Part shown: one piece after another, positions 1 through 64,000 of the stretch
Position numbering within the stretch: position 1 is the first letter of the stretch
Layout: each line of letters begins with the position of its first letter
IMG/VR virus record: IMGVR_UViG_3300025545_000003
Coordinates: 42,831-106,830 of that record
Source: a virus
Reading direction: 5' to 3' (one strand)
Length of the DNA stretch: 64,000 nucleotides
Program-made: the position numbers and the translations under genes
Notes under the pieces: model-generated
The model's database searches: none
Told to the model about the DNA's origin: nothing
Seen by the model: only the letters and a program-made list of their open reading frames with translations

Positions 1-1
1 G

Positions 2-193
2 GTCGGTGTTCCCCTCTGGATGTACCGCTCAGAGAAGAAGAAGGTGGAGGCCGGGTGTTGCGGGAAGCCGTGGATCTCCTACTGCCGTGACTCACAGGGC
101 GGCATCGGCTTGAACTGTCAGGAGTGCGACAACGGCACTTGGGTATCCTACTACCGCAAGGGCTTCGTTGAGGGCGAACAGCAACCATTCTAG
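2..193 (+). CDS. C-terminal part of a Cys-rich hypothetical protein
   Basis: The reading frame enters from the left edge and ends at TAG 191-193. The visible 63 residues include a CC pair, an isolated Cys and a Cys-x-x-Cys-like pair with aromatic residues (W, Y) between them, which resembles a small zinc ribbon. No start is visible and I do not recognise the family. Its stop codon overlaps the first two bases of the tRNA-Val that follows, so gene and tRNA probably share a transcript. Confidence 0.6.
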   Translation, partial: VGVPLWMYRSEKKKVEAGCCGKPWISYCRDSQGGIGLNCQECDNGTWVSYYRKGFVEGEQQPF

Positions 194-263
194 GCTCGTA
201 GCTCAGTGGGAGAGCGCCTGCTTCACACGCAGGAAGTCCCCGGTTCAAAACCGGGCGGGCCTA
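192..263 (+). tRNA. tRNA-Val (anticodon CAC)
   Basis: A full cloverleaf can be drawn. The acceptor AGGCUCG pairs with CGGGCCU (one G-U), the D-arm is GCUC/GAGC, the anticodon stem CCUGC/GCAGG holds loop UUCACAC, and the T-arm is CCCGG-UUCAAAA-CCGGG. The CCA end is not encoded. It reads GUG codons, which fits the G/C-ending codon use of the window. Confidence 0.93.
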
Positions 264-281
264 CTTTGAAGGAGGGCTAAC

Positions 282-809
282 ATGGAAAGCACACGCAGAG
301 GGTTCCTTGCAGGAGCCGCTGGAGTCACAGGTTGGCTCCTGTTCGGCAAGGGTGCCGAAGCCGCAGCGAAGGCCGAGGGCAACCGTGTCCTGCGGGAGTT
401 CGATGAGGACGTTGAGGGGTTTCCGCATCACGTCATCGAGATGCAGTTGACCTACGACAACCCGATGCTCCAGTTCGACGTGCCACTGCCGGACTCGGAC
501 TTCGATGGCCTACAGATCAGCATCCCAAGGCGTCAGACGGTGGGCCGCCACACGGCGACGGAGCTTGTGGACTACCACAAGCGGAGCCAACCCGACGGTG
601 ACATCTGGGGGATCATCCGCCAGCGTGTACCCCAGATGGCACAGGCGAGGGTGAAGAATCCCGCCTACGGCGACCACAAGATGCACATCGCCACGGTGGT
701 GTGCCACTGCCCGAGCGGGATCGAGGTGGGCATGACGGTGTTGCCCGTAGGCGTGACCGTCGAGGACATGCACCTGACCATCCCGGCAACGCTGTTGCCG
801 CAGTCCTGA
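282..809 (+). CDS. Tat-exported hypothetical protein
   Basis: This 175-residue protein begins with a twin-arginine signal: S-T-R-R-G-F-L-A at residues 3-10, then a hydrophobic stretch and an AEAAA-type cleavage region near residue 29. It should therefore be exported folded through the Tat system of the host. The mature part is about 145 residues with no motif I recognise. A good Shine-Dalgarno (AAGGAGGG) precedes the ATG. A Tat substrate in a phage is uncommon; a cofactor-binding or cell-envelope role is possible but not shown. It sits between two tRNA-Val genes. Confidence 0.75.
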   Translation: MESTRRGFLAGAAGVTGWLLFGKGAEAAAKAEGNRVLREFDEDVEGFPHHVIEMQLTYDNPMLQFDVPLPDSDFDGLQISIPRRQTVGRHTATELVDYHKRSQPDGDIWGIIRQRVPQMAQARVKNPAYGDHKMHIATVVCHCPSGIEVGMTVLPVGVTVEDMHLTIPATLLPQS

Positions 810-827
810 CAACGCACAAGGCTCCAA

Positions 828-903
828 GGGCGAGTAGCGCAGTGGAAGTAGCACCGGCTTTACAAGCCGTAGGTCGTGGGTTCAATCCCCACCTCGCCCA
901 CCA
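828..903 (+). tRNA. tRNA-Val (anticodon TAC)
   Basis: The acceptor GGGCGAG pairs perfectly with CUCGCCC, followed by A and an encoded CCA. The anticodon loop UUUACAA gives UAC. The T-arm is GUGGG-UUCAAUC-CCCAC. The outermost anticodon-stem pair and part of the D-stem are mismatched. The overall pattern matches bacterial tRNA-Val. Confidence 0.88.
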
Positions 904-908
904 TTCAG

Positions 909-937
909 GCTTAGCCGGACGCCCGTCCGTGTAGAGA
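909..937 (+). promoter_or_regulatory. Phage-type promoter (GCTTAG-17-TAGAGA)
   Basis: GCTTAG (909-914) and TAGAGA (932-937) are separated by 17 bp, matching a motif repeated before many operons in this window. The predicted start of transcription falls on the ATG at 943, so the HNH mRNA would be leaderless. Confidence 0.6.
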
Positions 938-942
938 ACCTC

Positions 943-1248
943 ATGAAGCAGGAAACCCAAGAGTGCCCCCTGTGCCACCGTGACTGCCCACAGGCGATCA
1001 TGACGGAGCACCACTTGAAGACCCGCAGGGTGGACAAGGACGACACGGCGATGCTGTGCCGGGAGTGCCACAAGACGGTACACGGGCTCTTTGACAACAA
1101 GGAACTACGGGACTCGTCCAGAGGGCTGGACACGGTCGAGGGGCTGCTTGCAGACCCCTTGATCCGAAAGGCCCTCTCCCACATCAGGAAGCTCCCGCCC
1201 GGTCAGTTCATGCGGATGTATCGGGCCGGACGCCGCAAGAAGCGCTAG
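943..1248 (+). CDS. Small HNH-like nuclease
   Basis: This 101-residue protein carries a compact HNH (treble-clef) pattern: C-P-L-C at residues 8-11, H-H at about 27-28, then L-C-R-E-C-H-K-T-V-H at about 43-52. HNH nucleases use the conserved His and a metal ion to cut DNA. It lies between tRNA-Val(TAC) and tRNA-Arg(GCG), a usual place for free-standing homing endonucleases. There is no Shine-Dalgarno; the ATG lies 6 nt after the -10 box, which suggests leaderless translation. It could also be a DNA-binding zinc protein, because the second half lacks the usual Asn-x-x-x-His. Confidence 0.72.
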   Translation: MKQETQECPLCHRDCPQAIMTEHHLKTRRVDKDDTAMLCRECHKTVHGLFDNKELRDSSRGLDTVEGLLADPLIRKALSHIRKLPPGQFMRMYRAGRRKKR

Positions 1249-1264
1249 ACACCAATCCAAACAT

Positions 1265-1338
1265 GCCCCGGTAGCTCAGTGGATTAGAGCACACCCCTGC
1301 GGAGGGTGGGGTCGGAGGTTCGAATCCTCTCCGGGGTA
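1265..1338 (+). tRNA. tRNA-Arg (anticodon GCG)
   Basis: Acceptor GCCCCGG/CCGGGGU, D-arm GCUC/GAGC, anticodon stem CACCC/GGGUG with loop CUGCGGA (GCG), and T-arm GGAGG-UUCGAAU-CCUCU. No CCA is encoded. It reads CGC. Confidence 0.92.
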
Positions 1339-1343
1339 CTTGT

Positions 1344-1361
1344 GCGCCCGTAGCTTTATGG
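1344..1361 (+). pseudogene. 5' fragment of a broken tRNA
   Basis: GCGCCCG followed by TAGCT and a D-loop-like TTATGG looks like the first 18 nt of a tRNA, but no cloverleaf follows. Its acceptor strand pairs over all 7 positions (one G-U) with CGGGCGU at 1999-2005, the end of the 3' fragment. An HNH gene and a complete tRNA-Arg lie between the two pieces. Confidence 0.6.
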
Positions 1362-1398
1362 TTTCTCCTCCGGTATTATCCGGGCAACAGGAGGAACC

Positions 1399-1911
1399 AT
1401 GCCAACCTGCAAGAAATGTGGTGTCTCATTCCCCAACAGGATAACGGTTGAGGGGGGCAGGCGAAACATCTCCAGACGGAAATTCTGCCTGACATGTTCC
1501 CCTTGGGGGTCTCGAAACCGAAAAGACCTGAGTGCCCCCTCGATTACCAGCGGAGTGAAAACCTGCCCTCGGTGTGGGGACGTGAAGGAACTCACTGAGT
1601 TCTACACCAGACGGAGAGGTAAGGAGTCCGAGCCTTCCTCCTACTGTAAGGCATGCGCCGCAGAGGAAGCACGGGGACGTATGCGGGCATTGAAAGCCCG
1701 TTGCGTTGAGTACAAGGGAGGCGGGTGCCGGGTTTGTGGGTACTCGAAAAGCCTCGCTGCGTTGGATTTCCATCACAGGGATCCCAAGGAGAAAGGTTAC
1801 GGGATTTCGCAGATCCGAGGTTGGAAATTCGAACGGGTAAAGGAAGAATTAGATAAATGTGACCTTCTGTGTCGGAATTGCCACTCAGAGGTTCATGACG
1901 AGGCCCTGTAA
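1399..1911 (+). CDS. HNH homing endonuclease inside a split tRNA
   Basis: 170 residues. The N-terminal 90 residues hold two zinc-ribbon-like Cys pairs (CKKC, CLTC; CPRC, CKAC). The C-terminal nuclease has C-G-Y, D-F-H-H-R-D-P and C-D-L-L-C-R-N-C-H-S-E-V-H, the classic HNH/McrA-like arrangement that binds zinc and catalyses DNA cutting. A strong AGGAGG precedes the ATG, inside a potential hairpin (GGTT...AACC) that could restrain translation. The last codons and the TAA overlap the first 10 nt of tRNA-Arg(TCG), so nuclease and tRNA are physically locked together. With the flanking tRNA fragments it forms a cassette like the one at 28099-28786. Confidence 0.9.
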   Translation: MPTCKKCGVSFPNRITVEGGRRNISRRKFCLTCSPWGSRNRKDLSAPSITSGVKTCPRCGDVKELTEFYTRRRGKESEPSSYCKACAAEEARGRMRALKARCVEYKGGGCRVCGYSKSLAALDFHHRDPKEKGYGISQIRGWKFERVKEELDKCDLLCRNCHSEVHDEAL

Positions 1912-1974
1912 CCCAGTGGATAGGGTGCCTGACTTCGAATCAGGTTGTCGCAGGTTCGAGTCCTGCCAGGGCCA
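1902..1974 (+). tRNA. tRNA-Arg (anticodon TCG)
   Basis: Acceptor GGCCCUG/CAGGGCC, D-arm ACCC/GGGU, anticodon stem CCUGA/UCAGG with loop CUUCGAA (UCG), and T-arm GCAGG-UUCGAGU-CCUGC. The first 10 nt are also the end of the HNH gene. It is followed directly by the 3' fragment of another tRNA that starts with the same UCAGGUUG string found in its own anticodon arm. Confidence 0.93.
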
Positions 1975-2006
1975 TCAGGTTGGGAGTTCGAATCTCCCCG
2001 GGCGTT
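1975..2006 (+). pseudogene. 3' fragment of a broken tRNA
   Basis: The segment has a 3' anticodon-stem strand (UCAGG), a T-arm GGGAG-UUCGAAU-CUCCC and an acceptor strand CGGGCGU, but no 5' half next to it. The acceptor strand fits the fragment at 1344-1350. The anticodon itself is missing, so the original amino acid cannot be read. Confidence 0.7.
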
Positions 2007-2011
2007 CTTTT

Positions 2012-2088
2012 CAGGGGGTAGCTCAGTCTGGCAGAGTCCCGGCCTTGGACGCCGGTTGTCGCGGGTTCGAATCCCGCCTCCCTGACCA
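2012..2088 (+). tRNA. tRNA-Pro (anticodon TGG)
   Basis: Acceptor CAGGGGG/CUCCCUG, anticodon stem CCGGC/GCCGG with loop CUUGGAC (UGG), T-arm GCGGG-UUCGAAU-CCCGC, then A and an encoded CCA. It reads CCA and, by wobble, other Pro codons. Confidence 0.93.
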
Positions 2089-2188
2089 GCCGTAGGAAAA
2101 GCGTTGATCACGTATTGTTCAGATAGGAGTATGAGGGGGAGTGCCATGACCGGCATGTCGTAATCAACAACCCTCCGAGGAGGCGGAG

Positions 2189-2734
2189 ATGGAAACCTTG
2201 GTTTTGAGTCAGAGTTACACGCCGATAAGCCGAGTCCCGTGGCAGAAGGCCATCACATGGGTCGTGCTGGATCGTGCCGAAGTCGTAGAAGAGTACGACG
2301 AGGCCCAGATCCGCTCCGCCTACAAGGTCTTCCCGATGCCGTCGGTTATCCGTCTGCTCCACAACGTGACTGGCTTGTTCCGCAAGGGTGCGAAGTTCAA
2401 CCGCAAGAACGTATGGCTCCGTGACAAGGGGAAGTGCCAGTACTGCGGGACCAAGGTCTCCATGTCTGACTTCACGTTCGACCACGTCGTGCCCCAGTCC
2501 AAGGGCGGGCGCACCAAGTGGGAGAACATCGTCGTGGCCTGCTACAAGTGCAACCAGCGGAAGGGTGACCTCACCTTGGAGAAGGCACGGATGCGCCTGC
2601 GTGTCCCGCCGGTAAAGCCGAGGTCGCTGCCCGGTATGGCGTTCCCGACGTTGACGTGGGGAGACAAGATGCCGGAGACGTGGAAGGACTACCTCGGCTC
2701 CTACAGCTACTGGAACCAGTCCCTCAAGGAATGA
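2189..2734 (+). CDS. HNH endonuclease
   Basis: 181 residues. The core at about residues 76-130 reads W-L-R-D-K-G-K-C-Q-Y-C-G, then F-D-H-V-V-P-Q-S-K-G-G, N-I-V-V-A-C-Y-K-C-N-Q-R-K-G-D. This is the common bacterial and phage HNH domain, with two CxxC zinc pairs and the catalytic D-H. The N-terminal segment (L-S-Q-S-Y-T-P-I-S..W-Q-K-A) is typical of this subgroup, in which the enzyme stands free rather than in an intron. GAGGAGG precedes the ATG. A strong terminator follows, closing the first tRNA/HNH region. Target unknown. Confidence 0.9.
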   Translation: METLVLSQSYTPISRVPWQKAITWVVLDRAEVVEEYDEAQIRSAYKVFPMPSVIRLLHNVTGLFRKGAKFNRKNVWLRDKGKCQYCGTKVSMSDFTFDHVVPQSKGGRTKWENIVVACYKCNQRKGDLTLEKARMRLRVPPVKPRSLPGMAFPTLTWGDKMPETWKDYLGSYSYWNQSLKE

Positions 2735-2739
2735 CCTGG

Positions 2740-2772
2740 CCGGGGTCGGATTCGTCCGACCCCGGTTTCTTT
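2740..2772 (+). terminator. Intrinsic terminator
   Basis: A perfect 11-bp stem (CCGGGGTCGGA/TCCGACCCCGG) with a TTCG tetraloop is followed by TTTCTTT. It ends the HNH transcript just before the next promoter. Confidence 0.9.
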
Positions 2773-2787
2773 CCTCTACTACCATCG

Positions 2788-2816
2788 GCTTAGCCGCCCT
2801 ACTTCTAGGGTAGAGT
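2788..2816 (+). promoter_or_regulatory. Phage-type promoter (GCTTAG-17-TAGAGT)
   Basis: GCTTAG at 2788-2793 and TAGAGT at 2811-2816, spacing 17 bp. The predicted start leaves a very short leader that just contains the AGGAGGTG before the Nudix gene. Confidence 0.65.
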
Positions 2817-2834
2817 CCCATGAGGAGGTGCTGC

Positions 2835-3410
2835 ATGGCCGGACACGATCAACTAGAACTCGACGTCGCCTATCACGGCGGACAGATCATCAACCTGACC
2901 CCCGACGCTGATTGGGTTTCTCTTCGCAAGATCGAGATCCCCTCCAAGAACATCGGATACGACTACGCCCACGAGGAGAAGTCCCGTGGACACATCATCG
3001 CCGTGCTCCCCTTCAGGGTGTCCTACGTGAGTGGGAACCGTGAGTATCTCATCCGCTCCGAAGTGATCCCGCCGTGGGGCCTCGCTCCGCAAACGTGTGC
3101 CGTCACAGGCTCATGGGACAAGGAAGGCGAAACCTTCGATGAGGTAGCCGTTCGGGAGATGCTGGAGGAGACCGGGTTCACCGTGACCCTCGGCGAACTG
3201 ATCGACTTGGGAACCTGCCGGGGCACCAAGGCGCTGGACACCGTCTACCACCTCTACGCCGTGGACACGTCCGGGAAGATCCCGGAGGAACCGACAGGTG
3301 ATGGTTCAGAGATGGAAGCCCTCGCCGGGATGCTTTGGGTAGAGTCGTTGGTGGACGTGGAGGATCCCCTGGTCCCCACGATGTTCCTTCGTCTTCAGTC
3401 CAAGGGGTAG
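2835..3410 (+). CDS. Nudix hydrolase
   Basis: 191 residues. The Nudix box is clear in the middle: E-T-F-D-E-V-A-V-R-E-M-L-E-E-T-G-F, matching E-x7-R-E-x2-E-E-x-G. The glycine that normally opens the motif is displaced by one residue. Such enzymes hydrolyse nucleoside diphosphates linked to another group, using Mg2+ bound by the Glu cluster, and typically clean damaged nucleotides or cap-like structures. I chose the ATG at 2835 because AGGAGGTG sits at the right distance; an upstream ATG at 2820 has no ribosome site. The HD gene follows after 3 nt, which suggests a shared nucleotide-pool role. Confidence 0.88.
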   Translation: MAGHDQLELDVAYHGGQIINLTPDADWVSLRKIEIPSKNIGYDYAHEEKSRGHIIAVLPFRVSYVSGNREYLIRSEVIPPWGLAPQTCAVTGSWDKEGETFDEVAVREMLEETGFTVTLGELIDLGTCRGTKALDTVYHLYAVDTSGKIPEEPTGDGSEMEALAGMLWVESLVDVEDPLVPTMFLRLQSKG

Positions 3411-3413
3411 CGG

Positions 3414-4040
3414 ATGGCTCACAAGATCAAGCCCACAGATATCACCCTCGCCCACAGACGCCCTCCAACGTGGAAGGGCTGGATCCCAACCTTCACCGGA
3501 GACGGGTTCAACGTCCTGAAACCCGAGGTAGACCAGATCCGATTGGAGGACCTGGCCCACGGCCTCGCCTTCAAGTTCCGGTACGCTGGACAGACGACGC
3601 CCGTGACGGTCGCCGAGCACTCCATCATGGTTTCAAGGGTGATCGGGATTCTGTGGCCCGAGTCCAAAGAGATGGCGGGCGGCCTACTCCATGACTCCTG
3701 CCAAGCGTACCTGCACGACATCCAGAGTCCCGTCCGGCGATACGCCCGCATGGATCTCCCCCACGGAGAGAGCATCCCGTGGGACAAGCTAGAGGCCAAG
3801 GTCAACGGGATCATCGCCAAGGCGTTGGGGCTGGAGCCCCGATTCTGGGCCACCGCTACGGTGAAGGCTGCGAACCTGCTGGCAGTAGTGATCGAACGCA
3901 GGGACTGTGCGGTCCTCTCAAGGCAGACCCGCAAGGGCCTCCCCAAGCTGCCGGAGGAGATCGACCACCTGCATCTGTCCTACTTGTCGCCGGAGGATGC
4001 ACAGGAAGCGTTCTTGGCCGAGTACAGCAGCCTGACCTAG
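3414..4040 (+). CDS. HD-domain phosphohydrolase (YfbR-like)
   Basis: 208 residues. Motifs of the HD superfamily are in order: T-V-A-E-H-S at about residues 66-71, then G-G-L-L-H-D-S at about 86-92. The last metal-ligand position, normally Asp in a 'AD' pair, appears as K-A-A-N, so Asn may replace it. Family members such as YfbR remove phosphate from deoxynucleotides. Together with the upstream Nudix gene this suggests control of nucleotide pools during phage DNA synthesis. The Asp-to-Asn change is unusual and could lower activity. The gene ends convergently against the minus-strand operon, sharing CTAG. Confidence 0.82.
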   Translation: MAHKIKPTDITLAHRRPPTWKGWIPTFTGDGFNVLKPEVDQIRLEDLAHGLAFKFRYAGQTTPVTVAEHSIMVSRVIGILWPESKEMAGGLLHDSCQAYLHDIQSPVRRYARMDLPHGESIPWDKLEAKVNGIIAKALGLEPRFWATATVKAANLLAVVIERRDCAVLSRQTRKGLPKLPEEIDHLHLSYLSPEDAQEAFLAEYSSLT

Positions 4041-4249
4041 TCCTCTTCCTCTGCCACGTCGACGGTGATCTCCTTCTCAGGGACCAACTCCAACAGGTCT
4101 TCCGCAATATCGCCGATCAGGTCAGCGTTCTCTGCCAGTTGTACCCGCTGAACCACGACGGTCTCTTCCGTCCCTGCGGTAGCGGCCTTCAACAAGGCCG
4201 AGAACTCTTTGAGGAGTGAGATCCTCTTGGCAAGCGCACGCTGGTTCAT
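4037..4249 (-). CDS. Small hypothetical protein, last gene of the ABC operon
   Basis: 70 residues, starting at the ATG that overlaps the stop of the upstream gene (ATGA). A longer start exists but would lie inside the previous gene. The protein is helical and acidic at its C-terminus (E-K-E-I-T-V-D-V-A-E-E-E-D). No family recognised. Its stop overlaps the end of the HD gene on the other strand. Confidence 0.6.
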   Translation of the reverse strand: MNQRALAKRISLLKEFSALLKAATAGTEETVVVQRVQLAENADLIGDIAEDLLELVPEKEITVDVAEEED

Positions 4250-4704
4250 GGTTCCCCCGTAATGGCTCTGCACGCCGCCCTGAGTGCCCCCTGGAGCGTT
4301 TGCTCTGCGATGTGGGCATCGTCGGGCAGGAACGGCCCCTTGCAGCCCCAGCAGTCATTCTCGGGGCAATCAGGGTCCGTGTAGAACACAGGCTCGAGAC
4401 TGAAGGCGTTGGCGTTGTCCAACAGGGCCTCTGCGTCGTTCGCCTCTACGAACAGGTCGGCGTAGGACTGGAGGAGCGTGGCCTTCAGGACAGGGTCCAT
4501 GGTGAAGCCCGTCTCACAACACCCCGTGCGGAGGATGCCGAGGCGGCTGTCCCCGTTGTGCTTGCCGTGGATGTAGGAGTGCCGAGTGCAACGACCCCAC
4601 AGGGCGTGCAGGGACGGGAACTCTCCCCGCTTGCACAGGCCGCAGTGAGGCTTGATCTGGTAGCCTACATCCCGAAGGGTCTGGAACTTCATCTCGTCGG
4701 GCAT
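4246..4704 (-). CDS. Cys-rich hypothetical protein
   Basis: 152 residues from the ATG that follows GAGGAGGAG. The middle holds C-G-L-C-K-R-G-E, a later R-C-T-R-H, and T-G-C-C-E-T, with further Cys pairs (D-C-P-E-N-D-C-W-G-C) near the C-terminus, so zinc binding is likely. The pattern recalls phage zinc-finger proteins of unknown role. It sits in the operon between a DUF3307-like membrane protein and a 70-residue protein, with tight spacing on both sides. Confidence 0.7.
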   Translation of the reverse strand: MPDEMKFQTLRDVGYQIKPHCGLCKRGEFPSLHALWGRCTRHSYIHGKHNGDSRLGILRTGCCETGFTMDPVLKATLLQSYADLFVEANDAEALLDNANAFSLEPVFYTDPDCPENDCWGCKGPFLPDDAHIAEQTLQGALRAACRAITGEP

Positions 4705-4714
4705 GTTCTCCTCC

Positions 4715-5200
4715 TCAGTACAGGGCGAGCACCACGATAGGCCAGAGGAAGGCCAGATGCCATAGTTGGTCAATGACCAGCACGAGGGACGGGCGGAACA
4801 GGAGCGGGGTCGTGATGAATTCATAGTTGGGGAATATGTCGGTCGGGACTTGGACATCAGTGCCCGTGAAGCTGCCGTCGTCCTCCGGTATCCGCATCGA
4901 AGTCATGCGGCGGAGGTACTTCGCCCACAGGAACACCACGAGGTAGGTGTCCCCGATGAAGTGGCTGACGTACAGGAGCAGGAAGCCCAACACCATCTCC
5001 CACGACTCCAGCCCGTACAGGTAGAAAGCCGGGATGAACATCACGGAGTAAATCAGGCAGTGGAGCGCCAGAATCCCGAACTTGTGGGACTTGGCCTCCG
5101 CCATCTTCTCGGTCTGGGTCAGCCAGTCGGCCACGAAATGCCAGAACACGAGGGGGACGAACAGGCCACCCGCTAGTGCGATGGTTTCAAGGGTGATCAT
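4715..5200 (-). CDS. DUF3307-like membrane protein
   Basis: 161 residues with four hydrophobic segments. The first reads F-V-P-L-V-F-W-H-F-V-A-D-W-L-T-Q-T, with later H-C-L-I-Y and H-F-I-G-D. These His, Asp and Gln residues inside helices are typical of DUF3307 proteins, which occur in many phages and have no proven function. The start overlaps the stop of the upstream gene (ATGA). It should sit in the inner membrane and may cooperate with the transporter genes upstream in the same operon. Confidence 0.7.
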   Translation of the reverse strand: MITLETIALAGGLFVPLVFWHFVADWLTQTEKMAEAKSHKFGILALHCLIYSVMFIPAFYLYGLESWEMVLGFLLLYVSHFIGDTYLVVFLWAKYLRRMTSMRIPEDDGSFTGTDVQVPTDIFPNYEFITTPLLFRPSLVLVIDQLWHLAFLWPIVVLALY

Positions 5201-5541
5201 GGTTTCTCCCTTGGGTGTTCCTCAACGACCACCCCGATGACAGACCCGCAGTAGGATGAGAACACACGCTTGACGTCGCCGTTCCCGAACTGCATCAGGC
5301 CGTCCTTCAGGAAGATGGCAGGGCCCTGGTAGTGGGTGTCTTGGACGTAGCAGACGGAGGATTGCTCGAACCAGTCTACCCGAGGGTGGCTGGCGAACCG
5401 GACACGCAGGGTCTCCCCGGTGTTCGGGTGTTGGATAGTGGCCCACACATCCTCATCTGCCCGGAGCGCTCGTACCTTGTCCTGCGGCAGGGGGAAACAC
5501 TGAGGTTTCTTGTGTCTCTTGTCGTGTCCGGGTTTGGGCAT
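5197..5541 (-). CDS. Hypothetical protein
   Basis: 114 residues. I chose the ATG at 5541, which has GAGG five bases upstream and starts 2 nt after the preceding stop; the ORF is open further upstream. The N-terminus is basic (H-D-K-R-H-K-K). The rest looks like a small beta-rich fold (W-A-T-I, L-R-V-R-F, G-V-V-V). No family recognised. Confidence 0.6.
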   Translation of the reverse strand: MPKPGHDKRHKKPQCFPLPQDKVRALRADEDVWATIQHPNTGETLRVRFASHPRVDWFEQSSVCYVQDTHYQGPAIFLKDGLMQFGNGDVKRVFSSYCGSVIGVVVEEHPREKP

Positions 5542-5542
5542 G

Positions 5543-6271
5543 TCAGCCTCGTAGCTTGGCGAGGATGCCTGGTAGGTCACTCATGGGTCGGAAAGAGGGC
5601 TTCCCCATGCGGTGAGCCATGTAGTTGCAGCCGGGGTGGATCGGATTCGGCCCCACGGCAGGCTTGTCGTCCACGAACTGCCCCGTCCACCCGCACTTGG
5701 TGCAGATGTACACGTCCAGGTCGGGACAGGCCAACAGGTCGCCCCTGTGGATGAAGTTCTCCGGGGTCTCTCCGTTCTCGAACAGCTTGGTCGCTGCCAG
5801 CACGGCCCAAGCCTTGTCGCTGGAGTGGATCTCCCCGTAGAAGGTCAGGAGGACGTCGGGCCGCACGACCTTCGAACCGTCAGGCAACTCCAGCGTGGGG
5901 TAGTCCCCGACGAAGAAGTCGATGGTCAGGCGGTACTCCGGGTGCTTCTTGTCGTCCACGACCCGCTCGTACCGGCGGAAGTCCTCTGCGCTGGGCAGGC
6001 GGTCGTACTTCGTATTGACCTTCTTGTACCCCAGGACGCTCAGGAGGCCCATGACGGTGCCTACTGCCTCCTTCGGGCAGTGTATGTCCACGTCCTTGTG
6101 ATCGTGGGCGTGCTTGCGTTCAGCGTGGCCTGGGGGCGAGAGCAGGTGCCAAGCCCAACCGCCAGAGAACACGACGAAGGGCTTGAGAGGTTCCATGTCC
6201 GTTGCATAGGCGTCGATCTTGTACTGGTGCCAGCACTCGCCGTACCGCTCAGGGTTGTGTGGATCAGCCAT
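5543..6271 (-). CDS. Nucleotidyltransferase-fold protein
   Basis: 242 residues. The N-terminal part has V-V-F-S-G-G-W-A-W-H-L at about residues 33-43, followed by H-K-D-V-D-I-H at about 58-64. This G-G..D-x-D spacing is the active-site pattern of minimal nucleotidyltransferases (kanamycin transferase, AbiEii and similar). A later Asp in L-T-I-D-F-F could be the third acidic residue. The C-terminal region has C-T-K-C-G-W and further Cys/His, probably a zinc ribbon. It could modify a protein, RNA or small molecule. It lies in the same operon as the ABC transporter. A lone phage NTase of this type without an antitoxin partner is unusual. Confidence 0.6.
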   Translation of the reverse strand: MADPHNPERYGECWHQYKIDAYATDMEPLKPFVVFSGGWAWHLLSPPGHAERKHAHDHKDVDIHCPKEAVGTVMGLLSVLGYKKVNTKYDRLPSAEDFRRYERVVDDKKHPEYRLTIDFFVGDYPTLELPDGSKVVRPDVLLTFYGEIHSSDKAWAVLAATKLFENGETPENFIHRGDLLACPDLDVYICTKCGWTGQFVDDKPAVGPNPIHPGCNYMAHRMGKPSFRPMSDLPGILAKLRG

Positions 6272-6274
6272 CTG

Positions 6275-6535
6275 TCAATCCTTATCAAACATGCGGTCGA
6301 GCGACCGGCTCATTGAATCCAAGGACTTCGACATCTCCGCCATGGACTCGTCGAACGCTGCGAGGGCCTTCTTGCCCTCCGGGCTCTCCGGGTCGATGTC
6401 CTTGCCGTTGACACGCAGGACAGTCACCTCGCCGTTCTCTCGAACGACCTTGGTGGAGGTGGACTCGAAAACCTCCCGGTCGATGGGGTTTATGACCCTC
6501 TTCAGGCGGCGGAAGGCTCGTCCAAGGGCACTCAT
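6275..6535 (-). CDS. Small helical hypothetical protein
   Basis: 86 residues, starting at the ATG overlapping the stop of the upstream gene. The N-terminus is basic (R-A-F-R-R-L-K-R) and the C-terminal third is a heptad-like helix with repeating M/L and S-L-D (M-S-K-S-L-D-S-M-S-R-S-L-D), likely coiled coil. No family recognised. Confidence 0.6.
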   Translation of the reverse strand: MSALGRAFRRLKRVINPIDREVFESTSTKVVRENGEVTVLRVNGKDIDPESPEGKKALAAFDESMAEMSKSLDSMSRSLDRMFDKD

Positions 6536-7467
6536 TTCAGGGCATCTCCGATCTCTTCCCAAAGGCCGTCGTCGTCCATCGAGGTGCCCGAAAGGGCGTC
6601 CCTCGTGTCCGAGATGACCTCAAGGTCGTCAATGACGGACACGTCTACGAGGTTGTCCACCGTGGTGTCGAGCAGCTTGCTGGACACGTCGGCCATACCC
6701 GCCGACCGAACCTGCTGGTTCACCTTCTCGATGTGGTGGGCGATGCCTTCGGCCTGTGCCACGGCCAGCCCCTCACGGCGTTCCAGCTTGGGGATCGACT
6801 CCACCTTGGACTTCAGGGTACGGAGGCGCTCGCTGATCACGATCCGGGTGCTGGGGTCGGCCTCTGCGGCCTGTTCCCGTAGACGCCCGAACTCCGTCCG
6901 CAGGCTGTCCTTGTCCATACGGAGGAGGGCGGCCTTGGCATCCTTGGCCGTGTTGTGCAGGGCCAGCCAGTTGTTGATCATCTCGTCCAGCTTCCTGATC
7001 TGGCTGGTGGAGATCGAACTCTTGCGAACGTCATGCAGCTTGCGGAGTTCGTGGACGACCTCGCACATCCGCAGGAACGTCCGCTTGTGCTCCATCGTGC
7101 TGTCTTGGTTACGGACTCGCCGGTAACCGCTGTCCGGGTTCAGGTCTAGCTGGTGCCATGCCACGTCTACACCGAACACGGCACCGAGGAACCCAAGGGA
7201 TTGATCAGGCTCCAACCCCCACAGGGAGCGGAGGTAGTACCAGCGCTGCTCATCCACGTCCTCGGTCTTGGCGGTCACCGTGAGGAACCGCTGGACGAGG
7301 GCTAGGTCGGGAAGGATCCACAGGAAGGCGACCTCAATCCCGAGCACCACGAACAACCCCGTCATGCCACCCGAGGCGAGTCCGATGACAATGCCTCCTG
7401 CGAGGAATGACAGGTTGAGCCAATGCGTCAGGAAGGCCATCCGGTAGTTGGGGGTTTTATCGGACAC
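6532..7467 (-). CDS. Membrane-anchored coiled-coil protein of the ABC operon
   Basis: 311 residues with a GTG start behind AGGAGG. Two hydrophobic helices lie at about residues 11-55, then a mostly helical cytoplasmic domain with long charged heptads from about 120 to 260. The topology (two helices plus coiled coil) vaguely resembles XpaC/TelA-type partners of stress transport systems, but I cannot prove homology. It starts 9 nt after the ABC ATPase gene and is probably a partner of the importer, perhaps a scaffold or regulator. Confidence 0.6.
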   Translation of the reverse strand: MSDKTPNYRMAFLTHWLNLSFLAGGIVIGLASGGMTGLFVVLGIEVAFLWILPDLALVQRFLTVTAKTEDVDEQRWYYLRSLWGLEPDQSLGFLGAVFGVDVAWHQLDLNPDSGYRRVRNQDSTMEHKRTFLRMCEVVHELRKLHDVRKSSISTSQIRKLDEMINNWLALHNTAKDAKAALLRMDKDSLRTEFGRLREQAAEADPSTRIVISERLRTLKSKVESIPKLERREGLAVAQAEGIAHHIEKVNQQVRSAGMADVSSKLLDTTVDNLVDVSVIDDLEVISDTRDALSGTSMDDDGLWEEIGDALK

Positions 7468-7476
7468 GGGGGCCTC

Positions 7477-8508
7477 CTAAACGCTGATGGTCAACTCACC
7501 GCCACTGTCAGAAGCCTCTGAGGCGTCACTGATCAGGTGCAGGATCTTGGCTTCCAGACCGGCATACTCCGGCGTGTGCTTCCAGTCCTCCGGCCTGTTC
7601 GCAGGCAGTCGGATGTCGCCAGCGATGGTAGCCGGTCGGGTGGAGAGCACGATGATGCGGTCGGCCAGATCGAGGGCACGGCGCACGTTGTGCGTCACGA
7701 ACAGGATAAGGCAGGGGTACTTGTCCCGCAAGCGCACGATGATCTCTTGCATCGCCTTGCTGGACGTCGGGTCGAGGGCGCTGAACGGCTCGTCCATGCA
7801 CAGGATCTTGGGCTCAACGACCAGCGAGGTAGCGAGGCTACACCGCTGCTTCATCCCACCCGAAAGCTGATGCGGGAACTGGTGAAGGGAGTCACCCAAC
7901 CCGACCTCTTTCAGCAGGGTGATGGCCTTGGCCTCGATCTCCTTGTAGGGATCCGAACACGGGATCTTCAGGCGGGTGGCCTCAAAGCGGTCACCGATGG
8001 CCGCTACGAAGTCCTGCGCCACCTCCCAGGGCCAACGGGGCCGGGGGCCGAACAGGAACGGCTTGAAGGAGAGCATGACGTTGCCCAACACGGACAGCCA
8101 CGGGACCAGCACAGGGCTCTGGAACACCGTGACGACGTCGTCGTGCGGGGTCAGCACGGCCTCTCCGTTGATGCAGCACTCGCCCACCGTCGGCATCCGA
8201 ATGCCTCTGGGGTGCATGCCGGACACCATCCGCAGGAGGGTGGACTTGCCGCAGCCGGACGGCCCGAGGATGGCGATGGTCTGGTTGCCCTCCACCGTGA
8301 AGGTGATGTCCTTGACCACCTCGACCAGTTCGCCGTCGTTCCTGAAGGTCTGCCCGCAGCCCTTGAAGTCCAGCTTCAGGTCGCTGCCCTTGGCCGCCAC
8401 GGGGGCGGGAACGGGAGCCGGGGTAGCCGCCACAGGGGCAGCGGGTGCGGCGAAAGCCTCGTCGATGGAGACGTGTCCGTCTCCGGTGTTGTCCGCTGTG
8501 CCGCTCAT
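7477..8508 (-). CDS. ABC transporter ATPase (TauB/SsuB/NrtD type)
   Basis: 343 residues. All ABC motifs are present: Walker A G-P-S-G-C-G-K-S-T at 82-90, Q-loop V-F-Q-S-P, signature L-S-G-G-M-K-Q-R, Walker B I-L-C-M-D-E-P, D-loop S-A-L-D and H-loop V-T-H-N. A Pro/Ala-rich leader of about 40 residues precedes the domain. The sequence groups with nitrate, sulfonate and taurine importers. The start overlaps the permease stop (ATGA). The ATPase drives uptake by the permease and the OmpA-fused binding protein upstream. A complete importer in a phage is very uncommon. Confidence 0.93.
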   Translation of the reverse strand: MSGTADNTGDGHVSIDEAFAAPAAPVAATPAPVPAPVAAKGSDLKLDFKGCGQTFRNDGELVEVVKDITFTVEGNQTIAILGPSGCGKSTLLRMVSGMHPRGIRMPTVGECCINGEAVLTPHDDVVTVFQSPVLVPWLSVLGNVMLSFKPFLFGPRPRWPWEVAQDFVAAIGDRFEATRLKIPCSDPYKEIEAKAITLLKEVGLGDSLHQFPHQLSGGMKQRCSLATSLVVEPKILCMDEPFSALDPTSSKAMQEIIVRLRDKYPCLILFVTHNVRRALDLADRIIVLSTRPATIAGDIRLPANRPEDWKHTPEYAGLEAKILHLISDASEASDSGGELTISV

Positions 8509-9383
8509 GCTTCGCTCCCTTGGTTCAACATCGGGACGACCTTCTTGATGACCCGGAACAGGTAGTCGGAAAGCACCCCGAGGATCAGGATAATGAGGAT
8601 CGCAGCGTAGACCCTCGGTGTATTTTGGAACCGCTGTGCGTTGGCTTCCATAGCCCCGAGGCCGGTGGTGACGTTCATCACCTCCGCTGCTACGAGGTAC
8701 GTCCACGCTACGCCCGTACACAGGCGGATGCCGTCCCACAGACGGGGCAGCGCTGACGGCAGGACGTAGTACCAGAGCGTTCCCATGGGGCGGAACCCCA
8801 TGTCGACCGCCTTGTCGATGATCAGGGGCGGCACGTTCCTCACGGCGTCAAACGCCGCAGGGATAATGAACACGATGGTGCCGAAGGCGAGGAAGCTGAT
8901 CTTCATCTGCTCCTCGATCCCGTAGATCAGGATGAACAGCGGGGCGAAGGCCATGATCGGGGCGTTCCGCATGGGCATCACGAGGGCCTGTAGCAGACTC
9001 TCAAACCACCCGAAGGCCCCCATGAAGATCCCGATGGGGATCCCGAACAGGCACGCCCAAAACAACGCCAAGAAGATGCGCTTCAAGCTGAAGCCCGCCC
9101 CTTGGATTGCGCTGGAGTGGACGAAGGTGTCCCACCCCGGCTGGATGTCCCGCCATTCGCCCTTGGTCCCCTCCACGAGTGTCTGCGGGGGTGCGTCCAC
9201 GAACGCTTCCGCCAGCGCCCCGAAGGTTGCCTTGGGGGAAGGGAGGAAGTTGGGATTCACCAGTTCAAGCTTGGTCACGGCTACCCATGCCAGCAGGAAC
9301 AGGACAAGCCCCGCGACCGGGAGCACATAGCGCATGCTCCCGGTCGTAGGCGTGCAGATGTACTTCGCAGAGTGGGCCGACAT
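8505..9383 (-). CDS. ABC transporter permease (TauC/SsuC/NrtB type)
   Basis: 292 residues with about six hydrophobic helices. The coupling loop region reads A-F-D-A-V-R-N-V-P, then D-K-A-V-D-M-G and the LP-rich W-Y-Y-V-L-P-S-A-L-P, matching the EAA motif of binding-protein-dependent permeases of the nitrate/sulfonate/taurine class. An extra-long periplasmic segment (residues 60-95) follows the first helix. GGAGGG precedes the ATG. It pairs with the ATPase and the binding protein in the same operon. Confidence 0.92.
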   Translation of the reverse strand: MSAHSAKYICTPTTGSMRYVLPVAGLVLFLLAWVAVTKLELVNPNFLPSPKATFGALAEAFVDAPPQTLVEGTKGEWRDIQPGWDTFVHSSAIQGAGFSLKRIFLALFWACLFGIPIGIFMGAFGWFESLLQALVMPMRNAPIMAFAPLFILIYGIEEQMKISFLAFGTIVFIIPAAFDAVRNVPPLIIDKAVDMGFRPMGTLWYYVLPSALPRLWDGIRLCTGVAWTYLVAAEVMNVTTGLGAMEANAQRFQNTPRVYAAILIILILGVLSDYLFRVIKKVVPMLNQGSEA

Positions 9384-9393
9384 GATCGCCCTC

Positions 9394-11079
9394 CTAGTTG
9401 GCCGAAACGAACAGGATCTCGGTGCGGCGGTTCCGTGAACGGCAGTCGGGGGTCTTCAGGTCGCAGAGCGGGTTGTCCTCGCCGTTGCCCTGTGCCGCAA
9501 TACGGGCCGGGTCGATGCCCTGCGAGATCAGGTAGTCAACGACCGCCTGCGCCCGCTTGCCCGAGAGGGTCTTGTTGCCGCTGTCACTGCCCACGTCGTC
9601 GGTGTTGCCCTCGACACGGATGCTCATGGCCGTCGCCAGCATCAACTGCGGCAACACCTGACGCTTCAGGATCGAGCGGGACTGCGTGTCGATGGCGTAG
9701 GCACCCGTGTCGAAGTGGATGCTCACCGGCTTGACCAGCTTGGGTGCCGCCGTCTTGGCGACCTGCGGGTTGTAGACCGGCTTCGCCGCTGCCACGGGAA
9801 CCGCTGCCACACCGGACGAGGCGGCGACCTGCTGGCGTCGGGCCATCTCAGCGTCGTACAGGGGCTTCACGATGGCTGCGGTACGCAGACCGTGGGCGCT
9901 GAAGCGCTGCGAGAGGACCGGGGTGCCGTCAGGCTCCGTGTACTCCGACCAGATGCTGTCCGCCTGCTTGTAGACCGTGTCGAAGAGGGGCGCAGTCCCG
10001 CCGAGGCCGAAGAAGGACGTGTTGTCGCCGAGATCGTTCCAGCGGACCCAGTTGAGCGCCTTGAGGGTGCCCTCGTACTTGAGTTCGTCACGGAAACGGG
10101 GCACGACCGTCGAGATCAGGCGGGCCGCTGCGGGCTTGTCCGCCGTACCTAGCTTGGCACCTTCCATGAAGATCTTCGCCACCTTGCGGGCGATCTCGGG
10201 CTGCTGCTGGAGGAAGTCCTTCTTACCGAGCAGCACGTCGGCGACCAGCGTGTCGGCGTCCTTGGTGCTGAACACACGGTGGGCACCGGGGCGGCACTCA
10301 AGGGCGAGCGTCACGTCAGGCTCCCACAGGCATGCCACGTCGACCTGCTTCTGACAGAACAGGTTGCGCCCGAACTCCCATGAGTCCATCGAGAACTTGG
10401 TCTGCTGGCGAAGCTGCCGCACTTCCTGCGGGTTCAGGTCGCTGTTGTTGATCCAGAACTCGTAGACCGTGTGGTCGGGGCTGAACTTCATCATGGCTGC
10501 GCCACGGCTGGCCAGCAGATCACGGGGCGTCTTCACGTTGGCCGCTGCCACACAGGCGTCACCGCCACGGGACCAGTCGATCTGGACGAACGCCTGCGCT
10601 TCGACGCCGGAGCGTGCGTAACCGGGCATGTTCAGGGGCATCTCGTCGACCACCTGCCAAGTGAAGTCGACCTCGCCGGACTGGAGGGCAGCGTTCTTCT
10701 TGTCCGGCTCCTCGATGAAGACGAACTCAAGCTGGATCCCCTCCTTGGCACAGATGGAACCCGGCTGCGTCGTCAGGCCGCCGCAGGCGATGATGCCCGC
10801 CATGTGACCGGGCCACTGCGACAGGGCCACCTTGTAGTGGGTCTTGGGCTGGACGCCGGTCGGCTTGATCGCCGCAGGGGCCTGGACACCCGCCACCGCA
10901 CCGGGGGTCGTCGTGGGGGTCACAGCCGCAGGCTGCGTCGTGGTGGCGGTCGCCGTCGCCGGAGCGGTGGCGGTCGCCGTCTCGGTCGTGGACTCGTGGA
11001 AGAACCCGAAGTACGCACCCGCCGCCGCTCCCGCGACGACTAGGACGAGCAGGATCTTTCCCATCGGCTTGAGCTTCAT
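9394..11079 (-). CDS. Substrate-binding protein fused to an OmpA domain
   Basis: 561 residues. A membrane anchor at residues 9-26 leads into a Thr/Ala/Pro linker (30-75). It is followed by a periplasmic binding domain (about 80-400) of the NMT1/TauA type, with W-P-G-H-M-A-G, a D-F-T-W hinge and a long C-terminal helix region. After a second Ala/Val-rich linker comes an OmpA/MotB domain (about 455-561): F-D-T-G-A-Y, V-E-G-N-T-D-D-V-G-S, K-R-A-Q-A-V-V-D-Y-L, N-R-R-T-E-I. OmpA domains grip peptidoglycan. The fusion would tether the substrate catcher to the cell wall. Such proteins occur in bacterial anion-transport operons; a phage copy is unusual. Substrate unknown. Confidence 0.88.
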   Translation of the reverse strand: MKLKPMGKILLVLVVAGAAAGAYFGFFHESTTETATATAPATATATTTQPAAVTPTTTPGAVAGVQAPAAIKPTGVQPKTHYKVALSQWPGHMAGIIACGGLTTQPGSICAKEGIQLEFVFIEEPDKKNAALQSGEVDFTWQVVDEMPLNMPGYARSGVEAQAFVQIDWSRGGDACVAAANVKTPRDLLASRGAAMMKFSPDHTVYEFWINNSDLNPQEVRQLRQQTKFSMDSWEFGRNLFCQKQVDVACLWEPDVTLALECRPGAHRVFSTKDADTLVADVLLGKKDFLQQQPEIARKVAKIFMEGAKLGTADKPAAARLISTVVPRFRDELKYEGTLKALNWVRWNDLGDNTSFFGLGGTAPLFDTVYKQADSIWSEYTEPDGTPVLSQRFSAHGLRTAAIVKPLYDAEMARRQQVAASSGVAAVPVAAAKPVYNPQVAKTAAPKLVKPVSIHFDTGAYAIDTQSRSILKRQVLPQLMLATAMSIRVEGNTDDVGSDSGNKTLSGKRAQAVVDYLISQGIDPARIAAQGNGEDNPLCDLKTPDCRSRNRRTEILFVSAN

Positions 11080-11145
11080 CTCGAACCTCCCTTGCGAATT
11101 GTCTGTCTCACCGTACCGGGGTCATTCCCGGCAGGCACCTTCGGC

Positions 11146-11862
11146 CTAGCCCTTCTGCTGGCCGAAGAAAGTCACGAGCTTGGTGTAACGGACGCCTTCC
11201 TTGGCCGCTGCGGCCTTGGCATCCTCGCCACGCTTGGTCACCGCTGCCGCCCTGTCCTTGGCCGAAACCTGAGACTCGGAGATGTCCTGCATCACCTGCT
11301 CACGTTCGGACTGGAGGGCGGCGATCTGCGCCTCAAGCGCCTTGATGCGGTCATCGCTGCTGGTCTTCAGGCCCTCGAACTGGCTCTGGATCGCCGTACA
11401 GCGGGTGGCTACGTCCTTGTCGATGAAGGATCCGTACTGGCGCAGGACGTTGACACGCTTCTCAGCGTCCGCCTTGACCGTGGGCTCGTCCCATGCGTCG
11501 TCGGCGGCGTCCATCGCCCGGATCATGGCGAGGCGCTGCGGTTCGGGGAACTGTGCGAGGTTGTCCAGCAGGGTGAGGACGGTGTGGGCCGAGTTCGCCC
11601 CGGTGCCTACCTTGCCTGCGGCGAAGACCTCGTCGAGCGTCCAGTCCAACGCTGTCCGCTTGGGGGCCGGAGGCGCTGCCGGGGCGGCGGGTGCCGCCTC
11701 TACGGGTGCCGTTGGGGTAGCCGTGAAGGCTGCCAGCGGGTCATCGGACACCGCAGGAGCGGCGACCTCGGTCACGTCGGTCGCATCGTCGGGGGTCTCT
11801 TCCGTGTCGTAGTCCACGAACATGGACAGGAACCCGCCCTTCTTTTTCTCTTCACCGGCCAT
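11146..11862 (-). CDS. Coiled-coil hypothetical protein, first gene of the ABC operon
   Basis: 238 residues. A Lys-rich start (E-E-K-K-K-G-G-F) is followed by an acidic then Ala/Pro-rich linker (about 20-80) and a helical domain whose last 100 residues form a long coiled coil (A-Q-I-A-A-L-Q-S-E-R). There is no signal peptide, so it should be cytoplasmic. AGGAGGTG precedes the ATG, and a phage-type promoter lies just upstream, so this gene leads the operon that includes the importer. No family recognised; a membrane-stress or scaffold role is only a guess. Confidence 0.7.
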   Translation of the reverse strand: MAGEEKKKGGFLSMFVDYDTEETPDDATDVTEVAAPAVSDDPLAAFTATPTAPVEAAPAAPAAPPAPKRTALDWTLDEVFAAGKVGTGANSAHTVLTLLDNLAQFPEPQRLAMIRAMDAADDAWDEPTVKADAEKRVNVLRQYGSFIDKDVATRCTAIQSQFEGLKTSSDDRIKALEAQIAALQSEREQVMQDISESQVSAKDRAAAVTKRGEDAKAAAAKEGVRYTKLVTFFGQQKG

Positions 11863-11883
11863 CAGGCACCTCCTCTTGCTCTA

Positions 11884-11912
11884 TCTCTACCCGAACCACG
11901 AAAGGGCTAAGC
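11884..11912 (-). promoter_or_regulatory. Phage-type promoter of the ABC operon
   Basis: On the minus strand, GCTTAG and TAGAGA are separated by 17 bp, and AGGAGGTG and the start of the coiled-coil gene follow at normal distance. Confidence 0.68.
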
Positions 11913-11922
11913 CCCCCGAGGG

Positions 11923-12924
11923 TCAGGCATCTTCACTTTTGTCTTCATCAGGGGTGCTCTCGTGCCACCCCATGACATACCCACACGTCTTGCAGAACCC
12001 GTCCCCGTCGTCCTCACAGGCCGAGATCCAGTCCCCATTCATGGCATCATCGTTCTCGAAGGAGCCCTCGCACTTCTCGGGGGCCTCTGCCCTCTCGGTG
12101 CCGTCGTCGTGGTAGAAGAACCGGACGAGGCGGGCGAGTTCCATCAGAGCCGTTTCCCAGTCCGGGCCGCCACAGTCGAGGCGGATGTCGTGACAGGACT
12201 GCCAGCGGTTGTACTTGTTCCACCCCTCCTCCGGGATCATCTCGTTGTCGTCCTCGGAGCGGTCGTACCAGCCTCCGGCTTCGACCCAGACACGGGACGC
12301 ATTGTTGCGGGGGTCGTCCACGCCGTCGGAAAGCTCGTCGTGGATGCGCTCCGCCAGCGGGTCGACGTGGTGGAAGGTGGTCTCAACGGACTCGTAGAAC
12401 CCGCCGCCGATCCGGTGTACCTCGTCCTGCCAGTCCGGGCCGTCGAACAGCATGGGGACGGCCTTGAGCACGCCCTCCGAGTCCGGCTCCGCCGAAACGA
12501 CCTTGTGGCCGGACTTGTCGACGTCCCCGATCTCAATGGGGTCCCCGAAGTAGCTGCCTCCCTCGGGCGGGCAGCGCATCTCGACAGGGTACGTCCACAG
12601 GGGGTGCTCCATCAGCCACTCGACCTCTGCCTTGCGGAGAGGGGCGTCCACGGGGAGCGGGGGAGCCGTCCGGTGGAACGGGAGTTCCTTGAACTGGAGG
12701 TGGGACAGGATGGTCTTCGCCAGACGTTCGGCGTCGTCCGACCGGAGGCCGAACCCCCGAACGGACTCGTCGAAGGACACCATGACGGAGCCCAACGCAG
12801 GGTTCCATCCAATGGTCAGGTTGAACTGTTGCGGGGCGGCCTGTTTCGGAGCGCCGCCCATCTCAGGGAACAGGGTGATGATCTTGCCGTTCCCGTTCCC
12901 GTTCCCGTTACCCTTGTCCGTCAT
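11923..12924 (-). CDS. Hypothetical acidic protein
   Basis: 333 residues. It opens with repeated Gly-Asn (G-N-G-N-G-N-G-N-G-K), a simple-sequence tail. The body is rich in Trp, Asp and Glu, and the C-terminus carries C-K-T-C-G-Y-V-M-G-W-H, a partial zinc ribbon with a matching C-E-D-D-G upstream. The start is 2 nt after the upstream stop with GGAGA before it. No family recognised. Confidence 0.65.
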   Translation of the reverse strand: MTDKGNGNGNGNGKIITLFPEMGGAPKQAAPQQFNLTIGWNPALGSVMVSFDESVRGFGLRSDDAERLAKTILSHLQFKELPFHRTAPPLPVDAPLRKAEVEWLMEHPLWTYPVEMRCPPEGGSYFGDPIEIGDVDKSGHKVVSAEPDSEGVLKAVPMLFDGPDWQDEVHRIGGGFYESVETTFHHVDPLAERIHDELSDGVDDPRNNASRVWVEAGGWYDRSEDDNEMIPEEGWNKYNRWQSCHDIRLDCGGPDWETALMELARLVRFFYHDDGTERAEAPEKCEGSFENDDAMNGDWISACEDDGDGFCKTCGYVMGWHESTPDEDKSEDA

Positions 12925-12925
12925 G

Positions 12926-13186
12926 CTAGTCTCCGTTTCGGATCCATCTCAGGAGCCGGGGTTCCACTAAACGCCACCAGAGGGTCATGGCTACGATACC
13001 GAACAGGATGCCTCGGGCGTAATAGTACCGGGCCTCAAGGTTCTCGGACGCCATGTTGGTGTTCATGGTGATCTCGATCCCGGCCTCCGCACCAGCCATG
13101 AAGCCGGTGACGATCATGGCCAGCACCACACCGCACACAACTAGCCCGAACAGACAGGCGCAGGCCGTCCTTTGGAGTTTCGTCAT
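12926..13186 (-). CDS. Small membrane protein
   Basis: 86 residues with two hydrophobic helices, about 9-31 and 58-73, separated by a polar loop. The C-terminus is basic (R-L-L-R-W-I-R-N-G-D), suggesting both ends are cytoplasmic. A good Shine-Dalgarno (AGAGGTGA) precedes the ATG. No family recognised; it could be a holin-like or inner-membrane accessory protein, without other support. Confidence 0.62.
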   Translation of the reverse strand: MTKLQRTACACLFGLVVCGVVLAMIVTGFMAGAEAGIEITMNTNMASENLEARYYYARGILFGIVAMTLWWRLVEPRLLRWIRNGD

Positions 13187-13189
13187 CCG

Positions 13190-13390
13190 TCACCTCTGCT
13201 TGAAGGCTCTGCCCTTACCGCACAGGAACAGGAAGGTGTCCCCGTCCCGTTCTTGGATCATCAGGTCGAAGTGCAGAGCCAACTCCTCGATCTCGTGGTA
13301 CTCAAAGCTCACGTACCCCTCACGGGGCGGAGCCTTCGGGTGGCCCTTCACCTCGGGCCACATCACGACTTTCAGACTGATGTCGTTCAT
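13190..13390 (-). CDS. Small hypothetical protein after RtcB
   Basis: 66 residues, translationally coupled to rtcB (stop and start share TAATG). The sequence begins M-N-D-I-S-L-K-V-V and ends basic (G-K-G-R-A-F-K-Q-R), probably a small alpha/beta fold. No family recognised. Confidence 0.6.
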   Translation of the reverse strand: MNDISLKVVMWPEVKGHPKAPPREGYVSFEYHEIEELALHFDLMIQERDGDTFLFLCGKGRAFKQR

Positions 13391-14802
13391 TACTCCAGCC
13401 CCTTGAGGTTGGCGACCGGGAACAGGCGCAGGGTCATCTTGGCGATGCCCTCGTCCTCCAACACCCGGAGCACAGCGTTGAGATCCTTGTAGGCGTGGCC
13501 GCACTCGTCCAGCGGCGTCCGCTCCGAGTTCATGACGATGCCCTCGACGATGGTTCCGTCCGCGCAGACGACACGGGCGTCCCGCATCTCCTCGTCGATC
13601 TCATCGTGGATTGCCCGAAGCTCACGCTTGGCCTCCCCACGTCCCATGAGCCGTCCGGCCCCGTGGTTGACGGAGCAGCCCGTCTTCCTCGTCCCGGAGA
13701 GCGGGAACAGGATCGCAGCCCCGTCCTTCATGGAACCGGGGATCAAGCACGGGTGGCCCGTCTCAGCCCACTTCGTGCGGGCGAGATCCGGGTGTCCAGC
13801 CGGGAAGGCACGGGTCGCCCCCTTGCGGTGAACGAAGCCCTCCGTCAGCGAACCGTCCGGCAGGTAGATGCGCTCCTGCTGGATCAGGTTGTGGCTGATC
13901 TCGTACAGGGTCTCAGACTCAGCCCCTCCGAACACCGTCGCCGTGGCGTCCGCCAGCCCTCTGGCTATGACGTGCCTGTTGGCGATGGCGTAGTTGGCCG
14001 CCGAGTTGTGGTGCGCCCAATACTCCTTCCCGAGATCCTCGTCCATGCGGAGGTAGGACTCCTCCCGTCGCTTGGACTGGAGGCACCGCAATCGGGCACC
14101 CTCGTAGAAGTAGTGGTTGGCCGTGTGCCACCCGTACCCACGGGAGCCGCAGTGCAGCATCAGCCAGACAGAGGAGTCCGTCGGGTCTACCTGCATCTCG
14201 ATGAAGTGGTTCCCACCACCGAGGGATCCCATCTGCGGGACGGCCTTCGGCCACGCCCGGTCGATGCGGTTGGCCTTGAAGTGCGCCGTGTCCACACGCA
14301 TGAAGACACGCTCGCACTCGTCCGCCGTGACACCCACCGGCTCTCCGCCGTGGGCAAGCATCTCCTGCACGTCCGTCCACCCGTAGGTCGGCATCTTGAC
14401 CGGACGGTGCGAACCGAGGCCCGTGGCTACACGCTCCTCAACCGCATGAATCCACTCCAGCCGCTTGGCCGGATCGACGATGTCCGCCGCCTTGAGGCTC
14501 GTCTTCATGTAGAGGACGCCGCACGAGATGTCGTAGCCGGAGCCTGACTGGACCAGCGTGTCGTCGGTCACGATGACGCTGCCGATGGGAACCCCGAACC
14601 CGAAGTGGGTGTCCGGCATCAGGAAGGCGTGAGTCACACCCTTGTAGGATGCGGCCTGTACAGCCTGTGCCCAGAGCCCCTCTTCGGTGGCCTCCCATAG
14701 TTCCTTGGTGAGGAAAGCTGTGACGTCGCACCGCATCCCGGCCCGTGCGGGCAGGACACAGCAGTTGTCAGTCAGCCAGTGGATGTCGTACTTGTGAGAC
14801 AT
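13390..14802 (-). CDS. rtcB: RNA ligase RtcB
   Basis: 470 residues, the family's normal length. RtcB joins 2',3'-cyclic phosphate or 3'-phosphate RNA ends to 5'-OH ends using GTP and Mn2+. Motifs seen: D-T-H-F-G-F-G-V-P-I-G, G-Y-D-I-S-C-G (metal Asp and Cys), G-S-L-G-G-G-N-H-F-I-E, L-H-C-G-S-R-G, I-P-G-S-M, and V-N-H-G-A-G-R with the guanylated His. It is complete, with GAGGAGG before the ATG and a phage-type promoter. In a phage with many tRNAs it most likely reseals tRNAs cut by host anticodon nucleases, whose products carry exactly these ends. Host stress response by RtcB/RtcR is not seen here. Confidence 0.97.
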   Translation of the reverse strand: MSHKYDIHWLTDNCCVLPARAGMRCDVTAFLTKELWEATEEGLWAQAVQAASYKGVTHAFLMPDTHFGFGVPIGSVIVTDDTLVQSGSGYDISCGVLYMKTSLKAADIVDPAKRLEWIHAVEERVATGLGSHRPVKMPTYGWTDVQEMLAHGGEPVGVTADECERVFMRVDTAHFKANRIDRAWPKAVPQMGSLGGGNHFIEMQVDPTDSSVWLMLHCGSRGYGWHTANHYFYEGARLRCLQSKRREESYLRMDEDLGKEYWAHHNSAANYAIANRHVIARGLADATATVFGGAESETLYEISHNLIQQERIYLPDGSLTEGFVHRKGATRAFPAGHPDLARTKWAETGHPCLIPGSMKDGAAILFPLSGTRKTGCSVNHGAGRLMGRGEAKRELRAIHDEIDEEMRDARVVCADGTIVEGIVMNSERTPLDECGHAYKDLNAVLRVLEDEGIAKMTLRLFPVANLKGLE

Positions 14803-14818
14803 GAGTCCCTCCTCGGGT

Positions 14819-14847
14819 CATCTACACGGAAGCGGAGGGCACTAAGC
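14819..14847 (-). promoter_or_regulatory. Phage-type promoter of rtcB
   Basis: Minus strand: GCTTAG, 17 bp, TAGATG, then GAGGAGG and the rtcB start. Confidence 0.65.
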
Positions 14848-14851
14848 CCGC

Positions 14852-15862
14852 TCAGGGCTCGACAGGCAAGAACTCAAGGGCAGCGAGGAGGTATTCGATC
14901 AGCTTGTCACGGCCCCATGCGTGGATCGTCATGGACTTGGCGTGGTCTTCGGGGCCCTGCCAGCGACCACTGGATTCGTAGGTCACCTTGTCCCGCTTCC
15001 CGAGATCCCGGAGGTGGTCCACGGCGAACAGGCGTTCCGACTTCATGGACAGGCTGATTACCCGCTTGCGGGGGCCGACCGTGAACTCGGTCTCGGCGTA
15101 GACGAACGTGTACCACGGCTCCGACTTCGTGCTGTCCCCGTAGTACTGGTTGGGGATCACGGTGGGTTCGAAGGTGCGGCCCGACTTGTCCTGCACCTCC
15201 TTGAACACCCCGGCCCAGAACTCGTCGTGGTTGCGGCGGATCGGGTCAATGATCTCTTCGGTGCGGGCCTCTTCTCGGGGGACGTGCTTCCAGCCGCCCT
15301 CCGTCCCGAGGTAGACACGGAAGATCATTTCCGGCCAGAGCGGCGGGTTCTCGGGGGCGAGGAGCGTCCGGGGGTTGTACTGGACGTACCCGGCACGGAA
15401 CGCTTCGATCAGGGCCTTGCCGTCCACGGGGAGGCGGTTCCCCTCGTCGTCCTCGTACCACTCGCCCACCAGCTTGTGGTCGTCGTTGTACTCGGACTTG
15501 TAGTGGTAGCCCTTGGCCGGGTCGAGGCCGAATGTCCCAGCGATGGCGTCGGCGTCTTCGTTCTCCTTGGCCTTCTTGAGGGGCATCCAGCCGTCCATCT
15601 CGTAGGCACGGGAAGCGGTGGCCAGCTTGGTGTTGAACCAATCGAACACCGGCTGGAGGAACGTCTCGGTAAAGTCGTCGGGGACGCCCTTCGGACCATC
15701 CGGGAAGATGGAGAACGTGCTGTAGCCGTTGTTGCTGATCTCCAAGGCACGGAGGCCGCAGGGGCAGAAGTGATGGGCCGAGTAACCGGCTCCCATCGTG
15801 CAGCCACCTTGTCGCCACTCGTTGCGGCCACAGGTGCAGTTGGGGAGTACTCGTTCAGTCAT
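14852..15862 (-). CDS. Hypothetical protein with N-terminal Cys cluster
   Basis: 336 residues. The first 37 residues hold C-T-C-G, G-G-C, F-C-P-C-G, which could bind one zinc ion. The rest is a large mixed domain rich in aromatic and charged residues without a motif I know. AGGAGGAG precedes the ATG and a phage-type promoter sits 20 bp upstream, so it is probably monocistronic. Confidence 0.65.
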   Translation of the reverse strand: MTERVLPNCTCGRNEWRQGGCTMGAGYSAHHFCPCGLRALEISNNGYSTFSIFPDGPKGVPDDFTETFLQPVFDWFNTKLATASRAYEMDGWMPLKKAKENEDADAIAGTFGLDPAKGYHYKSEYNDDHKLVGEWYEDDEGNRLPVDGKALIEAFRAGYVQYNPRTLLAPENPPLWPEMIFRVYLGTEGGWKHVPREEARTEEIIDPIRRNHDEFWAGVFKEVQDKSGRTFEPTVIPNQYYGDSTKSEPWYTFVYAETEFTVGPRKRVISLSMKSERLFAVDHLRDLGKRDKVTYESSGRWQGPEDHAKSMTIHAWGRDKLIEYLLAALEFLPVEP

Positions 15863-15881
15863 GGGCTCCTCCTATTCAGGG

Positions 15882-15910
15882 ATCCCACACGGAACAGGAA
15901 GGGGCTAAGC
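15882..15910 (-). promoter_or_regulatory. Phage-type promoter
   Basis: Minus strand: GCTTAG, 17 bp, TGGGAT. The -10 is less typical than the TAGA form, but the spacer is almost identical to the copy at 31848-31876. Confidence 0.55.
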
Positions 15911-15918
15911 CGGATCCG

Positions 15919-16401
15919 CTACTTGAAGTACACCCGAGGGGTGCCCTCTTTCACGTCCACCGCTTCAAGGACGGCATCCCGCTTGGCTTGATCAGCCCCG
16001 GCGACACGGGTAGCGAGGGTATCACGGGCCTTGTAGGTCACGACCGTGTCGAAGAAGCGGTCGAAGTCATCTCCCAGAATCCCCTTCAAGCCGTCCATGT
16101 CGGCGTCCTTGCGAACGACCGTGTTGGGCTTGGGGATCGAGACCGTACAGCGGGAGCCGTCGTTCCCATCGAAGTGCTCTGCGCCGGGATCTCCCGCACG
16201 GGCCTGTACGGCCAGTTCACGCAGCTTGCCCTTGATGGGTTCCAAGGCTTCCCCGGCCTCTTTGGAGATGCCCGCCAGCTTGTGCCCCAAGGCCACAGCC
16301 TCCTCGTCCGGCATGGCGGTGAGGAGGCTGGGCAGGGCACGGCGGAGGTCTTCGATGGTACGGATAACCGTGATCAGGTCGGCAGTTTTCGGCGTGGGCA
16401 T
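15919..16401 (-). CDS. Hypothetical helical protein
   Basis: 160 residues from the ATG that overlaps the previous stop (TGATG). The N-terminal half is helical (I-E-D-L-R-R-A-L, E-A-L-E-P-I-K-G), the C-terminal half mixed. No family recognised. It is the last gene of the operon led by the CobS-like ATPase, so it may serve the same complex. Confidence 0.62.
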   Translation of the reverse strand: MPTPKTADLITVIRTIEDLRRALPSLLTAMPDEEAVALGHKLAGISKEAGEALEPIKGKLRELAVQARAGDPGAEHFDGNDGSRCTVSIPKPNTVVRKDADMDGLKGILGDDFDRFFDTVVTYKARDTLATRVAGADQAKRDAVLEAVDVKEGTPRVYFK

Positions 16402-17243
16402 CAATCTTCCTCGTAGCAGTGAACGTGGTAGATGCCGGGTGGGCCTTGTGACGCATTCGCCGAGCGAATCCAGACAGCATCCTCACCCTTCGACACCACG
16501 TTACCGCACTTCTTGCAGATGGCCTTCTGCTGACAGGTGATTCGTTGCGTTTCACCCGACATGCTCGTGGCACCACTCGTCGCCGGTCGGGCGGCGGGCT
16601 TTGAGGGCTTCACGGCAGGCCCCACGACGGTCGAGGGCTGTACCTGCTTGGCGGCAGCGGCGTCGATGTCCTCTTTGGCCAACAGGGTGGACAGCCGGGA
16701 CAGGTGAGCCGCCATGGCGTTGAGGCAGCGGTTCTTCACCGCACAGTCGGTGCATACGTCCGACTTGTCCGAGTACGCCCCGTAACAGGGCGTCTGCTCG
16801 ATGGCCAGCCCCCGAATGTAGGCGTCGTCGTGGTAATCGTTGCCCTCGTCGTGTCCGGGGGACACCGGCAAGGGCATCGAGGCTACCTGAGTTTTGTCAC
16901 CGTCCACGCTGTCCTCCGAGGACTTGGCATCCCGTAGGGACTGTGCCTTGATTACTCCATCCGGGGTCAGCTTCCACGTACCCCGGCCTTCACGGGCGGC
17001 CCAACCCTCTGCGATGAGGGTCTTGAACGCCGCCTGCATCCAACGCACGGTGCTGAAAGCGTTGACCCCTGCGGGCTTTCCGAACTGGTCGATGGTGATG
17101 CCCATGTCCACACAGGTCGGATCGTAGGTGGCCTCGCTTTGGACGGGGACGTCCGGCTTGAACCCGGAGAGCTTCCCCAGAGTCAGGAGCAGCGGGCTAA
17201 CGAAGCTCTTGGCGCTAACGGTGTGCTTGGGTGTGCCTCTCAT
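16401..17243 (-). CDS. Winged-helix/zinc hypothetical protein
   Basis: 280 residues from the ATG 2 nt after the upstream stop. Residues about 10-105 look like a winged-helix domain of the Mrr-N kind (L-L-L-T-L-G-K-L, T-L-I-A-E-G-W-A, W-K-L-T-P-D-G). The same layout occurs twice in the sigma-like protein at 44813-46177. A Cys cluster (C-Y-G..C-T-D-C..C) and a C-terminal C-K-K-C-G suggest zinc binding. It follows the CobS-like ATPase directly; a DNA-binding or adaptor role is likely. Confidence 0.62.
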   Translation of the reverse strand: MRGTPKHTVSAKSFVSPLLLTLGKLSGFKPDVPVQSEATYDPTCVDMGITIDQFGKPAGVNAFSTVRWMQAAFKTLIAEGWAAREGRGTWKLTPDGVIKAQSLRDAKSSEDSVDGDKTQVASMPLPVSPGHDEGNDYHDDAYIRGLAIEQTPCYGAYSDKSDVCTDCAVKNRCLNAMAAHLSRLSTLLAKEDIDAAAAKQVQPSTVVGPAVKPSKPAARPATSGATSMSGETQRITCQQKAICKKCGNVVSKGEDAVWIRSANASQGPPGIYHVHCYEED

Positions 17244-17244
17244 C

Positions 17245-18483
17245 CTATCGGCCCCCCTTGAACCCGCCGACAGTGGATCCCGGAGGAGCCTTGCCAACGT
17301 CCAGCATGGAGATGTGGGGATCCATGATCTTGATCGCCGATTCCCGGTTCTCCTCGTCGGGTAGCCGGTCGAGCCACGAACGGGAGGCCAGCTTCAACAG
17401 GTTCTTCGGCACCTTGGCAGAGCCGTTGCACTCCAGCATGTCCTCTGCGTGCATCAGGATCGAGCACAGGCCACGGTGGGAGAACTCGCCGTACAGTTCG
17501 CCGTCGAGGATGGCCTCACGGAGCGACTTCGTCACCTTGCCCATCTTCTCGAACAGGGTGTCTCCGACCCGCTGTGCCAGCACCGGGAACTTGGCCCGGA
17601 CAATGGACTCCTCGTCCCGCCAGTCCATCCAGCGGAACTGGAAGACCTTCTCAAAGCGGTCGAGCAGGGAGGCGTCGATGGGGTTGGCCGAGATCATACG
17701 CCCACGTTCGTCGCCCGAACCCGCCGTGTTGCCTGTAGCGGCGACCAGCGTGCCGGGGAGTACCGGGTAGACCTTGCCAGCGGGGCCGTCGATGCGGCCT
17801 TGGATGGAGTCCGTGATGAGGCGGAGGTGTTCGGCCTGTTCCCGGTCGGCCCGGTCGAAGTCAGTGACCAGCATCATGTAAGGGATGCGTCGTCCGGTAG
17901 GGGTGACGAACCCGTCACGCAGGGCCTTGAGGGCCTCGCCCTCTTCCCAATGCGTGCCCGCCTCTGTGAACCCACGGCTGAAGAACCACGCCTCGATGTC
18001 CGTGCCCGGTTTCACCTGCCGGATCATCGCCGGGGTGCGGGTCAGGTTGCTCCAAGCGTGGAACAGGGCGTCCTTCCCGCTACCGGGAAGCCCCCACACG
18101 TAGATCGACCGCTTGAAGAACAGGGACACGACAGCGTGCTCCACGTCCTCCCCGAGCAGTCCGTACCGGGGGATCCGGTAATGGTCCGGCATGGGGAGGC
18201 AGTTTTCCACTGGCACGTCCACGTTAACCGGGAACTCGATCCGCCCAAACTTCACCTTCAGGGAGGTGGGCTTGGGCGGGTGCGCCCGCTTGCGGGGGTT
18301 CACAGTCTGCTGGAAGCGGGCATGGAGCCGCTGGCTGACGGTGCCCGCATCCGGGTACGTGTCGAGGTACTTTGATGCTGTCATGCCGTGGGCTTCCAAG
18401 AGGTGGTCCCCCAGGAAGTCCTGCTCTACGTGACCGCAGATCCGGCACTTGAGCCCATCAGGCTTGGTCTTGCTATCCGTCAC
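17245..18483 (-). CDS. CobS-like AAA+ ATPase
   Basis: 412 residues, GTG start behind GAGAGGGG. The N-terminus has a Ros/MucR-like zinc finger (C-R-I-C-G, H-L-L-E-A-H-G-M-T, Y-L-D-T-Y-P). The AAA+ module follows: Walker A G-L-P-G-S-G-K-D at 131-138 (Asp after Lys instead of Ser/Thr), a V-T-D-F-D-R Walker B region, an A-A-T-G-N sensor and a D-R-F arginine region. The MoxR/CobS family works with VWA partners as unfolding or metal-insertion chaperones. The divergent gene at 18632 is a VWA protein of the CobT type, so the two should form one complex. Confidence 0.82.
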   Translation of the reverse strand: MTDSKTKPDGLKCRICGHVEQDFLGDHLLEAHGMTASKYLDTYPDAGTVSQRLHARFQQTVNPRKRAHPPKPTSLKVKFGRIEFPVNVDVPVENCLPMPDHYRIPRYGLLGEDVEHAVVSLFFKRSIYVWGLPGSGKDALFHAWSNLTRTPAMIRQVKPGTDIEAWFFSRGFTEAGTHWEEGEALKALRDGFVTPTGRRIPYMMLVTDFDRADREQAEHLRLITDSIQGRIDGPAGKVYPVLPGTLVAATGNTAGSGDERGRMISANPIDASLLDRFEKVFQFRWMDWRDEESIVRAKFPVLAQRVGDTLFEKMGKVTKSLREAILDGELYGEFSHRGLCSILMHAEDMLECNGSAKVPKNLLKLASRSWLDRLPDEENRESAIKIMDPHISMLDVGKAPPGSTVGGFKGGR

Positions 18484-18523
18484 TTGCCCCTCTCGGTGAG
18501 TAGGGTTTCTCGTCCGTCTGCCC

Positions 18524-18552
18524 CTTCTACCCGTTGCCCCCTTTCGCTAAGC
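18524..18552 (-). promoter_or_regulatory. Phage-type promoter of the CobS-like operon
   Basis: Minus strand GCTTAG, 17 bp, TAGAAG. Divergent from the promoter at 18567-18595. Confidence 0.62.
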
Positions 18553-18566
18553 CCCCCGAAGCGTGG

Positions 18567-18595
18567 GCTTAGGCTTTTCTCGTTCCGGGTAGAAT
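18567..18595 (+). promoter_or_regulatory. Phage-type promoter of the CobT-like gene
   Basis: GCTTAG (18567-18572), 17 bp, TAGAAT (18590-18595). It forms a back-to-back pair with the minus-strand promoter, so both partners can be switched on together. Confidence 0.68.
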
Positions 18596-18631
18596 GGTCA
18601 CCGGGTGGTAACTTGCGCCCCGTGAGGTGAC

Positions 18632-21295
18632 ATGGCCAAGCCAGCAGCGAAACAGGAACTCACCCCCGTTGTAAGGGGAGACCGCTACCGACGAACCCAC
18701 AGGGCCTCCGTGATCGGTGTCCTGGGCCGTCAGGCTCCTCCCGTTCTCAGCCGGGGATCCATGTTCTACAACCTTGACCGCTGGACTGCACGGGCGCTCG
18801 TGTCCGAGATGTGCCAGTGGGCCGGGAAGAACAGGGGCTGCACCCCCACAGCGAAGGACGTAGCCGACTGGGTCTCCAAGGCCAACAACATGACCGCCCC
18901 GGAGCGGTGCATCGTCATTGCCAACACACCCGACAAGCTGCCCCTCAAGGTAGCCCTTGGCCTGACCGGCGGGGCGTACCACGAGGCGTTCCACACGAAG
19001 TACTCCTGCCGCAGACCACTACAGGTGAAGGAGTGCGTGAACTTCATCCTGCCCCGTTGGGCGCTGGTGAAGGACTGGAGTGGGCTCCACAAGGCCCTCC
19101 AAGAGTGGAACAACATCATCGAGGACATACGCATCGAGCGCCGGGGCCGTGAGGACTACGAGGGTTCGCACACGAAGCTGGCCGACTTGCAGGACTTCAT
19201 CCTCGACAAGGAGGCCGCAGGCGTCGAACAGGTGCGCTCCCACGGGGGCAAGCCGGGAGCCTTGTCTGTGATCGTCCGGGCGTTCCGTGACGTGGGTCTT
19301 GGGTACAACACCGAGCGCCAGCGTGAAGCCTTCGCCGAGTACAAGACGGACAACCCGGATGCCGTCGACCTTGTGATGACCGGCCCGCTGACCCCGATGC
19401 TTCAGGACACCATCGATCTGTCCGCCAAGGACGATCTCGGGTGCATCCGACTGGCGATGGACGTCGTTGCCAAGATCGGGGAGTTGGGCGGTATGGACGA
19501 GTCCGACGACAAGGCCCAGGACGGGCAGCACGGCGACGGGATGCAAACGTGCCCCGGTTGTGGCGCACCCGCCTCCAAGATCGTTGTACGGCCCCTCTCA
19601 GACGGCAAGGGAGGCAAGGTTCGGGGCAAGGGCCTCGCTACCTGCACGGCCTGTGGCCATCAGGAAGAGGTCGACGTCAAGAAGAAGTCTGCCGCCGATA
19701 AGGCCAAGGACAAGAAGGACAAGCAGGCGGGCAAGAAGTCCGCACCCGGCCCCAAGTTCGAAGGCTTCGACGAGGACGACTTCGACGATGAAGGCGACGG
19801 TGGGGGCGAAGGTGAGGCCGGTGACGGTCAGGGTGGCTCCGGTTCGTCCGGTGGCAAGTCTGACGGGGACGAGGACGGCGACGGTTCGTCCGGCTCCGGT
19901 GGAGACGAAGACGGCGATGACGACGGGGACGGCTCCGGGTCTGGGAAAGACGGCGATGAGGGTGACGAAGACGGCGACGGTTCCAAGGACGGCAGCGACA
20001 AGGATGGCGATGCTGCCGGTGGCGATGGTGGTGACGGAGACGGGGACGGGGACGACGAGGGCAAGGACGGCAAGGCCGGACAGGGAGCCAATCAGGGAAG
20101 CGCCAGCCAGCACCAAGGCATCGACCAGCCGGACATAGGCCCGGACGGGAGCGACCAGTCGGGCGGGGCCGGGGGGCACCACCACGCCCAAGGCCCCCAC
20201 GCAGGCAACGATCACAAGTGGGAGGACGTCGCCGAGCAGGCGTTGAACGACGCACAGTCCGGCAAGGACACCCACGCCCTCGACAACAACAAGGCGCTGG
20301 AGAATGCGGTCAACGCTGCCGAGGACAAGGAAGACTCGGACACGGAGACCGGCGAGGCCCCGTGGAAGCCCTACAATCCGGGCCTCGATGAAGCGCTGCT
20401 GGTTCCTCATTCGGGCCGGGGCCGGGAACACGACATGGCCGAAGCCACGAAGCTGGTCAAGTCCGTTACGTCCGAGTCCGCCTACACGAGAGCCCGCCTG
20501 CGGAACATCGTCCGGGCACTGGAGATGACCAGCACTGTTCATGGCGTACAGCACGGGCGCAACCTGTCCACCCGCTACCTCGTGGACTCCAAGGCGTGCC
20601 TGCGGGGCGGGGAGATGCCGAAGCGTCCCTACTACCGCAAGGGCTTGCAGACGGACATGTCGATGGCGGCAGCGGTTGTCGTGGACGAGTCCGGTTCGAT
20701 GAGCGGGTGGCTGGCCGACGCCGCCCGGATCATGATCGCCATCACGGAGCCTCTGGACGCCCTCAACTGCCCGACACTGGCCTTGGGATTCAGGGACGGG
20801 CGTCGGGGAGGGCGGTACAACGACTACCGGACTGACCCGGACGAGGACGTCAAGAACCGCCTGTACCACCGCCATGAGGGCGTCATCTACGACATCTTCA
20901 AGCAGTGGCACGAAGGATTCCGCACCGTGAAGTGGCGCTTCGCCAACACGAGGGCCACTGGCGGCACCCCGATGTCCGACGGGATCCAGTACGCCCTCAA
21001 CGCCATCTCCCTGCGGAGCGAAGCTCACCGCTTCGTGTTCGTAGTCACGGACGGTTGCCCCAACTACGGGCACGAGGCCGTGATCAAGCGGCAGATCCGC
21101 CTCGCCAAGCAGGCCAACATCCACGTCGTCGGGGTTGGGATGGGCTACGGAGCCAAGTACGTCGAGGCCCTGTTCGTGGACTCGGTCTACTCCGACAAGA
21201 TCCCCGAGATCCCCAAGGGGCTCGTCGCCAAGATGAACGAACTGGTCGATGCCCGCACGGGACGCCGGGGCATGGTCTACAAAGACAAGGGCTAG
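18632..21295 (+). CDS. CobT-like VWA protein with HExxH motif
   Basis: 887 residues. The N-terminal domain has H-E-A-F-H at 117-121 followed by E-D-I-R-I-E at 164-169, the metal-site pattern of the VWA-associated metallopeptidase-like domain. A zinc ribbon (C-P-G-C-G..C-T-A-C-G) lies at about 307-350. A long Asp/Gly/Glu/Ser-rich stretch follows (about 370-520). The C-terminal VWA domain carries the MIDAS motif D-E-S-G-S-M-S near 685, with T-G-G-T-P and V-T-D-G later. CobT proteins use the same acidic linker and VWA domain with CobS. Function in phages is unknown; cobalt insertion itself is unlikely without CobN. An ATP-driven remodelling complex is the safer reading. Confidence 0.82.
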   Translation: MAKPAAKQELTPVVRGDRYRRTHRASVIGVLGRQAPPVLSRGSMFYNLDRWTARALVSEMCQWAGKNRGCTPTAKDVADWVSKANNMTAPERCIVIANTPDKLPLKVALGLTGGAYHEAFHTKYSCRRPLQVKECVNFILPRWALVKDWSGLHKALQEWNNIIEDIRIERRGREDYEGSHTKLADLQDFILDKEAAGVEQVRSHGGKPGALSVIVRAFRDVGLGYNTERQREAFAEYKTDNPDAVDLVMTGPLTPMLQDTIDLSAKDDLGCIRLAMDVVAKIGELGGMDESDDKAQDGQHGDGMQTCPGCGAPASKIVVRPLSDGKGGKVRGKGLATCTACGHQEEVDVKKKSAADKAKDKKDKQAGKKSAPGPKFEGFDEDDFDDEGDGGGEGEAGDGQGGSGSSGGKSDGDEDGDGSSGSGGDEDGDDDGDGSGSGKDGDEGDEDGDGSKDGSDKDGDAAGGDGGDGDGDGDDEGKDGKAGQGANQGSASQHQGIDQPDIGPDGSDQSGGAGGHHHAQGPHAGNDHKWEDVAEQALNDAQSGKDTHALDNNKALENAVNAAEDKEDSDTETGEAPWKPYNPGLDEALLVPHSGRGREHDMAEATKLVKSVTSESAYTRARLRNIVRALEMTSTVHGVQHGRNLSTRYLVDSKACLRGGEMPKRPYYRKGLQTDMSMAAAVVVDESGSMSGWLADAARIMIAITEPLDALNCPTLALGFRDGRRGGRYNDYRTDPDEDVKNRLYHRHEGVIYDIFKQWHEGFRTVKWRFANTRATGGTPMSDGIQYALNAISLRSEAHRFVFVVTDGCPNYGHEAVIKRQIRLAKQANIHVVGVGMGYGAKYVEALFVDSVYSDKIPEIPKGLVAKMNELVDARTGRRGMVYKDKG

Positions 21296-21296
21296 G

Positions 21297-21325
21297 GCTT
21301 AGCCCTTCTTCCAGACGGGTTGGGT
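21297..21325 (+). promoter_or_regulatory. Weak phage-type promoter
   Basis: GCTTAG (21297-21302), 17 bp, TTGGGT (21320-21325). The -10 is poor, but the first half and spacing match. Transcription would begin at about the ATG of the next gene, which has no ribosome-binding site. Confidence 0.4.
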
Positions 21326-21329
21326 ATGT

Positions 21330-22550
21330 ATGGAAGCTGACACCCACATCCTGATCCAGTCCGTCTCCAAGGACCCAGTCGTACAGGCCCTGATCCGGGA
21401 GCACCTTGCCAAGAAGGTGAAGTCCCTCATGGGGATCCGTGAGAACTCGGACGACTTCGTTCGGGATCTCAAGGTGTACCTCGGCCCGCAAACCCTCGTG
21501 ACGAAGGGCAAGGGTCGCTGGTGGGTATGGGAACTGGAGGGCCTCCGTGTCCGTGCCCGCAAGCAGGCGTGTGAGTTCCTCGTCCCCAAGGGTTCCAGCG
21601 TAGAGGAAGCCTTCAAGGCTTTGGAGGACATCCCTGTCCTCTGGCCCGACCACGACAAGGAACTGCTGACGTGGGATGAGAAGCTGGCCCTCCGCAAGTT
21701 AGGCCACAAGGCTCTCGGACGGTTCCGCCTGCGGATCGGATCTTACCCACAGGACGAACTGAAAGCGTTTGTCATGGGAGTCTGCAACCGGCAGATCTGG
21801 ACGGACAAGGACGTCCGTTCCGCACAGGACATGAGCCTCTGCTTCCCCCTGCTTGCGATGGGGGCACTCAGCATCTCCGACAAGAAGCGGGCGAAGATTG
21901 AGGCCCGTGGATTCCTGCCGCCCGAACCGGGCAAGGAGCCGGAGGAGCCTGAGAGTGACCCGCCCAAGATGCCAAAGCTGCCGACCGACCCTCCGAAGCC
22001 CGAACCACCGGAGCTTCAGGAAGAGGTGATCCTCGACCCGGAGGCCATGTCCGACATCGAACAGCGGATCGGCTGGCAACAGGCCCCGGACAACGCACGG
22101 GCCGAGTACGAGGGCAAGATCAAGCGGCAGAACGAGGTCATCCGGCACGCCAACGACAAGCTGATGCAGGCGTACAAGGAAGAGACCCTCGCTGCTTGGG
22201 AGGCGGCTTGTGCGGGTGTGTTCGACCAGATCAAACAGATCACGGCGGACCACGATAAAGCGGTCGCCGACTACCACACCAGCCGGGAACCTTTGATGGC
22301 CGAGTACAAGGCCAAGCTGGCCAAGTGGGAACTGGTCAACGCCCGCAGGAGCGAGGCCGAGGGTGCCGCAAACATGCGGTACGCCGAGGACATCGGCTGC
22401 GTCTGGGATTGGTTCGACAAGTGCGCTCCCCGCTCCGTGAACGGGATGCCCATGTTCTTTTCCTTGCGGCTGATGAACCGGGCGGATTGGGAACGGGCAC
22501 ACAAGGCAATCATGGCTGAAATCAAGAGGCGGCAGTCGTTTACCGTTTGA
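21330..22550 (+). CDS. Hypothetical coiled-coil protein
   Basis: 406 residues. Residues 1-200 form a helical domain. They are followed by a Pro/Glu-rich linker (about 200-235) and a long charged coiled coil (about 245-345). The end has W-D-W-F-D-K-C and N-R-A-D-W-E-R. No family recognised. There is no Shine-Dalgarno at the ATG; either the mRNA is leaderless or translation starts further in. It follows the CobT-like gene after 34 nt and may be a client or subunit of that system. Confidence 0.65.
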   Translation: MEADTHILIQSVSKDPVVQALIREHLAKKVKSLMGIRENSDDFVRDLKVYLGPQTLVTKGKGRWWVWELEGLRVRARKQACEFLVPKGSSVEEAFKALEDIPVLWPDHDKELLTWDEKLALRKLGHKALGRFRLRIGSYPQDELKAFVMGVCNRQIWTDKDVRSAQDMSLCFPLLAMGALSISDKKRAKIEARGFLPPEPGKEPEEPESDPPKMPKLPTDPPKPEPPELQEEVILDPEAMSDIEQRIGWQQAPDNARAEYEGKIKRQNEVIRHANDKLMQAYKEETLAAWEAACAGVFDQIKQITADHDKAVADYHTSREPLMAEYKAKLAKWELVNARRSEAEGAANMRYAEDIGCVWDWFDKCAPRSVNGMPMFFSLRLMNRADWERAHKAIMAEIKRRQSFTV

Positions 22551-22555
22551 GGTGG

Positions 22556-22584
22556 GCTTAGGGCTGGCCGTTCTTGTGTAGAGA
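22556..22584 (+). promoter_or_regulatory. Phage-type promoter (GCTTAG-17-TAGAGA)
   Basis: GCTTAG at 22556-22561, TAGAGA at 22579-22584, followed by a 50-nt leader ending in AAGGAG. Confidence 0.66.
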
Positions 22585-22633
22585 AGGTGAACGGGCCGAA
22601 AGGCCCCTGAAGGACGCTTACAAGGAGCACGAA

Positions 22634-23113
22634 ATGGACACCATCCTCACCCCCGAAGTTCGGCTGGCCATCGAGACCGGCATCAAGGACGGCCTCAAGC
22701 AGGTCGCCAAGGCCCAGGGCGACGCCAAGGACTCGGCCTCCCCCGACACGAAGACGAAGGGTCTCGTGATCAACCTCACGCTGGAAGTGGACGAGTTGGC
22801 CGTGGGCCACGACACCGACCGAGCGCCGACGTGCTCGATCCCCCTCCTGCCGACGCTGGCCCTCCTGACCAAGCGCATGGGTGCGACCCGCAAGGACGCC
22901 CTCGCCATGATCAAGGACGCCATGACCGAGGCCCTCACGCTGGACAAGCCCGCCGCCGCCATCCTGCTCGAAGAGTTCGGCGTGGCCGAGGCCGAGGAAG
23001 CCATCAAGACGCAGGTCATCAACGAACTGCCCCGCACCCCGGTCAAGAAGACCGCCAAGGCCAAGGGCGTGACGATGACCGTGACCGGCGTGGCAACCCG
23101 CCCGACGGAGTAG
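22634..23113 (+). CDS. Hypothetical protein
   Basis: 159 residues from the ATG behind CAAGGAGCACGAA. Very high use of C/G-ending codons suggests strong expression. The middle is helical (A-L-L-T-K-R-M-G-A-T-R-K-D-A-L) and ends with a short basic beta segment. No family recognised. It starts a chain of five overlapping genes that ends with peptidyl-tRNA hydrolase. Confidence 0.65.
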   Translation: MDTILTPEVRLAIETGIKDGLKQVAKAQGDAKDSASPDTKTKGLVINLTLEVDELAVGHDTDRAPTCSIPLLPTLALLTKRMGATRKDALAMIKDAMTEALTLDKPAAAILLEEFGVAEAEEAIKTQVINELPRTPVKKTAKAKGVTMTVTGVATRPTE

Positions 23114-23116
23114 TTG

Positions 23117-23392
23117 ATGCGAGCCACCTACGAACGGGCGGCAGACAAGCGACGACTGATCCGGGTCATGTTCGAACGCCAGACGCCTGATGCCAGTGCG
23201 CCCGTCATCGAGGCGGTGTACGAGGTAAAGTACCCGGAGGACAACTTCATCTGTGATGACACGGCGGTCTTGATCCCCTTGTCCGTCACCCGGACGGACA
23301 CGAAGGAAACCGTTGTGCTCACCGACGAAGAACGGGACGATTGCCATCAGGCGGCAACCGAGAAGGCCGCAGCGATGGCCAACGAGGGGTAA
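23117..23392 (+). CDS. Small hypothetical protein
   Basis: 91 residues starting at the ATG 3 nt after the previous stop. A beta-rich first half (L-I-R-V-M-F, A-V-Y-E-V-K-Y) and a helical acidic end. Its stop shares TAATG with the next gene. No family recognised. Confidence 0.6.
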   Translation: MRATYERAADKRRLIRVMFERQTPDASAPVIEAVYEVKYPEDNFICDDTAVLIPLSVTRTDTKETVVLTDEERDDCHQAATEKAAAMANEG

Positions 23393-23877
23393 TGGGCGAC
23401 GGGCTCAAAAGGGTAGCCAAGAACTGCGGCGGCCTCATCGTGAACGACCCGGACGGCAACGTCACCCGGTACGACGCCCAAGGCCGTCTCTACGTGCGGG
23501 GATCCAAGCTCCGCCACATGATGGACAAACCCTCGACCCCCCTCTGGAACCTCACCTCTTACAGCACCGAACTACTGGCCTGCATGGACATTGTGATGAG
23601 GGCACGGCACGCCTCCGGGCTGTCCAGCGTAGCCTTCCACAAGGAGCGCCTCGGCAAGCAGGACTTCTGTTGGACAAGCTCCAAGCGCCTGTACGTGTGG
23701 GAGTACATCGCCGCCGACGGGACGTTCCTCGGGCGTGTGTTCGCCTCCAAGGAGGGCACCTCACCGGAGGCCGCTACCGTACAGGGTGTGCCTTGGCCGT
23801 CCTTCACCCTTGAACGGGGCAGGCAATTCATGAGAGTCTACATGACCGCCCTTGGGCTGGAGTACCCTGATGCTTGA
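23392..23877 (+). CDS. Hypothetical protein
   Basis: 161 residues, coupled to the preceding gene by TAATG. Contains V-N-D-P-D-G-N-V-T-R-Y-D and a Trp-rich middle, with no known motif. Possibly a small enzyme-like alpha/beta fold. Confidence 0.6.
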   Translation: MGDGLKRVAKNCGGLIVNDPDGNVTRYDAQGRLYVRGSKLRHMMDKPSTPLWNLTSYSTELLACMDIVMRARHASGLSSVAFHKERLGKQDFCWTSSKRLYVWEYIAADGTFLGRVFASKEGTSPEAATVQGVPWPSFTLERGRQFMRVYMTALGLEYPDA

Positions 23878-24148
23878 GTTCCCGATGAACAAGTTCCCCA
23901 AGCTCTCTCAGGCCGAACTGATGATGGGGCTGCGGAACTGGGAGGATCTGGACGGGGCCGCCTACCTGTTGGGCAGGTCGATGGGGATGTTTGATCCCGA
24001 CGCCAGCTTCCAGACCGACCTGAAGTGGGTCTTCTGGTCCGCCAACCCGACCGGCGACTTCCTGTACCACATGATCTGTGGCCTTGTTGCGATGGGGATC
24101 TGGGAGCAGGACGAGGAAGGGGACAAGGTACGGTGGCACCATGACTGA
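23870..24148 (+). CDS. Small hypothetical protein
   Basis: 92 residues, overlapping the preceding gene by 8 nt (ATG at 23870 with GGAG upstream). Aromatic and helical (L-M-M-G-L-R-N-W-E-D-L, Y-H-M-I-C-G). An internal ATG at 23885 is an alternative start. No family recognised. Confidence 0.55.
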   Translation: MLEFPMNKFPKLSQAELMMGLRNWEDLDGAAYLLGRSMGMFDPDASFQTDLKWVFWSANPTGDFLYHMICGLVAMGIWEQDEEGDKVRWHHD

Positions 24149-24554
24149 TCGAGGCTGGCCGAAACAGATCATCATCCTCCGCACCGACCTCGGCATGCGG
24201 AAGGGCAAGATGGTCGCACAGGGAGCGCACGCCTCCTTGGGCGGGATTCTGGATCACTGCACAGAGGTCGGGGACGGCACCTTCGTGATCGGCCCCGGAC
24301 ACACAGGGTGGAATTGGGAAGCCGTCAAGCTGTGGCTCTCCGGCAAGTTCACCAAGATCGTGGTCGGGGTGGAGACCGAGCAGGAACTCCTCGACCTATA
24401 CGGTACGGCCCTGCGGGCCGGGATCGCCTGTTTCCTCTGCACCGACGCCGGGGACACTGAGTTCCACGGCGTACCTACGAACACTGCGGTCTGCATCGGG
24501 CCGGATTTTCCAGACGTGATCGACCCTATCACCGGCCACTTGAGGCTCCTCTAA
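24141..24554 (+). CDS. pth2: Peptidyl-tRNA hydrolase, PTH2 family
   Basis: 137 residues. PTH2 motifs: K-Q-I-I-I-L-R-T-D-L near the start, then K-G-K-M-V-A-Q-G-A-H-A, and later C-T-D-A-G-D-T-E-F and T-A-V-C-I-G-P. These match archaeal/eukaryotic-type PTH2 (and phage homologues), which free tRNA from prematurely released peptidyl-tRNA. The ATG overlaps the preceding gene by 8 nt. It converges on the phage tmRNA across one terminator, so two ribosome-rescue functions sit side by side. In bacterial hosts the usual enzyme is the unrelated Pth1. Confidence 0.9.
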   Translation: MTDRGWPKQIIILRTDLGMRKGKMVAQGAHASLGGILDHCTEVGDGTFVIGPGHTGWNWEAVKLWLSGKFTKIVVGVETEQELLDLYGTALRAGIACFLCTDAGDTEFHGVPTNTAVCIGPDFPDVIDPITGHLRLL

Positions 24555-24558
24555 CGAG

Positions 24559-24586
24559 GAAAGCCGGACATCGCTGTCCGGCTTTC
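24559..24586. terminator. Bidirectional terminator between pth2 and ssrA
   Basis: A perfect 12-bp hairpin (GAAAGCCGGACA/TGTCCGGCTTTC) with loop TCGC. It lies 5 nt after the pth2 stop and 8 nt beyond the 3' end of tmRNA on the other strand. The A/T ends of the stem give U-rich RNA in either direction. Confidence 0.88.
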
Positions 24587-24593
24587 AAGCACT

Positions 24594-24959
24594 TGGTGGA
24601 GGTGCGGGGAATCGAACCCCGGTCCTAAGATGCCTACGCCAACGCACTACGCTCATTTCCCGTGTTTATCCCGCACGGGCAAGGTGCTTCGATCCTCAAC
24701 GCACATGCTGCTGTTAGTCATCGCCTTCAGGTAGCCGCCTGCCCGCTATCCTGAACGCCAACCCGTTTCTGCTGTAACCTCACGCCCCGAATCGGGTGCT
24801 CTGACGTGAGAATGAAGCACCAGCACAGTCTTTCGACTACGCTGCCGCCTGCATCGGAAGGGTCTCGTTGGCAATTAAGCCTTTGCCGTCTGTAACGCCC
24901 GACAGCACTCGGAACGAACGTTTAGCCTCGTACACCCCAGTCGAAACCAGTACACCCCC
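24594..24959 (-). ncRNA. ssrA: tmRNA (ssrA)
   Basis: About 366 nt. The 5' GGGGGUG pairs with CACCUCC near the 3' end, which finishes with A and an encoded CCA. The T-arm is CCGGG-GUUCGAUU-CCCCG-like, and the 5' part has the conserved CUGGUUUCGAC. The tag frame at 24872-24837 starts at a GCC resume codon and reads A-N-E-T-L-P-M-Q-A-A-A before UAG. The start A-N and the Ala-rich end match known tmRNA degrons, which send stalled products to ClpXP-type proteases. A run of pseudoknot-like inverted segments fills the rest. It frees stalled ribosomes when mRNA is broken, which is common in infected cells. Confidence 0.95.
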
Positions 24960-24984
24960 AAGTTTTCAAAGAACAGCGTGTCCT

Positions 24985-25020
24985 TCTATACCATCAACCC
25001 AATAGAAGGATCCTCTAAGC
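24985..25020 (-). promoter_or_regulatory. Likely tmRNA promoter
   Basis: Minus strand: a GCTTAG element (25020-25015) and a TATAGA -10-like box (24990-24985). The TATAGA predicts a start about 18 nt before the mature 5' end. The spacing between the two elements is too long for one promoter, so only one of them may be used. Confidence 0.4.
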
Positions 25021-25079
25021 CTACTTCGTGTAGGTGCATGGCGTAGGCTCACGGGGTAGAGTGGATGAGGAGGACGCAC

Positions 25080-26078
25080 ATGAAGATCACATGCTTCGGT
25101 TCCCGAGGTTCGCTTCCGGCCCCGTCCCGTAAGGACTTCAGCACCGTGGAGTTTGGCGGCAACACCAACTGCTTCTTCATCGAGGCAGGGCCTTTCAAGA
25201 TCATCGTCGGGTGCGGTTCTGGGGTTTCCATCCTGGGGGACGAACTGATGAAGCGTTGGGTGGAACAGGAGTTCCCCCATCAGCACTTCATCGTCCTGTT
25301 GACGCACTACCACTGGGACCACATCCAAGGGCTCCCGTTCTGCACCCCGTTCTACTTGGCCCACAACACGTTCCACTTCCACGGTCTCCGGCCTTCCGGT
25401 CACGAGGGCGGGGAACGGCTGGCGGACGGCTCGCACCCCAAGACGGTCGTGGAGACGATGCTGTCCCATCAGCAGTCCAACCCGCACTTCCCGGTGGCCC
25501 ACGAGTCTCTCCCGGCCCACAAGGAGTACCAGAGCCATGACCGCCAGTTCAGCGAGGCGTTCTGGTACGCCCACGAATGGCACAGGGGTCAGGAGCAAGA
25601 CGAGGCCACCCTGTTCCCCCACGGCCCCAGTACGGTGGGCGACAGGCCCGTTGGCGGCCCGGAGAACTGGATCAAGATCACGACCGTCCCGCTGGAGCAC
25701 CCGAACGGCTGCCTCGGCTGGGTCATCGAGTACGAGGGCAAGAAGGCGGCGTTCTGCTACGACATGGAACCCTTGCGGTTCCCGAACCAGAAGGTCTCCA
25801 AGCTGGGCCACAACGCCGACCTGATGGTTCTGGACGGTGCCTACACGGAGCAGCAGCTTCAGGGCATGCAGCAAGGCTTCGGCCACGGTTCCCCTGAATC
25901 CTGCATCGAACAGGCCAAGGACTCCGACGCCAAGTTCTGCCTCATCCACCACCACGACCCCAAGCACGACGACGACAAGCTCCGGGAGATGGAAGCCCAC
26001 GCACAGGACTATGCCCTTGGGGCGATGTTCCGGGGCCGGGTCGACTTCGCCCGTGAAGGCAACGTCTACGATCTCTGA
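25080..26078 (+). CDS. MBL-fold metallohydrolase
   Basis: 332 residues. The start F-G-S-R-G-S-L-P-A-P and T-H-Y-H-W-D-H-I at about 84-91 (HxHxDH) place it in the metallo-beta-lactamase superfamily, close to PhnP and cyclic-phosphodiesterase-like members. Later motifs are C-Y-D-M, L-M-V-L-D-G-A and I-H-H-H-D. It should bind two metals and hydrolyse a phosphoester or similar bond. GGAGGA precedes the ATG at 25080, and a TAGAGT box lies just upstream. The frame stays open for 71 codons beyond the TGA stop into a coding-like segment. Confidence 0.85.
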   Translation: MKITCFGSRGSLPAPSRKDFSTVEFGGNTNCFFIEAGPFKIIVGCGSGVSILGDELMKRWVEQEFPHQHFIVLLTHYHWDHIQGLPFCTPFYLAHNTFHFHGLRPSGHEGGERLADGSHPKTVVETMLSHQQSNPHFPVAHESLPAHKEYQSHDRQFSEAFWYAHEWHRGQEQDEATLFPHGPSTVGDRPVGGPENWIKITTVPLEHPNGCLGWVIEYEGKKAAFCYDMEPLRFPNQKVSKLGHNADLMVLDGAYTEQQLQGMQQGFGHGSPESCIEQAKDSDAKFCLIHHHDPKHDDDKLREMEAHAQDYALGAMFRGRVDFAREGNVYDL

Positions 26079-26291
26079 TCCCCTCACTTTTTAGAGGTTC
26101 ACCACCATCACCACCACAACTACGGCAACACCTACGGCAACCCGTGGGGCACCCGCAGCCTCCTGGGTAGTAACAACACCCTCAGTAGCCACAGCCGCAG
26201 CCGTAGCGCCTCCAAGGGCATCGGCAGCGCCACGAAGGGTGCAGGCGGCCAGTCCGTAGACTACGGGTGTAACACCATCGGTGAGAGGAGC
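26079..26291 (+). other. Open, coding-like extension without a start codon
   Basis: After the UGA of the MBL gene the same frame runs without a stop into the ATG at 26292. Codons end mostly in C or G, like real genes here. It would encode six consecutive His, then N-Y-G-N-T-Y-G-N-P-W-G and an Arg/Ser-rich stretch. No ATG, GTG or TTG occurs in frame. Explanations are UGA readthrough, a non-standard start after AGAGG (26093-26097), or decay of a longer gene. Confidence 0.5.
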
Positions 26292-26615
26292 ATGGACTTC
26301 GTCGAGGACAGCCTCTGCTCCACCGAGTGTTCGGTGGCAGCGGCGTCGGCCAGCTTCGAGGACGAGGCACCCAGCAGGGGCATCCTCCGGGACGTCGGCA
26401 CGAAGTACGGCCACGAGGTCTCTTTCCACACGACCGAGACCACGTTCACCAAGGCCACGGACGCCCCGGTACTCGTCTGCACGCTGCGCTACGCCACCCG
26501 TGAGCGGCTGGAGACGTGGGGCGTGCCCCTCAAGCCCAAGTCGGGACCGGAAGCGCCCCAGGCGTTCCCTGCGTCCATGGACGGTTGCCCCGCCCCGAGC
26601 GGCTGGAACGGATAA
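26292..26615 (+). CDS. Hypothetical protein
   Basis: 107 residues from the ATG behind GAGAGGAGC. Two Cys near the N-terminus (L-C-S-T-E-C-S), a later V-C-T-L-R-Y and C-P-A-P at the end. The coding signal begins 71 codons upstream in the same frame, so this ATG may be internal to a longer product. No family recognised. Confidence 0.55.
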   Translation: MDFVEDSLCSTECSVAAASASFEDEAPSRGILRDVGTKYGHEVSFHTTETTFTKATDAPVLVCTLRYATRERLETWGVPLKPKSGPEAPQAFPASMDGCPAPSGWNG

Positions 26616-26668
26616 TCCCATCCTTCTCCCTCTTGCCCCCGGTACAATGGGGGTAGGAGGGAGCCCAC

Positions 26669-26992
26669 ATGTCCAAGTTCACCGTCGACTGTTTCACCGA
26701 GAAGTCACTCCCGGAGCCGGGGTTCCCTGAGAACACCTACGAGGCGGCCACCGTGCTGGAGGCTGCGGCTGTTGTCCATAACTGCACCCGCAAGCAGGCC
26801 GGGATCAGGATGGTTCAGATCTGGATCGAAGAGCCGGACGACCGAGAGGCCGTCGACACGCTCAAGACGTGCCGGTGTGGGACGAAGGGATGCGATACAA
26901 AGCGCATTGACCCTGACGAGGTAGCGAAGGCGCTGGGGGCGGAGAAGGCCGTGAAGCCGAAGAACCTGCCCCGCAGGCCGGGGACACGGTAG
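26669..26992 (+). CDS. Small hypothetical protein with Cys cluster
   Basis: 107 residues, GGAGGGAG before the ATG and a TACAAT box 20 nt further up. The end carries C-R-C-G-T-K-G-C, possibly a metal site, then a basic tail. It ends 1 nt before the 3' end of the tRNA array on the other strand. Confidence 0.65.
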   Translation: MSKFTVDCFTEKSLPEPGFPENTYEAATVLEAAAVVHNCTRKQAGIRMVQIWIEEPDDREAVDTLKTCRCGTKGCDTKRIDPDEVAKALGAEKAVKPKNLPRRPGTR

Positions 26993-26993
26993 G

Positions 26994-27079
26994 CGGAAGC
27001 GGAGGGAGTCGAACCCTCAAGGCCGTAAAGCTCGCCTGTTTTCAAGACAGGTGCCGTCGCCACGTCGGCTGGCGCTTCC
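26994..27079 (-). tRNA. tRNA-Ser (anticodon TGA)
   Basis: Acceptor GGAAGCG/CGCUUCC, anticodon stem CCUGU/ACAGG with loop CUUGAAA, a long class II variable arm, T-arm GAGGG-UUCGACU-CCCUC, discriminator G as usual for Ser. Confidence 0.93.
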
Positions 27080-27104
27080 AAGTTGAACAGTAGGTCTTCG
27101 TTGG

Positions 27105-27192
27105 CGGAAGGAGGGGGAGTCGAACCCCCAAGGCGCTCATCACGCTCGACCACTTTCCAAGCGGCTGCCATCACCAATTGGCTTGCCCTTCC
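27105..27192 (-). tRNA. tRNA-Ser (anticodon GGA)
   Basis: Acceptor GGAAGGG/UCCUUCC, anticodon loop UUGGAAA on a stem with two G-U pairs, class II variable arm, T-arm GGGGG-UUCGACU-CCCCC, discriminator G. Confidence 0.9.
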
Positions 27193-27196
27193 AAAG

Positions 27197-27283
27197 TGCG
27201 ACCGGAGGGATTCGAACCCTCACGCCAGTCATTGTTGACACTGGCCCCTCAAGCCAGCGCGTCTACCATTCCGCCACGGTCGC
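27197..27283 (-). tRNA. tRNA-Leu (anticodon GAG)
   Basis: Acceptor GCGACCG/CGGUCGC, D-arm with GGUAGAC, anticodon stem CUGGC/GCCAG with loop UUGAGGG, long variable arm, T-arm GAGGG-UUCGAAU-CCCUC. Confidence 0.92.
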
Positions 27284-27288
27284 ATGAG

Positions 27289-27370
27289 TGCTGCCGGTGG
27301 GACTCGAACCCACACACCTCAAGGGCACGGGCCTCTCAGACCCGCATGTCTACCATTCCATCACGACAGC
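27289..27370 (-). tRNA. tRNA-Leu (anticodon GAG), second copy
   Basis: Acceptor GCUGUCG/CGGCAGC, anticodon stem CGGGU/GCCCG with loop CUGAGAG (GAG), variable arm, T-arm GUGGG-UUCGAGU-CCCAC. Same anticodon as the neighbour but a different body. Confidence 0.85.
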
Positions 27371-27498
27371 ATAGAAAGCACCCCAGCACGTAGGGAACCA
27401 CGGGTTGGTTACCGCTGGCCGCCCACTCCTCCCAGAAGTGCTGCTTCTCTGTGGTCTTGGACACCCCTGATCTACAGCCCCGGCTGGGGTGCCTTTGG
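27371..27498 (-). other. Spacer bracketed by an inverted repeat
   Basis: Arms at 27375-27387 and 27483-27496 pair over 13 bp with one bulge. Between them, on the minus strand, lies a possible short frame that starts at GTG 27464 and runs into the tRNA-Leu. It may be a folded spacer that guides tRNA processing. Confidence 0.45.
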
Positions 27499-27585
27499 CG
27501 GAAGGACGGGGAGTCGAACCCCGAAGGCCGGTTAAGGCTCGCTGGTTTTCGAAACCAGTGCAGTCGCCCATCTGCTTGCCCTTCC
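27499..27585 (-). tRNA. tRNA-Ser (anticodon CGA)
   Basis: Acceptor GGAAGGG/UCCUUCC, anticodon stem CUGGU/ACCAG with loop UUCGAAA, class II variable arm, T-arm CGGGG-UUCGACU-CCCCG, discriminator G. Confidence 0.93.
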
Positions 27586-27586
27586 A

Positions 27587-27662
27587 TGGAGCGCTCGCCC
27601 GGACTTGAACCGGGGACCACCGGCTTCGGAGGCCGGGACTCTATCCACTGAGCTACGAGCGC
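27587..27662 (-). tRNA. tRNA-Arg (anticodon CCG)
   Basis: Acceptor GCGCUCG/CGAGCGC, D-arm GCUC/GAGU, anticodon stem CCGGC/GCCGG with loop CUCCGAA, T-arm CCCGG-UUCAAGU-CCGGG, discriminator U and an encoded CCA. Confidence 0.92.
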
Positions 27663-27667
27663 AAAGG

Positions 27668-27818
27668 TGGGGGAGGTAGGAATCGAACCTACAATGCCCT
27701 CTCGGGCGGTCTGCTTTACAGGCAGATGTCTATACCTTGCTGAAGTCGCAACAGAGTTCCCGACCGGGGTCAGGATAAGGTCGTCACAACGAGTAGCGTG
27801 ACTTTTGACCACTCCCCC
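27668..27818 (-). tRNA. tRNA-Tyr (anticodon GTA) with a large D-loop insertion
   Basis: The acceptor GGGGGAG pairs perfectly with CUCCCCC, and the anticodon stem UCUGC/GCAGA carries loop CUGUAAA. The variable arm and the T-arm GUAGG-UUCGAUU-CCUAC are normal. The D-stem GUC/GAC is separated by 76 nt instead of about 8. The extra 68 nt starts with AAGUC and ends near GACUU, and contains two internal hairpins. It is either a spliced or processed tRNA or a disrupted one; two other tRNA-Tyr(GTA) genes exist in the array. Confidence 0.7.
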
Positions 27819-27822
27819 ATAG

Positions 27823-27895
27823 AGCCAACGACGGGAATCGAACCCGTAACCCCTTGCTTACCATGCAAGTGCTCTACCGTTGGAGCTACGTTGGC
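27823..27895 (-). tRNA. tRNA-Thr (anticodon GGT)
   Basis: Acceptor GCCAACG/CGUUGGC, D-arm GCUC/GAGC, anticodon stem CUUGC/GCAAG with loop AUGGUAA, T-arm ACGGG-UUCGAUU-CCCGU. Confidence 0.93.
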
Positions 27896-27913
27896 ATGCT
27901 TGAATCAGACAAG

Positions 27914-27985
27914 AGCCCAGTACCGGAGTCGAACCGATGTCAGCGGGTTACAAATCCGCTGCTCTGCCACTTGAGCTAACTGGGC
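27914..27985 (-). tRNA. tRN-Thr (anticodon TGT)
   Basis: This is a tRNA-Thr. Acceptor GCCCAGU/ACUGGGC, D-arm GCUC/GAGC, anticodon loop UUUGUAA on a stem with one A-C mismatch, T-arm with UUCGACU. It directly abuts the 5' half of another tRNA whose loop also begins UUU. Confidence 0.88.
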
Positions 27986-28018
27986 AAATCAGGTGCTCTA
28001 CCGTTGAGCCACGCTAGC
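27986..28018 (-). pseudogene. 5' half of a broken tRNA
   Basis: GCUAGCG acceptor strand, D-arm GCUC-AACGGUA-GAGC and anticodon stem strand CCUGA, ending in the loop bases UUU. The 3' half is absent; the next base is the first base of the intact tRNA-Thr(TGT). The break lies in the anticodon loop. Confidence 0.75.
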
Positions 28019-28022
28019 AAAG

Positions 28023-28094
28023 AGCCGAAGGTCGGAATCGAACCGACAACCTGCCGCTTACGAAACGGCTGCTCTACCATTGAGCTACATCGGC
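28023..28094 (-). tRNA. tRNA-Thr (anticodon CGT)
   Basis: Acceptor GCCGAUG/CUUCGGC with one U-U mismatch, D-arm GCUC/GAGC, anticodon stem GCCGU/GCGGC with loop UUCGUAA, T-arm GUCGG-UUCGAUU-CCGAC. Confidence 0.9.
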
Positions 28095-28098
28095 AAAG

Positions 28099-28149
28099 TG
28101 CGACCGGGGGGAGTCGAACCCCCACGCCTCAAAGGCACCGGATTCTAAG
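28099..28149 (-). pseudogene. 3' half of a broken tRNA-Leu (TAG loop)
   Basis: It begins inside an anticodon loop (CUUAGAA, i.e. UAG) and continues with stem strand UCCGG, a Leu-type variable arm, T-arm GGGGG-UUCGACU-CCCCC and acceptor strand CGGUCGC with A. The acceptor matches the fragment at 28780-28786 exactly. It starts right after the intact tRNA-Leu(TAG). Confidence 0.85.
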
Positions 28150-28229
28150 TGGCTGAGGTGGGAGTCGAACCCACACGCCCTAAGCGCCCGCCTCTAAAAC
28201 GGGTGCGTCTACCGTTCCGCCACTCAGCC
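28150..28229 (-). tRNA. tRNA-Leu (anticodon TAG)
   Basis: Acceptor GGCUGAG/CUCAGCC, D-arm with GGUAGAC, anticodon stem CCCGU/GCGGG with loop UUUAGAG, variable arm, T-arm GUGGG-UUCGACU-CCCAC. Its first six bases also encode the last codon and stop of the HNH gene. Same anticodon as the split tRNA around it. Confidence 0.93.
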
Positions 28230-28724
28230 TTTTTCTTGTTTGGTCACGGAGGTCAACCCTTTGCTATTACACCACCCAGGTTGTTGGGAGTGGCAGTTAG
28301 GGCACAGGAATCGTAAGTTTTCAGGGCGGTTGTCTAACCAGTCTCGGTTGATGTGGTCCACCTGTAGCATGAGGGGTTTCCCGACCCACACTCCCTCGAT
28401 CCCACAAGATTCGCACGCATAGGGCCGCCCACTGTCAAGGAGAGCCCTCCGTAAGCGGTACGCTGCGGTACGCCTCCCTGTGTCCTTCTTTGACAGGGTA
28501 GTTAGCCACGGAGTCTTTCCCGGGCCTCCCTTATGGGCTGTTCCCTTGTTGGATCCTTGACCGTGGAAATGGACTGTGTCGAGTCCGTATTCCCGTACCT
28601 TACGGGTGATGTGCGTTTGTGTCCCGCCCGCCTGTTTCACCCCCAAATCTCGAAGCACGCCCGCCATGGAAGTGTTCTGTTGAACAAGTGGGGCTAGGAT
28701 CTCTTTTGTGTAACGTCGTCCCAT
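28224..28724 (-). CDS. HNH homing endonuclease inside a split tRNA-Leu
   Basis: 166 residues from the ATG at 28724 (the frame is open upstream, ribosome site weak). The N-terminal 60 residues look like a helix-turn-helix of the kind found in homing enzymes (Y-T-K-E-I-L-A-P-L, M-A-G-V-L-R-D-L-G-V). The C-terminal HNH domain shows C-E-S-C-G-I-E, L-Q-V-D-H-I-N-R-D-W, N-R-P-E-N-L-R-F-L-C-P-N-C-H-S-Q. The stop lies in the first bases of tRNA-Leu(TAG). The two halves of another tRNA-Leu with the same anticodon lie on either side of this HNH/tRNA pair. Its target is therefore most likely the anticodon region of a tRNA-Leu gene. Confidence 0.88.
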   Translation of the reverse strand: MGRRYTKEILAPLVQQNTSMAGVLRDLGVKQAGGTQTHITRKVREYGLDTVHFHGQGSNKGTAHKGGPGKTPWLTTLSKKDTGRRTAAYRLRRALLDSGRPYACESCGIEGVWVGKPLMLQVDHINRDWLDNRPENLRFLCPNCHSQQPGWCNSKGLTSVTKQEKG

Positions 28725-28754
28725 ACACAGCTTACGGTATAGGCTAGCAACCGG

Positions 28755-28786
28755 AACCGGCGTGTCTACCGTTTCACCACGGTCGC
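28755..28786 (-). pseudogene. 5' half of the broken tRNA-Leu
   Basis: GCGACCG acceptor strand, a Leu-type D-arm (GGUAGAC) and anticodon stem strand CCGG followed by UU, then foreign sequence. It completes the 3' half at 28099-28149. Confidence 0.8.
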
Positions 28787-28866
28787 AAAGGATGACCACC
28801 CGTAGCCGGGATCCTGTTTTATGGACACATTCATCTAGTGGCCCCTACCCGTCCGCATAGCGCTGC

Positions 28867-29502
28867 TCACCCGCTCTTGGCCCAACCCCGATGCCGAGAG
28901 CGTTGCCCTGAAAAGAGCTTCTGCATTCCTTGGCGTGTAAGGCCGTGACGTTGGCAGAACAGATTGAGGGACGGGGTCACTTCGTGTTCAGCCCCGTCAG
29001 GAGAACGGACTTTGGGGTAGGGCTGCTTCTTCTTAGTGCGGCTGATCGCCGCCTTTTCCGCTTCCGTTGGGGAAGCCTTCCGACCACCCGATCCCACAGC
29101 GTTCTTATTGCCCCGCTGCAAAAGTGACAGGGCTTGCTTCGTTTCTTCTGTATGCTTGTAACCCAGGCTGTTGCCTGCTTCTGGGAGGATGTTGTACTTC
29201 TTGGCTTTCGGGGTCTTGTCCAACCACTCCTGTTCCTTCTCCAAGAGCTTGTCGTGGGCCGCCTGAACAAGCACAAAGAAGCAAATGTCCTCTTCACCCC
29301 TCTTGGCAAAGGCTCGTTGTAAGGGGGTGTTATGGTGGGTGCCTTTTCGAAGAAGCCTCCCATGTGCTGAGAACCTCTTGTAGAGATCCACTGCGGACCC
29401 GATGTAGAGCTTCCCCGAAGCCCTACTTCTGATGGCATAGACACCGCTCTTACCGTGTAGCGCAGAATAAGGGGTACCTTTCATGGAAGGGTCCAATTTC
29501 AT
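28867..29502 (-). CDS. GIY-YIG homing endonuclease
   Basis: 211 residues. The catalytic domain has S-G-V-Y-A-I-R-S, G-K-L-Y-I-G-S-A near residue 32-38 (the GIY..YIG pair), R-F-S-A-H and E-x-E-W-L-D-K. A NUMOD3-like segment follows (Y-K-H-T-E-E-T-K-Q, N-K-N-A-V-G), and a helix-turn-helix near the C-terminus (F-C-Q-R-H-G-L-T-R-Q-G-M), as in phage homing enzymes of the SegB/I-TevI type. It lies between tRNA-Leu(CAA) and the broken tRNA-Leu. A second ATG at 29484 is possible; neither start has a strong ribosome site. Confidence 0.9.
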   Translation of the reverse strand: MKLDPSMKGTPYSALHGKSGVYAIRSRASGKLYIGSAVDLYKRFSAHGRLLRKGTHHNTPLQRAFAKRGEEDICFFVLVQAAHDKLLEKEQEWLDKTPKAKKYNILPEAGNSLGYKHTEETKQALSLLQRGNKNAVGSGGRKASPTEAEKAAISRTKKKQPYPKVRSPDGAEHEVTPSLNLFCQRHGLTRQGMQKLFSGQRSRHRGWAKSG

Positions 29503-29635
29503 AGGCCAAAGATACCACGTTCCTGTTTGGGTTGCACCCTCGGAAGTGCGAACGGCCTACGGCCTCCTTCCTTCAGCAGTGGTGTCCCGAGCTTCCTCAC
29601 ATCCCTTGCGGGGTAGTGCGTGCCCTCAGTGGTCA
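29503..29635 (-). other. Spacer without a recognisable gene
   Basis: The 133 nt between tRNA-Leu(CAA) and the GIY-YIG gene contain short inverted pieces (GGCCGUAGGCC) but no tRNA or frame that I can support. Confidence 0.4.
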
Positions 29636-29720
29636 TGGTGCCAGAGGGGGGACTCGAACCCCCACGCCTCAAGGACAGACGGTTTTGAACCGACCGCGTC
29701 TACCATTCCGCCACTCTGGC
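29636..29720 (-). tRNA. tRNA-Leu (anticodon CAA)
   Basis: Acceptor GCCAGAG/CUCUGGC, D-arm with GGUAGAC, anticodon loop UUCAAAA on a stem with one mismatch, T-arm GGGGG-UUCGAGU-CCCCC, A and an encoded CCA. Confidence 0.9.
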
Positions 29721-29728
29721 AAGTAAGT

Positions 29729-29817
29729 TGGTGGAGGAGGTGGGATTCGAACCCACTCACCGCAACGCGGACCAGATTTACAGTCTGGCGTGACTCTCCA
29801 ACTTCAACCGCTCCTCC
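29729..29817 (-). tRNA. tRNA-Tyr (anticodon GTA)
   Basis: Acceptor GGAGGAG/CUCCUCC, anticodon stem CCAGA/UCUGG with loop CUGUAAA, long variable arm, T-arm GUGGG-UUCGAAU-CCCAC, A and encoded CCA. The D-arm is irregular. Confidence 0.87.
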
Positions 29818-29821
29818 AAAG

Positions 29822-29893
29822 TGGAAAGGGGTGGAATCGAACCACCGACACGGGGATTTTCAGTCCCCTGCTCTACCTCTGAGCTACCCCTCC
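29822..29893 (-). tRNA. tRNA-Phe (anticodon GAA)
   Basis: Acceptor GGAGGGG/CCUUUCC (two G-U), D-arm GCUC/GAGC, anticodon stem GGGGA/UCCCC with loop CUGAAAA, T-arm GGUGG-UUCGAUU-CCACC. Its 5' end overlaps the stop of the QueF-like gene. Confidence 0.92.
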
Positions 29894-30294
29894 ATGCGTT
29901 TCCAGTCCCCGAACTCCTCCTTGCCGCCCCTGCACCCCCAGTCCGAGTCGATGACCAGGCGGGACGAGATCCCGCCACGGGGCCGGAGGTCCGCTACGAG
30001 GCGCAACCGGGCCGGTTCATAGACCGCCACGAGATCCTCGTAGATGACGTTGATGAGGCGTTCGTAGGAGATCACCTTGGACCTGAAGGCCACCACGTAC
30101 TCCTTGAGTGCCTTCAGTTCGATGATCCAGTCCGCCGGGTAGAAGACCAACGTCAGGTGACCGAAGTCCGGTTGCTGTTTGACGCCCATGAACGTCAACT
30201 CCGGGATCTCCATCCTGATCTCGTACCCGTCTGGGTCGGGGTTCGGCAGCCTCTTCAGCTTGTCCTTCTCCGACCACTTGTCATGCTTGCCCAT
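29884..30294 (-). CDS. QueF-fold protein lacking the catalytic cysteine
   Basis: 136 residues from the ATG behind GGGGGAAC. The T-fold of QueF (preQ0 reductase) is clear: P-E-L-T-F-M, Q-Q-P-D-F, I-I-E-L-K-A-L-K-E-Y, I-N-V-I-Y-E-D-L-V, R-P-R-G-G-I-S-S. QueF reduces the nitrile of preQ0 through a thioimide formed by a Cys in L-C-P-x-T-G-Q-P-D-F. Here that Cys is Gly and one residue is deleted, and the usual His is changed. The Asp, the substrate-binding Glu and the PRGG loop remain. It probably binds a 7-deazaguanine or a pterin-like compound without reducing it. It sits inside the tRNA array and its stop lies in the tRNA-Phe acceptor. Confidence 0.78.
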   Translation of the reverse strand: MGKHDKWSEKDKLKRLPNPDPDGYEIRMEIPELTFMGVKQQPDFGHLTLVFYPADWIIELKALKEYVVAFRSKVISYERLINVIYEDLVAVYEPARLRLVADLRPRGGISSRLVIDSDWGCRGGKEEFGDWKRMEG

Positions 30295-30333
30295 GTCGTT
30301 CCCCCTTGTTGTCCGGGGAACTATACCGATCAG

Positions 30334-30407
30334 TGCCAAGGGGCGGGATCGAACCGCCGACACCCCGGATTTCACCCGAGTGCTCTACCTACCTGAGCTA
30401 CCTTGGC
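30334..30407 (-). tRNA. tRNA-Phe (anticodon GAA), second copy
   Basis: Acceptor GCCAAGG/CCUUGGC, D-arm GCUC/GAGC, anticodon stem CUCGG/CCGGG with loop GUGAAAU, T-arm GGCGG-UUCGAUC-CCGCC. Confidence 0.87.
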
Positions 30408-30413
30408 AGAAGG

Positions 30414-30485
30414 CAGAGGTAGTGGGAATCGAACCCACCCGACGGTCGGTTTTGGAGACCAACCCGCTTACCCAGAGCCACCTCT
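30414..30485 (-). tRNA. tRNA-Trp (anticodon CCA)
   Basis: Acceptor AGAGGUG/UACCUCU, anticodon stem UUGGU/ACCGA with loop CUCCAAA, T-arm GUGGG-UUCGAUU-CCCAC, discriminator G as usual for Trp. The D-arm (GCU/AGC) is short. Confidence 0.88.
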
Positions 30486-30493
30486 ACAAGAAT

Positions 30494-30517
30494 GTGCGGG
30501 GAATCGAACCGGGGCTT
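30494..30517 (-). pseudogene. Degenerate T-arm fragment of a tRNA
   Basis: CCCCGGUUCGAUUCCCCG-like sequence directly after the stop of the next upstream gene. The loop is intact but the stem no longer pairs, and no other tRNA part is present. Confidence 0.5.
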
Positions 30518-30519
30518 TG

Positions 30520-30975
30520 CTAGCGAATGAACTTGAGGGCTTGGGCGTTGACCATCTTCAGGATGTCACGGGGGGACATGGAGGCGAAGGAGGTCATCGA
30601 CATGGAGTGCGTGCTGGTTTCCTCGTCCTCGATCCCCTTTTCCTCTACATAGACGAACACCCACCACTGTACCTGGTTGCGTTGGAAGTCGGGGGTGAAG
30701 TACGCGATGACGTGGTCCTCACCCGGAGTCGAGGACTGGCTGGGGGAGGGGAGATTCGGGAAAGCGATCTCCACAGTCATCCCCTTCCTGTAAATCTCGC
30801 CCACATGGTCGGCCTGCGTGGCCTTGCCGACCTTCTTCATCCACTGGAAGAATGCCTTGTGGAACAGACCGATAAGGTCACCCGTTGCCGCCTCTTTCCG
30901 CAGAAGGGGCAGGATGTGCTTGCGGGTTTCAGGTACTTCATGGGCCAGTCTGACCAGTTCGCTTTTAAGATCCAT
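30520..30975 (-). CDS. Hypothetical protein with an LAHxxPxxRxxLLPLL-like start
   Basis: 151 residues from the ATG behind GGAGGACC. The N-terminal helix reads L-V-R-L-A-H-E-V-P-E-T-R-K-H-I-L-P-L-L, a motif I have seen in many phage and plasmid proteins of unknown role, perhaps a targeting or cleavage peptide. The rest contains W-W-V-F-V-Y-V and a Ser/Met-rich turn. It lies between tRNA-Leu(TAA) and tRNA-Trp, transcribed with them. Confidence 0.65.
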   Translation of the reverse strand: MDLKSELVRLAHEVPETRKHILPLLRKEAATGDLIGLFHKAFFQWMKKVGKATQADHVGEIYRKGMTVEIAFPNLPSPSQSSTPGEDHVIAYFTPDFQRNQVQWWVFVYVEEKGIEDEETSTHSMSMTSFASMSPRDILKMVNAQALKFIR

Positions 30976-31019
30976 GGGGTCCTCCTGTGTCCCTAATGGA
31001 ACCTTATAGCCCAAGTAGG

Positions 31020-31102
31020 TGCCAGAGGGGGGACTCGAACCCCCACGCCTCAAGGATATCCGGGCTTAAACCGGATGCGGCTACCAGTTACGCCATCCCG
31101 GC
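31020..31102 (-). tRNA. tRNA-Leu (anticodon TAA)
   Basis: Acceptor GCCGGGA/CUCUGGC with one mismatch and two G-U, anticodon stem UCCGG/CCGGA with loop UUUAAGC, variable arm, T-arm GGGGG-UUCGAGU-CCCCC. Confidence 0.86.
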
Positions 31103-31111
31103 GTATGAAAG

Positions 31112-31197
31112 TGGATGATCAAGGAATCGAACCTTGCTGCCGCGTCAGCGGACCGGGGTTACAGCCCAGCGCAAGCACCAGCTTGACCGTATCATCC
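31112..31197 (-). tRNA. tRNA-Tyr (anticodon GTA), third copy
   Basis: Acceptor GGAUGAU/AUCAUCC, anticodon stem CUGGG/CCCGG with loop CUGUAAC, long variable arm, T-arm CAAGG-UUCGAUU-CCUUG. The D-arm is unusual (CAAG/CUUG). Confidence 0.85.
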
Positions 31198-31202
31198 AGA
31201 GG

Positions 31203-31289
31203 CGGAGGGAGAGGGAGTCGAACCCTCAAGGCCGATTAAGGCTCGTCCGGTTAGCAACCGGGTGCAGTCACCGATCTGCTTGCCCCTCC
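31203..31289 (-). tRNA. tRNA-Ser (anticodon GCT)
   Basis: Acceptor GGAGGGG/UCCCUCC, anticodon loop UUGCUAA on CCCGG/CCGGA, class II variable arm, T-arm GAGGG-UUCGACU-CCCUC, discriminator G. Confidence 0.91.
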
Positions 31290-31414
31290 GTGAATTGGAC
31301 CGGGTCGCTCTTATCGTCTTCCTGGGGCGTTGCCACCCCGCAGACGTTTATCCACGACCAACCGCTGTACAAGCGGCTGCGCTATCCCCCGAGGGGGAGC
31401 CCAACGACCCAAAG
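31290..31414 (-). other. Structured spacer between tRNAs
   Basis: The minus-strand RNA can form several hairpins, including a 6-bp stem GGGGUG/CGCCCC closed by a GCAA tetraloop (31324-31339) and a CCGCU/AGCGG stem. No tRNA or frame is convincing. Confidence 0.4.
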
Positions 31415-31497
31415 TGCTGCTGAAAGGAGTCGAACCTTCACGCCCCGAAGGACACTTGGACCTGAACCAAGCGCGTCTACCATTCCGCCACAGCAGC
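31415..31497 (-). tRNA. tRNA-Leu (anticodon CAG)
   Basis: Acceptor GCUGCUG/CAGCAGC, D-arm with GGUAGAC, anticodon stem CUUGG/CCAAG with loop UUCAGGU, variable arm, T-arm GAAGG-UUCGACU-CCUUU. First tRNA of the minus-strand array. Confidence 0.92.
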
Positions 31498-31598
31498 AAA
31501 GAACGGTGCTGGAAGCTGGGCAACTCCCAGCACCGAAGACCTACTATTCAATTGTCAAAGACCCTCTGGCCGCCGCCCTGTGGCAGAGGCCCTAAACG

Positions 31599-31633
31599 CA
31601 AAAAGCCCGCTCCGGGTGTGTCCGGGCGGGCTT
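31599..31633 (-). terminator. Intrinsic terminator
   Basis: Minus strand hairpin with outer stem AAGCCCGC/GCGGGCUU and an inner CCGG pair, followed by a run of U. It ends the small transcript that begins near 31840 and lies upstream of the tRNA array. Confidence 0.85.
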
Positions 31634-31655
31634 CCAAGGTCAGCAGATGTTGTGC

Positions 31656-31754
31656 TTACCCCGTTACACCCTCCGGCGCACTCGTGGACAGATACGACCA
31701 GCCGGTAAGGCTGACGTGCGTCCGCAAGCTGAAGGTTGTAAATAAGGTCTGCAT
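31656..31754 (-). CDS. Small peptide gene with its own promoter and terminator
   Basis: 32 codons starting at ATG 31754 behind AGGAGAG, ending TAA. The product begins M-Q-T-L-F-T-T-F-S-L-R and ends A-P-E-G-V-T-G; codons end mainly in G or C. A phage-type promoter lies about 95 bp upstream and the terminator 23 nt downstream. Function unknown; the leader of about 85 nt could also be a regulatory RNA. Confidence 0.55.
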   Translation of the reverse strand: MQTLFTTFSLRTHVSLTGWSYLSTSAPEGVTG

Positions 31755-31847
31755 CTCGGTCTCTCCTGTTCGCCCCTGACGCTAGAGGCCCTTTGGGCTC
31801 CTGTCAAGGCTTTTCTCACGAAGATCCCCACAGGGGGGCTTCACGTC

Positions 31848-31876
31848 CGTCCACACAGAACAGGAAGGGCCTAAGC
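31848..31876 (-). promoter_or_regulatory. Phage-type promoter of the small transcript
   Basis: Minus strand GCTTAG, 17 bp, TGGACG. The spacer is nearly the same as in the copy at 15882-15910. Confidence 0.5.
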
Positions 31877-31929
31877 CCCTTGCCGGTAGATTCGTTATGA
31901 GGCTACTCCAGTAGGACATGGAGGCCCGC

Positions 31930-32529
31930 ATGAGCAAGCACACGAACCGGGTAGCAGCCCGGTATATTAAGAGAGCCGCCAGCGAAGACCGCAAACAGTT
32001 CGACATGGGCGTCAAGGCCATCGGGACATCGCTCCTGCGGATGAAGGACGTGGTCTTCCTCTGGACAGGGAGGGGAACACCCCCTCCGGGACACGGGGCA
32101 GAGGGCTACGAGTCCCTGGCTGACGTGTACGGCCCTGTGCAGCATGTCGTGAACAAGATCGAGGACCTTGAGAAAGCCTACATCAGCCTCAAGCGTGTTC
32201 GTGTGGCCTCCAAGCGGATGGACCCCAAGTTCAAGCGGGCCGTCATTCCGTTGTTCAAGCGGGCAGGCCTGGATGGCAACGGGCGGTTCAGGAAGCCCCA
32301 ACACGGGTACTCCAAGGCGTTGGACATCCTCGCCAAGTTCGAGATCGAACTGGACGACGTCGTGTCGTCCCACCTGTTCAACGGGGACAGCGGGACGATC
32401 CGGGCGGACCTGGCCTATTCGAACTCAGAGGACCCGTTCTCCCCTGAGTCGATTTCCAACTCGGTGCTGGTCATTTCGTTCACTAAGATGGCCAAGGACA
32501 GCTATGAGGTGCTGGCGTATCTGTCATGA
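31930..32529 (+). CDS. Hypothetical protein
   Basis: 199 residues; I prefer the ATG at 31930, preceded by GGAGG, over the ATG at 31918 that overlaps it. Basic N-terminus (R-V-A-A-R-Y-I-K-R-A-A-S), a motif like those at the ends of putative virion proteins in this phage. The middle has a Gly/Pro loop (G-R-G-T-P-P-P-G-H-G). No family recognised. Confidence 0.68.
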   Translation: MSKHTNRVAARYIKRAASEDRKQFDMGVKAIGTSLLRMKDVVFLWTGRGTPPPGHGAEGYESLADVYGPVQHVVNKIEDLEKAYISLKRVRVASKRMDPKFKRAVIPLFKRAGLDGNGRFRKPQHGYSKALDILAKFEIELDDVVSSHLFNGDSGTIRADLAYSNSEDPFSPESISNSVLVISFTKMAKDSYEVLAYLS

Positions 32530-32714
32530 AACGACTGGCCCCGAGGGTACTGGCCGCTATGAAGCAACACCCGGAGTTCAGAGAGTACAAGAAAGCCCTC
32601 ATGGGTTGCTGTAGGGCACCGCAAGACAAGGTGATGCGCCGACGGCTGGTCGCCTTCAGTCTCCAGAATCCCAAGTTCCAGCCCATCATCACGGGGATCC
32701 TGGTCAATGCCTGA
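32526..32714 (+). CDS. Small basic protein
   Basis: 62 residues, coupled by ATGA to the upstream gene. Basic and helical (M-K-R-L-A-P-R-V-L-A-A-M-K-Q-H), possibly DNA- or RNA-binding. No family recognised. Confidence 0.58.
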   Translation: MKRLAPRVLAAMKQHPEFREYKKALMGCCRAPQDKVMRRRLVAFSLQNPKFQPIITGILVNA

Positions 32715-32880
32715 GCTTCACCTCTATGACTTCGACGGCACCCTGTTCCGGTCCCCAGAGGAACCGAAGTGGTGGAGCGACGTGTCGAAGAAGAACTGGT
32801 GGACCTCCGCACCCTCCCTCGATGAGCCCTGTGTCCCCCGGCAGCCAAAGTTCAAGTACACGGGCAAGAACAAGCCCTAG
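32707..32880 (+). CDS. N-terminal fragment of a HAD/Swiss-army-knife-like protein
   Basis: 57 residues, overlapping the previous gene by 8 nt. The start H-L-Y-D-F-D-G-T-L-F-R-S-P is the first motif of the HAD-like domain found in 'Swiss Army Knife' RNA-repair proteins. The next residues (W-W-S-D-V-S-K-K-N-W-W) also match that group. The rest of the fold is missing, so this is a remnant or a minimal peptide. It lies just before the chaperonin. Confidence 0.55.
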   Translation: MPELHLYDFDGTLFRSPEEPKWWSDVSKKNWWTSAPSLDEPCVPRQPKFKYTGKNKP

Positions 32881-32903
32881 CCCTCATGTCCCACGCTATC
32901 GGG

Positions 32904-32909
32904 TAGAAT
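32904..32909 (+). promoter_or_regulatory. -10 box of the groEL-like gene
   Basis: CGGGTAGAAT ends 5 nt before the ATG at 32915, so the transcript should start at the ATG. No GCTTAG is found at the usual distance. Confidence 0.5.
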
Positions 32910-32914
32910 GAGGC

Positions 32915-34483
32915 ATGAAGAGCACGCCGAAACATATCAGGCACGGACTCACCGCCCGCAACCCCCTCCTCGAAGGAGCCCTCGCACTGGCCCGTGCGGT
33001 TGCCGTCACCTACGGTCCACATGGGCGTATCGCCTTGTTAGATAGATTCGCAGGGCTTCTCCCCACGAAAGATGGGGTCACAGTGGCGAGGGAGATCCAG
33101 TTGGAAGGCCCGAGGGCTCTCGGGGCGGACATCCTTAAGTACTCCTGCATAGCCCTGAATGATAAGTGCGGGGACGGAACAACCACCGCCGCCATCGTCA
33201 GCGCCGCCCTCCTTCGGGAAGGCCACAAGCGGATCGTGGCCGGGGTGGAACCGAGGACGGTTTGCAACGAGTTGCAAACCGCCTCCGAGAGAGCCATCGA
33301 GGCCATCCGTGAGATGTCCGTCCGGGCCGACAACCAGAAGGACCTGGATCACGTAGCCCGCATCGCCAGCAACGGAGACGATGACGTGGCCCGGTGCCTC
33401 GCTGAAGGTGCCATGGCCGTCGGCAAGGACGGGACGATCTCCATCGAGGACGGCTATGGCACGGAGACCGTGTTGGAGTACAAGGACGGCTTCGAGTGTG
33501 ACGCCCGCCTAGCCTCCCACCACTTCCAAGGCCCAGAGGGTGCCCTCAAGTTGGAAGGTGCCCTCGTGGCGGTGGTCAACCAGCCCATCCACCAGGTGAC
33601 AGACGTGGTCTCCCTGTTGGAGGAAGCCTCCCAGTGGCCCAACAACCCGCTGCTGATCTTCGCCCCCTCGTTCAGCGGGATGGTCAACATGACCATCGGC
33701 ATGAACATCAAGGCGTCGAACGTCACGGCTTACCCGGTGCTGGCTCCGGGCGTCCACGTCCAGAAGGTCGAGTACCTGAAGGACATCGCCGCCATGGCTG
33801 GGGCCGTGTTCATTGACCCGGAGGCGGGCCAGAGCGTTAGGAAGTGGCAGCCGGAGTGGTTCGGCTCCTTGCGCCGTGCGACCGTCGGCATGAAGTCCTC
33901 CCTGTTGGAAGGCTATGATGAGCCGGACAAGCAGGCAGCCCGTGACGCACGCATCCGGGAACTGGAGGGCTTGGAGCGCACTACCACCTCTGAGTTCGAC
34001 CTGGACAGGATCAAGGAGCGCAAGGCCAAGCTCGCCGACGGCTTCGTGATCCTACGGGTGGGCGGCATCACCGAGTCCGCTATGAAGGAACGCCGTGCCC
34101 GTGTGGAAGACGCCTTTGGAGCCGTCAGGGCGGCCCTCAGAGAGGGCCTGGTTCCCGGTGGCGGCACAGTGTACCTCCGGGCCGCCGAAGCGCTCACAGG
34201 GGAAGCACGGGGCACAGGGGGCGACATTCTCCGCAAAGCCCTCCAGGCCCCCGCACTGATGTTAGCTGGTAACGCGGGCCTCGACCCTCACGCTGTCCTG
34301 CACCAGATCGCTGAACACGATTCTCCGTGGGGCGGACTAGACGCCCGCACCGGACAAGTAAGGGACCTGTCACAGGACCCCAAGATAGTAGACCCCACAG
34401 CAGTAGCGGTTGAGGTGGTACGTGCCGCCGTGTCCGTTGCTGTAACTCTGCTGACGGTCGAGTGCTCCGTTGGCAAGGCTTAG
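32915..34483 (+). CDS. groEL: GroEL-like chaperonin
   Basis: 522 residues, close to bacterial GroEL in length. Motifs: T-Y-G-P-H-G-R near residue 32, L-P-T-K-D-G-V-T-V-A, the ATP site C-G-D-G-T-T-T-A-A, E-G-L-V-P-G-G-G near 408, and A-L-Q-A-P. The Gly-Met tail is absent. No groES is visible in the window, so the phage chaperonin must use host GroES or act alone, as proposed for single-ring phage GroELs. Translation likely starts at the 5' end of the mRNA. Confidence 0.93.
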   Translation: MKSTPKHIRHGLTARNPLLEGALALARAVAVTYGPHGRIALLDRFAGLLPTKDGVTVAREIQLEGPRALGADILKYSCIALNDKCGDGTTTAAIVSAALLREGHKRIVAGVEPRTVCNELQTASERAIEAIREMSVRADNQKDLDHVARIASNGDDDVARCLAEGAMAVGKDGTISIEDGYGTETVLEYKDGFECDARLASHHFQGPEGALKLEGALVAVVNQPIHQVTDVVSLLEEASQWPNNPLLIFAPSFSGMVNMTIGMNIKASNVTAYPVLAPGVHVQKVEYLKDIAAMAGAVFIDPEAGQSVRKWQPEWFGSLRRATVGMKSSLLEGYDEPDKQAARDARIRELEGLERTTTSEFDLDRIKERKAKLADGFVILRVGGITESAMKERRARVEDAFGAVRAALREGLVPGGGTVYLRAAEALTGEARGTGGDILRKALQAPALMLAGNAGLDPHAVLHQIAEHDSPWGGLDARTGQVRDLSQDPKIVDPTAVAVEVVRAAVSVAVTLLTVECSVGKA

Positions 34484-34522
34484 CCCAGTGTTTTCACGGG
34501 TTGAAGAAGTAGGAGGTGGGAA

Positions 34523-34696
34523 ATGGAAGCACTTGGTTTGACACTCGGAGCCCTTGTCATATTCGGCAAGGCTATCGGCCTGTTCCTGCTCATCTTCCTC
34601 CCCTGTTGGGTGCTGGCACGCCTCGGGAAGGGTTACAAGAGGTGGGAGCGCCGACAGAGGGAGAGCGAATGGTCGATCAAGCTGATCCCGGACTGA
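34523..34696 (+). CDS. Small single-pass membrane protein
   Basis: 57 residues behind AGGAGGTG. One long hydrophobic helix (about residues 5-30), then a basic stretch (L-G-K-G-Y-K-R-W-E-R-R-Q-R). Its end overlaps the next gene. It could be a holin-like or membrane-anchor peptide; no family recognised. Confidence 0.6.
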   Translation: MEALGLTLGALVIFGKAIGLFLLIFLPCWVLARLGKGYKRWERRQRESEWSIKLIPD

Positions 34697-35109
34697 CACC
34701 GCCCGCAGAACTGAAGCTCAAGGGCACGAACAACGAACACAAAACCATCGTGGTTGAGGTACGGATCTGCCAGAACCCGAACGGGATGATCTACTCCTCC
34801 CACAACCTACAGGACGCCGGGGACGAACGGGTGTCGAAGGGCATGCTGGGGCATGGCACACAGGCCATCGCTTACGGACTGCTGATCGAAGCCCTGCGCC
34901 GTGAGGCGTACCTGTCCACGCTGGCACAGTTGACCGGGGACAAGGATTTCCTCACCAAGTACAAGGATGGGGACGAGAAAACCCGTGAGGCGTTGGAGCG
35001 CAAGGTGGCCGAAACCCTCCGTCATGTCGTCAACTCCATCATCGAGAAGAACGGCACGGACATGTCGAAGGAAGTCCTGCACATGGCCCTGAAACAGATC
35101 GGTCGCTAG
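34669..35109 (+). CDS. Hypothetical protein
   Basis: 146 residues from the ATG behind GGAGAGCG, overlapping the membrane protein by 28 nt. An alpha/beta N-terminal half (K-T-I-V-V-E-V-R-I) and a helical C-terminal half with E/K heptads. No family recognised. Confidence 0.65.
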   Translation: MVDQADPGLTPPAELKLKGTNNEHKTIVVEVRICQNPNGMIYSSHNLQDAGDERVSKGMLGHGTQAIAYGLLIEALRREAYLSTLAQLTGDKDFLTKYKDGDEKTREALERKVAETLRHVVNSIIEKNGTDMSKEVLHMALKQIGR

Positions 35110-35157
35110 GTGCTCGCCCGTCAAGTTTCGGGTATCCTATGCAGGAGAGGTGATGTG

Positions 35158-35406
35158 ATGACCAAGTCGAGTGCTGCACTGGCGATCAAACGCCCGGTCC
35201 TGTTCAGGAAGTTCCGGGGCCTCAACGATGAGGATCCGCCTGACGTAGAGACCCCCACAGACCCGCAGGAGGCCATGGAGTTGGGCTACAAGCTCGGACT
35301 CAAGCGTGGGTGGGGCGAGGGACTAGCGGACGGCGTGGACGTTGGGTTGGATGTTGGCGTCGAGGTAGCAGCGGAAGCCGCAGAAGAACCCTTCGACGTC
35401 AATTAG
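35158..35406 (+). CDS. Hypothetical protein
   Basis: 82 residues with GGAGAGGTG before the ATG and a TATCCT -10-like box upstream. The C-terminal half repeats G-x-x-x-G (G-L-A-D-G-V-D-V-G-L-D-V-G-V), like a glycine-zipper helix of small phage envelope proteins. Its stop overlaps the end of the minus-strand HU-like gene. Confidence 0.6.
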   Translation: MTKSSAALAIKRPVLFRKFRGLNDEDPPDVETPTDPQEAMELGYKLGLKRGWGEGLADGVDVGLDVGVEVAAEAAEEPFDVN

Positions 35407-35669
35407 CCTTTCCTCAACCGTACTCCCCCCTTCAAACGAATAACCAACGACGACGGCACGACGACTCCGTCTTCCGGTCGGCCCATCGGCGGGACAACTA
35501 CTCGAGACTTCGTGCGGTGTGTTCGGAACACGCCCAAGGGGGTTCGGACGGAATCATCCTCTTCCAAGGACAGGAGTGCGTCTGGCAGGCAGAACATGAC
35601 TGCCCGTACCTGTTCAGCGGGGACACCCGAAAACCGGGCGATCTTCTGTATCAAAAAATCGTATCTCAT
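35403..35669 (-). CDS. HU/IHF-like DNA-binding protein
   Basis: 88 residues from the ATG behind GGAAGGGTG. The N-terminal helices (F-L-I-Q-K-I-A-R-F-S-G-V) and the beta-arm region (R-T-P-L-G-V-F-R-T-H-R-T-K-S-R) match HU-fold proteins. The signature stretch G-F-G-x-F is G-V-F-R here. HU bends and compacts DNA. It is a lone minus-strand gene within a plus-strand block, converging on the gene at 35158. Two longer starts are possible. Confidence 0.68.
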   Translation of the reverse strand: MRYDFLIQKIARFSGVPAEQVRAVMFCLPDALLSLEEDDSVRTPLGVFRTHRTKSRVVVPPMGRPEDGVVVPSSLVIRLKGGVRLRKG

Positions 35670-35780
35670 CTGCACCCTTCCGTAGAGCCCGAGGGACTCT
35701 CCTACCATACCCTTGGGTTCAATGATCGTCCTATGACGAGGCATAGGTAGAGCGCTCTACGGGACTCTCTGGAGGTCACT

Positions 35781-36230
35781 ATGCCCCAAGGCAAACTGTT
35801 CAAGATGGCGAGTACGCTCGACGACGCCGTTCTTCGGACTGCCGCACAGGACGAAGATGCACGACGTTTCCTGCTTGCTCTCCACCGGCAGGCCAAGGGC
35901 TGGGACAAGCTCCCGAAGGGCTGGACGCAGGAGAGCGTCAAGAAGTTCTGGTCGTCCCTGACCGGGGACGTGAAGCACAAGGTTACGAAGTGCATCAAGG
36001 AGATGGACGGGAAGTTCGACGACCCTGGTGCCTTCTGCGCTTCCCTGGCCGACATGGTGACCCCCGGCTGGCGCACCAAGAAGACCGCCTTCAACAAGTA
36101 CAACGCCCCCGAGGTGCTGGCCCAACTGTTCAAGGCCCTTTCCGCCGCCGGGTTGGATGACGCTGTGGCGAACCTCCGGCAACGGAAGGTCCCGCAGATC
36201 GTGGACAAGGCATGGAGGGATCGAGGGTGA
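35781..36230 (+). CDS. Hypothetical protein of the C-A-S-L-A-D type
   Basis: 149 residues behind GGAGGTCACT. The central V-T-K-C-I-K-E-M-D-G-K-F-D-D-P-G-A-F-C-A-S-L is a short motif often seen in phage head-associated proteins of unknown role. The C-terminal part is basic and helical. GTGA couples it to the next gene. Confidence 0.65.
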   Translation: MPQGKLFKMASTLDDAVLRTAAQDEDARRFLLALHRQAKGWDKLPKGWTQESVKKFWSSLTGDVKHKVTKCIKEMDGKFDDPGAFCASLADMVTPGWRTKKTAFNKYNAPEVLAQLFKALSAAGLDDAVANLRQRKVPQIVDKAWRDRG

Positions 36231-37150
36231 ACAAGCAAGCCGCAGCAGCCGTAGACCCCGTCCGCCAGCGGACTCAGTACACCTGCACTAAAGGGATCAA
36301 CTGGGACGATGCCCCTTTGGGCAAATTGTCTGATGGTGATGTGGCTCGCATGTATAAGGTCGCCCGTCCTGTGGTCTGTAATGCCCGCAATCGAAGAGGC
36401 ATCCCGCCCTTCACGTCACGGTATGTAAATGTGGTGTGGGATGATGTTCCTCTTGGTGGTTTTCCAGATGCTGTGCTGGCAAAGGAGCTTGGAGTGTCCG
36501 AGCCCACGGTTTCACGGCATCGTAACCAGAAAGGCATATGCCCCTTCCAGTCAAGGTTCATCACCACTGAGGGGGAGGCTGCACAAAGCTACCCAGAAGC
36601 CCTCATCGATCTTTTTTGGCATGAACAGGACATTGCACATCAATTCCAAGTCCCAATCGGCCCCTACGTGGCTGATTGGGTGGTGGGAAACACCGTAGTT
36701 GAGTACGCAGGGTTCATCGAAAGCCGAACTTTTGGGGACAGGTACCGGGAGAGGCTCGCTGTCAAGGTCTCCTTCTACAAGTCGCAGGGGTGGCATGTGC
36801 AGGTCATCTACCCCAATGACCTGGAATCTTTCAAGCCCAAAGGTTCGCCTGAAATGACACGGGACATCATCTCAGGAGGTGTTAATTGGTCAGGACAACC
36901 TCTCGGGAAAATGACGGACATGGATCTTGCATCTCGTCTGGGTGTCGGACAGACGACGGTGTCCCGATGGAGAAACATCTTTGGGATTGCCCCCTACAAG
37001 AAAAAGAAGCGGGACTGGACTCATGAGCCTCTCGGAAAGATGCCCGACCCGGCACTTGCAGCTCGTTTAGGGGTGAGCAAAGAAACTGTCCGACGTGCTC
37101 GTGTCATGTTCGGGATCCCGTCTTACAGGAGTGTCTGTCATGCAGCGTGA
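36227..37150 (+). CDS. PD-(D/E)xK-like endonuclease fused to a duplicated gene start
   Basis: 307 residues, GTG start coupled by GTGA. Residues 1-20 (ending V-R-Q-R-T-Q-Y-T-C) repeat the start of the next gene. Then come helix-turn-helix repeats of form W-x-x-x-P-L-G-K-M-x-D-x-x-L-A-x-x-L-G-V, two before and two after a nuclease-like core. The core has Y-P-E-A-L-I-D-L-F, V-A-D-W-V-V-G and V-V-E-Y-A-G-F, as in Vsr/DUF559-type enzymes. Codons are richer in A/T than in neighbouring genes, indicating recent arrival. A homing endonuclease that captured the first 20 codons of its target is the best reading. Confidence 0.78.
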   Translation: MNKQAAAAVDPVRQRTQYTCTKGINWDDAPLGKLSDGDVARMYKVARPVVCNARNRRGIPPFTSRYVNVVWDDVPLGGFPDAVLAKELGVSEPTVSRHRNQKGICPFQSRFITTEGEAAQSYPEALIDLFWHEQDIAHQFQVPIGPYVADWVVGNTVVEYAGFIESRTFGDRYRERLAVKVSFYKSQGWHVQVIYPNDLESFKPKGSPEMTRDIISGGVNWSGQPLGKMTDMDLASRLGVGQTTVSRWRNIFGIAPYKKKKRDWTHEPLGKMPDPALAARLGVSKETVRRARVMFGIPSYRSVCHAA

Positions 37151-38738
37151 GGCCAAAGCAAACGTGACCCCTGTAAGGCAACGCACTCAATTTTCGTGCA
37201 TGAGTTGCTCCATGATGATGTGCCTCAAGGCCAACGGGGTCGACACGAACGAGGACGAGGTGAACCGGGTCATGGGTGCCAAGCCCATGCAGGGTGCCGC
37301 CTGGGAGGAAGCCCTGGCCGCGGCCCAGCACTACGGCATGCGGGCTACCCTCACCGTTCCAGCTACCGTCCAGCAGTTGAAGAAGTGGACTGACCGGGGC
37401 GTCCCCGTGATGATCGCTTGGAACCCCGAAGGCCGGGACTGGTCCCACGCCTCTGTGGTGTTCGACGTGGACGAGGACCTCAACGTCTACGTGGCCGACC
37501 CCAACATCCCGGACCCCGATGAGACCGTCCGCATCGTTCCCAAGGCCGAGTTCTACGGCAAGTGGTACGAGAAGTGGCCGAACTACCTCGTGCGTCGGCC
37601 CGCGATGGCCGTCGAGCGTGAGGTGTCCCCCGAGGGTCGCCAGATGGTCGCCAGCAAGGTGCCCGCCGACGCTGAGCCCGTGAAGGGCACCAAGTTCTTC
37701 GTCTCGAAGAAGCCCTCGAAGAGCCCCTACCGTGGCCAGCCTGAGCAGTTCAAAATCTTCAACGAGCACGGCGGCGTGGTCGGGGGATATCCCGACCGGG
37801 GTGAAGCCATCGCCAAGGCCAAGAAGATGAAGACGGCCAAGACCCTCATGCAGGTCAAAGTGAAAAACAAGGCCCCTCGTGACCCCGGCGCTGCACGCCA
37901 CGGGAAGCCGGGCGGAGCCGCAGGCGCTCACCACAACCGCGACCGCGACGTGTCCAAAGGGCGGAGCCGCAAGCCCAAGCACAAGAAGCCGATGGTGGAG
38001 CGTGAGGCGTCCCTGTTGGAGAAGCTGGCCCGGATCGACGAGAAGGACATGAACCGGGCCGCCCAACTCCTCCAGTACATGACTGAGAAGGAAGCGATGA
38101 AGCACCTCGTGAAGCAGGGGATGCATCGTCAAAACGCTTTCTTGGCGCTTAAGGCGGGCAAGATCCTCAACAAGGACCATAAGGGGCGCCTCGCCGCTTC
38201 CAAAGAGGCAGGCTACAAGGGGAACCCAGATGGCAAGGACATCTACCCAAACGAGATCGAACACGGGTACGGTGAGCCCATCGCTGGAGGAACTGACGTG
38301 ATGCGACAACTACAGAACAAGCTCATCCATGAACAGGGTGATGCAGTACCACAGCGGCCCGAGAGCCCCCGGATGGCCAGTCAGCTTTCCCTCTCCTCTG
38401 GTAAACCAGACCCCAAGATGACGGCTGCATTGAAGCAACGAGCCGAAAGGAAATTGCTCCGTTCCCGTAGCAAAGGTGATTTTGAGGGGGCATTGATGTC
38501 GGCTGGTTTCCACGCGAGGAAACACAGCACGACCGCCTTCGTCTATGCAGGCAACAGCTACGGGGCCGGTGTGTGGCGTGTCTCTTTCAAGGCAGGGGAA
38601 TACCTGAACCCCATCAACAACACAGGGGTCCGGGTACTGTCAGTGACCCCAGACCTCGACGTGACGGTCTTCCAAATCAAACAACGCCCCAGGATGGCCG
38701 CCCGTGTGGCCCACCTGTACCTCAAGAGGAGCCAGTAA
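37140..38738 (+). CDS. C39-peptidase-like protein, long tail
   Basis: 532 residues from the ATG behind AGGAG, overlapping the nuclease gene by 11 nt. Residues 1-160 form a C39-like cysteine peptidase: Q-R-T-Q-F-S-C-M-S-C (catalytic Cys), M-Q-G-A-A-W-E-E-A, W-S-H-A-S-V-V-F-D (His) and V-A-D-P-N (Asp/Asn). The rest is a mosaic of basic and helical pieces with repeated V-E-R-E-A/V-S and M-A-S-type short motifs, perhaps cleavage sites of a virion protein. The first 60 bases use different synonymous codons from the duplicate in the nuclease gene. Confidence 0.7.
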   Translation: MQREAKANVTPVRQRTQFSCMSCSMMMCLKANGVDTNEDEVNRVMGAKPMQGAAWEEALAAAQHYGMRATLTVPATVQQLKKWTDRGVPVMIAWNPEGRDWSHASVVFDVDEDLNVYVADPNIPDPDETVRIVPKAEFYGKWYEKWPNYLVRRPAMAVEREVSPEGRQMVASKVPADAEPVKGTKFFVSKKPSKSPYRGQPEQFKIFNEHGGVVGGYPDRGEAIAKAKKMKTAKTLMQVKVKNKAPRDPGAARHGKPGGAAGAHHNRDRDVSKGRSRKPKHKKPMVEREASLLEKLARIDEKDMNRAAQLLQYMTEKEAMKHLVKQGMHRQNAFLALKAGKILNKDHKGRLAASKEAGYKGNPDGKDIYPNEIEHGYGEPIAGGTDVMRQLQNKLIHEQGDAVPQRPESPRMASQLSLSSGKPDPKMTAALKQRAERKLLRSRSKGDFEGALMSAGFHARKHSTTAFVYAGNSYGAGVWRVSFKAGEYLNPINNTGVRVLSVTPDLDVTVFQIKQRPRMAARVAHLYLKRSQ

Positions 38739-41005
38739 TGGCCGTCAAGCCCCTCACATGGTCCGTAAGCTGGCGGGAGATCGCCGAACGCATCCTGCTC
38801 ACCTACGACCTGACCCCCACAGGGAACGGATTGTACCGGGTGAACCTTGATGGCCATTGTTACGGGTCAGCCACCAAAGACAAGGCGGTGGCATGGGCGC
38901 TGGCCGATTTCACGAAGAAGTTGGAGACGGTGATGAAGTCCGTCGCCAAGTCTGCAAGGAGTGATCAGATGAAGAACGCGATGCAGGAACTCCGGGATCT
39001 CGCCGCCAGGTTCACTGAGGGCGAGTCTGTAGACGTGGCCAAGTACCTCCGTGACCACGGCAACCCCGAGGCCGCCGACAAGTGGGAAGCCATGAACGAA
39101 GAGTACGGCGACCTGCTCAAGAAGGCCGCTAAGAAGCCCCGCCCGGAAGAATACGGCATCGACCCCAGGAAGCATTACGTCTGGGCTGTGGATGAGGGCG
39201 ATGCATATGGCCCCTTCAACCCGAAGGATGCCCGGACATTTTTGGACAAGGTCCAGTCGCTGGGGTACAGCGTCCTGATCAAGACCGGCAAGGAACTCTT
39301 CGACTCCCTGGTGTTCCACAACCGCCTCGACCAAACGACGATCTACCCTCTCCGGGAAGCCCTGAAGAAGTACCGCATCAGGCTCGCTACCGCCTCTCTA
39401 GAGAAGATGGCCTCCTCGATGGAAGAGGGTAAGCTCTACCACTCCACGAAGGTGTCCAGTGACATCGAGGGGTCGTGGTTCTACGCCATCGAGCGGATGA
39501 AGAACGGCAAAATGAAAGGCGTCGTTGTCCACCAAGATGCGGGCCGCAAAGTACCCAACAAGGCGAAGAGCTACATCATCGACAGCCAGTGGGCGAGCAC
39601 CGCATGGAAAGAGACCGCCTCCTCCAAGGTCCCTTCCAATGTCATATCCAAGCTCAAGGGTTCGGGCAAGATGGCCTCCGACGTCACCGTCATGTTAGCG
39701 GAGAAGGACGGCAAGCATGTGATGCACAACCTTGCGATGGAAACCCTGGGGAAAATGGCTGCTCTGCTCACAGCCGCCAAGAACACCGAGGGTGAGTACT
39801 GGGGCCGCCGTGCGAAGGACAGTAAGCACGTCAAGATGAAGCCCGCAGAGGCCAAGAAGGTCATCAAGCAGAAGAAAGGGGACGGGAAAGACTGGCTCGC
39901 CGTTTGGTTGGTGCCTCCCGAGTACGTAGACGCCAAGGAGCAGGATTACCGTATCAAGCAGGGTTGGATCAATCCTGTCTGGGAATGGAACCTCGGTCCT
40001 CAGAAGGGTGGGGTCAAGGGACGCACAGCAGCAGCGTCCAACCCACTTCGATGGTCCGTAGACTGGCAAGAGATCGTTGACCGCATCATGGACACGTATC
40101 CCATTCATCTCACAGGACCGCGTTCCTACGCTGTAGAGAGCCCGTTTGGGTCCGGTGTTCATACACCAGACCTGAATGGAGCTAAGATGTGGGCCGTAGA
40201 AGACTTCGTGAAGCACCTGATGCAAGTGGCCAAGCGAACTCGTGTCAAGCTGGGTAGCACGGCGATGAAGGAACTGGAGAGGATGGCCGACTGGAAGCCC
40301 GGTGAGGTCGACCCTGAAGGTTCGTGGACCGAAGGCGAAGTGTTCACCGACGAAGAGGAGCCCAAACCCGAAGGTTCTATGATCCCCGGTCTGGAAGAGC
40401 GCATGGCCGCCCTGGTCAAGACAGCAGCGGCCCCGTCTGGCCTTTACGGCTACACCAAGCGGGTTCAGGCCGACTGTGAGTCCGCAACCCGCAAGATCGC
40501 CAAGCGTGCCCTCCTCATCGCCAAGAACGCCTACCGCAAGGATGAGAGGGTGGCGCAGTTCCTGGCCATGCACGCCAAGCGGGCCAAAAGCTCCTCCGCC
40601 CGCATCATCCTGACCGCCCTCAAGGAAATGGCCCCCAAGGTCGCCTCCTACAACGACGACGAAGCCTCGTGGCCCCACATCGCAACGGACAGCCGGGACG
40701 TGATCCTTCAGGCCAAGCGGGCCGGGGTGAGGTCCTACGGGCTGTACGGGTTCCCCACGAAGACTGCCAGCCTCGGCCTGTCCGCCTGCACGCAACTCCG
40801 TGAGGCCGCAGGGCACGTAGCCTCCGACATGCACGTCCGCCGTGCGGCCAAGCACGCCCTCTACACGGGCTTCCTCAAGCAGCACAGCAAGGAGGCCAAG
40901 TGTCATTACGCACGGCTCCTCCACGCCAGCTACCCGGAGGCCAACACGAAGGTCGCCGCAACCGCACCTTCGACCGTGGCCGGTTGGCTGTCCCACGACG
41001 AGTAG
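38738..41005 (+). CDS. Large putative virion protein with an internal repeat
   Basis: 755 residues, coupled by TAATG. The start (L-T-W-S-V-S-W-R-E-I-A-E-R-I, ...A-W-A-L-A-D-F-T-K-K-L) recurs near residue 440 (L-R-W-S-V-D-W-Q-E-I-V-D-R-I, ...W-A-V-E-D-F-V-K-H-L). Short M-A-S/A-A-S sites separate domains. The C-terminal 200 residues are Ala/Lys-rich and helical. It resembles jumbo-phage inner-body or processed structural proteins, but I cannot name the family. Confidence 0.65.
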   Translation: MAVKPLTWSVSWREIAERILLTYDLTPTGNGLYRVNLDGHCYGSATKDKAVAWALADFTKKLETVMKSVAKSARSDQMKNAMQELRDLAARFTEGESVDVAKYLRDHGNPEAADKWEAMNEEYGDLLKKAAKKPRPEEYGIDPRKHYVWAVDEGDAYGPFNPKDARTFLDKVQSLGYSVLIKTGKELFDSLVFHNRLDQTTIYPLREALKKYRIRLATASLEKMASSMEEGKLYHSTKVSSDIEGSWFYAIERMKNGKMKGVVVHQDAGRKVPNKAKSYIIDSQWASTAWKETASSKVPSNVISKLKGSGKMASDVTVMLAEKDGKHVMHNLAMETLGKMAALLTAAKNTEGEYWGRRAKDSKHVKMKPAEAKKVIKQKKGDGKDWLAVWLVPPEYVDAKEQDYRIKQGWINPVWEWNLGPQKGGVKGRTAAASNPLRWSVDWQEIVDRIMDTYPIHLTGPRSYAVESPFGSGVHTPDLNGAKMWAVEDFVKHLMQVAKRTRVKLGSTAMKELERMADWKPGEVDPEGSWTEGEVFTDEEEPKPEGSMIPGLEERMAALVKTAAAPSGLYGYTKRVQADCESATRKIAKRALLIAKNAYRKDERVAQFLAMHAKRAKSSSARIILTALKEMAPKVASYNDDEASWPHIATDSRDVILQAKRAGVRSYGLYGFPTKTASLGLSACTQLREAAGHVASDMHVRRAAKHALYTGFLKQHSKEAKCHYARLLHASYPEANTKVAATAPSTVAGWLSHDE

Positions 41006-41013
41006 GAGGTGCC

Positions 41014-44000
41014 GTGACAGCGACAGATCAGATCCTCCGGCGGGCGGTTGAAGAAGCCGTTGACCTGGAGAAAGAACTCAAGAAAGCGGAGTCCCTGGTC
41101 CCTCAGTCCGTGTGGCTGAAGCTCCGCAAGGCGTTTACCCCCAGGGGTTTGCCGTTCTTCGAGTTCTACATCCTCCTCAAGAGGATCGAGATGGGCGAAG
41201 ATGTCCCGGACGACATCCGCAGGATGTTCATGCGGGCCGCCAACCGGCTCCTTCAGATCACCTCCCCCGTAGACGGACGCAACGTCTCTCCGGCCATCGC
41301 CAATCAGATCGCTGAGATCCGCCCGGAGATGAACATGCTCCTCGGGCGGCTCCTAATGGGCCGGACAGAGGACAACACGACCTGGCGCAAGATCACGGAG
41401 TTGTTCGTCCCGCTGTTCGTCGCCGTGGCACGGGACAAAGAGGTCTACATCAAGGCCCGCCCCTACGGCCCGAGGCGTTGGGGGATCATCCGCAGGATGA
41501 CAGGGAAGCAGGAGAGCGTAGAGAAGCTGCGGGACAACGATCCCGAAGCCTACGCCCTAACCAAAAAGTACAATGCCACGCTGGCCGAGATCGATGAGGG
41601 CGTCAAAGTACTCATCACCCGTCAGGGCCTGGAACCTGAGACGGGCTTCATCATGGGCCGCCCCGTCCAGTACGGGATCAACCAGGAGACTGGCGAGAAG
41701 CTCATATTCGACCGGGATGGCGACGTCCTGACTCAGGATGAGTATGTCACCAAGCGCCGGGAGAACGCAGAGGCCCGCAAGAAGATGGCGCTCATCCCCA
41801 CCCGCACGGAGGTCCCTGTTCGGGATCTCCTCCGGTTGGACCCCAACGACACTGACCAGCTTCTGGGTGAGATGGAGTGGGTGTCCCTTACAGATGACAA
41901 GGCCAAACAGGGACGTCTAACCCGCATCTTCCCGGTCAAGCAGAAGCCCACCTTCATCGTGGACGAGGACGGTGACACAGAGGCTCAGTACCACCCGGTC
42001 ATCGTGTCCGGGCGGTTCAAGGGCGTCTACCTCGACGACATGGTGAACTCACAGGGCCGCCTCATTGAAGGCACGGCCTACACGTACAGCGCCACCACGG
42101 GGCACGGCGGTAAGGTCCCCGTCCGCATCGATCCCGCTGACAGGGAGCCCTACGTGACTGTGGCCGACGTGACCACGGTGCGGACGTTCAAAGGCCGCAA
42201 GCTCCGCCAGAAGTCACAGAAGCTCTTCTTGAAGGTGCCCGGGTCCAAGGACTACACGGTGCTCAGGAACGCCCTCAAGGAACTGGCCTGCAACGTGGGC
42301 CGCAAGCGAGGGTGCATCCCAAGCATCACCCACGAGAAGGTGGAGGGCAGCCGTGCGGCAGCCTTCTACCTCGACCCCAAGGACTTCGGCGTCGTCATGG
42401 AGACCCTCCAAGGGATGTCGCTGTCAGCGTCCGCCCTGGAACTGGTCAAGTCCTACTACAAGGACCTCTCCAACGCAGAGGCGGCCACGGCGGAGGATAA
42501 CCTTACCAATTACACTGCGGGCAACCTTGGCGGCTTCGTGACCCGCAAGACGGACAGGGAGACGGGCCTCATCAAGCCCTTCGACCTGAACGTGATCCAG
42601 AAGCAGGCACTGGCCTGGATGGACGCCAACGGCGGGAACGGGGTTCTGGCACCGGAGACGGGCGTGGGTAAGACCCTCATCGCCATCGCAGGGATGCAGA
42701 AGCTCATCCGGGACGGGCTGGCCGACGAGGATGCCTCCTACACCCGGCCCGACGGCAAAGAGATCCAGACTAACGGACGGTTCCTCTTCGTGTGCCCGCC
42801 TGCCCTCAAGGGCAACCTCCCGAAAGAGATCCGGGCGTTCATCTCGGACTCCAAGGAACTCCGGGCACGGGTAGACATCATCTCGTACTCAGAGTTCTCC
42901 GGGTCGTCCAAGACAGGCAAGCCGCCCTCCCACATCGCTAAGTACTGGAAGCGTCGTCGGTGGAACACGGCCCTCTACGTGGCCATCTACTTCGACGAGG
43001 CCCACAAGATGCGGAACAGGGAGGCAGGCGCTGCGTCGGCAGCCCTGGACCTGTGGCACCCCCGCAAGATCTGCCTGACCGCCAGCCCTATGGACAAGCG
43101 CCCCATGGACGCCTACGTCCTGACAGCGATCACGAACAACACGCCCCTGAACGGCCCCTCCATTGAGGCCAAGGACAACCGCAAGGAGATGCGGCGGTTC
43201 AAGGAGCGGTTCTGTGAGACCATCGGTGGCCGCATCGTTGGGGTGAAGACCGACCCCCTCGTCCGCAGGGACCTGCACACATGGGTAAAGCGGAACATCT
43301 ACTACGCCGATAAGCGGAACACAGGGGACGAGCTACCCCCCCTCCAGGCTGAGAACATGGTCGCCGTGATGCCGCCCCAGGTGGAAGACGCCTACAGGGC
43401 GGTCACCGACCAGTTCGCCTACATGATGAAAGGGCTCGCCACCAGGTTCAAAGACAGGGAGAAAGCGGGGATCTCAGGCCGCCATCCCGACGTAGAGCGC
43501 ATCTTCGGCAAGGCGTTCAAGCCCGTCGTCAAGCTGCTCAACGACCTGGCGAACCACCCCGAGATCGCCCTGACGGACATCGCCCACATGATGCGGACGG
43601 AGACGCTCCCCTACCCGGACAAGTTGGGGGACCCGATCCCGCTCCCGCACCAGTTCAAGAGGGCACTCAAGGTCTGGGCTACCAGGTTCTCCCCGGAGGA
43701 GTTGGAGGCGGAGGCCGAACACATCCAGAGTCCGAAGCTCCTGGTGGCCGAAGAGGTCATCCGGGACAAGGTCGATGCCACGGACGGAGCCAGCCGTGCC
43801 CTCCTGTTCACGGACGACACCAGGCTCATCTGGTCGGCGGCCCGTCACATGGCGAAGAAGATCACCGGCTGGCACGCTGTAGCCCTCAAAGACGAGATCC
43901 ACTTCATGGACGGGGACGCCCCTATCCAGAAGATCACGTTTGAGATGCCGAGGGACCTCCTGGCCAAGATGAAGCCGGAGAAGCGTGACCAGGTACTCGC

Positions 44001-44574
44001 CGAGACAGGGGGCGTAACAACGCACACGCTGCCTTTCCATAAGAAGACGTACCGTAGGCACCCCCTGCTCCCTGCGGGCCCCGACAACGTCCATTACAAG
44101 GCCGACAACTGGCAACAGTTCGTCCTCAAGGAGATCATCACGCCCGACAGGCGGATCAGGACGTTGGCGTTGTACGGCCCGACCTATCAGTACGGGCACA
44201 ACCTCCAGGCCTTCGACACGGTCATTCACCTCGACCGGGACGGTTGGAACTCTGAGTCCATGAAGCAGCGGACAGCGAGGGCGTGGCGTCAGGGGCAAGA
44301 CCAGCCGGTCGACGAGATCACCATCGACGCAGTCTACGACCCGAACACCCCGGAGGCTCAGACGGAACTTGATGGCACGCTGGACGAGATCCGCAGGTAC
44401 TTCCAGGAGATGGACGCTGACGTGTTCAACGCCATCATGCGGGAGGCACAGGGACTGGACCTGGGCGGTGAGTGGGAGGGCCTTGCCCGTCACGAGTCCT
44501 CCAAGACCAGGCTGAACCAGGACATCATGGAACTCATGACTTCGCCCTACGTGGGCCGGGTGAGGGGAGTCTAA
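41014..44574 (+). CDS. SNF2-type SF2 helicase
   Basis: 1186 residues, GTG start behind AGGAGGTG. Walker A A-P-E-T-G-V-G-K-T lies near residue 545, F-D-E-A-H-K-M near 660, L-T-A-S-P-M soon after, and motif VI Q-R-T-A-R-A-W-R-Q-G-Q near 1090. These are the DExx helicase signatures of SNF2/DEAH translocases that push along double-stranded DNA. A 500-residue N-terminal extension has no known domain. It is large for a phage helicase and may act in replication, packaging or removal of host proteins from DNA. Confidence 0.86.
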   Translation: MTATDQILRRAVEEAVDLEKELKKAESLVPQSVWLKLRKAFTPRGLPFFEFYILLKRIEMGEDVPDDIRRMFMRAANRLLQITSPVDGRNVSPAIANQIAEIRPEMNMLLGRLLMGRTEDNTTWRKITELFVPLFVAVARDKEVYIKARPYGPRRWGIIRRMTGKQESVEKLRDNDPEAYALTKKYNATLAEIDEGVKVLITRQGLEPETGFIMGRPVQYGINQETGEKLIFDRDGDVLTQDEYVTKRRENAEARKKMALIPTRTEVPVRDLLRLDPNDTDQLLGEMEWVSLTDDKAKQGRLTRIFPVKQKPTFIVDEDGDTEAQYHPVIVSGRFKGVYLDDMVNSQGRLIEGTAYTYSATTGHGGKVPVRIDPADREPYVTVADVTTVRTFKGRKLRQKSQKLFLKVPGSKDYTVLRNALKELACNVGRKRGCIPSITHEKVEGSRAAAFYLDPKDFGVVMETLQGMSLSASALELVKSYYKDLSNAEAATAEDNLTNYTAGNLGGFVTRKTDRETGLIKPFDLNVIQKQALAWMDANGGNGVLAPETGVGKTLIAIAGMQKLIRDGLADEDASYTRPDGKEIQTNGRFLFVCPPALKGNLPKEIRAFISDSKELRARVDIISYSEFSGSSKTGKPPSHIAKYWKRRRWNTALYVAIYFDEAHKMRNREAGAASAALDLWHPRKICLTASPMDKRPMDAYVLTAITNNTPLNGPSIEAKDNRKEMRRFKERFCETIGGRIVGVKTDPLVRRDLHTWVKRNIYYADKRNTGDELPPLQAENMVAVMPPQVEDAYRAVTDQFAYMMKGLATRFKDREKAGISGRHPDVERIFGKAFKPVVKLLNDLANHPEIALTDIAHMMRTETLPYPDKLGDPIPLPHQFKRALKVWATRFSPEELEAEAEHIQSPKLLVAEEVIRDKVDATDGASRALLFTDDTRLIWSAARHMAKKITGWHAVALKDEIHFMDGDAPIQKITFEMPRDLLAKMKPEKRDQVLAETGGVTTHTLPFHKKTYRRHPLLPAGPDNVHYKADNWQQFVLKEIITPDRRIRTLALYGPTYQYGHNLQAFDTVIHLDRDGWNSESMKQRTARAWRQGQDQPVDEITIDAVYDPNTPEAQTELDGTLDEIRRYFQEMDADVFNAIMREAQGLDLGGEWEGLARHESSKTRLNQDIMELMTSPYVGRVRGV

Positions 44575-44816
44575 TGGGCGACCGCTTACCCGAAACCATG
44601 GCCGAGTGGCAGGAATACATCGATGGGCTACGGGGAGCCGCCTTGTGGTCCAAGGCGGTCAACGCCAACACGCAACTCTTCGCCGACATCTTGCTGGCGG
44701 AAGGTTTCAAGATGGATGACGTGAGGGGCATCGTCACGATGTTCGCCGAACGTCTACTGGTCGATGACCAGCGCCTCCCCGAACACGGGGCCTACGACAT
44801 GCGGTCCCTCGTCTAG
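44574..44816 (+). CDS. Small hypothetical protein
   Basis: 80 residues, coupled by TAATG to the helicase gene. Helical (M-A-E-W-Q-E-Y-I-D-G-L). It ends against the sigma-like gene on the other strand. No family recognised. Confidence 0.6.
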   Translation: MGDRLPETMAEWQEYIDGLRGAALWSKAVNANTQLFADILLAEGFKMDDVRGIVTMFAERLLVDDQRLPEHGAYDMRSLV

Positions 44817-46177
44817 CACATCAACAGGGAATCCGAACCAGCCTCTTTCACACAGCGGCGGGCCTCCGCCACGATAGAAGCCGCACGGTGGGGGCTGACG
44901 CCCTCCTCGTGAGCGATCTCCTTGACGGTGAACCCACAGACCCGCATGCGGATGATGCCGACGTAGCGCATCCACGCCTTCGGCTTCTTCTCCCGCACGA
45001 TGTCCTCGATCCGCTCCATGATCCCTTCGAACTGGATCCAGTCGTCTACGGCGTTGGGGGCGTCCAAGGGTTCAGAGGCGATGTCCATCATTTCGCCTGC
45101 GTGCCCGTCATCGCCACGCTGCCACACGATCCGGGGGTCGGACATGGGAGCCGTAACGACGCCGTGCTGACGCTCCGACTGAGTCCGTGCCCCGTACAGT
45201 TCCCGTGCGACGGGGTCTTTCCCCTCGTCCCGGATGTCCGTGTAACCGGCCCGGACAGCGTAGGTGGACAGCAGGGAGTCGGGGATCTTCTTGCCTGCCA
45301 GAATCCGCTCTCTCAGGCTGTCACGCTGGATCAACCGCAGGAGACAGTTCTGGACGTGGTCCTCGACCCGGTTCGTGCGGGCTGAGATAGGGAGCTTCTT
45401 CGCCACGGCACCGGCCATCATCTTCATCAGGTCGCCCTGGTGGCCGCCGGTCTCCTTGATCCGCTGACCCAGGAACTCGCCCGTGAGGTTGGCCTTCTTG
45501 GCTCCGGTGAGGCGGCGGGCCTCCTCGATCCCTGCGGTGGTCAGCCGCCACTTGCCGTGTCCGGCCTTTTCCACGTAGGGGATGGCCCGGTCACAGAGGT
45601 TCTTCATGGCCCAACGGGCACGCTCCGGGGCCAGCAGGGTGCCATTGGAAGTCTTCACGTCCCAGCCACGAGGGAGGGCCGCCAAGTCGTACCCCAGAAC
45701 CTGGAACACGTCCGGGAGAATCTCCTTGAAACTCAAGGGGTCAGGCTCGTAGTCGGTGGCCTGACCCAGCGCCTTGAGGATGGGTTCGTGGAATAGGGCG
45801 GGGGACGGAGCGGGGAGGGGACGGGGGCACAGCTTCTCGGCGAGGGCTACCCCTGCATCGGTGAGTCCCCACTTGCCACGGTGGCCGGTCAAGACCATCG
45901 GATTCTGGGAACGCCAGTGGAGGCGACGGTACGAGTACCAGATGCGCCGGTCGAAGCCGTTGGGCTTGTCCCGACCGGGGCGCTGCCAGCCGTCCTTCGG
46001 GTCGCCGTACTGACTGAGGTTGTCCGGGTCGTACCCGGCGTCACGGATCACGTCGGGGAGGATGTCCGCACTAGAGACCAGAATCCCGCTTTTGAAGTCG
46101 GTGGCCTTGCCTAGCTGCTTGATCAGGTGGGGCGTGAACTGTTGGGGAGACGGGAGACAGGGATTCACATTGGTCAT
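44813..46177 (-). CDS. Sigma-factor-like protein with winged helices
   Basis: 454 residues, AAGGAGG before the ATG. Two N-terminal winged-helix-like repeats (L-I-K-Q-L-G-K-A-T-D-F, W-G-L-T-D-A-G; and I-L-K-A-L-G-Q-A-T-D-Y, W-R-L-T-T-A-G) precede a region like sigma 2 (V-E-D-H-V-Q-N-C-L-L-R-L-I). The end has a sigma-4-like helix-turn-helix (G-F-T-V-K-E-I-A-H-E-E-G-V-S). It could redirect host RNA polymerase to the phage promoters. The gene has a normal sigma70-like promoter of its own, as expected for an early regulator. Confidence 0.6.
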   Translation of the reverse strand: MTNVNPCLPSPQQFTPHLIKQLGKATDFKSGILVSSADILPDVIRDAGYDPDNLSQYGDPKDGWQRPGRDKPNGFDRRIWYSYRRLHWRSQNPMVLTGHRGKWGLTDAGVALAEKLCPRPLPAPSPALFHEPILKALGQATDYEPDPLSFKEILPDVFQVLGYDLAALPRGWDVKTSNGTLLAPERARWAMKNLCDRAIPYVEKAGHGKWRLTTAGIEEARRLTGAKKANLTGEFLGQRIKETGGHQGDLMKMMAGAVAKKLPISARTNRVEDHVQNCLLRLIQRDSLRERILAGKKIPDSLLSTYAVRAGYTDIRDEGKDPVARELYGARTQSERQHGVVTAPMSDPRIVWQRGDDGHAGEMMDIASEPLDAPNAVDDWIQFEGIMERIEDIVREKKPKAWMRYVGIIRMRVCGFTVKEIAHEEGVSPHRAASIVAEARRCVKEAGSDSLLMC

Positions 46178-46290
46178 CCGGGGTTCCTCCTTAGGCAATC
46201 GCTCTTTCGAGCATGAGCCTTGGCTGGGTTTCGACCACCAACTTGAACGGGCTTTCTTACGAGCAGGTTGCGGTGGTGGCCTGTGCCTTG

Positions 46291-46318
46291 AATGTACCAC
46301 GCTCCTGTTGCCTGTCAA
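46291..46318 (-). promoter_or_regulatory. Sigma70-like promoter of the sigma-like gene
   Basis: Minus strand TTGACA (46318-46313), 16 bp, TACATT (46296-46291). It lacks the phage motif and looks like a host promoter. Confidence 0.65.
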
Positions 46319-46357
46319 GGAAAACGCCATCCTAGATTCTGGAATGATAACAAGAAC

Positions 46358-46387
46358 TTGCACGTCGCTCGGTGTTCGTTCTATACT
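46358..46387 (+). promoter_or_regulatory. Sigma70-like promoter
   Basis: TTGCAC (46358-46363), 18 bp, TATACT (46382-46387), 35 bp before the gene at 46423. It is divergent from the sigma-like gene's promoter. Confidence 0.68.
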
Positions 46388-46422
46388 GGTGTCGTGGTAG
46401 ACAGTGCTGAAAGGAAGCCAGC

Positions 46423-47607
46423 ATGACGCTGAACACATTGAAAAGAGACCTGGTGGCCCTCAACCGTGTTGCCCGGGATCTAGCATCCCGTGAGGCCGCT
46501 GCGGTCACCGATACGGACAAGCTGACACACAGGGTGGCCTCCCGCTGGGTGTCCGGTGCGTCCGGTGCCATGCGCCGTGAGTACGACATCATGCTTCGCC
46601 TCCAGACGCTAGAGGGTGCGGCCAACGTCAAGGACGGCATCTGGTGGAAGAAGGGCAAGCGCGGCCTTCCTCTGGCACAGGCGGCGTTTGAGAAGGCCAC
46701 AGTAGACCCCGAGTGGTTCTCCACCGGCTACACCCGCATGTATGAGGCGGTCGAGGCCAACGTGGCCCGTACCATCTCGTCGATGGGCCTGCCGGTCGAG
46801 GCGGACGAACTCATCAATCTGACCCTGATGGGCCAGTCGTTGACGAAGGAGGACAAGGCGGCCACGCCGATCCCCCGGTCAGCAGGCAAGACCTTGAAGA
46901 GCGGGATCCTGTCCGGCAAGGAGTCCCCTGTCATGGTCGGCAAGGGTGTCATCGCCTCGTGGATCAAGCAGAAGCTCATTACCCTCAAGCGTGACGCCCC
47001 TCCCGAACAGGAGATGCCCACGGACGAGGACGGCAAGGACTACGAGTTCGCTGCCCCGAGTGATGAGCCGGAGCCCGAATACAGCACCCCGCATGAGTTC
47101 CTGTCAGCCATCACCTACCGTAAGATGGGTGACCCGTTGGGCAAGAAGTTCCGTGCCTTGATGAAGAAGGCGTTTACCAACAACCGGGACTGGTCCCCCG
47201 CCATGCTGTACTGGCTGGAGCAGGCCGAGAAGGGCCGCTTCGTGCAGAGGAACCAGATGGCCGATTGGGCGAACATCTCACCCGGCAGCTTCTCCGTGAA
47301 CTACTGGAAGGCCGCTTGGGCGGCGTTCTTCAAGGAACTGTGGGCCGACAAGAGCCTCCTCAAGGAGATCAAGAAGCGCCTACAGGCCGAGGAATTGTTC
47401 GACGAGATCGTCAAGCCCGACCTGACCAAGCTCAAGGACGGCAACCCGCTGTCCATCATCCTCCCCCGCAACCGGAACCGTAAAAAGAAGAAGGCCGACA
47501 GGGACATGGTCGAGCACGTCACCACCCGGTGGATGGACGGCAGCATCATCGAGAAAGTCGTCCACCGTCATGTCGCCGAAAGGCCCGACAGCGTCCCGGT
47601 TTCCTGA
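46423..47607 (+). CDS. Hypothetical protein
   Basis: 394 residues behind AAAGGAAG. The N-terminus (L-K-R-D-L-V-A-L-N-R-V-A-R) and the sequence R-V-A-S-R-W-V-S resemble starts of other large proteins of this phage. A central helical region and a basic end (R-N-R-N-R-K-K-K-K) suggest nucleic-acid contact. Its host-like promoter suggests early expression. No family recognised. Confidence 0.65.
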   Translation: MTLNTLKRDLVALNRVARDLASREAAAVTDTDKLTHRVASRWVSGASGAMRREYDIMLRLQTLEGAANVKDGIWWKKGKRGLPLAQAAFEKATVDPEWFSTGYTRMYEAVEANVARTISSMGLPVEADELINLTLMGQSLTKEDKAATPIPRSAGKTLKSGILSGKESPVMVGKGVIASWIKQKLITLKRDAPPEQEMPTDEDGKDYEFAAPSDEPEPEYSTPHEFLSAITYRKMGDPLGKKFRALMKKAFTNNRDWSPAMLYWLEQAEKGRFVQRNQMADWANISPGSFSVNYWKAAWAAFFKELWADKSLLKEIKKRLQAEELFDEIVKPDLTKLKDGNPLSIILPRNRNRKKKKADRDMVEHVTTRWMDGSIIEKVVHRHVAERPDSVPVS

Positions 47608-48330
47608 ACCCCACTCATCCTGCCCCCTTACAGCCCCCTCTGTTTCCTTGACGTCGTGCCCTAACGGCGACTACCCTTTGTACTTGGTTCGACCGACCGA
47701 CCTGATCTCTGAAAATGAGACGTACTGTTGCCGCTCCGGTGCCGTTGAGTACTGGTCCCCTTGGGGATCGTGGAAAGCCACTGGAGGCAGAGAGTCATAG
47801 TCCTAATGACTTGGCAGGTATCCGGGTAACCGGAGGGGAAGCCATTGAGCTTTGAGAGCGCCCCCACAGGACGGTCTGTTCTTTGAACATGTCGAACCTC
47901 GTCATCTGCGGGACTCCTTGGTCCCCTCGATGGTGAAGGTGATTTGAGGTTTGCCCTTTCCGTATGGGAGAGGGCCTGGATGGGAGCCTTCAGGTGTAAC
48001 GAGGAACGCACCTGACCCCGGGTAGCCCATCACGGACTGCGGTAGAATGACCCTGACTCTCAGGACCATGATGAGAGAAAAGGGCGTCCGTAGGACGACC
48101 GGATGATGAGTAGGGATAGCGGTTAAGATTCCAGTGCTTGTTCTCGTCAACGTAGTAGCGACTGCAACGGCAGCCGGAAAATCCAGCGCAGGTTACCCCT
48201 AGTGGGGCTTGGGCGACGTGTATTAAAAACTCCCAAGTTTGCCTCTCCGCCAAAGTTCCACCCCAATAGTTTCAAGTTTAGACCCCGGCCTCGGTATTCT
48301 GTGTCTACGGGACCTCTGTAGGAGGGTGCT
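47608..48330 (+). other. Long gene-poor stretch, possible RNA gene
   Basis: 723 nt with no frame I can support on either strand. It holds two promoter-like segments: TTGACG with a TACCCT about 18 bp on (start of the region), and CGGTAGAAT about 280 bp before the next gene. Several short hairpins (for example GUCC-GUA-GGAC) follow the second. A TATTCT box lies 35-40 bp before the GTG at 48331. An unidentified RNA is possible. Confidence 0.4.
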
Positions 48331-48888
48331 GTGACGATCAGGACATCAGAGTACGAACGCTTCGACACCCGCAAGATGGCTGTGGGCTGCCTGCATATCC
48401 TGTTAAGCCGTGCTCATGCGGACTTCCCTGGGACTACAAGGGCTGCTCCTGCACGTTGGGTGGTTGTTCAGTTGGCCCCTGGAGGGCCTCTAGCTCCCGC
48501 CTACAAGGGCTACTTCCCCTACAAGGTCATCTGGTACGTCTGGCAAAACGTGGTCGTTCCTGTGCTGGAAGACCCGACCTACCAGATCGTGACAGAGGAC
48601 ACGACGTCCCTGCGTGTGTCGTTGAACCAAGCCCTGATTGAGGAGGGTGACTACAAGGGGGTGACCGACAAGATCGAAGCAGCCCTGATCGTCCGTCTCA
48701 AGGAACAGGGTATGGTACAACCGGATGCAGAACCGGAGTCGTCCAGCACGCTGGTTGATCCTGTTGCACCCGGGGAGCCTATCGTCCTGCCTGACACAGA
48801 CCCCATGGACACGGGGGACTCCCTTGTGTGGCCGGAGGGGCACCCCAAGTTGACGTACCCCGAAGTGGATGGAGGCCCCAATGGCTGA
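48331..48888 (+). CDS. Hypothetical protein
   Basis: 185 residues, GTG start behind GGAGGG. First 120 residues mixed alpha/beta with W-V-V-V-Q-L and W-Y-V-W-Q; the last 60 are acidic and Pro-rich (E-P-E-S-S, D-P-M-D-T-G-D). No family recognised. Confidence 0.65.
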   Translation: MTIRTSEYERFDTRKMAVGCLHILLSRAHADFPGTTRAAPARWVVVQLAPGGPLAPAYKGYFPYKVIWYVWQNVVVPVLEDPTYQIVTEDTTSLRVSLNQALIEEGDYKGVTDKIEAALIVRLKEQGMVQPDAEPESSSTLVDPVAPGEPIVLPDTDPMDTGDSLVWPEGHPKLTYPEVDGGPNG

Positions 48889-49099
48889 CGAGAAGAAAAA
48901 GGTTCCTGTCCCCAAGACGCTCTGGATCAAGTGCCGTGCGAGTGAGAAGTGTGAGGGCAACCAGGCCGAGATCATCATGCAGCGGGCACAGAAGCCCATG
49001 GGTCGTGCTGGGGGAGCCTTCAACCTGGCGGAGCGGGCCGGAAAGCTCATCAGATATCGCTGTACGACCTGCAAGGGCATCTTCCAGATCGGTCAGTAG
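48881..49099 (+). CDS. Small zinc-ribbon-like protein
   Basis: 72 residues behind GGAGG, overlapping the previous gene by 8 nt. Four Cys form two pairs: K-C-R-A-S-E-K-C and Y-R-C-T-T-C-K-G, so a zinc ribbon is likely. No family recognised. It precedes the clamp-loader genes. Confidence 0.65.
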   Translation: MADEKKKVPVPKTLWIKCRASEKCEGNQAEIIMQRAQKPMGRAGGAFNLAERAGKLIRYRCTTCKGIFQIGQ

Positions 49100-49147
49100 G
49101 CTCCTCGCCCGCTTTCCTCGGGTAAGATTCCCTTACAGGAGGTAAGC

Positions 49148-49810
49148 GTGGCATCCTGCATATTGCTCCACGGGCCTGGTGCCCGACAAGCCGCATACAG
49201 CAAGGCCATCGAGGTCGGTCACCTGTCAGGTGATTTCGGAGACACAGAGGAGAAGCGGGCCAAGCCCAAGAAGGACCAGACCCTCTTCTCCCTGAATGTC
49301 GCCGAAGCCCGTGAAGCGATGGCCCTACTGTTGGACACCCCCCTCTATGACTCCGTCGGTTGCGTCGTCATAGGCCCCGTGGACGAGGCACAAGCCAAGG
49401 CGACCGACGTCCTGCTCAAAGGGATCGAGGAGTTCGCTGAAGGCGTCGTGCAGCCGATCCTGTGGGCCTACGACTATGGCTCAGTGTCCGCTACCGTGCG
49501 CTCCCGGTGCATGGAACAGTGGGTGCCGGGAGCGGGCGAGTCCGACGAGGATGAAGACCTTGTGGCCACGGCGTGGGTCGCGGTGGACAACGCCCTGTCC
49601 GGTGACGTCCACCTAATCCCGTCTGATGTCCAGAAGTTCGCCAAGAAGACCCGGGATGTGCTGTCCTTCTTGAAGGCGTCGGCTGATGCGGTCAGTACAG
49701 ACCTGGACTGCCCCAAGAGACGGGCGCTGTGGGAACGGCTACGCAAGGTGGCCTCGCACTACAACCCGACGCCGACGGAGTTGATCTCCGCCTTGATGGG
49801 GGTGGGCTGA
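49148..49810 (+). CDS. DNA polymerase III delta'-like clamp-loader subunit
   Basis: 220 residues, GTG start behind AGGAGG, with a TAAGAT box upstream. The pattern I-L-L-H-G-P-G at the start, V-V-I-G-P-V-D-E-A-Q-A-K-A-T-D-V-L-L-K and later V-S-A-T-V-R-S-R-C match HolB (delta'). The P-loop lacks its Lys, as in delta', so it is structural and not an ATPase. With the next gene (delta-like) it should load a sliding clamp; the clamp and motor subunit would come from the host or elsewhere in the genome. Confidence 0.72.
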   Translation: MASCILLHGPGARQAAYSKAIEVGHLSGDFGDTEEKRAKPKKDQTLFSLNVAEAREAMALLLDTPLYDSVGCVVIGPVDEAQAKATDVLLKGIEEFAEGVVQPILWAYDYGSVSATVRSRCMEQWVPGAGESDEDEDLVATAWVAVDNALSGDVHLIPSDVQKFAKKTRDVLSFLKASADAVSTDLDCPKRRALWERLRKVASHYNPTPTELISALMGVG

Positions 49811-50805
49811 TGGCCAAAGAGAAGAAGGCACCCCCGAAGCTGGTTGCCATCGCAGGCACTGACGGGTTCAACCGTCGCCGTGCCCTCCGTAAGACCATCC
49901 TCGATCAGGAGAAGGTCGGGTGGCGTGTGTCCTACGCTGACGCCACCGACCCTATGTCCATTTGGGACGCCGCTGCGGCGGACGTGATGTTCGAAGCCCC
50001 GGTGCTGGTGGTCGTAGAGAAGCCCCACAAGGGGAAGCTCGATCTGTACCGTGAGTTCATGAAGCGGGATGAGGGCGAGTCCGTCCTGTTGCTGTACGTG
50101 GACGGGAAGCTGGACACACGGACCAAGGCGGGCAAAGCGTTCGCCGAGTTCCTGAAGAAAGAGGTGAAGGCCAAACAGATATACGACGAGGCCGAGTCCC
50201 CGTGGAAGCGTGAGGAACTGGCCGTCGAGTTCGTGATCATGGAGGCCAAGGACACCTTCGATAAGAAGATCTCGTTCCCCCTCGCCAGTGGGATCGTCCA
50301 GAGGGTCGGGACAGACAAGGGGCTCATCCACTACGAGTTGCTCAAGATGGCCGAACTGGCCTCCCTGGACGGGTCCACCACCATAGACGGCACGCACGTC
50401 AAAGGTGGCCTCGCACCTCTAGGGGTGGCCCTCACTACGCCCCTGACGAACGCCCTGTCCCGCAAGGATGGCGTGAAGGTGGCCAAGGTCCTGGACCGCA
50501 TCAAGAAGACGAACAAGGGTGACCCCACGATCTACATCTGCCGGTTGCTGGCCTCCACAGTCTACAGGTGGCTGGGTCCGCTCAGGATGAAGGCGGAGGG
50601 GATCGGGTTCAAGGAGGCCGCCCTCCGGCTGAACATCAACGAGTGGTACTACAAGAACAAGCTCGCCCCACAATCCGCCATGTGGACTCAAGGCGACGTG
50701 CAGGCTCTGATCGGCAAGCTGGCCCTCACCGAAAGAGACCTTTTGACCGGTGCCTTGAACCCCTGGATGAGTCTGACTGCTCGGCTTCTGGCCTTCTGTG
50801 GGTAG
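49810..50805 (+). CDS. DNA polymerase III delta-like clamp-loader subunit
   Basis: 331 residues, coupled by TGATG to the delta'-like gene. The layout follows HolA: an N-terminal region (A-I-A-G-T-D-G-F, V-V-V-E-K-P), L-L-L-Y-V-D-G-K-L-D, and C-terminal helices with W-Y-Y-K-N-K-L-A and L-A-L-T-E-R-D-L. Delta opens the clamp ring. Together with the delta' gene this is a two-gene clamp-loader set unusual for phages, which mostly use a two-subunit T4 type. Confidence 0.75.
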   Translation: MAKEKKAPPKLVAIAGTDGFNRRRALRKTILDQEKVGWRVSYADATDPMSIWDAAAADVMFEAPVLVVVEKPHKGKLDLYREFMKRDEGESVLLLYVDGKLDTRTKAGKAFAEFLKKEVKAKQIYDEAESPWKREELAVEFVIMEAKDTFDKKISFPLASGIVQRVGTDKGLIHYELLKMAELASLDGSTTIDGTHVKGGLAPLGVALTTPLTNALSRKDGVKVAKVLDRIKKTNKGDPTIYICRLLASTVYRWLGPLRMKAEGIGFKEAALRLNINEWYYKNKLAPQSAMWTQGDVQALIGKLALTERDLLTGALNPWMSLTARLLAFCG

Positions 50806-50943
50806 GGTGATGCGGAGGGGGTTCGTTTTCCCTTCTATGAGCCCTACTCTGATGGAGTCCATGATGAAAACCCACCCCTCTAATACAGGGTGGTGCTCGT
50901 GCCACCCCCTTGCCCGAGGCGTCTTCGTAGGAGTAGTCACACA

Positions 50944-53900
50944 ATGATTTTCAGTCAGGCTGCCGGTGACCGAAAGGTCCGTGCTTTTTCCTTGTCCAGT
51001 TCGTTCCTTGAGGAGTTCCACGGCAAGCAGCCCAACTGGGGTCCGGTAGGCTATTTCACGTTCAAGCGAACCTACGCCCGTGAGCTACCCGAGGGTGGCA
51101 CGGAGGAGTTCTGGCAGACGTGTAAGCGGGTCGTCGAGGGTTGCTTCCAGATCCAGAAGATCCACTGCCGCCGGATGGCCCTCCCGTGGAATGAGGCCAA
51201 GGGCCAGAACTCGGCGCAGGAGATGTTCCGCCGCATGTTCGATTTCAAGTTCACGCCACCGGGGCGTGGCCTGTGGATGATGGGCACGGACGTCGTGTAT
51301 AGCCGGGGCTCCGCCGCCCTCCAGAACTGCGCCTTCGTGTCCACGGACAAGCTCGCTGAAGATTTCTCCGGCCCGTTCACCTTCCTGATGGACCTCTCGA
51401 TGCTCGGCGTGGGTGTCGGTGGAGACACCAGAGGGAAAGGGGCTGTCCGTATCCAGCGCCCCGACATGTCCGTCACGCCCTACGTGGTGGATGACAGCCG
51501 GGAGGGCTGGGTGGACCTGGTCCGTACCTTGCTGGAGTCGTTCGTGGGCAAGGCCCAGTACCCGAGGGTCATCGACTACTCGCCGGTGCGGGGCCGTGGG
51601 GCAGCCATCAGCACTTTCGGGGGCGTAGCCTCCGGGCCACTCCCACTCCAGAAACTGGTCGAGGGCATCACGAAGATCCTGCTCCCCAAGGGCGTCCGGG
51701 CTGAGTTCGACGTGGACTACGACGAGGCCACGGGCAAGATCGGGAACGTGATCGTGACGTTCAAGGGCAAGAAGGCTCCCACGCCGTACCGTATCGGGTC
51801 AGCCCAGATCGTCGATGTGTTCAACTACATCGGCAAGTGCGTCGTGGCCGGTGGCGTCCGCCGGACGGCAGAGATCATGTTCGGAGAGCCCGACGACGAG
51901 GATTTCGTGACCCTCAAGCAGGACGAGGAGGCCCTCAACGACCGCCGTTGGGCGTCCAACAACTCCGTGTTCGGGTACGTGGGCATGGACTACACGGACA
52001 TCGTGGATTCCATCGCCAAGAACGGGGAGCCTGGTATCTGCTGGCTGGAGAATGCCCGTGCATACAGCCGCATGGGACACCCTGCGGACAACAAGGACTG
52101 GCGGGTCGTGGGTACGAACCCCTGCGGTGAGCAATCCCTTGAGTCCTTTGAGCTTTGCAACCTCGTGGAGACCTACCCGGCCCACCACGATGACTACGAC
52201 GACTACGAGCGCACCCTCAAGATGGCGTACCTCTACGCCAAGACCGTGACCCTCGTTCCTACACACATCCCAAGGGCCAACGCTGTCATGCAGCGCAACC
52301 GCCGCATCGGCTGTTCCATGTCTGGGATCACACAGGCGATGGCCAAGCTGGGGAGACGCTCGTTCCTGAACTGGTGCGATGAGGGCTATGACTACGTGCA
52401 GCGCCTCGACCGCATCTACTCTGAGTGGCTGGGCTGTGGCCTCTCGGTCAAGACGACGACCGTGAAGCCTTCTGGGTGCCAAGTACAGGGCACTCTCATA
52501 AACACAGAAAAGGGTATTTTCAGGCTGTCCGAGTTGGGGGATGTGCAAGGAGAGATGTGGCAGGATATTTCTGGGTGGACTTCCCTTGGGAAAAACATCA
52601 CTAAGTTCTTTGTGAATGGGGATGGTCCTACTAAGCAGTTACGGACAGAGGATGGAAATCTTCTTGAGGGCTCTTTGCCTCATCAGTACCAGGTGGTGGT
52701 TGATGGCGATGTTGTTTGGAAGAAGGTTGCTGATATTGTGGTAGGTGACCAACTTTTGGTTTCTTTGGGGGACTACCAGAACAAGACAGAGCCTTCTCTT
52801 TTTCAGGTCCCTGCCCCATACCACAATACCAAGAGCATTCTGCAACCGAAGGAGATGAGTCCTGCGTTAGCATGGTTTCTCGGGATGTTGTATGGGGATG
52901 GTTCTGTCCATAAGAAGGGGTTGCGGATATCTTTCAATCGGAAAGAGGCTTCCCTTGTCCATTTCATTTCCCAGACGGTGAAGAGTTTGTTTGGGTTGGA
53001 TGCTCTTGTGGACGATGATCACAGTATATACATCAACTCGACCCACCTTTTGGCTTACCTAGAAGCCAACCATATGCTGAAGGACTTTTCACACTCCTTG
53101 GAGATGCCTTTGGCCATACGCAGCGCAGGGGTAGACAGCATCAAAGCGTTCATCACGGGTTTGTGGCGGGCTGATGGAGCGATCTATAACCGTTCTACTT
53201 GGGGCATCTGTACGGTGTCTGAAGGTTTCGCTAGAGACCTTTTGGTCCTTTGCCGAGCTGTGGGTTTCAATGTCAAGCTGAAAAATGCGGGTCCGGGTGG
53301 TTGGGGCTCTCGGGATAGGTGGCTCATTACTTCGCGGATGGGGGAACCTGATTTGCTCCGGTATGTGTCCCGTGAATTACGGGAGCGAGTCTTTGGGGAG
53401 GGTTTGTGGTTGGATCCTGTGGTAGATGTCACGGATTCCTATAGCCCGACCTTTGATATCGAGGTTCCTGACACGAAAGAATATGTGGCGAATGGGGTGT
53501 TGTCCCACAACACCGTCAGCCTCTTGTGTGGGGCGACACCCGGTATCCACTACCCCCACTCGGAGTTCTACATCCGGCACATTCGGGTGCAGAACACGTC
53601 CCCGCTGGTCCAGGCCGCACGGGACGCAGGATTCGACGTCCACCCCGACCCCTACGCCGACGACACGTCCGTGGTGGCGTTCCCCGTCCGGGAGAACCAC
53701 TTCACGAAGGGCAAGGCGGAGGTGACGGTCTGGGAGCAGTACCTGAACGCCGAGGACTTGCAGAAGCACTGGGCCGACAACCAGGTCTCCGTCACGATCA
53801 CCTTCACGAAGGACGAGGTGCGGGATCTCAAGCCCGCACTCGAGGCTTTTGAGGATCGGCTCAAGGGTATCTCGATGTTGCCCCTGGCGGACGAGGATCA

Positions 53901-54063
53901 CGGTTACCAGTTCGCTCCGTACCAGGAGATCGATGAGGAGCAGTACGCCTCGATGGTAGCCCGCACAAAGGCCATCGACTTCGGCGGGGCCGACACCCAC
54001 GACAAGGATTCGGAAGACAAGTTCTGCACGGGTGAAGCCTGCACCATTCTCCCCCCCAAGTAG
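50944..54063 (+). CDS. Class II ribonucleotide reductase with an intein
   Basis: 1039 residues including a 345-residue intein; the exteins total about 694 residues, near the normal size of adenosylcobalamin-dependent ribonucleoside-triphosphate reductase (RTPR). Motifs: T-P-P-G-R-G-L-W, N-C-A-F-V-S, G-V-G-V-G-G-D-T, N-P-C-G-E-Q-S-L-E (active-site Cys), V-K-P-S-G..T-V-S-L-L-C-G, and a C-terminal C-T-G-E-A-C redox pair. It makes dNTPs from NTPs with B12. The intein sits at the conserved KPSG/T site. The ATG is preceded by AGGAG; a hairpin (GGGTGG/CCACCC) lies in the leader. Confidence 0.92.
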   Translation: MIFSQAAGDRKVRAFSLSSSFLEEFHGKQPNWGPVGYFTFKRTYARELPEGGTEEFWQTCKRVVEGCFQIQKIHCRRMALPWNEAKGQNSAQEMFRRMFDFKFTPPGRGLWMMGTDVVYSRGSAALQNCAFVSTDKLAEDFSGPFTFLMDLSMLGVGVGGDTRGKGAVRIQRPDMSVTPYVVDDSREGWVDLVRTLLESFVGKAQYPRVIDYSPVRGRGAAISTFGGVASGPLPLQKLVEGITKILLPKGVRAEFDVDYDEATGKIGNVIVTFKGKKAPTPYRIGSAQIVDVFNYIGKCVVAGGVRRTAEIMFGEPDDEDFVTLKQDEEALNDRRWASNNSVFGYVGMDYTDIVDSIAKNGEPGICWLENARAYSRMGHPADNKDWRVVGTNPCGEQSLESFELCNLVETYPAHHDDYDDYERTLKMAYLYAKTVTLVPTHIPRANAVMQRNRRIGCSMSGITQAMAKLGRRSFLNWCDEGYDYVQRLDRIYSEWLGCGLSVKTTTVKPSGCQVQGTLINTEKGIFRLSELGDVQGEMWQDISGWTSLGKNITKFFVNGDGPTKQLRTEDGNLLEGSLPHQYQVVVDGDVVWKKVADIVVGDQLLVSLGDYQNKTEPSLFQVPAPYHNTKSILQPKEMSPALAWFLGMLYGDGSVHKKGLRISFNRKEASLVHFISQTVKSLFGLDALVDDDHSIYINSTHLLAYLEANHMLKDFSHSLEMPLAIRSAGVDSIKAFITGLWRADGAIYNRSTWGICTVSEGFARDLLVLCRAVGFNVKLKNAGPGGWGSRDRWLITSRMGEPDLLRYVSRELRERVFGEGLWLDPVVDVTDSYSPTFDIEVPDTKEYVANGVLSHNTVSLLCGATPGIHYPHSEFYIRHIRVQNTSPLVQAARDAGFDVHPDPYADDTSVVAFPVRENHFTKGKAEVTVWEQYLNAEDLQKHWADNQVSVTITFTKDEVRDLKPALEAFEDRLKGISMLPLADEDHGYQFAPYQEIDEEQYASMVARTKAIDFGGADTHDKDSEDKFCTGEACTILPPK
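52477..53511 (+). mobile_element. Intein with LAGLIDADG endonuclease
   Basis: 345 residues from Cys-1 (after G-K-P-S-G-like K-P-S-G) to His-Asn, followed by Thr+1. Splicing blocks A (C-Q-V-Q-G-T-L) and B (G-S-L-P-H-Q-Y) and the terminal V-L-S-H-N are present. The endonuclease shows two LAGLIDADG helices (F-L-G-M-L-Y-G-D-G and I-T-G-L-W-R-A-D-G). The coding sequence is clearly richer in A/T than the exteins. It is probably active in both splicing and homing. Confidence 0.93.
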
Positions 54064-54111
54064 CCCCACAACACAGCGCTCTCGGGTATTCTCCATGACA
54101 AGGAGGGACTC

Positions 54112-54645
54112 ATGGACGGGTTCAATGCGATTCTGTTAGAGGGCAAGTTCTATGCGAAGGATGACACGCTCTGGATGACGGAGCAGGGCAACGTCCATGA
54201 CGTTGACGACGCCTTGCGTCCGTTTGAGGGCATCCTCGTTCACGTAGCCGTTCACATGGTCCCCCCAATGCCCCCAGACCCTACGAAACGGGGCGGCGGG
54301 TGCTGTTACTGGCCCGAGGGCATGGAATGTCCCGCAGGTCACCACGAGCACCCTGAACGCCTGTTGAACGTCCACGGTGATGGGACCCTCATCTACAAGG
54401 AGGGCGACTGGACACAGGAAGCGACGTGGTGGCTCAAGCAGTTCGACGGAACGGAACTGCGGCTGCCTTTGATGTACCTGCCCGGGCATGACGCCCGGAT
54501 CGCCTGCGCCACGAAGTTCGACGCCGAACGGATGCAGGAGTTGCTGTCCAAGGAGGGACTCGGCCAAGTTGAGGCCCTGGGGACACAGGCGCAGAGCCTT
54601 CAGGACATCCTCCGCCAGATCCAGGACGCCACCAAGGAGAAGTAG
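54112..54645 (+). CDS. Hypothetical protein with Cys/His cluster
   Basis: 177 residues behind AAGGAGGG, with a TATTCT box upstream. C-C-Y-W-P-E-G-M-E-C and H-H-E-H near the middle could bind zinc. The C-terminus is helical (Q-S-L-Q-D-I-L-R-Q-I). No family recognised. Located between the reductase and the RecD2-like helicase. Confidence 0.65.
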   Translation: MDGFNAILLEGKFYAKDDTLWMTEQGNVHDVDDALRPFEGILVHVAVHMVPPMPPDPTKRGGGCCYWPEGMECPAGHHEHPERLLNVHGDGTLIYKEGDWTQEATWWLKQFDGTELRLPLMYLPGHDARIACATKFDAERMQELLSKEGLGQVEALGTQAQSLQDILRQIQDATKEK

Positions 54646-54647
54646 CG

Positions 54648-57002
54648 TTGCCTTTGTACTTTTCAGGCCGGGTCCACTCCGTCATCTACGATGACCCGGC
54701 CCAGGCTTTCTACATTCTGAAGATGAGTCTGGACGCTCCCGAAACCCCGGAAGGGCAGATCGGGATCGTCAAGGGCGTGCAGGCCACGGTCAAGGGGCAC
54801 GTCCCCGGTATCCCCATCAAGGTGGGGACGTGGTTCGGGTTTGAGGGCAACTGGAAGACCCACAAGACGCACGGGAAGCAACTGGCGATCACGAAGGCCC
54901 CCATCCTGAAGAACGGGTGGGACGCGGACACCGCTGAGAAGATGCTCTCCGCCAACGGGGTCGGCCCACGCCTTCTCCTGCTTGCACGGCAGTACTTGGG
55001 CGAGGATTTCGTTGCCGCCTTGTCCGACCCCAAGCAGTTGGAGGTCGTTCCGGGCATCGACGAGTTCACTGCCCTGCACATCTCCCAGCGGTGGACGTCG
55101 ACGCAGGCGTACTTCAAGACCCTCACTTTCCTCAATGATCTCGGCGTCCCCAACAGCAAGGTGCGGGAGGTGTGGGCCAAGTTCGGTGGTGAGGCAGAGG
55201 AGGTGCTGGCGAAGAACCCGTGGGCGCTGGTGCGTCTGGAGGGCTTTGAGTTCAGCGCCGCCGACGAGATCGCCATCCGTCTGGGCCTTCCCATGGACGG
55301 GGAGAACCGGGTGTACGGGGCCGTCCTGTACTGTGCCCGCACACAGCGGGGCATGGGTCACCTCTACATGCGAACGGGGCAAGTCATGGGGACTGTCCAA
55401 GCCCTGATCCCCGGTGTCACGACCAGGCAGGTAGCGTCGGCCCTCAAGGAGTGCCATCTCAACAAGGATCTCGTGGTGGACAGGGAAACCCTGCCGGGGG
55501 CCGTCGCGGTCTACGAGCCTTGGTCCTGGGAGATGGAGTCTGAGTCCGCCAAGCTGTTGCACAGCCGACGGAAGACCGCCGCCTACGGGAAGGGCGGGCT
55601 GGAGTTGAAGACCTACTTCAAGCGGCTCCGGGGTGTGGGGCCGGACACGAAGGCCAAGGCTGAGATGAAGCGCCCCAGGCTGGCGACGGTCATCAAGACC
55701 GCCATCGAGGAGTGGGGCCTGTCCTCCAAGATGGTCCTCTCAGACACACAGAAGAAGGGCATCTTCAACGCCCTTACAGAGCCCGTGTCCGTCCTGACCG
55801 GGCTGCCCGGAACAGGTAAGACGACCAGCCTGCGGGCCGCCGTTCGCATCCTTCAGGATTCCGACGTGCCCTTCCTCCTGTGCGCTCCTACTGGGATCGC
55901 AGCCAAGAACCTTTCCGCCCTGTCCGGGGCACCCGCCCACACGATCCACCGGGCGTTCTCCGCCCGAGGGAAGTCTGACGACAAGCGGGAGTCCACGTAC
56001 ACGGGCATCGTGGGTGAGGCGGACGGTGAGAAGGGGGACATGGGGCAGGGTTCGCAGTGGGGGTTCAGCGTAGAGCGCCCGCACCCGGCGGAGGTTGTGT
56101 TCGTGGACGAGTCCTCGATGGTGGACCAGCACCTTATGTACCGGCTGCTCACCTGTACGTCCCCGCAGTGCCGTCTGGTGTTCGTGGGCGACCCCGCACA
56201 GCTTCCCTCTGTGGGACCGGGCAACGTGTTGCGGGATCTGGTGTCCAGTGACGTGTACCCCGTTGTTCACCTGGTCGAGATCTTCCGTCAGGAGGAGACC
56301 AGCGACATCGTGTTCGCCGCCCACGACATCTACAAGGGCGAGGTGCCCTCCTACACTCAGGGGTCGGAGTTCTCGCTGTTGATCCTCAAGTCAGAGGAGA
56401 TGGTGCTGGAGGCGATCCTGAAGATGGCCTCCAAGCTGTACGATCAGCGCCGTAACTTCCAGGTTCTGTCACCCCGTCACGGGGGGACCGTGGGGGTCAC
56501 GAATCTGAATGACAGGATTCGGATGATCCTCAACCCACAGGGGATCGGGTTGCAGGAGGTTCGTCTGGGCGGTGACGTGATCCGGGAGGGCGACCGGATC
56601 ATGGTCGTCAAGAACGACTACGAGAAGGGCGTGTTCAACGGTGACGTGGGCAAGGTGTCCCGCATTAACCGCAAGGACAAAGAGGTGGAACTCAAGATCT
56701 TCGGCCAGCCTCCGGTGTTCGTGAAGGTGGCGTTCAAGGATCTCCCCCGCCTCATCCGTCTGGCCTATGCCTGTACCGTACACAAGGCACAGGGCCTGGA
56801 GTACGACGTCATCGTGATGCCGCTCATCGACGGGTTCAGGCACCAGCTACAGCGGAACCTCTTGTATACGGCGGTCACGAGGGCCAAGAAGCGGGTCGTG
56901 CTAGTGGGCACGCACACAGCACTGGCCTCCGCCGTGTTCAACGACAAGGAAGACCTCCGCAACACGCTTTTCAAGCAGCGACTCCAAGCTCTCGCTTCCT
57001 AG
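54648..57002 (+). CDS. RecD2-type SF1B helicase
   Basis: 784 residues, TTG start behind AAGGAG. An N-terminal OB-like region, then HhH-like segments (G-V-G-P-R-L-L-L, V-V-P-G-I-D-E), then the helicase motor: Walker A T-G-L-P-G-T-G-K-T near 386, V-F-V-D-E-S-S-M, V-G-D-P-A-Q-L-P-S-V-G-P-G, and T-V-H-K-A-Q-G near the end. This is the RecD2 layout, which unwinds DNA 5'-3' without RecBC. Likely used in phage replication or recombination. Confidence 0.9.
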   Translation: MPLYFSGRVHSVIYDDPAQAFYILKMSLDAPETPEGQIGIVKGVQATVKGHVPGIPIKVGTWFGFEGNWKTHKTHGKQLAITKAPILKNGWDADTAEKMLSANGVGPRLLLLARQYLGEDFVAALSDPKQLEVVPGIDEFTALHISQRWTSTQAYFKTLTFLNDLGVPNSKVREVWAKFGGEAEEVLAKNPWALVRLEGFEFSAADEIAIRLGLPMDGENRVYGAVLYCARTQRGMGHLYMRTGQVMGTVQALIPGVTTRQVASALKECHLNKDLVVDRETLPGAVAVYEPWSWEMESESAKLLHSRRKTAAYGKGGLELKTYFKRLRGVGPDTKAKAEMKRPRLATVIKTAIEEWGLSSKMVLSDTQKKGIFNALTEPVSVLTGLPGTGKTTSLRAAVRILQDSDVPFLLCAPTGIAAKNLSALSGAPAHTIHRAFSARGKSDDKRESTYTGIVGEADGEKGDMGQGSQWGFSVERPHPAEVVFVDESSMVDQHLMYRLLTCTSPQCRLVFVGDPAQLPSVGPGNVLRDLVSSDVYPVVHLVEIFRQEETSDIVFAAHDIYKGEVPSYTQGSEFSLLILKSEEMVLEAILKMASKLYDQRRNFQVLSPRHGGTVGVTNLNDRIRMILNPQGIGLQEVRLGGDVIREGDRIMVVKNDYEKGVFNGDVGKVSRINRKDKEVELKIFGQPPVFVKVAFKDLPRLIRLAYACTVHKAQGLEYDVIVMPLIDGFRHQLQRNLLYTAVTRAKKRVVLVGTHTALASAVFNDKEDLRNTLFKQRLQALAS

Positions 57003-57073
57003 TGGGTACGTTCCGGGTTCCCCCCGAGTAGATGGGGTGTGAACAGAACACGACCCTCGAAAGGGAGGACAAC

Positions 57074-57499
57074 ATGGCTGACGAAACGAAAGACAAGGCA
57101 CGAGCGGAACTCAGGGCTGAACTGGCCCGCATCAAGAAGGGCCTCCGGGTCACGAAGGTGGTCTGTACCCGTTCCATCAAGGGACGGTACGGAGATGCCT
57201 ACGTGGGCTTTTCGGCGGCCTGGGACACGATCCAGGACGATGCCGGGGGCGGGGCGGATCTCGTGTCCGCACAGGACGGTGACGTGGCAGAGGCCAACCG
57301 TGCCAGCGGGATGACCCTCAAGGAGTCCCGGATGGCGGCCCTCGTACTGGGGCTTCAGGCGGACCTGGCCGCAACGGACAACGCCATGGCGGGATCGACG
57401 ATCACGTCGGAGCAGCGTCTGGGCGCACAGAAGGCCATCAAGCACAACTACGCTTCGCTGATGAGCGAGGCGTTGTCGAACGGTAACGGAGGCAACTGA
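57074..57499 (+). CDS. Hypothetical helical protein
   Basis: 141 residues behind GGGAGGAC. Starts with a charged helix (K-A-R-A-E-L-R-A-E-L) and ends G-N-G-G-N. No family recognised. Coupled (shared base) to the next gene of the recombination block. Confidence 0.62.
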   Translation: MADETKDKARAELRAELARIKKGLRVTKVVCTRSIKGRYGDAYVGFSAAWDTIQDDAGGGADLVSAQDGDVAEANRASGMTLKESRMAALVLGLQADLAATDNAMAGSTITSEQRLGAQKAIKHNYASLMSEALSNGNGGN

Positions 57500-58557
57500 T
57501 GACTACGGCGGCGTCCGACTTCCTGACGTTCACGGTTGAGGACGCCGAGGAAGTCTTTGGGGAACTCAAGGAACTGCACGTCGACCTGGACGCAGATCCG
57601 TTGGCCTACGGGCCGAAGCGGCTGAATAACAAGATGGCCGAGTGCCGTGGGGTGATGCACCGGGTGGAGCGGATCTTCCTCCGGGTGTCCAAGAAGCTGC
57701 ACGGGGTTACCCGTGCCAAGCGGCGGGCGGAACTGGACATCGAACTGGCCAAAATGCAGCTTCTGGCGGAGGACCCTCATGTCCGGGCCGGTCGCAGCGT
57801 GGCCGACCGTGATGCCGAAGCCTCGATGAAGCTCCGGGACGAGATCCTGGCTTTCGACGAACTGGAACTGACCGAGATCAGTCTGGCGCAGACGATGGCT
57901 GTGGTGAAAGCCAAGCGGGCCGACCTGAAGTCCACCGTTTCGATGCTCAAGGATCAGATCCGCCTCTGCAACGAGGAGATCGGGTTGGGGGCACAGTGGG
58001 GATCTAAGAAGGTGTCGGCCCCGGACTTCAAGCCCGTGGACGCCACGGCGGAGTTGGCCGACATCGACGGCATGTTGGGGGATATGGAAGGCGAGATCCC
58101 GCTCCGTGTGTTGGGATCCGATGACGAGGATGCCGAGGGGGCGGAGGTTGAGGTGCCTGTCCCGGTAGAGGACGAGGATGCCGTAGAGGATCTGGCGGAC
58201 GTGATCGCCACGGTAGGTGGGCTCACAGAGGAGCCTGAGCCTGTAGCCCCGGTGGTGGTGCAGCCTGTGCCAGAGGCCCCCACGCCGCCCGTGGAGCCGA
58301 CAGTAGAGGAAGCCCCCAAGGATGCCCCTGTGGAGCCGGAGGACGAATCTGGGGGGCTTGTGGAGCCAGAGGAGGCCCCTTCGGCGGCGGAAGCGTTGCC
58401 CGATAACACGCCCGCAGACCTGGCCGAATCCTTCCTTGACGCCATGCCCGAAGATGCCGTTTCGGACCCCTCCTTCAAGGATCCTCTCACGGGCAAGACC
58501 GCCGACGATCTGTTGGACGTGGACTCCATCCTCGATTCTTTTGAGGACATTGATTGA
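57499..58557 (+). CDS. Putative recombination mediator (UvsY-like position)
   Basis: 352 residues. Residues 1-165 form a charged helical domain (M-A-E-C-R-G-V-M-H-R-V-E-R, R-L-N-N-K). A long acidic and Pro-rich linker follows, and the end is D-L-L-D-V-D-S-I-L-D-S-F-E-D-I-D. Similar acidic ends close the SSB-like protein and RecA that follow. The position before ssDNA-binding, RuvC-like and RecA genes suggests a UvsY- or RecO-like role, but sequence similarity is too weak to name it. Confidence 0.55.
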   Translation: MTTAASDFLTFTVEDAEEVFGELKELHVDLDADPLAYGPKRLNNKMAECRGVMHRVERIFLRVSKKLHGVTRAKRRAELDIELAKMQLLAEDPHVRAGRSVADRDAEASMKLRDEILAFDELELTEISLAQTMAVVKAKRADLKSTVSMLKDQIRLCNEEIGLGAQWGSKKVSAPDFKPVDATAELADIDGMLGDMEGEIPLRVLGSDDEDAEGAEVEVPVPVEDEDAVEDLADVIATVGGLTEEPEPVAPVVVQPVPEAPTPPVEPTVEEAPKDAPVEPEDESGGLVEPEEAPSAAEALPDNTPADLAESFLDAMPEDAVSDPSFKDPLTGKTADDLLDVDSILDSFEDID

Positions 58558-58657
58558 GGGGGGGTTTCAACCCTTCCCCCGTGGAGTAGAACCAGTCGAC
58601 AAGGACCTGTCCGGTAGATGACCCGTCCTGTCCAGACTACTTTAGGAGGTGCGTATC

Positions 58658-59383
58658 ATGAGCGGTTACCAGGACTTCAGTTTCGGCGAGAATGACTCCG
58701 GCATCGGCGAGAAGACCAAGCGCTTCAAGGCCGAGGGGGGTCACACCTACAGGGTGTCCTTCGGGTGGTGGAAGAAGACCGACGAGAACGGTCTGGCCAT
58801 CATGGACGGAGCGCCCCAGTTCACGGGTGCTCAGGTGAACTACATCCCGAACGCGGGCTACATCGTGAACAGCGGTCCCGAGTTCACCAAGCTCGCCGGA
58901 GAGCCCGCCCGTACCCGCATCGGCACGGTGCTGGTCGTGTGGCCGACCCTCAAGGACGGCACCATCGACAAGACCCGGCTGGCGGCTGGCGACGTGGAAG
59001 TGATCCCGTGGATCTTCAGCGGCGACAAGTACAAGCGCCTGAACCACATCCACAAGGAGTTCCCGTTCGGCCAGCACGACGTGACGCTCTCCTGCACGGA
59101 TACCCAGTTCCAGAAGATCGACTTCAGCCCGTGCAAGGACAGCCTGCTCGCCAAGATGATGGGCAACGACAAGGCCAAGGGGCTGGTCGACAGCATCTTC
59201 GCCGACGTGGCCCGCATCGTTGAGGGCATCCGGGGCGAGGTCGGGCGTGAGATGACCATCGAGCAGGTTCGTGAGAAGCTGGCCGGTGGTGGCGGCGGCG
59301 GTGGCGGAAGCGCCCCGGTCGCACAGGCCGCAGCGGTAGCGTCCGAGGACATCGACTCCATGGTCGATGACATGCTCGACTAG
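58658..59383 (+). CDS. Putative ssDNA-binding protein
   Basis: 241 residues from the ATG behind AGGAGGTG. The body has beta-rich aromatic stretches (F-G-W-W-K-K, W-I-F-S-G-D-K-Y), then a helical part, a Gly-rich linker (eight Gly) and an acidic end E-D-I-D-S-M-V-D-D-M-L-D. The flexible linker plus acidic tip is the usual design of SSBs, where the tip recruits repair proteins. I do not recognise the OB fold by sequence alone. Confidence 0.6.
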   Translation: MSGYQDFSFGENDSGIGEKTKRFKAEGGHTYRVSFGWWKKTDENGLAIMDGAPQFTGAQVNYIPNAGYIVNSGPEFTKLAGEPARTRIGTVLVVWPTLKDGTIDKTRLAAGDVEVIPWIFSGDKYKRLNHIHKEFPFGQHDVTLSCTDTQFQKIDFSPCKDSLLAKMMGNDKAKGLVDSIFADVARIVEGIRGEVGREMTIEQVREKLAGGGGGGGGSAPVAQAAAVASEDIDSMVDDMLD

Positions 59384-59407
59384 ACACCTCCCGTCACCGG
59401 GGGTGGC

Positions 59408-60079
59408 ATGCGTGTTCTCGGTATCGACCCTTCCCTGACAAACTACGGGTGGGCACTCCACGACAGCGATGCCGTGGGTGCCCACCGTTGTTTGGCCCGT
59501 GGGCGCTTCCAAACGTCCGCAAAAACACTCTTCATTGACCGCTACATCGCCATGCGGGACGCTCTGCGTGCTCACATTGAGCAGATCGGCGTGGACTACG
59601 GTGTCACTCGTGTAGGGCTTGAGTACCCGGTGTTCAACGATCTCTACAGCGAGGGGATGTACGGTCTGTTCCTGTATACCTGTGAGGCCCTCCGGCTGGC
59701 ACAGGTGGACGTGGTCTTCTTCTCCCCGATGCAGATCAAGGCGCACGCCCGAGAGTCCCTGCAACGCCCGAAGGGCTGGAAGATGATGAAGCCCGACATG
59801 GTGGAGGCCGCCAAGACGGACTGCGGGGGCAAGGGGCGGTGGAACCACAACGAGGCGGACGGTTATTGGGCTGCTTGGACCGCTGCTAGGTTCTGGAAGC
59901 TGCATGACGGAGTAATAGGGGTGGACGACTTGAACCCCGTGGAGAGGAAGCAGTTCACGCAGATCCACACGTTCACACGGGGCAAGAAGGCCGGGGACAC
60001 CGTTTTCAAAGGGATACTCCACCGGGAGGACGAGCGTTTCTTCCGATGGTCACAGGAGGGACTACAAGATGGCGACTAG
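59408..60079 (+). CDS. RuvC-like Holliday-junction nuclease
   Basis: 223 residues. V-L-G-I-D-P-S-L-T near residue 3-11 (first Asp), V-G-L-E-Y-P-V near 71 (Glu), and H-N-E-A-D-G-Y-W-A-A near 158 (Asp) are the RuvC/RNase-H-fold metal ligands. GGGGGTGG precedes the ATG. It overlaps recA by 11 nt, so resolvase and recombinase are made together. Probably resolves branched phage DNA before packaging. Confidence 0.85.
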   Translation: MRVLGIDPSLTNYGWALHDSDAVGAHRCLARGRFQTSAKTLFIDRYIAMRDALRAHIEQIGVDYGVTRVGLEYPVFNDLYSEGMYGLFLYTCEALRLAQVDVVFFSPMQIKAHARESLQRPKGWKMMKPDMVEAAKTDCGGKGRWNHNEADGYWAAWTAARFWKLHDGVIGVDDLNPVERKQFTQIHTFTRGKKAGDTVFKGILHREDERFFRWSQEGLQDGD

Positions 60080-61280
60080 AAAGAAGACTGAAGTGGGCAC
60101 CAAGCGGAAGCGCAGCCCTTTGAGTGCAGCCCGTGGGGCTGTCAGCGGCATCCTCAAGGATGACGACTCCTACGTGGAGGTGGACGAAAGCAAGCTCAAG
60201 GAGTCCCTCCCGCACCTCCCCTCCGGCTCCATCGTGATCGACTGGCTCATCGGAGGCCGTGCGAACCGCTGGGGCGTCATGCCCTGTCCTGGGTTCCCCA
60301 GGGGGAAGATCGTCAACCTGTACGGTCAGGAAGCGGCGGGTAAGACGACGATGGCCCTGGAAGTCGCCAACAAGACCATCGAGAACGGTGGCTACGTGGG
60401 CTTCGTAGACTGGGAGCACGCCGTCGACCTGTCCTACGCCAGTGCCCTCGGCATCCCCGTCCAGAACGAGGACGTGTTCAACCTGGTGCAGCCGGTCTCC
60501 TTGGAGCGTGGCCTCACCGTCATCACGGCGATGGCACGGGCCGGGGTCGACCTGATCGTCATCGACTCGGTCGGTGCGGGTGTCCCCCAGGCCATCCTGA
60601 ACCAGACCCTCGACGAGAAGGGCAACGTGGGCCGTGTTGGCCTCATCGCACAGATCTGGTCGCACTTCCTCCGGGAGTTGCAGTCCACCATCTCCCGTTC
60701 CGGCTCCTGCGTCATCGGGATCTCCCAGCTTCGCAAGGCCATCAACACGACGGGGTACGGCGGCCCGACCAACACGCAGCAGGGTGGAGAGGCGTGGAAG
60801 TTCTACAGCAGCCTTCGGTTCGGCCTCCGCCGCATCAAGTACGAGAAGGGGAAGATCTACGATCCCCTCACCCACAAGAAGATCGATGCCGTCATCGCCT
60901 CCACCATCCGGGCCAAGATCGACAAGTGCAAGATCTCGGCGTCACAGGGCCACGAGGCCGACTTCTTCGTCCGGTTCGGCGAGGGCATCGACGACATGAA
61001 GTCGGTCATTGAGATCGCCAAGGCCCACGGGATCATCAAGGGTTCCAGTTGGCTGTCCTGGGAGCGGGGCTCCGGTGAGACCCTCAAGATCCAGGGCATG
61101 GAACGCTTCAAGGAAGCTCTCCGGGCCGCTGACGGGGCCGTCGACGAGTTGTCCCGGCAGGTGATGGACGCCCTCACGGTGGCTGGTCCCGGCACGATTG
61201 TGGCCGCAGAGGACGAGGACCTGGACGTCGATAGCATCCTGACCGGCGTGCGGGAAGCGGCGGACGACGAGGCTAACTAG
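60069..61280 (+). CDS. recA: RecA-family recombinase
   Basis: 403 residues. Walker A G-Q-E-A-A-G-K-T-T at 86-94, F-V-D-W-E-H-A near 117 (bacterial RecA has D-A-E-H-A), Walker B L-I-V-I-D-S-V, and G-I-S-Q-L-R-K in the L2 region. The C-terminus ends with an acidic tail (E-D-L-D-V-D-S-I-L) like that of two neighbours. Strand exchange for repair and replication start is expected. Confidence 0.93.
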   Translation: MATRKKTEVGTKRKRSPLSAARGAVSGILKDDDSYVEVDESKLKESLPHLPSGSIVIDWLIGGRANRWGVMPCPGFPRGKIVNLYGQEAAGKTTMALEVANKTIENGGYVGFVDWEHAVDLSYASALGIPVQNEDVFNLVQPVSLERGLTVITAMARAGVDLIVIDSVGAGVPQAILNQTLDEKGNVGRVGLIAQIWSHFLRELQSTISRSGSCVIGISQLRKAINTTGYGGPTNTQQGGEAWKFYSSLRFGLRRIKYEKGKIYDPLTHKKIDAVIASTIRAKIDKCKISASQGHEADFFVRFGEGIDDMKSVIEIAKAHGIIKGSSWLSWERGSGETLKIQGMERFKEALRAADGAVDELSRQVMDALTVAGPGTIVAAEDEDLDVDSILTGVREAADDEAN

Positions 61281-61300
61281 CGGTCTCCTTCGGGTAGAGT
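61272..61300 (+). promoter_or_regulatory. Phage-type promoter (GCTAAC-17-TAGAGT)
   Basis: GCTAAC (61272-61277), 17 bp, TAGAGT (61295-61300). The first half overlaps the end of recA. It serves the SbcC/SbcD-like genes. Confidence 0.55.
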
Positions 61301-61317
61301 GACCGGAGGGAGGCTCT

Positions 61318-62415
61318 ATGCTCACCGTAAACGTACAGAATTTCCAATCCATCGCGGCGGTGAAGCTCCTCATCAAGGGCTTCACCGTCGTGACGGGTCA
61401 GAACAACTCCGGCAAGTCCGCCTTGATCCGGGCCATCCGTGGGGCACTCCAGAACACACGGGGCACGTCCTTTATCCGGCACGGGTCCAAGACCACGACG
61501 GTCAAGCTGGAGATGGACGACGGGCACACGCTGGAATGGTCGAAGGGTACGGCCAAAGGGGCCAAGCCCACCTACCATATCGATGGGGGTGACGCTATCC
61601 ATCCGGGGCAGTCCGTCCCGGATGAGGTGCGGGATCTGGGGATCGTCCCGATCACCGCTGGTGGCCGTGAGGTGTGGCCCCAGGTTGCCCCGCAGTTCAC
61701 GGGTCAGGTATTCCTGCTGGACCAGCCCGGTAGCGTCCTCGCCGAAGCCGTGGCGGACGTGGAGCGGGTAGGCCAGTTGAACGGCGCTCTCCGGTTGGCG
61801 GAGTCCGACAAGCGGGCCGCCTCGTCCGAGTTGAAGGTGCGGAAAGCGGACATCGGCGGCTTAGAGGCCAAGCTGGACGGGTTTAAGGGTCTGGAGGACG
61901 TGGAGGCCACGCTCGTACAGATTGAACAGGCCCAAGGGAAGGCCCTGACCATCGAGCGGGCCGTTTCGGGTTTGACGGATCTGCACGACAGGCACACAGG
62001 AGCCAAGGAGGCGGTAGGCCGCCTATCAGGGATCGAAGACGTGAATCTGCCGGGTGACGAGCCTTTTGAGGCCGTCCGGGTACTGCTGGGGGAGAAGGCT
62101 GGTCTGGAAGGGCTGGCCGCCAAGCATTCCCGCCTTGACTCGGAAGTTACTAGGTTGAGTGGCGTGGAGGAAGTCGGTGTAGACATCGACTTCACGCAGA
62201 CAGAACGCCGGTTGGCCGCCTTGGACGTGATGCGGGGCATGCAGTCCCGCTACCTCAAGGCGACCAAGAAGGTGACGGACACGGAGCAGGAGTTGGCGGA
62301 CGCTGAGTCCGCCTTGGACGCTGTGACCCAGGAGTTTACGGAAACCCTGGGTGGGTTGGGTGAATGTCCGGTCTGCGGCTCGACGCTGGCACATGAGCAC
62401 GGAGGTGCAGTATGA
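61318..62415 (+). CDS. SbcC/Rad50-like ATPase, half length
   Basis: 365 residues. Walker A G-Q-N-N-S-G-K-S-A at 27-35 after L-T-V-N-V-Q-N-F, a long coiled coil, and a zinc hook C-P-V-C-G about 12 residues before the end. Full SbcC has a second half with signature motif and Walker B; here nothing follows the hook. Either the phage uses a trimmed protein, or the second half is elsewhere. It pairs with the SbcD-like nuclease two genes on. GGAGGGAG precedes the ATG. Confidence 0.8.
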   Translation: MLTVNVQNFQSIAAVKLLIKGFTVVTGQNNSGKSALIRAIRGALQNTRGTSFIRHGSKTTTVKLEMDDGHTLEWSKGTAKGAKPTYHIDGGDAIHPGQSVPDEVRDLGIVPITAGGREVWPQVAPQFTGQVFLLDQPGSVLAEAVADVERVGQLNGALRLAESDKRAASSELKVRKADIGGLEAKLDGFKGLEDVEATLVQIEQAQGKALTIERAVSGLTDLHDRHTGAKEAVGRLSGIEDVNLPGDEPFEAVRVLLGEKAGLEGLAAKHSRLDSEVTRLSGVEEVGVDIDFTQTERRLAALDVMRGMQSRYLKATKKVTDTEQELADAESALDAVTQEFTETLGGLGECPVCGSTLAHEHGGAV

Positions 62416-63062
62416 GGTACGGCATCGTTGCGGTGGTACTACTGGGCATCGGCTTCCTGGCCGGGGCTACCATTCCAGGTCTCTTCGCACTGGAGGAGAG
62501 GCACGAGAACATTCAACCGTTCCCCGACTGTGGGGACGTTGCGATGACCTGTTTGGAGTGCCCGTCCTGTCCGACGTTGAGCGACCTGTTCTCCGTTGAC
62601 CGGGACGCACAGATCGACCAGATCGTGAAGGCCATGGAGGCCATCGCCTCTACGGCCTATCCGCACGACCTGGGCAAGCTGATCGAGGGTTGGGAGCAGT
62701 CCTACACGGCGAGGGACATCGCCCGGATCATCTTGGACCACGCTGAGTCCAACGACATTGACCCGCTGGTACTCACCGCCATCGTGTGGAAGGAGTCTAA
62801 GTTCCGGGTGCGGACGTTCGGCGACTACAAGAACGGCAAGCCCCGCAGTTGCGGGATGACACAGGTGATGACGACCTTCCGGGGCCGCCCTGAGTGCAAG
62901 GAACTCCTCGACCCCTACTTCGCCATCGGGTGGACGGCAGAGCATCTGGCCAAGTTCCCCGGCTGGTGTAAGGGGTGGATGTGCCTTCGCAAGTACAACG
63001 GGGGCGACTACGAGGTGAAGGTCTGGCGCATCGCCGATAGGATGCGGAGGGCTACGCTGTGA
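62412..63062 (+). CDS. Membrane-anchored lytic transglycosylase-like protein
   Basis: 216 residues, coupled by ATGA. A hydrophobic anchor (about residues 5-25) and Cys-rich segment (C-L-E-C-P-S-C) are followed by an SLT-like domain: A-E-S-N-D-I-D-P-L-V-L-T-A-I-V-W-K-E-S-K-like helix with the catalytic Glu, then S-C-G-M-T-Q-V-M. It would cut peptidoglycan from the membrane side. Its place between two repair genes is odd. Confidence 0.78.
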   Translation: MRYGIVAVVLLGIGFLAGATIPGLFALEERHENIQPFPDCGDVAMTCLECPSCPTLSDLFSVDRDAQIDQIVKAMEAIASTAYPHDLGKLIEGWEQSYTARDIARIILDHAESNDIDPLVLTAIVWKESKFRVRTFGDYKNGKPRSCGMTQVMTTFRGRPECKELLDPYFAIGWTAEHLAKFPGWCKGWMCLRKYNGGDYEVKVWRIADRMRRATL

Positions 63063-64000
63063 AGGACACCACCCTCGTTTTCAGGACAGACGCCCACATC
63101 GCCGACACAGCCCCGCAGGCCCGTGTTGACGACTGGACGGCAACCATCCTCGACAAGATCGCACAGGTGAATGACATCGCCCGTGCGGAGGGGGCGGAGG
63201 CGATTCTGGACGGGGGCGATCTCTTTCACATCAAGAGCCCGACCCGGAACAGTCACCGCCTCGTTGAACGTGTGGCCGCCGTGCTGGCACAAGGGCCGCC
63301 GACCTTCTGTTGCGTGGGTAACCACGACGTGAAGTACGGCAACATGGAGTTCCTGCCGGAGAGCCCGCTGGGCGTCCTGTACGCCTCTGAGGCTGTCCAC
63401 AGGTTGTATGACACCCACGAGGCCGTCTTCGGTGGCGACGGGCGTCCTGTGGTGCGTGTGGTGGGCATCCCCTACCACGGCGTTGAGTACGACTGGAACC
63501 GCCTTACGTCATTGGTCAAAGGCGACGAGGACTACCTCGTAGCCGTGGCCCACTGCCTTGCCAGCCCGCGGGGCGGCGAGATGTTCGGGACGGAGGACAT
63601 CCTCCAGTACGGGGAACTAGCCAACCTTGCCCCGGACGTGTGGTGCTTCGGCCACTGGCACAAGGATCAAGGCGTCCAGCAGATCGGGGAGACTCGGTTC
63701 ATCAATCCCGGCAGTCTGTCCCGTGGGGCCTTGAACGAGGATGACGTGAAGCGCACCCCGAAGTGCGTCGTCATGCGGTTTGAGAAGTCTGGGGTCGTGA
63801 TCGAGGAGCGCAAGCTCAAGGTCGCCCCGGCCATGGAAGTGTTCGACATCGAGGGCCGTGCCCGACAGGAGGGTCGGGATCTCACGATGGAGACGTTCGT
63901 GGGTAACTTGAAGGACGTCCTTCTCGGCCAGTCCGATAGATCCATCGAGGACATCGTGCGGGCCGACGATGATCTCCCCGACGTTGTGAAGGAACGGGTG
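63059..64000 (+). CDS. SbcD/Mre11-like nuclease (partial)
   Basis: GTG start coupled by GTGA; the frame runs off the right edge after 314 codons. Calcineurin-type phosphoesterase motifs are in order: T-D-A-H, L-D-G-G-D-L-F-H, C-V-G-N-H-D-V-K, V-A-H-C-L and G-H-W-H. Mre11/SbcD cuts DNA ends and hairpins with the Rad50/SbcC ATPase encoded two genes upstream (like T4 gp47/gp46). Confidence 0.88.
   Translation, partial: MKDTTLVFRTDAHIADTAPQARVDDWTATILDKIAQVNDIARAEGAEAILDGGDLFHIKSPTRNSHRLVERVAAVLAQGPPTFCCVGNHDVKYGNMEFLPESPLGVLYASEAVHRLYDTHEAVFGGDGRPVVRVVGIPYHGVEYDWNRLTSLVKGDEDYLVAVAHCLASPRGGEMFGTEDILQYGELANLAPDVWCFGHWHKDQGVQQIGETRFINPGSLSRGALNEDDVKRTPKCVVMRFEKSGVVIEERKLKVAPAMEVFDIEGRARQEGRDLTMETFVGNLKDVLLGQSDRSIEDIVRADDDLPDVVKERV

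Follow-up and report, generated by a model that had tools for sequence, protein, structure and literature searches.

Organization of the split tRNA-Leu locus

The window analysed here is a 64,000-nt stretch of viral DNA (positions 42,831 to 106,830 of IMG/VR record IMGVR_UViG_3300025545_000003). On its minus strand lies an interrupted tRNA-Leu(UAG) gene, in which the 5' half is followed by an HNH gene, an intact tRNA-Leu(UAG) and finally the 3' half. This order had been proposed in a sequence-only reading and is confirmed by direct reading together with tRNA and ORF calls. The features of the locus are as follows.

28757..28786, minus strand: 5' half of the split tRNA-Leu(UAG), positions 1-30, from the acceptor GCGACCG to the anticodon stem CCGG
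28725..28756, minus strand: leader from the 5' half to the HNH start codon, 32 nt, with no room for an intron core
28224..28724, minus strand: HNH endonuclease gene, 166 aa (P0001); phrog_10822, Pfam HNH
28150..28229, minus strand: intact tRNA-Leu(UAG), the presumed replacement (rescue) tRNA; called by ARAGORN, Rfam 53.7 bits
28099..28150, minus strand: 3' half of the split tRNA-Leu(UAG), from position 31 to the discriminator base

By direct reading, the 5' half (28786-28757, GCGACCGTGGTGAAACGGTAGACACGCCGG) has the form GCGACCG..CACGCCGG, and the 3' half (28150-28099) reads ACTTAGAATCCGGTG...CCGGTCGCA. The latter matches the tRNA-Leu profile with an E value of 1.5e-6, the match beginning at the anticodon loop. 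The intact tRNA uses A28150 as its discriminator base, and the split tRNA uses it as position 31. Because this base is common to both tRNAs, the split tRNA is complete with no base missing, and the break falls between positions 30 and 31. Joining 28786-28757 to 28150-28099 gives 82 nt that are scored as a tRNA-Leu(tag) in which all stems are paired, which bears out the earlier claim that the halves share one acceptor stem. The ends first given for the halves need a small correction: the 5' half ends at 28757 rather than 28755, an error of 2 nt, and the 3' half is better begun at 28150 than at 28149; the original join (28755/28149) yields a distorted anticodon arm. The stop codon of the HNH gene does lie within the intact tRNA as claimed, the TGA being located 4-6 nt inside 28229-28150, such that the two genes overlap by 6 nt.

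A chance join of the halves is ruled out, as none of 3000 random joins of same-size pieces of the window gave a tRNA in ARAGORN. The identical structure is present in two more IMG/VR contigs of the same phage (L005 at 100% and L006 at 99.97% over 10.5 kb), which excludes an assembly error in a single contig. No second Leu(UAG) tRNA was found in the 106.8-kb record, which is possibly incomplete, making the intact copy the only one detected there; about 30 more tRNAs lie in the record outside the window. Over its whole length the record encodes a tmRNA, a ribonucleotide reductase and a GroEL-like chaperonin in addition to two tRNA arrays with approximately 54 genes. A gene for a GIY-YIG homing endonuclease, which has a NUMOD3 motif, occupies 28867-29502 on the minus strand, immediately upstream of the split tRNA, so that HNH and GIY-YIG homing enzymes are neighbours within one tRNA array. 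Two further tRNA-like genes on the minus strand (30414-30486 and 31113-31197) are matched by Rfam and missed by ARAGORN, and the first of these can be read as a tRNA-Trp (CCA) whose 5' side is shortened.

The HNH protein and its family

P0001 matches phrog_10822 (E = 4.9e-48) and Pfam HNH (E = 3.6e-7), and a test for a GIY-YIG domain returned the HNH match and no GIY-YIG match. In an alignment of 15 relatives, the residues C104, C107, H124, N136, C141, C144 and H145 are invariant. A search of the PDB gave weak matches only.

The relatives of P0001 are found in tRNA clusters, and in most of the loci read they stand beside tRNA-Leu genes. The viral set comprises 72 distinct loci, 58 of which have an adjacent tRNA; 47 of these 58 adjoin a Leu tRNA, compared with 25.5 expected from within-locus permutation. 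Among 74 distinct bacterial loci, mostly from Actinobacteria, 52 have a tRNA-Leu(TAG) at most 100 nt downstream of the HNH gene. Both sets were picked by similarity to P0001, and the counts therefore describe the P0001 clade and not all HNH genes. The 3' end of the HNH gene often overlaps the tRNA across the family loci. The sequence-only reading had treated the arrangement as an oddity of one phage; with the same HNH family also residing in bacterial chromosomes, that description is too narrow. More distant family members in Rhodococcus phage Francesca (L043) and at L012, L014 and L118 abut Gly, Val and Tyr tRNAs, which suggests target switching.

Other split genes and their break points

Use of the tRNA-Leu profile revealed orphan 5' halves directly upstream of the HNH gene in further loci. 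The plan of the window recurs in L068, where a 5' half is followed by an HNH gene overlapping an intact tRNA-Leu(CAG) and then by the 3' acceptor of the split gene, CTCGTGC-A. The downstream tRNA-Leu(GAG) of L088 has mismatches between its own 5' and 3' strands, whereas the orphan 5' acceptor GGTCTCG forms a perfect pairing with that 3' strand, indicating that this tRNA is a chimera of cassette and recipient. In L070 the HNH gene sits between two halves with no replacement adjoining, and another Leu(UAG) tRNA is nearby. In L204 (Anaerolineales) the HNH stop codon falls on the TAG anticodon, with a 5' remnant upstream. The window is the cleanest case of the family, as both halves survive and no base is lost.

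The break points lie at 30/31 in the window, at about 32 in L068, at about 33/34 in EFDG1, L066, L070 and L095, at 34/35 in L133, at 35/36 in L112 and at 36/37 in L088, with outlying scar ends at about 12, 25, 39, 44 and 48. The claim that insertion occurs at the anticodon loop is supported by these data, since the orphan 5' halves that precede related HNH genes have their ends largely within positions 30-36. About 9 of the 15 scar ends fall within this 7-nt stretch (binomial 1.6e-6, a guide only, because the stretch was chosen after seeing the data, the profile-based ends are accurate to 1-2 bases and short remnants would escape detection). The scar ends vary and so do not fix the cut site. 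In most bacterial loci, a 5' scar was undetectable.

Allelic states in isolated phages

Searches for an unsplit version of the gene in the window phage's own lineage found none. The exact 5'-half pattern matched the same phage only; the anticodon-arm pattern retrieved two other phages (L029 and L030), whose arm GCCGGACTTAGAATCCGG illustrates how the unsplit arm reads; and a search with a neighbouring gene retrieved two distant relatives (L033 and L034), the latter with a different tRNA-Leu(UAG). The unsplit gene anticipated in relatives was thus not found in this lineage, but empty alleles exist in other phage groups.

In Schiekvirus, Enterococcus phage Ben (L045) carries the empty allele, an unsplit tRNA-Leu(UAG) referred to here as A. 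Phage EFDG1 (L040) is the same as Ben through GTGGCACT (U33), beyond which it carries the HNH cassette followed by another tRNA-Leu(UAG), here called allele B; after B, the sequence rejoins that of Ben at the T arm. EFGrKN (L051) has the cassette of EFDG1 but retains A into the variable arm, and Bop (L046) has B without the HNH gene. In Ounavirinae, the empty site is represented by KMM2 (L048), with an A allele different from that of Schiekvirus. All seven HNH+ Ounavirinae read (L035, L036 and L215-L219) have the first 12 nt of the KMM2 A allele (TGGGAGATTGAC) before the HNH gene, followed by B, and Sf18 and Moogle (L047 and L052) have B alone with no HNH gene. The same three states, A, HNH-B and B, are therefore present in two unrelated phage groups. 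Isolates with the various allele states grow on laboratory E. coli, among them Escherichia phage mistaenkt, an HNH+ phage with a homologue of P0001, and phage dune, which has allele A. Of 254 records matched by the HNH+ query, 10 cover most of it. In separate counts, about 155 records hold A-like sequences at 90% identity or more and about 93 hold B-like sequences at 95% or more, HNH+ phages being among the latter. The scars suggest the order A to HNH-B to B. In Otagovirus, HNH+ phiPsa347 and HNH- phiPsa374 and phiPsa381 have different tRNA-Leu(UAG) genes, and no scar was seen in this comparison.

Presence or absence of the element at one site in close relatives is thus observed in Schiekvirus and Ounavirinae, as well as in Nonomuraea (see below). 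The existence of empty, invaded and HNH-less alleles in other phages agrees with the original proposal of a cassette that splits its target and supplies a substitute isoacceptor.

Probable replacement of tRNA-Leu(UAG) in Nonomuraea

Among 55 Nonomuraea genomes, 33 have the canonical tRNA-Leu(UAG), 21 have a 74-nt short-armed one (19 identified by one pattern search, and G014 and G041 by another), and one has neither. The canonical tRNA and an HNH-linked short-armed tRNA-Leu(UAG) occur together in none of the 55. Both forms occupy one chromosomal locus, as L150 (HNH gene and short tRNA) and L233 (canonical tRNA, no HNH gene) align on both flanks. The two alleles exclude one another at this locus, and in the window phage the carried tRNA is the sole Leu(UAG) found in the record. 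At the sequence level, both observations are in line with a putative replacement of the target gene by the carried copy. Homing genes usually pass through a life cycle in which they are intact, then decayed, then lost. The short-tRNA Nonomuraea genomes include about 12 with an intact HNH gene, several in which it has decayed (L231, L235, L241 and L243) and three that lack it (L245-L247).

HNH matches were also obtained in 13 Nonomuraea genomes with the canonical tRNA, and these are mostly longer proteins of another clade. Genes of this second clade (approximately 330-385 aa, with repeated N-terminal parts; e.g., in G005, G013, G024, G025 and G052) face the canonical tRNA-Leu(UAG) in convergent orientation, and the short distance between the two is uniform. 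The short-armed tRNA-Leu(UAG), of about 74-77 nt and with a D arm of TAGCCCAA..GG.AGAGG or similar, is present at L150, L226-L247, L040, L046 and L047, and it is what the element carries in several phages and actinobacteria. A short-armed replacement is not a general rule, as the window and many other loci carry a long-armed one.

Alternative explanations

The strongest competing explanation is an ordinary SegB-like free-standing homing gene beside B, wherein B is a co-converted flanking marker and not a rescue copy, and the remnants of A are crossover scars of a nearby cut. Free-standing endonucleases are known to co-convert flanking DNA (PMC2988022, PMC13096335), the scar ends are variable, and B without the HNH gene is common, all of which such a gene would accommodate. 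It leaves unexplained, however, the clustering of scars at the anticodon loop, the frequent overlap of the HNH 3' end with the tRNA, and the window and L068, in which the carried tRNA lies inside the split one. This explanation is consequently considered unlikely.

Far less probable still is a group I intron, or an intervening sequence spliced in some other way, with the halves joined in RNA. The insertion position is the classical intron position, and the same HNH family is associated with apparent group I introns in tRNA-Leu(UAA) at L108, L014 and L130, where the exon breaks are in the anticodon and the core motifs AGACTA/TAGTCC are present; L120 and L134 likewise have apparent group I introns in tRNA-Leu(UAA) with this family. 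In the window, however, the HNH gene and the tRNA leave 32 nt alone outside them, and AGACTA/TAGTCC are absent from the whole 606-nt insert. Rfam reports no intron in the window, which is weak evidence as it also missed L108, L014 and L130; size and the missing motifs are the better argument against an intron. Based on the exon breaks of these three loci, the intron-containing and intron-less forms seem to target the same spot.

An accidental rearrangement of a tRNA array, in which the HNH gene has no role, would be in keeping with how often tRNA arrays recombine and with the two arrays and roughly 54 tRNAs of this record, but it is largely refuted by recurrence: unrelated phages and bacteria share the arrangement, with members of a single HNH family, and Leu tRNAs exceed the within-locus expectation about twofold. 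Site-specific recombination of a prophage- or island-type integrative element into a tRNA gene that is restored in the process is hardly credible, for although such elements use tRNA-Leu anticodon loops as attB (e.g., cluster J mycobacteriophages, PMC3706429), the 606-nt insert holds the HNH gene and one tRNA only, with no integrase gene, and the 3' half of the intact tRNA differs from the displaced 3' half, so that there is no att repeat.

Proposed mechanism

The preferred reading, to which we assign a probability of roughly three in four, is that the locus holds a homing element made up of a free-standing HNH gene and a replacement tRNA, with tRNA-Leu genes as its target near the anticodon loop. 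The sequences themselves show that the element has entered tRNA-Leu, that the recipient allele has been lost, that a tRNA is carried along, and that the arrangement recurs and decays. What we infer is that the HNH protein cleaves DNA, as well as where it does so, that the carried tRNA is resistant, and that repair uses the donor. First, the HNH enzyme would cut or nick the tRNA-Leu gene of the recipient, either within the anticodon loop or close to it. Repair with donor DNA would then bring in the HNH gene and, with it, a functional and divergent tRNA-Leu that has the same anticodon; in an alternative outcome, the HNH gene would be accompanied by a new 5' half, rebuilding a tRNA on the recipient's 3' half. 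The recipient tRNA would remain as a scar, seen as both halves in the window and as a 5' piece elsewhere, and the carried tRNA would maintain Leu decoding. Being divergent, the carried tRNA probably escapes cutting. Alleles A and B differ in the stems and the D arm, and the CTTAGAA loop is often common to both. Several carried tRNAs retain this loop, and resistance based on the loop alone is rejected for that reason. Finally, the HNH gene would decay or be lost, leaving the carried tRNA in place.

Comparison with known systems and implications

SegB of phage T4, a homing endonuclease of the GIY-YIG type encoded by a free-standing gene in the tRNA region (Brok-Volchanskaya 2008, in PMC2988022; Chihara 2026, PMC13096335), is the nearest known system in behaviour, and the tRNA-fMet intron endonuclease is the nearest in target. 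Like the present element, it belongs to a phage tRNA cluster, and it favours inheritance of nearby tRNA genes. In contrast to the HNH element described here, SegB is a GIY-YIG enzyme, lies between tRNA-Arg and tRNA-Ile and has an intergenic target (PMC2988022, Table 1), and it is not known to be accompanied by a split or replacement tRNA. The tRNA-fMet intron endonuclease is, to judge from a title in the reference list of PMC3984707, likewise aimed at the anticodon region of a tRNA; its intron splices itself out, whereas the present element has no intron core and replaces the tRNA instead. The T4 Mob proteins (PMC2988022) and the HNH enzymes of cluster J mycobacteriophages (PMC3706429) are also free-standing HNH enzymes that show presence/absence polymorphism at one site, with insertions that are precise or messy. 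These genes differ from the present element in lying between or beside protein genes, with no carried target substitute described (PMC2988022, PMC3706429). No description of an HNH element with a replacement tRNA was found in the open-licence literature.

Synthetic cleave-and-rescue and home-and-rescue drives are engineered, Cas9-based systems in eukaryotes. They combine a nuclease with a divergent working copy of the gene that is broken, and the present element may be viewed as resembling a home-and-rescue drive. The balance of the sequence comparisons tips slightly toward a natural drive of this kind. In such a drive, the anticodon loop of tRNA-Leu genes would be the point of attack of the HNH family, even where the gene is the only one for Leu(UAG) that a bacterium has, and a divergent, often short-armed tRNA-Leu would permanently replace the canonical one. 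The family would move between phage and chromosome, and a needed tRNA gene would have been swapped in many bacterial species.

Homing genes usually avoid harm by splicing, as introns and inteins do, or by an intergenic position. The element described here appears to represent a third solution, in which the target is broken and a divergent working copy is carried along, following the logic of engineered rescue drives. This might account both for some phage tRNA genes moving in company with nuclease genes and for the replacement of the canonical tRNA-Leu(UAG) in bacterial chromosomes by an unusual short-armed form.
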